Assembly: GCA_020216655.1 (NCBI GenBank)
Contig: JAIWNU010000101.1
Span: 1-10,000, forward strand
Direction of reading: 5' to 3'
DNA from: Treponema sp.
Lineage (GTDB): Bacteria > Spirochaetota > Spirochaetia > Treponematales > Breznakiellaceae
Length of the DNA: 10,000 nt
The position numbers were made by a program, and so were the translations under genes. Below, one piece after another: positions 1 through 10,000 of this stretch. The notes beneath the pieces are model-generated. The model saw only the letters and a program-made list of their open reading frames with translations. It made no database searches and was not told the DNA's origin. Positions within the stretch are counted from its first letter, which is position 1, and each line of letters opens with the position of its first letter.

Positions 1-1417
1 TAGTTATAGAAAACTGAGGAAAGCTGGCCCGGCCTTCGTAAGGTTCATCAACCATACCGGTAACACTGACCCAGCGGTCTTTCCAGGTATCATCGGGAGC
101 CTGGTCTCCGAAGGCGGCTAAACCTTCAGCCCAGAAAATGAGTTTAATGCCGCCCCTTCTCCAATCATTAAAATTCACAAACACATAAGGGTCGTCGTAT
201 TTTGTTCTGCCCTTTTTAACCTCATGTATCTTGCCGATCAGTTCTATTTTCTGTCCGATTATTGGCAGGCTTTCAAGAAATGGCATTGGATTAAGAAGCC
301 CAATTTGCTGCACGAGGTAAAGAAAATTAGATGATGAATAAACTGGATAAACAGGCCGGTAAGATTTTGACTCCCGCCCTGCCGTTTTTCTGAGCCTTGT
401 TTCGGTAACCGCTTCTTTTTGAGTTGCCTCCGTTTGGGCCTTGATTATTTCTTGGGGGCCATGTGCTGCTTCAGTCTCTGTTGTATTTTCGAGCTTTATC
501 CCCGTCTTTTCGTGAAACTCCGCTAAAGTAGGCACCGCGTTGGAGGGACCTTCACAGATTGATGTAAATAATTCGCAGGCTGCGGTTAATGACGGAATGG
601 CGGTTGCCGCAGCAAGGAGTTGGCTGCTGTGGGGATTATAAAAGTCATCTGCCGTAAAAAGGATGTTTTCCCCTTGACTATAGGTTTCGAACAGGCCGGG
701 TTCTTCTTCCAAAATTGCCAAGCCCAGGTCCATGACTAAAAAGGGAAAGCGGTCGATCCCGTTCACATGCCGCTTCTCATCGGGATGCTGAAAATGGATG
801 TGCCCTTTTTCCCAGCGGCTATCATAAGCGTTCCGTTCTCCCAGACTGTCATAATCCAGCAGAATGGGATCATTGTGTTTGGTTATGGCGATGTTATTCG
901 CCTGGATATCCCCATGAACTATCTGGAATGCTTCAAGGTTGGACTGGAGCTTACAGAGCTTTTTTCGCAGGGCCCTCACCTGGTCCCGGTTGCGGTACTG
1001 TTTTTCGATCCAGGATGCCAGTACTGGTTCATCAACCCAGTCCATAATGATGGCCGGAACGGCTAGGTCTTCGACAAAAAAGCCGTTGCTAATCCAATGA
1101 GCCTCGATAAAGGCTGCTGCCAGCGGGTCCCGGCTGCTTGCGATACGGGCTGCTAGTCCATAGGCGGCTTCCATACTCGGGAGCCGCTCCTCCTGGGCGG
1201 AGTGGAAAAGGCGGAGGGCTTTTTTGGAACCATCCTTCAATATAAGTTGATAAATATAGGCAAAGCCACCTGAAATCGCCGCGGGGATTCCGTATGCGTT
1301 GGTCTGGATCTGGGCTCCTTCAAAACCGGCAAGTTTAAGGCTCCGATGCAAGTTCTCCGGGGCGATGGCCTTGTTGTAATCCTGTAGATTGGGCCACCTT
1401 TTCATAGTCGAATTCAT
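1..1417 (-). CDS. Atypical (YegI/TerY-P-type) protein kinase with C-terminal OB-fold-like domain; C-terminus beyond the window
   Basis: About 472 codons are open from an ATG at 1417 to the left edge, so the C-terminus is missing. Residues about 40-240 look like a divergent Ser/Thr kinase. The catalytic loop reads HGDIQANNIAI (168-178) and the metal-binding motif is DYDS (188-191) in place of DFG. GHIHFQHP (205-212) resembles the GHxxYQHP stretch I remember from YegI-like kinases. The usual VAIK lysine position appears as Arg (ALRLF, 67-71). A polar, Glu/Thr-rich linker (about 305-350) leads to a beta-rich module (about 385-472, with IELIGKIHEV and WVSVTGMV) that looks like a nucleic-acid-binding OB-fold. 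The ATG overlaps the phosphatase stop (ATGA), and a GGAG lies eight bases upstream, which supports this start over the second Met at residue 5. It probably phosphorylates a partner in the vWA/PP2C/kinase triad. The substrate is unknown. Confidence 0.85.
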   Translation of the reverse strand, partial: MNSTMKRWPNLQDYNKAIAPENLHRSLKLAGFEGAQIQTNAYGIPAAISGGFAYIYQLILKDGSKKALRLFHSAQEERLPSMEAAYGLAARIASSRDPLAAAFIEAHWISNGFFVEDLAVPAIIMDWVDEPVLASWIEKQYRNRDQVRALRKKLCKLQSNLEAFQIVHGDIQANNIAITKHNDPILLDYDSLGERNAYDSRWEKGHIHFQHPDEKRHVNGIDRFPFLVMDLGLAILEEEPGLFETYSQGENILFTADDFYNPHSSQLLAAATAIPSLTAACELFTSICEGPSNAVPTLAEFHEKTGIKLENTTETEAAHGPQEIIKAQTEATQKEAVTETRLRKTAGRESKSYRPVYPVYSSSNFLYLVQQIGLLNPMPFLESLPIIGQKIELIGKIHEVKKGRTKYDDPYVFVNFNDWRRGGIKLIFWAEGLAAFGDQAPDDTWKDRWVSVTGMVDEPYEGRASFPQFSIT

Positions 1418-2166
1418 AGTCGAAGCTCCAACAGGGTATAATCATCGGCGACAAGGGCCCCTATTTCTCTTGTTTGTGCGAGCTCATCTATCACTGCTTT
1501 AAGAGGCGCCTTCGTTATAAACTCCCACCACATACTTCTTTCTTCATCTGGCTTTGTAAGTATAAAAGCTGCTAAGGCATCGGTGCAGAGTATGAGCCGG
1601 GGCTGCTGCAAGCTCTGGATCTGCAGATGCCAGACCCTGCACGGTGGGATGGTGGTCCGTTTTGAACTGCCGATTAAGGGCGGGGTTAAGGAAAATTCTT
1701 CGCTTGCTGAAATTGGCAGATGCAGAATATCCCGATAGCGGTCCAGTACAAAAAGTTCCGTATCGCCCACGGTCCAGGCCGTAATTGTTTTGCCTCTCGG
1801 CGAAATACGGAGGGCAAGCAGGGTCGCCCAGGAGCCCCGAGCCTGGGATGCCTTGCTGAGCCAATCGTCCGCTGCAAGCTGTGCTTGGTTGTTTCTTTGG
1901 TATATCCTGCGGGCCCGATATATCCATAATTCCACCAATTTTTGTAGATTCCCGCGGCCATTACGTGGAACACGTTCAAGGCTTAACAAACCATTGACTA
2001 TATTCCAGGCGAGGCATTCTGCCCAAGCAGCAGCATCATAACTTTCGCTTGCCCCATCGCACAGAACCCAGGCAGTTGCTCCGCTGTTACTCTTGCCCCA
2101 AGCCCAGCGATCTTCGCCTCGTTCTCCATGGTAGGGGATTGAAATAAACCGTTCGAGGGTCGCCAT
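1414..2166 (-). CDS. PP2C-type serine/threonine protein phosphatase (TerY-P triad, PphC-like)
   Basis: 250 residues, a single PP2C domain with no membrane segment, so probably cytoplasmic. The motifs appear in family order: EDR (18-20), the metal-binding CDGAS (36-40), GSWATLL (111-117), VGDTE (133-137), CTDALA (194-199) and the C-terminal DDYTLL (241-246). Together they give the metal-ligand aspartates expected for a Mn/Mg-dependent phosphatase. The length is close to that of E. coli PphC (about 250 residues), which also sits between a vWA gene and a kinase gene. The ATG at 2166 shares one base with the stop of the vWA ORF (TAATG), and its own stop overlaps the kinase start (ATGA), so the three are probably translated in a coupled way. 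Expected role: to reverse phosphorylation by the neighbouring kinase. That role is inferred from context. Confidence 0.9.
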   Translation of the reverse strand: MATLERFISIPYHGERGEDRWAWGKSNSGATAWVLCDGASESYDAAAWAECLAWNIVNGLLSLERVPRNGRGNLQKLVELWIYRARRIYQRNNQAQLAADDWLSKASQARGSWATLLALRISPRGKTITAWTVGDTELFVLDRYRDILHLPISASEEFSLTPPLIGSSKRTTIPPCRVWHLQIQSLQQPRLILCTDALAAFILTKPDEERSMWWEFITKAPLKAVIDELAQTREIGALVADDYTLLELRL

Positions 2167-2687
2167 TACAGCATTTTCCCCGGCCGGGACCCCAGGTTCA
2201 AAAAGCGGGTAGCCAGATCTGCGCCTGCTCCGTATGCAAAAAAGCGGGAAGATCGGGATACTGAAAAGCCCTCCTGCCGAGCCGCTTCCACAAGATGTTC
2301 CGGCATAGGGCTTGAGATTCGATAAAGAAGACTGCCGTATTCATTGAGGCCCTCCGGAGATGCGGGAAAGATGACGGAGCGGCTCTCATTTTGGCGATCA
2401 TCCACATGGAGATTAAAAAGCAGGGTTTCTCCATCCTTGGTATGGATTTGGCGCAAAATGCGGGCAGGGCCTTCCGGGTCTCCATCGGTACTTTCGCCAT
2501 CGGTTATATTGATGACCGTCGGCGGGTATGATTCAGAATACTGGTCGCACCAGCGGGCCGCAATATGGCATACCTGTTCAAAGGCGGCCCTCATGGGGGT
2601 ATCTCCTTCGTTGATAACCGGAACCCAATGAGGGTGGGGTAGTCCTTCCCGGTCTTTCCGAATGGAGAGAGGCTGTTGCGCAAGCAC
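2166..2687 (-). CDS. C-terminal half of TerY/YegL-like vWA protein, separated from the first half by an in-frame TAG
   Basis: 173 codons from a possible GTG at 2687. It holds the second half of a von Willebrand A domain: GDTPM (28-32), giving the MIDAS threonine, and TVINITDGEST (57-67), giving the MIDAS aspartate, followed by the last strands and helices. It is in exactly the same frame as the ORF at 2700-3188, and only one TAG (2700-2702) breaks the reading frame. Half a Rossmann-like vWA fold is unlikely to fold alone. No good ribosome binding site stands before the GTG: the nearest GGAGG lies about 20 bases upstream, before the TAG. The piece is best read as part of one broken or recoded gene. 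It ends in TAATG with the phosphatase start. Confidence 0.75.
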   Translation of the reverse strand: MLAQQPLSIRKDREGLPHPHWVPVINEGDTPMRAAFEQVCHIAARWCDQYSESYPPTVINITDGESTDGDPEGPARILRQIHTKDGETLLFNLHVDDRQNESRSVIFPASPEGLNEYGSLLYRISSPMPEHLVEAARQEGFSVSRSSRFFAYGAGADLATRFLNLGSRPGKML

Positions 2688-2699
2688 AGAGATGGGAAC

Positions 2700-2702
2700 C
2701 TA
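2700..2702 (-). other. In-frame amber (TAG) codon inside the vWA gene
   Basis: On the minus strand the frame reads ...TCG GAG GAA GCA TAG GTT CCC ATC..., and both sides are open in the same frame. A CAG (Gln) to TAG change would explain it. TAG also ends the SpoIIE-type gene at 6294-6296, so TAG acts as an ordinary stop elsewhere in the window. Confidence 0.85.
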
Positions 2703-3188
2703 TGCTTCCTCCGATGAAAGTGGTTCCACCAGATTGCGGATCTCCCCATCTCCATAACCCACCAATGCTATATGGAAATAATCCCGGAGGCCGCCGGCCC
2801 TGTTGCACCGGGCAGCCAGCTCTTCGAGCAGTTGGTCCACCACATGAGCAAGATATTCGCTGCGGCTTAAGCCTGCACTATAATCGTTTGCCATGGAACC
2901 GGATTGGTCCAGCATAAAAAGAATAAGCGTAGGATGGTTCCTAGAAATATTTGCAGTGTAGGATCGCCGTATAGTGCTGTGCTGGCTTTTCTCTGCTTGG
3001 ACCGAAGGCAACTGATCTGGGTTCTGAGTGGGATTCGGGACTACATTTTCTGTGGTTTCCGGAGCCAAACGGTCTGGATCCATCATGGGATCAGTTGTTA
3101 TTTCTGCGGTTTTTGTGGCCTGTAACTGAGGTAATACTGCTGTATCAAGGAAGAATACGCATGTTCTCTGCCAGGGCTGCAAAATCAA
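2700..3188 (-). CDS. N-terminal half of TerY/YegL-like vWA protein (DxSxS MIDAS motif), ending at an in-frame TAG
   Basis: The open frame is 162 codons. A polar Pro/Thr/Gln-rich leader (to about residue 82) precedes the first half of a vWA domain: LILFMLDQSGSM (88-99) with the DxSxS metal-binding motif, then a helix and the strand IALVGYGD (140-147). The domain resumes beyond the TAG with its Thr and Asp motifs, so with read-through the product would be about 340 residues. The first possible start is a TTG at 3188 without a clear ribosome binding site, overlapping the upstream gene by 44 bases. The adjacent ATGs at 3086 and 3083 give a shorter and more likely N-terminus. vWA proteins of this type bind a divalent metal and a protein partner. 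In TerY-type clusters they are thought to link metal or stress sensing to the kinase and phosphatase. Whether this copy works depends on the TAG. Confidence 0.75.
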   Translation of the reverse strand: MILQPWQRTCVFFLDTAVLPQLQATKTAEITTDPMMDPDRLAPETTENVVPNPTQNPDQLPSVQAEKSQHSTIRRSYTANISRNHPTLILFMLDQSGSMANDYSAGLSRSEYLAHVVDQLLEELAARCNRAGGLRDYFHIALVGYGDGEIRNLVEPLSSEEA

Positions 3189-4146
3189 GCTGTTTCGATG
3201 CTGCTTCGGTAAGGCTCAGATTAAAATCAATCTGATCTAAGTCGCGGCTTGGATCCCGCATCTGTTCAAGAATTTCTGATACTATGTCGGCTTTCATCCT
3301 GCCCGCCAGAATGGTACTCATTAACCGATCCGAAACGGGTTCCAGGCTCGGACTTAATAGGTTGCCCCTTTCCAGCTCCGCGGAGAGTTTTTCTATCTCC
3401 GCCAGGCTTTCTCCCAGCCGCATATCGATTTGACTGATCTGGTCTACCAGGGTTCCGAGGGGCCCCAGGTTGTCCCTGAGGATGCTGTCAAAACTTAAGG
3501 CAATATTGGTAAGTTCTGCGATTTCCCGCTGAACCGCTGCCATTTTCCGGTTAAAATCGTAGTACTGCCGGTATAGGCCCACGTCGTTTTTAAGTTTTTC
3601 GTAGACCTCAAGTTGTTTTTCGTCGTCTGCCGCGAGGGTTTCCAGGGCATCCAGGGCATGGCGCAGCTTTTTAATGATCAGGATGGCGGCCCTGCTCAGG
3701 TTCGTTACCATGGTCCTGATTTCCTCTGCCTTTTCTTCAAAAACCTGGGCGCTGTCGCCATGCCCGGACTGTATAAACTGAGCTTGGAGCCGCTGCCGTT
3801 CCTGTTCGAGTTGTTCTAGATTAGCAAGTCGCGCAAGAAACTCTTCCTGTACCCCCTCCCCGATGGCCTCAAAGACCCGGCGGCAGCTTTTAATTTTGCT
3901 TCGGAGCAGTTGGATGAGCTCATCATAATTCTCCACCAGCTGTTCCATGCGTTCCATCCGTTCCTCTGGAGAGAGCTCTTCTTTTTTTACTAAAAAGGAG
4001 AAAAAGCCGCTCTTCTTTTCTTCAGCTGCAAGAACCTCCCGCTGTGTCTGGATTCTGTCCTGGAGCTCATTAAAATGGGAGTCCTTAATGACCGGGAGAT
4101 CATAATGTTTGCCAAAAAGGAAAAGACTCACAAATTGTTCATCCAT
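3145..4146 (-). CDS. Coiled-coil alpha-helical protein of unknown function, in the triad operon
   Basis: 333 residues, almost wholly helical and rich in Glu, Gln, Leu and Lys. There is no signal peptide and no membrane segment. Long heptad-like stretches appear at about 60-125, 135-215 and 235-262. A short N-terminal segment (1-25) and a C-terminal helical segment (about 270-330, ending AENMRILP) lie outside them. I do not recognise the family. In general form it resembles cytoplasmic scaffold proteins of the TelA/PspA type, but no diagnostic motif was seen. The ATG at 4146 has an AGGA about nine bases upstream. It starts 15 bases after the transglutaminase-like gene and overlaps, or closely precedes, the vWA gene. 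Its position suggests a scaffold or substrate joining the membrane proteins to the kinase/phosphatase module. This is inference from context only. Confidence 0.8.
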   Translation of the reverse strand: MDEQFVSLFLFGKHYDLPVIKDSHFNELQDRIQTQREVLAAEEKKSGFFSFLVKKEELSPEERMERMEQLVENYDELIQLLRSKIKSCRRVFEAIGEGVQEEFLARLANLEQLEQERQRLQAQFIQSGHGDSAQVFEEKAEEIRTMVTNLSRAAILIIKKLRHALDALETLAADDEKQLEVYEKLKNDVGLYRQYYDFNRKMAAVQREIAELTNIALSFDSILRDNLGPLGTLVDQISQIDMRLGESLAEIEKLSAELERGNLLSPSLEPVSDRLMSTILAGRMKADIVSEILEQMRDPSRDLDQIDFNLSLTEAASKQLDFAALAENMRILP

Positions 4147-4161
4147 TTTGGTTTGTCCTTT

Positions 4162-5268
4162 TTAATTACTGGTCCATGCAACGGTCATGGTGCTGCCCGG
4201 AAAGCTATAGCGACCAAGTTCCCAGTCTAAAACAAGCCATCGGTCATCCGTAGCAGTGTCCCGGCTCACCGCCAGGTTCATCGAGTTTTTTCCTAAATAG
4301 GAAGCTACGGCTTGTAGAACCCGGTCAGCTGCCGCCCCCCGGCCAATCCAAACTTCCGCCCATGCATGGCCCTGCTGTCCCCGGAATCCATGGATTATCC
4401 GGGATCGGCCACCTACCGCGATAATACAGGATGCCATGACTGAAGCATAATCATCACAGTCTCCCGCCAGGCCCAGGGCTATGGTTCTGCTTGCAGGGGA
4501 CGTATAGTCGGTCCAGGAAACCGCCGGATCGCTTACATATTTCCAGTTGCGGGACAGGGCCCCGTGTATGAGCACCAGCTGTTTCGCCCCTGCTGCGTTG
4601 GGAATTTTACTCCCCTGGGGATCATCCCAAGGGCCCGGAGCTGCGGTGGCAATTTTAACTGCAAAATCCCGTACCAGAGGATTGGTAGGCTGGACCGCAA
4701 GGTCGTAGCGGCCCCCTTTTACCGGGGCGTTATCCTTTTCGATACGACCCTGCAGGTCCTTGATAGCCTGCTTAGCCGCCTCAAGTTCTTTACTTAACAA
4801 AGCGCTGTCCTTAACGGATCGTTCAAGGGCCTTTTTGTCCTCCTCGCTCCGGGCGAGCCGTTCGGAAAGCTCTTTAAGGGCCTTTTCCTTTTCCTGTAAT
4901 GTTTTGTCCTTTTCTTCCACCACCTGCCGGACCGCCTTTTCGACCTCCGGATTTACATAGGACTTGCCCATGGTCGCCGAGATGGACTGCAGGGCCTTTT
5001 CAAAGGTACTGGCATCCATTCCGAGAGATGCAGAGCTGGCGGTAAAAGGAGACCAGGCGGTCAGTATAAAAAGGAGTAAAAGCGCAGGGATTGATGGGCC
5101 GAGCAAGGCCGGCAGGACTTTTACCTTTTCCGATCGGGCCATAAAAAGCCCCGTGATGATCGCCAGGGCTCCCGCAAATAAGGCCGGGCCCGGCTGGCTA
5201 AAGGGAGGGAAACGGAACAGGGCTGAACGGATGCTGGCAAGATAGGGGAGATCAAAGGCCCCCCGCAA
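4162..5268 (-). CDS. Membrane-anchored protein with coiled coil and transglutaminase-like (papain-fold) domain
   Basis: 368 codons from a TTG at 5268. Two hydrophobic segments (about 29-43 and 51-72) flank the basic loop ARSEKVK. A highly charged coiled coil follows (about 105-180), then a transglutaminase-core-like domain (about 190-368). The probable catalytic triad is Cys271 in GDCDDYAS, His301 in GHAWAEVW and Asp348 in WLVLDWE. The NWKYVSDP segment (241-248) is also typical of bacterial transglutaminase-like proteins. By the positive-inside rule the coiled coil and enzyme domain would face the periplasm, but this is uncertain. Such domains act as proteases, amidases or crosslinking enzymes, and the substrate cannot be told here. 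The TTG has no ribosome binding site and lies inside the end of the upstream ORF. A one-base change in a G run would make the two one protein. The next internal ATG is residue 43. Confidence 0.8.
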   Translation of the reverse strand: MRGAFDLPYLASIRSALFRFPPFSQPGPALFAGALAIITGLFMARSEKVKVLPALLGPSIPALLLLFILTAWSPFTASSASLGMDASTFEKALQSISATMGKSYVNPEVEKAVRQVVEEKDKTLQEKEKALKELSERLARSEEDKKALERSVKDSALLSKELEAAKQAIKDLQGRIEKDNAPVKGGRYDLAVQPTNPLVRDFAVKIATAAPGPWDDPQGSKIPNAAGAKQLVLIHGALSRNWKYVSDPAVSWTDYTSPASRTIALGLAGDCDDYASVMASCIIAVGGRSRIIHGFRGQQGHAWAEVWIGRGAAADRVLQAVASYLGKNSMNLAVSRDTATDDRWLVLDWELGRYSFPGSTMTVAWTSN

Positions 5269-5536
5269 AGAGGACTATGCCTGTTCCAAAGCCCGAAAGG
5301 AGGGGCAGGATACGGTTTACCGTCCCAAGGAGCATGGTGAGAACCGAGCTCGCTATAAAGACCGCAATGAGCACCCCCGGTTCGCCGAATGGACCAAAGG
5401 TTTTTTTGATGATCTGGAGCGGCTGGTCGATACCAAAGACCGCCAGTGCGGGTACCGCAAAGGCAAAAAGGCCGACGATGATACTGGTATTACCGATAGT
5501 TTCCAGGACCGATTTTTTTGGCTTTGTATTTTCCAT
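5252..5536 (-). CDS. Small multi-spanning membrane protein, possibly the N-terminal part of the next gene
   Basis: 94 codons from an ATG at 5536. A short basic N-terminus (MENTKPKKS) precedes hydrophobic segments at about 16-36, 54-72 and 75-92. The last one runs straight into the TGA, as if a helix were cut off. I do not recognise the family. The ORF overlaps the transglutaminase-like ORF by 17 bases at a run of six G. A fused product would have about 460 residues, with a natural multi-helix membrane domain before the coiled coil. There is no Shine-Dalgarno sequence before the ATG, but a candidate promoter sits close upstream, so this may be the first gene of the left-hand operon and may be translated from a leaderless message. 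It could instead be a real separate gene coupled to the next by overlap. Confidence 0.6.
   Translation of the reverse strand: MENTKPKKSVLETIGNTSIIVGLFAFAVPALAVFGIDQPLQIIKKTFGPFGEPGVLIAVFIASSVLTMLLGTVNRILPLLSGFGTGIVLFAGGL
5259..5264 (-). other. Run of six G at the junction of two overlapping membrane ORFs
   Basis: The minus strand reads TTTGCGGGGGGCCTTTGAT. In the upstream frame this gives F-A-G-G-L-stop, and in the downstream frame it continues as G-A-F-D-L-P. Removing one G, or a +1 shift, joins the frames as ...LFAGAFDLP.... Homopolymer G runs are common places for sequencing error and phase-variable slippage. Confidence 0.7.
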
Positions 5537-5541
5537 ACAAA
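5523..5541. repeat. Perfect 7-bp inverted repeat over the start codon of the 94-residue ORF
   Basis: TTTGTAT (5523-5529) and ATACAAA (5535-5541) are exact reverse complements separated by five bases, and the ATG (5534-5536) lies at the edge of the loop. It could be an operator just downstream of the candidate promoter or an AT-rich hairpin at the 5' end of the message. The short length and AT-rich composition make chance possible. Confidence 0.4.
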
Positions 5542-5543
5542 AT

Positions 5544-5572
5544 AGTGTAAATCAGGATAGGAAAGTCGGCAA
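5544..5572 (-). promoter_or_regulatory. Candidate sigma70-type promoter for the left-hand operon
   Basis: In the 56-base gap the minus strand has TTGCCG (5567-5572, four of six matches to -35), a 17-base spacer, and TACACT (5544-5549, four of six matches to -10). The expected transcription start falls at about 5537, next to the ATG at 5536, so a transcript from here would be leaderless. This agrees with the lack of a Shine-Dalgarno sequence. The matches are partial. Confidence 0.4.
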
Positions 5573-5592
5573 TGGGATAGTTACCGAGTACT

Positions 5593-6216
5593 TTATACCC
5601 CTTTACACAAGCCAAAGGCCAGCTCTGACCAGTGTTCGAACTCCATGGATTTGTTTTGCATAGCCAGTACTATATCTGCCTCAGAAAGCCAGCGGATCTG
5701 TCCCAGTTCCTCTCCCACGGTCATATGTTGCGGATCCAAGGTCAGCACATACACAAGGCCGATATGCACCGTACCGACAGAGCTTTTATCTTCATAGATA
5801 AGCCCCTTGCAGGTGTATGCCCCTTCCGACGGGGTGTATCCAATTTCTTCGCTGAGTTCCCGCATTAAGGCCTGCTTAAGCGTTTCTTCCAGGGAAAATT
5901 CGCAGTTTTCGTGAATGTCTTCCGGATTGATATGGCCCCCGACACCGAGCGAATACAGTCCATGGAGGCGTTTTTCTGTGCCACTGCGCTCGTAAACAAG
6001 GAAATTGCCATGCAAATCCTGGATAAGACAATAGGGAATAAGCTGTTTATAGGACGAATTATGTTCAGCTTCGCTGCGCAGTACAAATTGGGGCTCGCAG
6101 GCTGAGAAAATATCAATAAGCTCTTGTTGAGAATAGATATAGCTATTTTTTTGCAAACCTATTTTTTGTTTCAGCAATTCGGTGACGACGCAGAGCACCG
6201 CTTCGTTCTGTTTCAT
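5593..6216 (-). CDS. Nudix family hydrolase
   Basis: 207 residues. The Nudix box is clear: GVGGHINPED (91-100), then after an insertion of about ten residues E111-x7-RELSEEIGY (119-127), giving the REUxEExGU core that binds metal and pyrophosphate. Nudix enzymes hydrolyse nucleoside diphosphates linked to another group. The exact substrate cannot be told. The domain is preceded by about 60 residues of unrecognised sequence and a typical first strand (CLIQDLHGNFLVYERS, 63-78). The loop before the box is longer than in classical MutT, where G is five residues before the first E. The ATG at 6216 has AGGA seven bases upstream, inside one arm of an inverted repeat that could mask it in mRNA. It is separated by 77 bases from the SpoIIE-type gene and by 56 from the next gene, so it may be a single-gene unit. 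Confidence 0.88.
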   Translation of the reverse strand: MKQNEAVLCVVTELLKQKIGLQKNSYIYSQQELIDIFSACEPQFVLRSEAEHNSSYKQLIPYCLIQDLHGNFLVYERSGTEKRLHGLYSLGVGGHINPEDIHENCEFSLEETLKQALMRELSEEIGYTPSEGAYTCKGLIYEDKSSVGTVHIGLVYVLTLDPQHMTVGEELGQIRWLSEADIVLAMQNKSMEFEHWSELAFGLCKGV

Positions 6217-6222
6217 GATAAT

Positions 6223-6273
6223 TCCTGTTTTCTGGATTGATGAATTACACGCAAAGCCTACCAGAAAACAGGA
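6223..6273. promoter_or_regulatory. Perfect 13-bp inverted repeat covering the ribosome binding site of the Nudix gene
   Basis: TCCTGTTTTCTGG (6223-6235) and CCAGAAAACAGGA (6261-6273) are exact reverse complements with a 25-base loop. Read on the minus strand, the second arm of the hairpin contains the AGGA that serves the ATG at 6216, so folding would hide the ribosome binding site. There is no T run after the stem, which argues against an intrinsic terminator for the upstream gene. The loop contains TGTAAT (minus strand, 6244-6249), a possible -10 box without a good -35, so the arms may instead be protein-binding half-sites around a promoter. Confidence 0.6.
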
Positions 6274-6293
6274 CCTCTGTGTAGACTGTTCCT

Positions 6294-8408
6294 CTACGAC
6301 ACCTTTATCATGACCAGCATGGTAAGGTCGTCTTTGGGGGGCTCCCCTGCAAGGAAGCTTTTGAATTGCTGCAGGATATAGTCCCGGACCGCAGCGGCCC
6401 CCTGTTCTGCCGGAGCCTGAGAGAGGGCAGCGCGAATCCGGTCATTGCCGAAATCTTCGCCGGCAGCGTTTTTTGCCTCCACAAGACAATCTGAATAGAC
6501 TAGCAGCGCATCCCCGTTATGGATAGGGAAACGGAGGCTCCGGTACCCTTCGGAAAGACCTTCAAGGCCTATAAAACGGCCCCGGCTTTCGCCCTGACGG
6601 GATTCTACGGCTTTTACAATACCAGAACGGCCAGAGCGGTACAGGAGGTCAGGGTGACCTGCATTAACATATTCCACCCGGTCTCCGCTAAAGCGGAGCA
6701 GTATTCCGGTGAGATAATTTTCTATATTGCCCTTTTCAGCGATGAGTTTTTCATCAATCTTTTTCATGACCTCCCCAAGGGGTATGTCTCTACCATCTTT
6801 AAATTGGCGGTACACGACGGATTTTGCCAGCATGGCCACAAGCCCTGAGGCGATACCATGACCTGAAACGTCAAAAAGGCCCGCACCGAGCAGTGTTTTC
6901 CCATCAATATAAAAATCATAGAGGTCCCCGGAGACTCCCGCCATGGGTTCGAAGGCATAGGCAATATCCCAGTTTTCCAATACAGGCAAAAAGGCAGGAT
7001 AAAAACTTTTTTGGACAAACTCGGCCATTTTAAGGTCCCGTTGAGCCCGGTAGTTAGCTTCCTCCAGGGCCGCATTCACCTGCTGCAATTGGAGGTTCGC
7101 CTGGGACAGTTCCTCTGTCCGTTCCTTTACCTTGTTTTCCAAATGCAGGTTCAGGTCCTCAGCCTCGTTCCGTGCCCTGGCGAAACGGCCAGCGAGCAGA
7201 AAAAGAAAACTGATGAGGACAATTTGCCAGCCAAAACCGGTAATATAGGGGAAATTGTACAGCTTAAGAACCTCGTGCAAGAAAATGTCGAGCAGAGCAG
7301 TGAGAACCATAGGAGAAAAGCCGAGGAGCAGCGGCAGTGCATCCGGATCCTTTTTGAACAAAGAATCAAGGGGCATGTAGAGTACATACACAAGGGGCGG
7401 CAGGAGGAAAAATTGGGTAAAGAGCCTTATTTCCCTTAAGGTGGAATAATTGGGGCTTAGTAATACGATGCCTACCGGAATGATAAATAATATAATCCGC
7501 GCCCACAGCACCCAGGCAGGGTCGGTTCTCCGCAGATAGTCACGAACAAAACCGCAGAGTTTAAAGAGCATATAAAAGAGTACAAGATTGATGAATTTCT
7601 GGAAACTTACATAGGTCATCCAAGCAGGGGGCATGCCGGGCAGTTCGGTAATGAAAAAATTGGAAAGATAAAAAACGCTCAGCAGGTTAAGCAGCGCAAA
7701 GGAAAAATTTTCTTTGTCCTTTTTCCTTCTATAATAGAGTATGAAATGATACAGCGAAATGATGAGCATGACCGCCGCAAACATGAGGTTTACGGTAGAA
7801 TTCCAGAAATTTTCCCAGCGGCTTGCGTGAACCGTATCCTGTCTAAAACCGATGAAGGGGCGGGATGCAATGGAGCCCTCTCCATCAACCCAAATATGAA
7901 GGAGTACCGTAATAGGTTTGTGAAGCTGTATCGCTTCTGGCGGAATGGCATATTCCCGGGAGGTATTCCAATAACTAAAATAGTTAGGCGGGTTTCGGCC
8001 CGTGCTGCCAACGAAGACACCATTGACCCAGGTTTGATCGGTCATGGTAATTCTGCCCAAGAAAATACCCAAGGGGAGGGGGCTCAAGAAATCGACACTG
8101 GGAAATTCGCCCCGAATCCAGATATAGCCCCGTTTATTGGGAAGAAGCGTTTCAAGATTTGAGAGAGCCCTCTCTTCCAGGGGAGTAAAGACTAACTGCA
8201 GGCTTGTTTCCGGATTCGTCTGGGGTGTTACCTGGCCCTGAGCTGGATCCTGAGCCCAGTACCACTTCTGGGCTCTCAGCATTACTTTAAGGGCCGATGT
8301 TTCTTCGCTAATGGCTGCCAAGGGGAAACCTATTGCAGATAATTGCAGTACTAAAAAGAGCAATACCTTGAGCTGCAAATGTGATGTACGAATTTTCAGA
8401 AAACCCAT
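6294..8408 (-). CDS. Membrane sensor phosphatase: extracytoplasmic domain, 7TM block, coiled coil, SpoIIE/RsbU-type PP2C
   Basis: 704 residues. A signal peptide or first helix (about 12-33) is followed by a probable periplasmic beta-rich domain (about 40-195, with YIWIRGEFP and TWVNGVFVGSTGR resembling a jelly-roll fold). About seven membrane helices follow between 204 and 408, the layout of 7TMR-DISM receptors. A coiled coil (about 411-460) then joins them to a SpoIIE-type phosphatase domain (about 462-704). Phosphatase motifs: SGDLYDF (493-499), FDVSGHG (512-518), NAGHPDLLY (582-590), YSDCLVEA (638-645) and KDDLTMLV (692-699). The family dephosphorylates anti-sigma-factor antagonists, so this is probably a sensor feeding a partner-switching pathway. 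No antagonist or anti-sigma factor is in the window. The YSDC position usually has Gly where Cys is seen. The ATG at 8408 is well placed behind AGGAGGT (8414-8420). It starts 23 bases after the symporter, so probably the same operon. It ends with TAG. Confidence 0.92.
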   Translation of the reverse strand: MGFLKIRTSHLQLKVLLFLVLQLSAIGFPLAAISEETSALKVMLRAQKWYWAQDPAQGQVTPQTNPETSLQLVFTPLEERALSNLETLLPNKRGYIWIRGEFPSVDFLSPLPLGIFLGRITMTDQTWVNGVFVGSTGRNPPNYFSYWNTSREYAIPPEAIQLHKPITVLLHIWVDGEGSIASRPFIGFRQDTVHASRWENFWNSTVNLMFAAVMLIISLYHFILYYRRKKDKENFSFALLNLLSVFYLSNFFITELPGMPPAWMTYVSFQKFINLVLFYMLFKLCGFVRDYLRRTDPAWVLWARIILFIIPVGIVLLSPNYSTLREIRLFTQFFLLPPLVYVLYMPLDSLFKKDPDALPLLLGFSPMVLTALLDIFLHEVLKLYNFPYITGFGWQIVLISFLFLLAGRFARARNEAEDLNLHLENKVKERTEELSQANLQLQQVNAALEEANYRAQRDLKMAEFVQKSFYPAFLPVLENWDIAYAFEPMAGVSGDLYDFYIDGKTLLGAGLFDVSGHGIASGLVAMLAKSVVYRQFKDGRDIPLGEVMKKIDEKLIAEKGNIENYLTGILLRFSGDRVEYVNAGHPDLLYRSGRSGIVKAVESRQGESRGRFIGLEGLSEGYRSLRFPIHNGDALLVYSDCLVEAKNAAGEDFGNDRIRAALSQAPAEQGAAAVRDYILQQFKSFLAGEPPKDDLTMLVMIKVS

Positions 8409-8431
8409 GGCAGACCTCCTAGCTTCGTCTC

Positions 8432-9874
8432 TTACTGTTTGTTGCTCTGCTGATGTTTTGCTAATGTAGCCTGTACCTGTTTTTCATTGTACAACAGGAG
8501 CAATATAAAGCCAATTGCGCAGAATGCAAGGGCAAAGAGGGTCGTAAGCCGGACACCTGCAACCCCAACCACATCCCCGGAGCCGCTCGAACCTGCCCCA
8601 ATCATTACGATAGATGGCAGCAGTACCGCGCCGATGGATTGGCCCATTTTGGACATAAAGGTCCGGAACCCAAAGAATACACCAGCCTTGTACATTCCCG
8701 TTTCAATAGCATAGGCTTCAGCCATATCAGAGACCATGGCATTGGGAAGGATGCCAAAAATGGCCAGAGGAATTGCCGCAAGAAGGGCTGCGATCAGCGC
8801 CTGGGTCATAGCCGGCAGTGGCAGATATCCAAAGAGGGCGCAGAAAGAGAACAGTATGCCAAAGAGCACGAAGGCAATCATAAGAAGCCGCTTGCGGCCC
8901 ACTGCCCGGGCTATAAAGTTAACCGGAATGTAAAAGGCAAAACTCACCAGGAACATTACAATGAAAAGGCTCGAATAGGTTTCCTTGGGAAGGCCCAGCA
9001 GCACGGTAATGTAATACATGAGCCCGTTGTTGATGAAATAAAGACTGATCCAATAGGCAAAGTCCGACAGGGTGAAACGGAGGAAATTTCGGTCCTTAAT
9101 AACATTGCCAATGCTGGTGAAGAAACCGTCATCGCAGGGTACAGATTCGGCATAGCGGTTTTCGTCTATCACAATAATAGGAAGTACCATCAATATAAAC
9201 GAAACTACTGCAAAGACGCCCTGAGCAGCTTGGAATGCCTGGAGCGGCGACATCCCTTGGGCTTGGAACATACCCTGGAGCGCAGGAGCTTGGGCTCCAA
9301 TCATGGCACCGAGAGCCCAGGTTATGGAAATCATGGTGGAAAGTTCAAGCCGTTCGTTGCTGCTGTGGCCAAGCTCACTCATCCAAGCAAAAAAGGGCGT
9401 TACATACATGGTCATAAAGAGGTAAAAGAGGGTCACGGTCACAAAGAGCCAAAGGCTGTTAGCGGTGATATTAGCCTGATCTCCGGTCCCGAAGGGGGCA
9501 ACGAACACAAGCACCGCAAAAAGCGCAAAGGGCAGAACCGCCACGGACATAAAGAAGCGGCGGCGGCCAATTTTAGATTTACTTCTGTCAGAAAAAACAG
9601 CAATGAGGGGATCGGTAATGGCGTCCCAGATACGGCCAAAGGCCAGGATAAGGCCGATAACGGTGAGTACCCCTACAATATACCCCTGGTGAATCATCCG
9701 AGGAAACAGGGCAGCTCCGCCTTCTTGGGGCGGCAGATAAAAATAGTTCAGAAAGTTGGCTGCCCCATAACTTGCCAAGGACCAACCGAGCTGTCCCAAA
9801 GCATAGATAATTTTTTTGGAAAATGGCAGGGATTCTACAACCCGGCCCTGTGCATTCATGACAGAATTGCTCAT
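8432..9874 (-). CDS. GPH-family (MelB-like) sugar:cation symporter, major facilitator superfamily
   Basis: 480 residues with about twelve hydrophobic segments. The family signature between helices 2 and 3 is plain: GRIWDAITDPLIAVFSD (80-96) followed by RSKSKIGRRR (97-106). The aspartates here match cation- and sugar-binding positions in MelB. The second half has the related loop GILPNAMVSDMAEAYAIETG (374-393) and a GQSIGA motif. Members import glycosides or oligosaccharides with Na+ or H+. The substrate cannot be read from sequence alone. The hydrophilic segment GFFTSIGNVIKDRNF (250-264) is the central cytoplasmic loop. The ATG at 9874 has AGGAGG (9881-9886) six bases upstream and overlaps the preceding gene's stop (ATGA). 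The length is normal for the family, so the gene appears intact. It is probably co-transcribed with the upstream partial gene and the downstream sensor phosphatase. Confidence 0.93.
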   Translation of the reverse strand: MSNSVMNAQGRVVESLPFSKKIIYALGQLGWSLASYGAANFLNYFYLPPQEGGAALFPRMIHQGYIVGVLTVIGLILAFGRIWDAITDPLIAVFSDRSKSKIGRRRFFMSVAVLPFALFAVLVFVAPFGTGDQANITANSLWLFVTVTLFYLFMTMYVTPFFAWMSELGHSSNERLELSTMISITWALGAMIGAQAPALQGMFQAQGMSPLQAFQAAQGVFAVVSFILMVLPIIVIDENRYAESVPCDDGFFTSIGNVIKDRNFLRFTLSDFAYWISLYFINNGLMYYITVLLGLPKETYSSLFIVMFLVSFAFYIPVNFIARAVGRKRLLMIAFVLFGILFSFCALFGYLPLPAMTQALIAALLAAIPLAIFGILPNAMVSDMAEAYAIETGMYKAGVFFGFRTFMSKMGQSIGAVLLPSIVMIGAGSSGSGDVVGVAGVRLTTLFALAFCAIGFILLLLYNEKQVQATLAKHQQSNKQ

Positions 9875-10000
9875 TTCATTCCTCCTTGCAATGCTAATTC
9901 AACTGCCCGGTAGGCTCCGGAATAGAGTCCCGCCTTGTTGGCAGAAAGGATACAGGAATTCATTAGGCTCAGGCCTTCGCTGTCTTCCATCAAGAAGCGC
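9871..10000 (-). CDS. C-terminal end of an unidentified protein, cut by the right edge
   Basis: The last 42 codons of an open frame enter from the right edge and end in TGA at 9871-9873, overlapping the symporter ATG by four bases. The visible tail includes EGLSLMNSCILSANKAG and AYRAVELAL, forming two amphipathic helices. It vaguely recalls the C-terminal helices of Gfo/Idh/MocA-type sugar dehydrogenases, which often accompany GPH symporters, but too little is present to assign a family. The overlap and the well-formed AGGAGG inside its last codons support it as a true coding end in one operon with the symporter. Confidence 0.65.
   Translation of the reverse strand, partial: RFLMEDSEGLSLMNSCILSANKAGLYSGAYRAVELALQGGMK

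What the first reader, a model, noticed from the sequence alone, without database searches (positions are those of the whole stretch)
1..5536. TerY-P-like vWA/PP2C/kinase triad with a transglutaminase-like membrane protein and a coiled-coil protein
Seen: five or six genes in one direction with overlaps or gaps of at most about 60 bases: membrane protein, membrane-anchored Cys-His-Asp enzyme, helical coiled-coil protein, vWA with MIDAS motifs, PP2C phosphatase, atypical kinase. Known: vWA (TerY/YegL), PP2C and a divergent kinase form the TerY-P triad of Ter-type stress and metal-response systems, and E. coli yegL-pphC-yegI is a small version. Inferred: the transglutaminase-like protein and coiled-coil protein extend the triad to the envelope, perhaps as a membrane sensor whose periplasmic enzyme domain or scaffold is controlled by phosphorylation. 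No TerB/C/D/Z gene is in the window, so the system may be a separate, Ter-independent variant.
Basis: partly seen in the sequence, partly recalled or inferred. Interest (0 to 1): 0.8.

Follow-up and report, generated by a model that had tools for sequence, protein, structure and literature searches.

The report
TerY-P phage-defence variant with membrane transglutaminase-like protein
The window holds a broken copy of a four-gene spirochaete system in which a known phage-defence kinase, phosphatase and sensor trio is joined to a membrane-anchored transglutaminase-like enzyme, which suggests a new way of wiring internal signalling to the cell envelope.

Summary
Among ten related spirochaete genomes, membrane part and transglutaminase-like (TGase) domain are one gene in all nine that have it, and coiled coil and vWA are one gene. 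The window copy has lost frame in both and has an in-frame TAG, while 21 control ORFs of the same genome show no lesion, so recent inactivation is likelier than sequencing noise. The kinase is cut by the contig end. vWA, PP2C and kinase match PADLOC's TerY, PP2C and STK_OB, the OB-fold TerY-P triad reported to act against T7-like phages. The order TGase, coil-TerY, PP2C, kinase recurs at different sites, in one genome near a type III RM system. In 296 Spirochaetota genomes, strong coil and strong STK_OB matches fall in the same five. Distinctive: a multi-TM, probably periplasmic TGase-like enzyme; an N-terminal coil on TerY, with distant relatives fused to FGE-sulfatase or GUN4 on cyanobacterial plasmids; a membrane tail on the kinase. 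Most likely an envelope-linked TerY-P defence variant. Antiphage activity, catalysis and topology are inferred, not shown.

The parts
5252..5536 (-). 5' piece of the membrane-TGase gene (AB): first three predicted TM segments; frame lost near 5264
   Evidence: one ORF in nine of nine relatives that have the gene
4162..5268 (-). 3' piece of AB: TM4 (weak) and TM5, a predicted helix of about 70 residues, transglutaminase-like domain (Cys codon at 4456-4458; Cys, His and Asp invariant in 8 of 8 aligned relatives)
3145..4146 (-). N-terminal helical 'coil' domain of the coil-TerY gene (CD); frame lost near 3151
2166..3188 (-). linker and TerY-type vWA domain of CD, with MIDAS residues (DxSxS, T, D); interrupted by an in-frame TAG at 2700-2702
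1414..2166 (-). PP2C phosphatase, open; conserved Asp residues kept; diverged patch at about 1601-2000 against the closest relative
2..1417 (-). STK_OB kinase, N-terminal 472 aa incl. kinase and OB region; cut by the contig end (full-length relatives examined are 556-656 aa and end in a hydrophobic tail)

Best explanation
The block is a degenerate copy of a four-gene system: (1) a multi-TM protein (probably five TM) carrying, on a predicted coiled-coil stalk, a transglutaminase-like Cys-His-Asp domain; (2) TerY with an N-terminal helical adaptor; (3) PP2C; (4) an OB-fold kinase with a C-terminal membrane tail. It is an envelope-linked variant of the stand-alone antiphage TerY-P triad. Proposed working: in the cytosol the kinase (OB domain perhaps reading nucleic acid) and PP2C set opposing phosphorylation states, with TerY as the metal-binding scaffold whose coil couples the switch to the membrane protein. 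On infection the switch turns on the TGase-like enzyme, which cuts or cross-links an envelope component and so blocks phage entry, release or cell survival. Shown by sequence: gene content, order, fusion, domain identities, hydrophobic segments, co-occurrence, broken window copy. Inferred: antiphage role, periplasmic side, enzymatic activity, coil-to-membrane contact, order of events.
For: PADLOC matches to all three triad parts in the window and in intact relatives. Passages seen: TerY-P acts against T7-like phages (PMC7699616); OB-fold TerY-P modules are stand-alone antiphage systems (PMC11090510); TerY-P in P. aeruginosa acts on Autographiviridae, most cells surviving though some death was seen (PMC10889362); TGase-like peptidase domains are predicted effectors in other bacterial conflict systems (PMC3710099, PMC8195603, PMC7159879). 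Order AB-CD-PP2C-kinase in related genomes. Strong coil and strong STK_OB matches in the same 5 of 296 Spirochaetota genomes; AB along its whole length in 4 of 296, the window's in two pieces. Different sites: in G001 the operon is near 132 kb while the window's SpoIIE/MFS flank is near 2.10 Mb without it. Defence genes among the neighbours tested: type III RM, HKD+Snf2, PDC-S01 in G001; HKD+Snf2, a IIG RM piece, PDC-S01 in L026; BrxL, PglZ, AbiE in G037. dN/dS 0.04-0.07 on AB and C pieces. Kinase tail in 6 of 6 full-length kinases examined. Five-TM layout with K/R inside puts the TGase outside in 8 of 8. TGase-like fold.
Against: No direct test of defence, activity or topology. Defence genes were sought only among chosen neighbours: the one G043 neighbour tested had no PADLOC match, G038 gave only an RtcR-type regulator, and G003's flanks were not scanned and look metabolic. 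In G001 a NUDIX homologue (44%) of the window's flank lies about 16 kb from the operon, so the two sites are not wholly unlike. TM4 is weak (KD over 1.6 in 3 of 8, 2 of 8). If it is not a TM, the K/R rule favours TGase outside in only 5 of 8, is tied in 2 and points inside in 1; on a recalled insertion-energy scale only TM2 scores as favourable in 8 of 8. The AB model is mediocre (mean pLDDT 63.9) and the coil part of the CD model is low-confidence. G037 has coil-TerY-P but no AB match, so AB is not obligatory. The enzyme's substrate is unknown.
Confidence: 0.55

Rival explanations
1. An envelope-stress or envelope-remodelling switch unrelated to phage: kinase, PP2C and TerY control a periplasmic TGase-like hydrolase or cross-linker, much as LapD controls the periplasmic cysteine protease LapG (Lap system recalled).
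Against: Patchy distribution (strong coil match in 5 of 296 Spirochaetota genomes), different sites, defence neighbours in three loci and broken or deleted alleles fit defence better than housekeeping. In the same list TglA (7.6) is tied with LapG and human TG3 follows at 6.3, so LapG is not singled out.
Confidence: 0.25
2. The triad alone is the defence unit; the TGase gene and coil are lineage-specific passengers.
For: Triads without coil or TGase exist (Calothrix and Acaryochloris plasmids, the 2 of 2 plasmid triads seen); G037 has coil-TerY-P and no AB match.
Against: AB is directly upstream in 10 of 11 genomes, in at least two families and with identity down to 43%; AB and coil pieces are under strong purifying selection; the coil is covalently part of TerY.
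Confidence: 0.15
3. The breaks in the window are assembly or sequencing errors and the operon is intact in the organism.
For: The genome is a 251-contig bin with contigs of exactly 10,000 bases; one lesion lies in a run of G; AB and C pieces still show low dN/dS.
Against: 3 lesions in 1,125 codons of AB and CD against 0 in 21 other ORFs (2,874 and 2,962 codons on two contigs, 1,652 in the window; ORFs picked mechanically, those under 80% covered left out). One lesion is a 20-base gap and one a substitution to TAG, not homopolymer noise.
Confidence: 0.25

Closest known systems
Stand-alone TerY-P antiphage system with STK-OB kinase (PADLOC TerY, PP2C, STK_OB; Gao et al. 2020, seen only through passages of PMC7699616 and PMC11090510)
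   Same: All three components, order vWA-PP2C-kinase, MIDAS residues, PP2C aspartates, OB region of the kinase
   Different: TerY carries an N-terminal helical domain of about 330 aa; a membrane TGase-like gene precedes it in 10 of 11 genomes; the kinases end in a hydrophobic tail (whether canonical ones do was not surveyed; the one Calothrix kinase aligned ends differently)
Kinase, PP2C and stand-alone vWA modules of GAP1-N2 GTPase-centred conflict systems (PMC7159879, passages seen)
   Same: Kinase, PP2C and vWA in neighbouring genes; there too the kinase can be fused to TM helices
   Different: Those belong to GAP1-N2-centred systems; GAP1 or tubulin genes were not noticed here (not searched)
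TerY-P triads of type II/III-A CoCoNuTs (PMC11090510, passages seen)
   Same: vWA, PP2C and kinase triad
   Different: There the kinase ends in a zinc ribbon; here it is the OB type; McrBC-like genes were not searched for
TGase-like peptidase domains as predicted effectors in other bacterial conflict systems (PMC3710099, PMC8195603, PMC7159879; passages seen)
   Same: TGase-like domain proposed to act on proteins as an effector
   Different: In the passages seen those domains are fused to or linked with HEPN, TERNS3, GreA/B-C or VMAP proteins, not with TerY-P
Lap system (LapG periplasmic TGase-like cysteine protease; recalled)
   Same: TGase-like fold, probable periplasmic side, control from the cytosol
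   Different: AB profile has no PDB sequence match at E 0.001; different control module; LapD and adhesin genes not sought
Cyanobacterial coil-FGE-sulfatase and coil-GUN4 proteins
   Same: Same helical N-terminal domain (A1 HMM 126.7 and 109.5 bits; best of 6,000 shuffles 11.8)
   Different: C-terminal domain is FGE-sulfatase or GUN4 instead of TerY; the FGE one lies beside a DGR avd gene

Membership tests
TerY-P triad (OB-kinase type) | TerY-type vWA with MIDAS residues | tested here: met
   PADLOC TerY 9.5e-70 with the TAG read through; 1.9e-73 in intact L018; D420, S422, S424, T523, D556 invariant in 6 rows
TerY-P triad (OB-kinase type) | PP2C adjacent downstream | tested here: met
TerY-P triad (OB-kinase type) | Kinase with C-terminal OB region | tested here: met
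   STK_OB 3.3e-83, protein 8-465 on profile 3-418 of 562; relatives
TerY-P triad (OB-kinase type) | Composed of the three genes only | tested here: not met
   AB gene directly upstream in 10 of 11 genomes; coil fused to TerY
TerY-P triad (OB-kinase type) | Antiphage activity | not testable with these tools
   no experiment possible; neighbours are only indirect evidence
Ter (tellurite/stress) system | TerD-family proteins | tested here: not met
   0 of 8 carrier genomes, control 2 of 14; other Ter genes not searched
CoCoNuT-associated TerY-P | Kinase C-terminus is a zinc ribbon | tested here: not met
   C-terminus is OB region, a PSNAELL-like motif and a hydrophobic tail
Transglutaminase-like superfamily | Transglut_core match and Cys-His-Asp | tested here: met
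   Pfam 38.6 bits over cut-off 23; C360, H390, D437 of L018 invariant in 8 of 8; their catalytic role is recalled from the family
LapG-type periplasmic protease | LapG-like fold | tested here: inconclusive

The most novel reading that the evidence does not exclude
A phage-defence system in which a cytosolic kinase/phosphatase/vWA switch controls an enzyme on the other side of the inner membrane: a stalked, periplasmic transglutaminase-like effector that remodels the envelope during infection. The helical domain on TerY would be a general coupling module that cyanobacteria attach to other domains (FGE-sulfatase beside a DGR, GUN4).
Probability: 0.3. Interest if true: 0.75.

Novelty: new variant of a known kind. 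Interest (0 to 1): 0.5.

Why it matters
The passages read here report that TerY-P protects cells but do not explain how; a putative effector gene in the same operon gives a testable output. If the TGase-like enzyme is the output, a protein-phosphorylation switch would act through the envelope, and intact copies exist, one in a single-contig genome. The case also shows how frame breaks can make four genes look like six.

Tried and rejected
Reading the six ORFs as six genes: rejected. Recoded TAG: not pursued beyond one read-through; relatives have a sense codon there and two other lesions sit in the same operon. Metal or tellurite Ter reading: TerD absent. Viral origin: no relative of the TGase or coil found in viral contigs. 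TGase gene on plasmids: no match. Coil structure: CD model too weak; Foldseek's three matches at E 0.001 are vWA domains and the rest for the coil are weak long-helix proteins. PDB sequence searches with AB and coil profiles: none for AB at 0.001, best 0.04 for the coil. G024's apparent split of coil and vWA coincides with a run of N. In one search, 26 of the 31 genomes had only weak kinase hits (best E 1.7e-7), treated as generic kinases and not counted. Weak coil hits in G121 (8.7e-4; 17.2 bits) and G006 (7.6e-5 over 118 residues) were not counted. Literature: the listings and the passages showed no TGase together with TerY-P; most listed papers were not opened, and the two primary TerY-P papers (Anantharaman 2012, Gao 2020) are not held, so prior mention there cannot be excluded.
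Full report
WHAT IS THERE. All genes of the finding lie on the minus strand. Pfam and PADLOC identify a transglutaminase-like domain (Transglut_core 1.4e-9), TerY (9.5e-70), PP2C (2.8e-25) and STK_OB (3.3e-83). Pfam alone gives only sub-threshold vWA and kinase hits and none for PP2C. The window is one complete 10,000-base contig of a 2.66 Mb, 251-contig bin; of seven other contigs fetched, three are also exactly 10,000 bases, so the end that cuts the kinase is probably artificial. The missing kinase end was not found elsewhere in the bin.

FOUR GENES, NOT SIX. The coil protein was sought in 58 genomes (own included): 9 matched, 8 strongly. In the seven strong relatives the reading frame is 417-840 aa against 338 in the window. 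Fetching the loci showed membrane piece and TGase piece as one ORF, and coil and vWA as one ORF (666, 742, 671, 806 and 782 aa as listed in L011, L012, L013, L015, L016, some from upstream starts). A scan of the GTDB contigs gave 9 loci, all titled as spirochaetes, incl. Gracilinema caldarium bin74, whose contig length equals that of G003, the closest relative (97% identity in the coil). Gracilinema is placed in Spirochaetota, Treponematales, Breznakiellaceae. Over the 11 genomes compared (G000, G001, G002, G003, G024, G037, G038, G043, and loci L020, L023, L026), AB lies directly upstream of CD in 10. PP2C follows CD in the 10 whose contig goes on, and the kinase follows in the 9 whose contig goes that far. 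The exception for AB is G037: its triad contig starts inside the coil, its other copy has other genes upstream, and the AB profile does not match its genome. CD is continuous in the relatives except G024, where a run of N sits in the linker, and G037's deleted copy; in L023 the contig ends within the vWA.

THE WINDOW COPY IS BROKEN. Against G003 the alignment has five gaps: one base near 6245 (intergenic), one at the contig end, 12 bases near 1424, one base near 5264 in AB and 20 bases near 3151 in CD; CD also has an in-frame TAG at 2700-2702. By one method for all (G003 ORFs of 100 aa or more, picked mechanically, at least 80% covered), 9 ORFs on contig C2, 8 on C20 (2,874 and 2,962 codons) and 4 others in the window (1,652 codons) had no frame change or early stop, while AB and CD (1,125 codons) had three lesions; the cut kinase fell below the coverage limit but has no frame-changing gap. 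dN/dS between window and G003: MFS 0.03, SpoIIE 0.07, NUDIX 0.15, A piece 0.04, B piece 0.06, C piece 0.07, D2 0.06, kinase 0.16, PP2C 0.34 (the D1 value there is invalid because of a frame slip of mine; redone: 128 of 146 residues identical). So constraint on AB and the coil held until recently. PP2C is the odd one: 77% protein identity, with a patch of 77-81% DNA identity at 1601-2000, as from allelic exchange or fast change. In G037 one contig carries a copy with about 3 kb missing, joining coil end to kinase end at 97% identity to the other copy. The locus thus decays in more than one lineage, as defence genes often do (general knowledge).

CO-OCCURRENCE AND SITE. Of 296 Spirochaetota genomes the coil profile hits 6 at E 0.001, 5 strongly (G000, G001, G037, G038, G043; G121 at 8.7e-4). 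STK_OB hits 31; matches with E below 1e-50 are in the same five, the other 26 are at best 1.7e-7. The AB profile hits 5: along its length in G000 (two pieces), G001, G038, G043, and mainly the membrane part in G041. The five fall in three families, G038 and G043 in one genus. A1 and A2 were built from some of these genomes, so these searches favour close relatives. In G001 the operon is near 132 kb, while the SpoIIE and MFS genes that flank it in the window are near 2.10 Mb with no operon; a 44% NUDIX homologue lies about 16 kb from the operon there.

DEFENCE NEIGHBOURS. PADLOC was run on chosen neighbours only. G001: HKD+Snf2 helicase 4e-123, PDC-S01 ATPases, type III methyltransferase 1.2e-246 and restriction enzyme 1.9e-234 some 7-12 kb away. 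L026: HKD+Snf2 3e-52, a IIG piece, PDC-S01. G037, beside the deleted copy: BrxL, PglZ, AbiEi and AbiEii. G038: an RtcR-type CARF regulator, and no match for a PrsW-like neighbour; one G043 neighbour tested (a chemoreceptor), no match. G003 flanks beyond the window were not scanned and look metabolic.

THE COIL ELSEWHERE. On cyanobacterial plasmids the same domain is fused to FGE-sulfatase beside an avd gene in Microcystis aeruginosa FD4 and to GUN4 in Nostoc; two Gloeothece GUN4 proteins also match, one over 18% of the query only. A profile from the spirochaete coils alone scores the first two 126.7 and 109.5 bits, against 11.8 for the best of 6,000 shuffles and 17.2 for the G121 ORF, the next natural one in the list. 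Plasmid triads without coil or TGase occur in Calothrix and Acaryochloris.

MECHANISM. From print (passages seen): OB-kinase TerY-P is a stand-alone antiphage module, the OB fold suggested to contact an oligonucleotide (PMC11090510); it acts on T7-like phages (PMC7699616) and Autographiviridae, with most cells surviving at low and high MOI though some death was seen (PMC10889362). TGase-like domains are predicted effectors in other conflict systems (PMC3710099, PMC8195603, PMC7159879), and kinases with TM helices beside PP2C and vWA have been described (PMC7159879). I infer that the kinase, tethered by its tail, and PP2C set the state of TerY or of the membrane protein, and that the TGase-like domain is the output on the envelope. 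Survival of most cells in the Pseudomonas work speaks for blocking the phage rather than killing the host; whether those systems have a TGase gene I did not examine. Which protein is phosphorylated, and what the enzyme cuts or joins, is unknown.

VERDICT. A new, envelope-linked variant of TerY-P, present here as a probably recently broken copy; real and conserved, mechanism open. No TGase together with TerY-P was seen in the literature searches and passages, but the two primary papers are not held.

Noticed in passing
L074:7001-9007, L075:6965-8650, L078:5974-7554: The coil domain is fused to FGE-sulfatase (beside a DGR avd gene) or GUN4 on cyanobacterial plasmids, suggesting a general adaptor module.
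   Followed up: partly
window 1601-2000: PP2C patch of 77-81% DNA identity to the closest relative, the lowest in the window (next lowest 82.5% at 9401-9600); PP2C dN/dS 0.34 is the highest of the genes validly compared.
   Followed up: partly
L017:7963-9164 and L063: G037 holds a triad contig and a second copy with about 3 kb missing between coil and kinase end, beside BrxL, PglZ and AbiE genes.
   Followed up: partly
L070, L072, L073: The multi-TM part of the TGase protein also matches proteins in G041, G038 and G043; the two read (L070, L073) end after the TM part without a TGase, and the L070 one has a TPR-like and a kinase-like protein (by eye) next to it.
   Followed up: no
L016:2785-4467, L023:2683-4368: An RtcR-type CARF/sigma-54 regulator (by profile in L016, similar by eye in L023) and, in L016, a PrsW-like protein lie upstream of the operon.
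   Followed up: no
window 6294-9874: A 7TMR-DISM/SpoIIE phosphatase and an MFS sugar transporter flank the operon; their homologues stay together in G001 at another site without the operon.
   Followed up: yes
G000 contigs C2, C3, C20, C113: Contigs of exactly 10,000 bases: the bin seems to have been chopped, so gene ends at contig borders may be artificial.
   Followed up: partly
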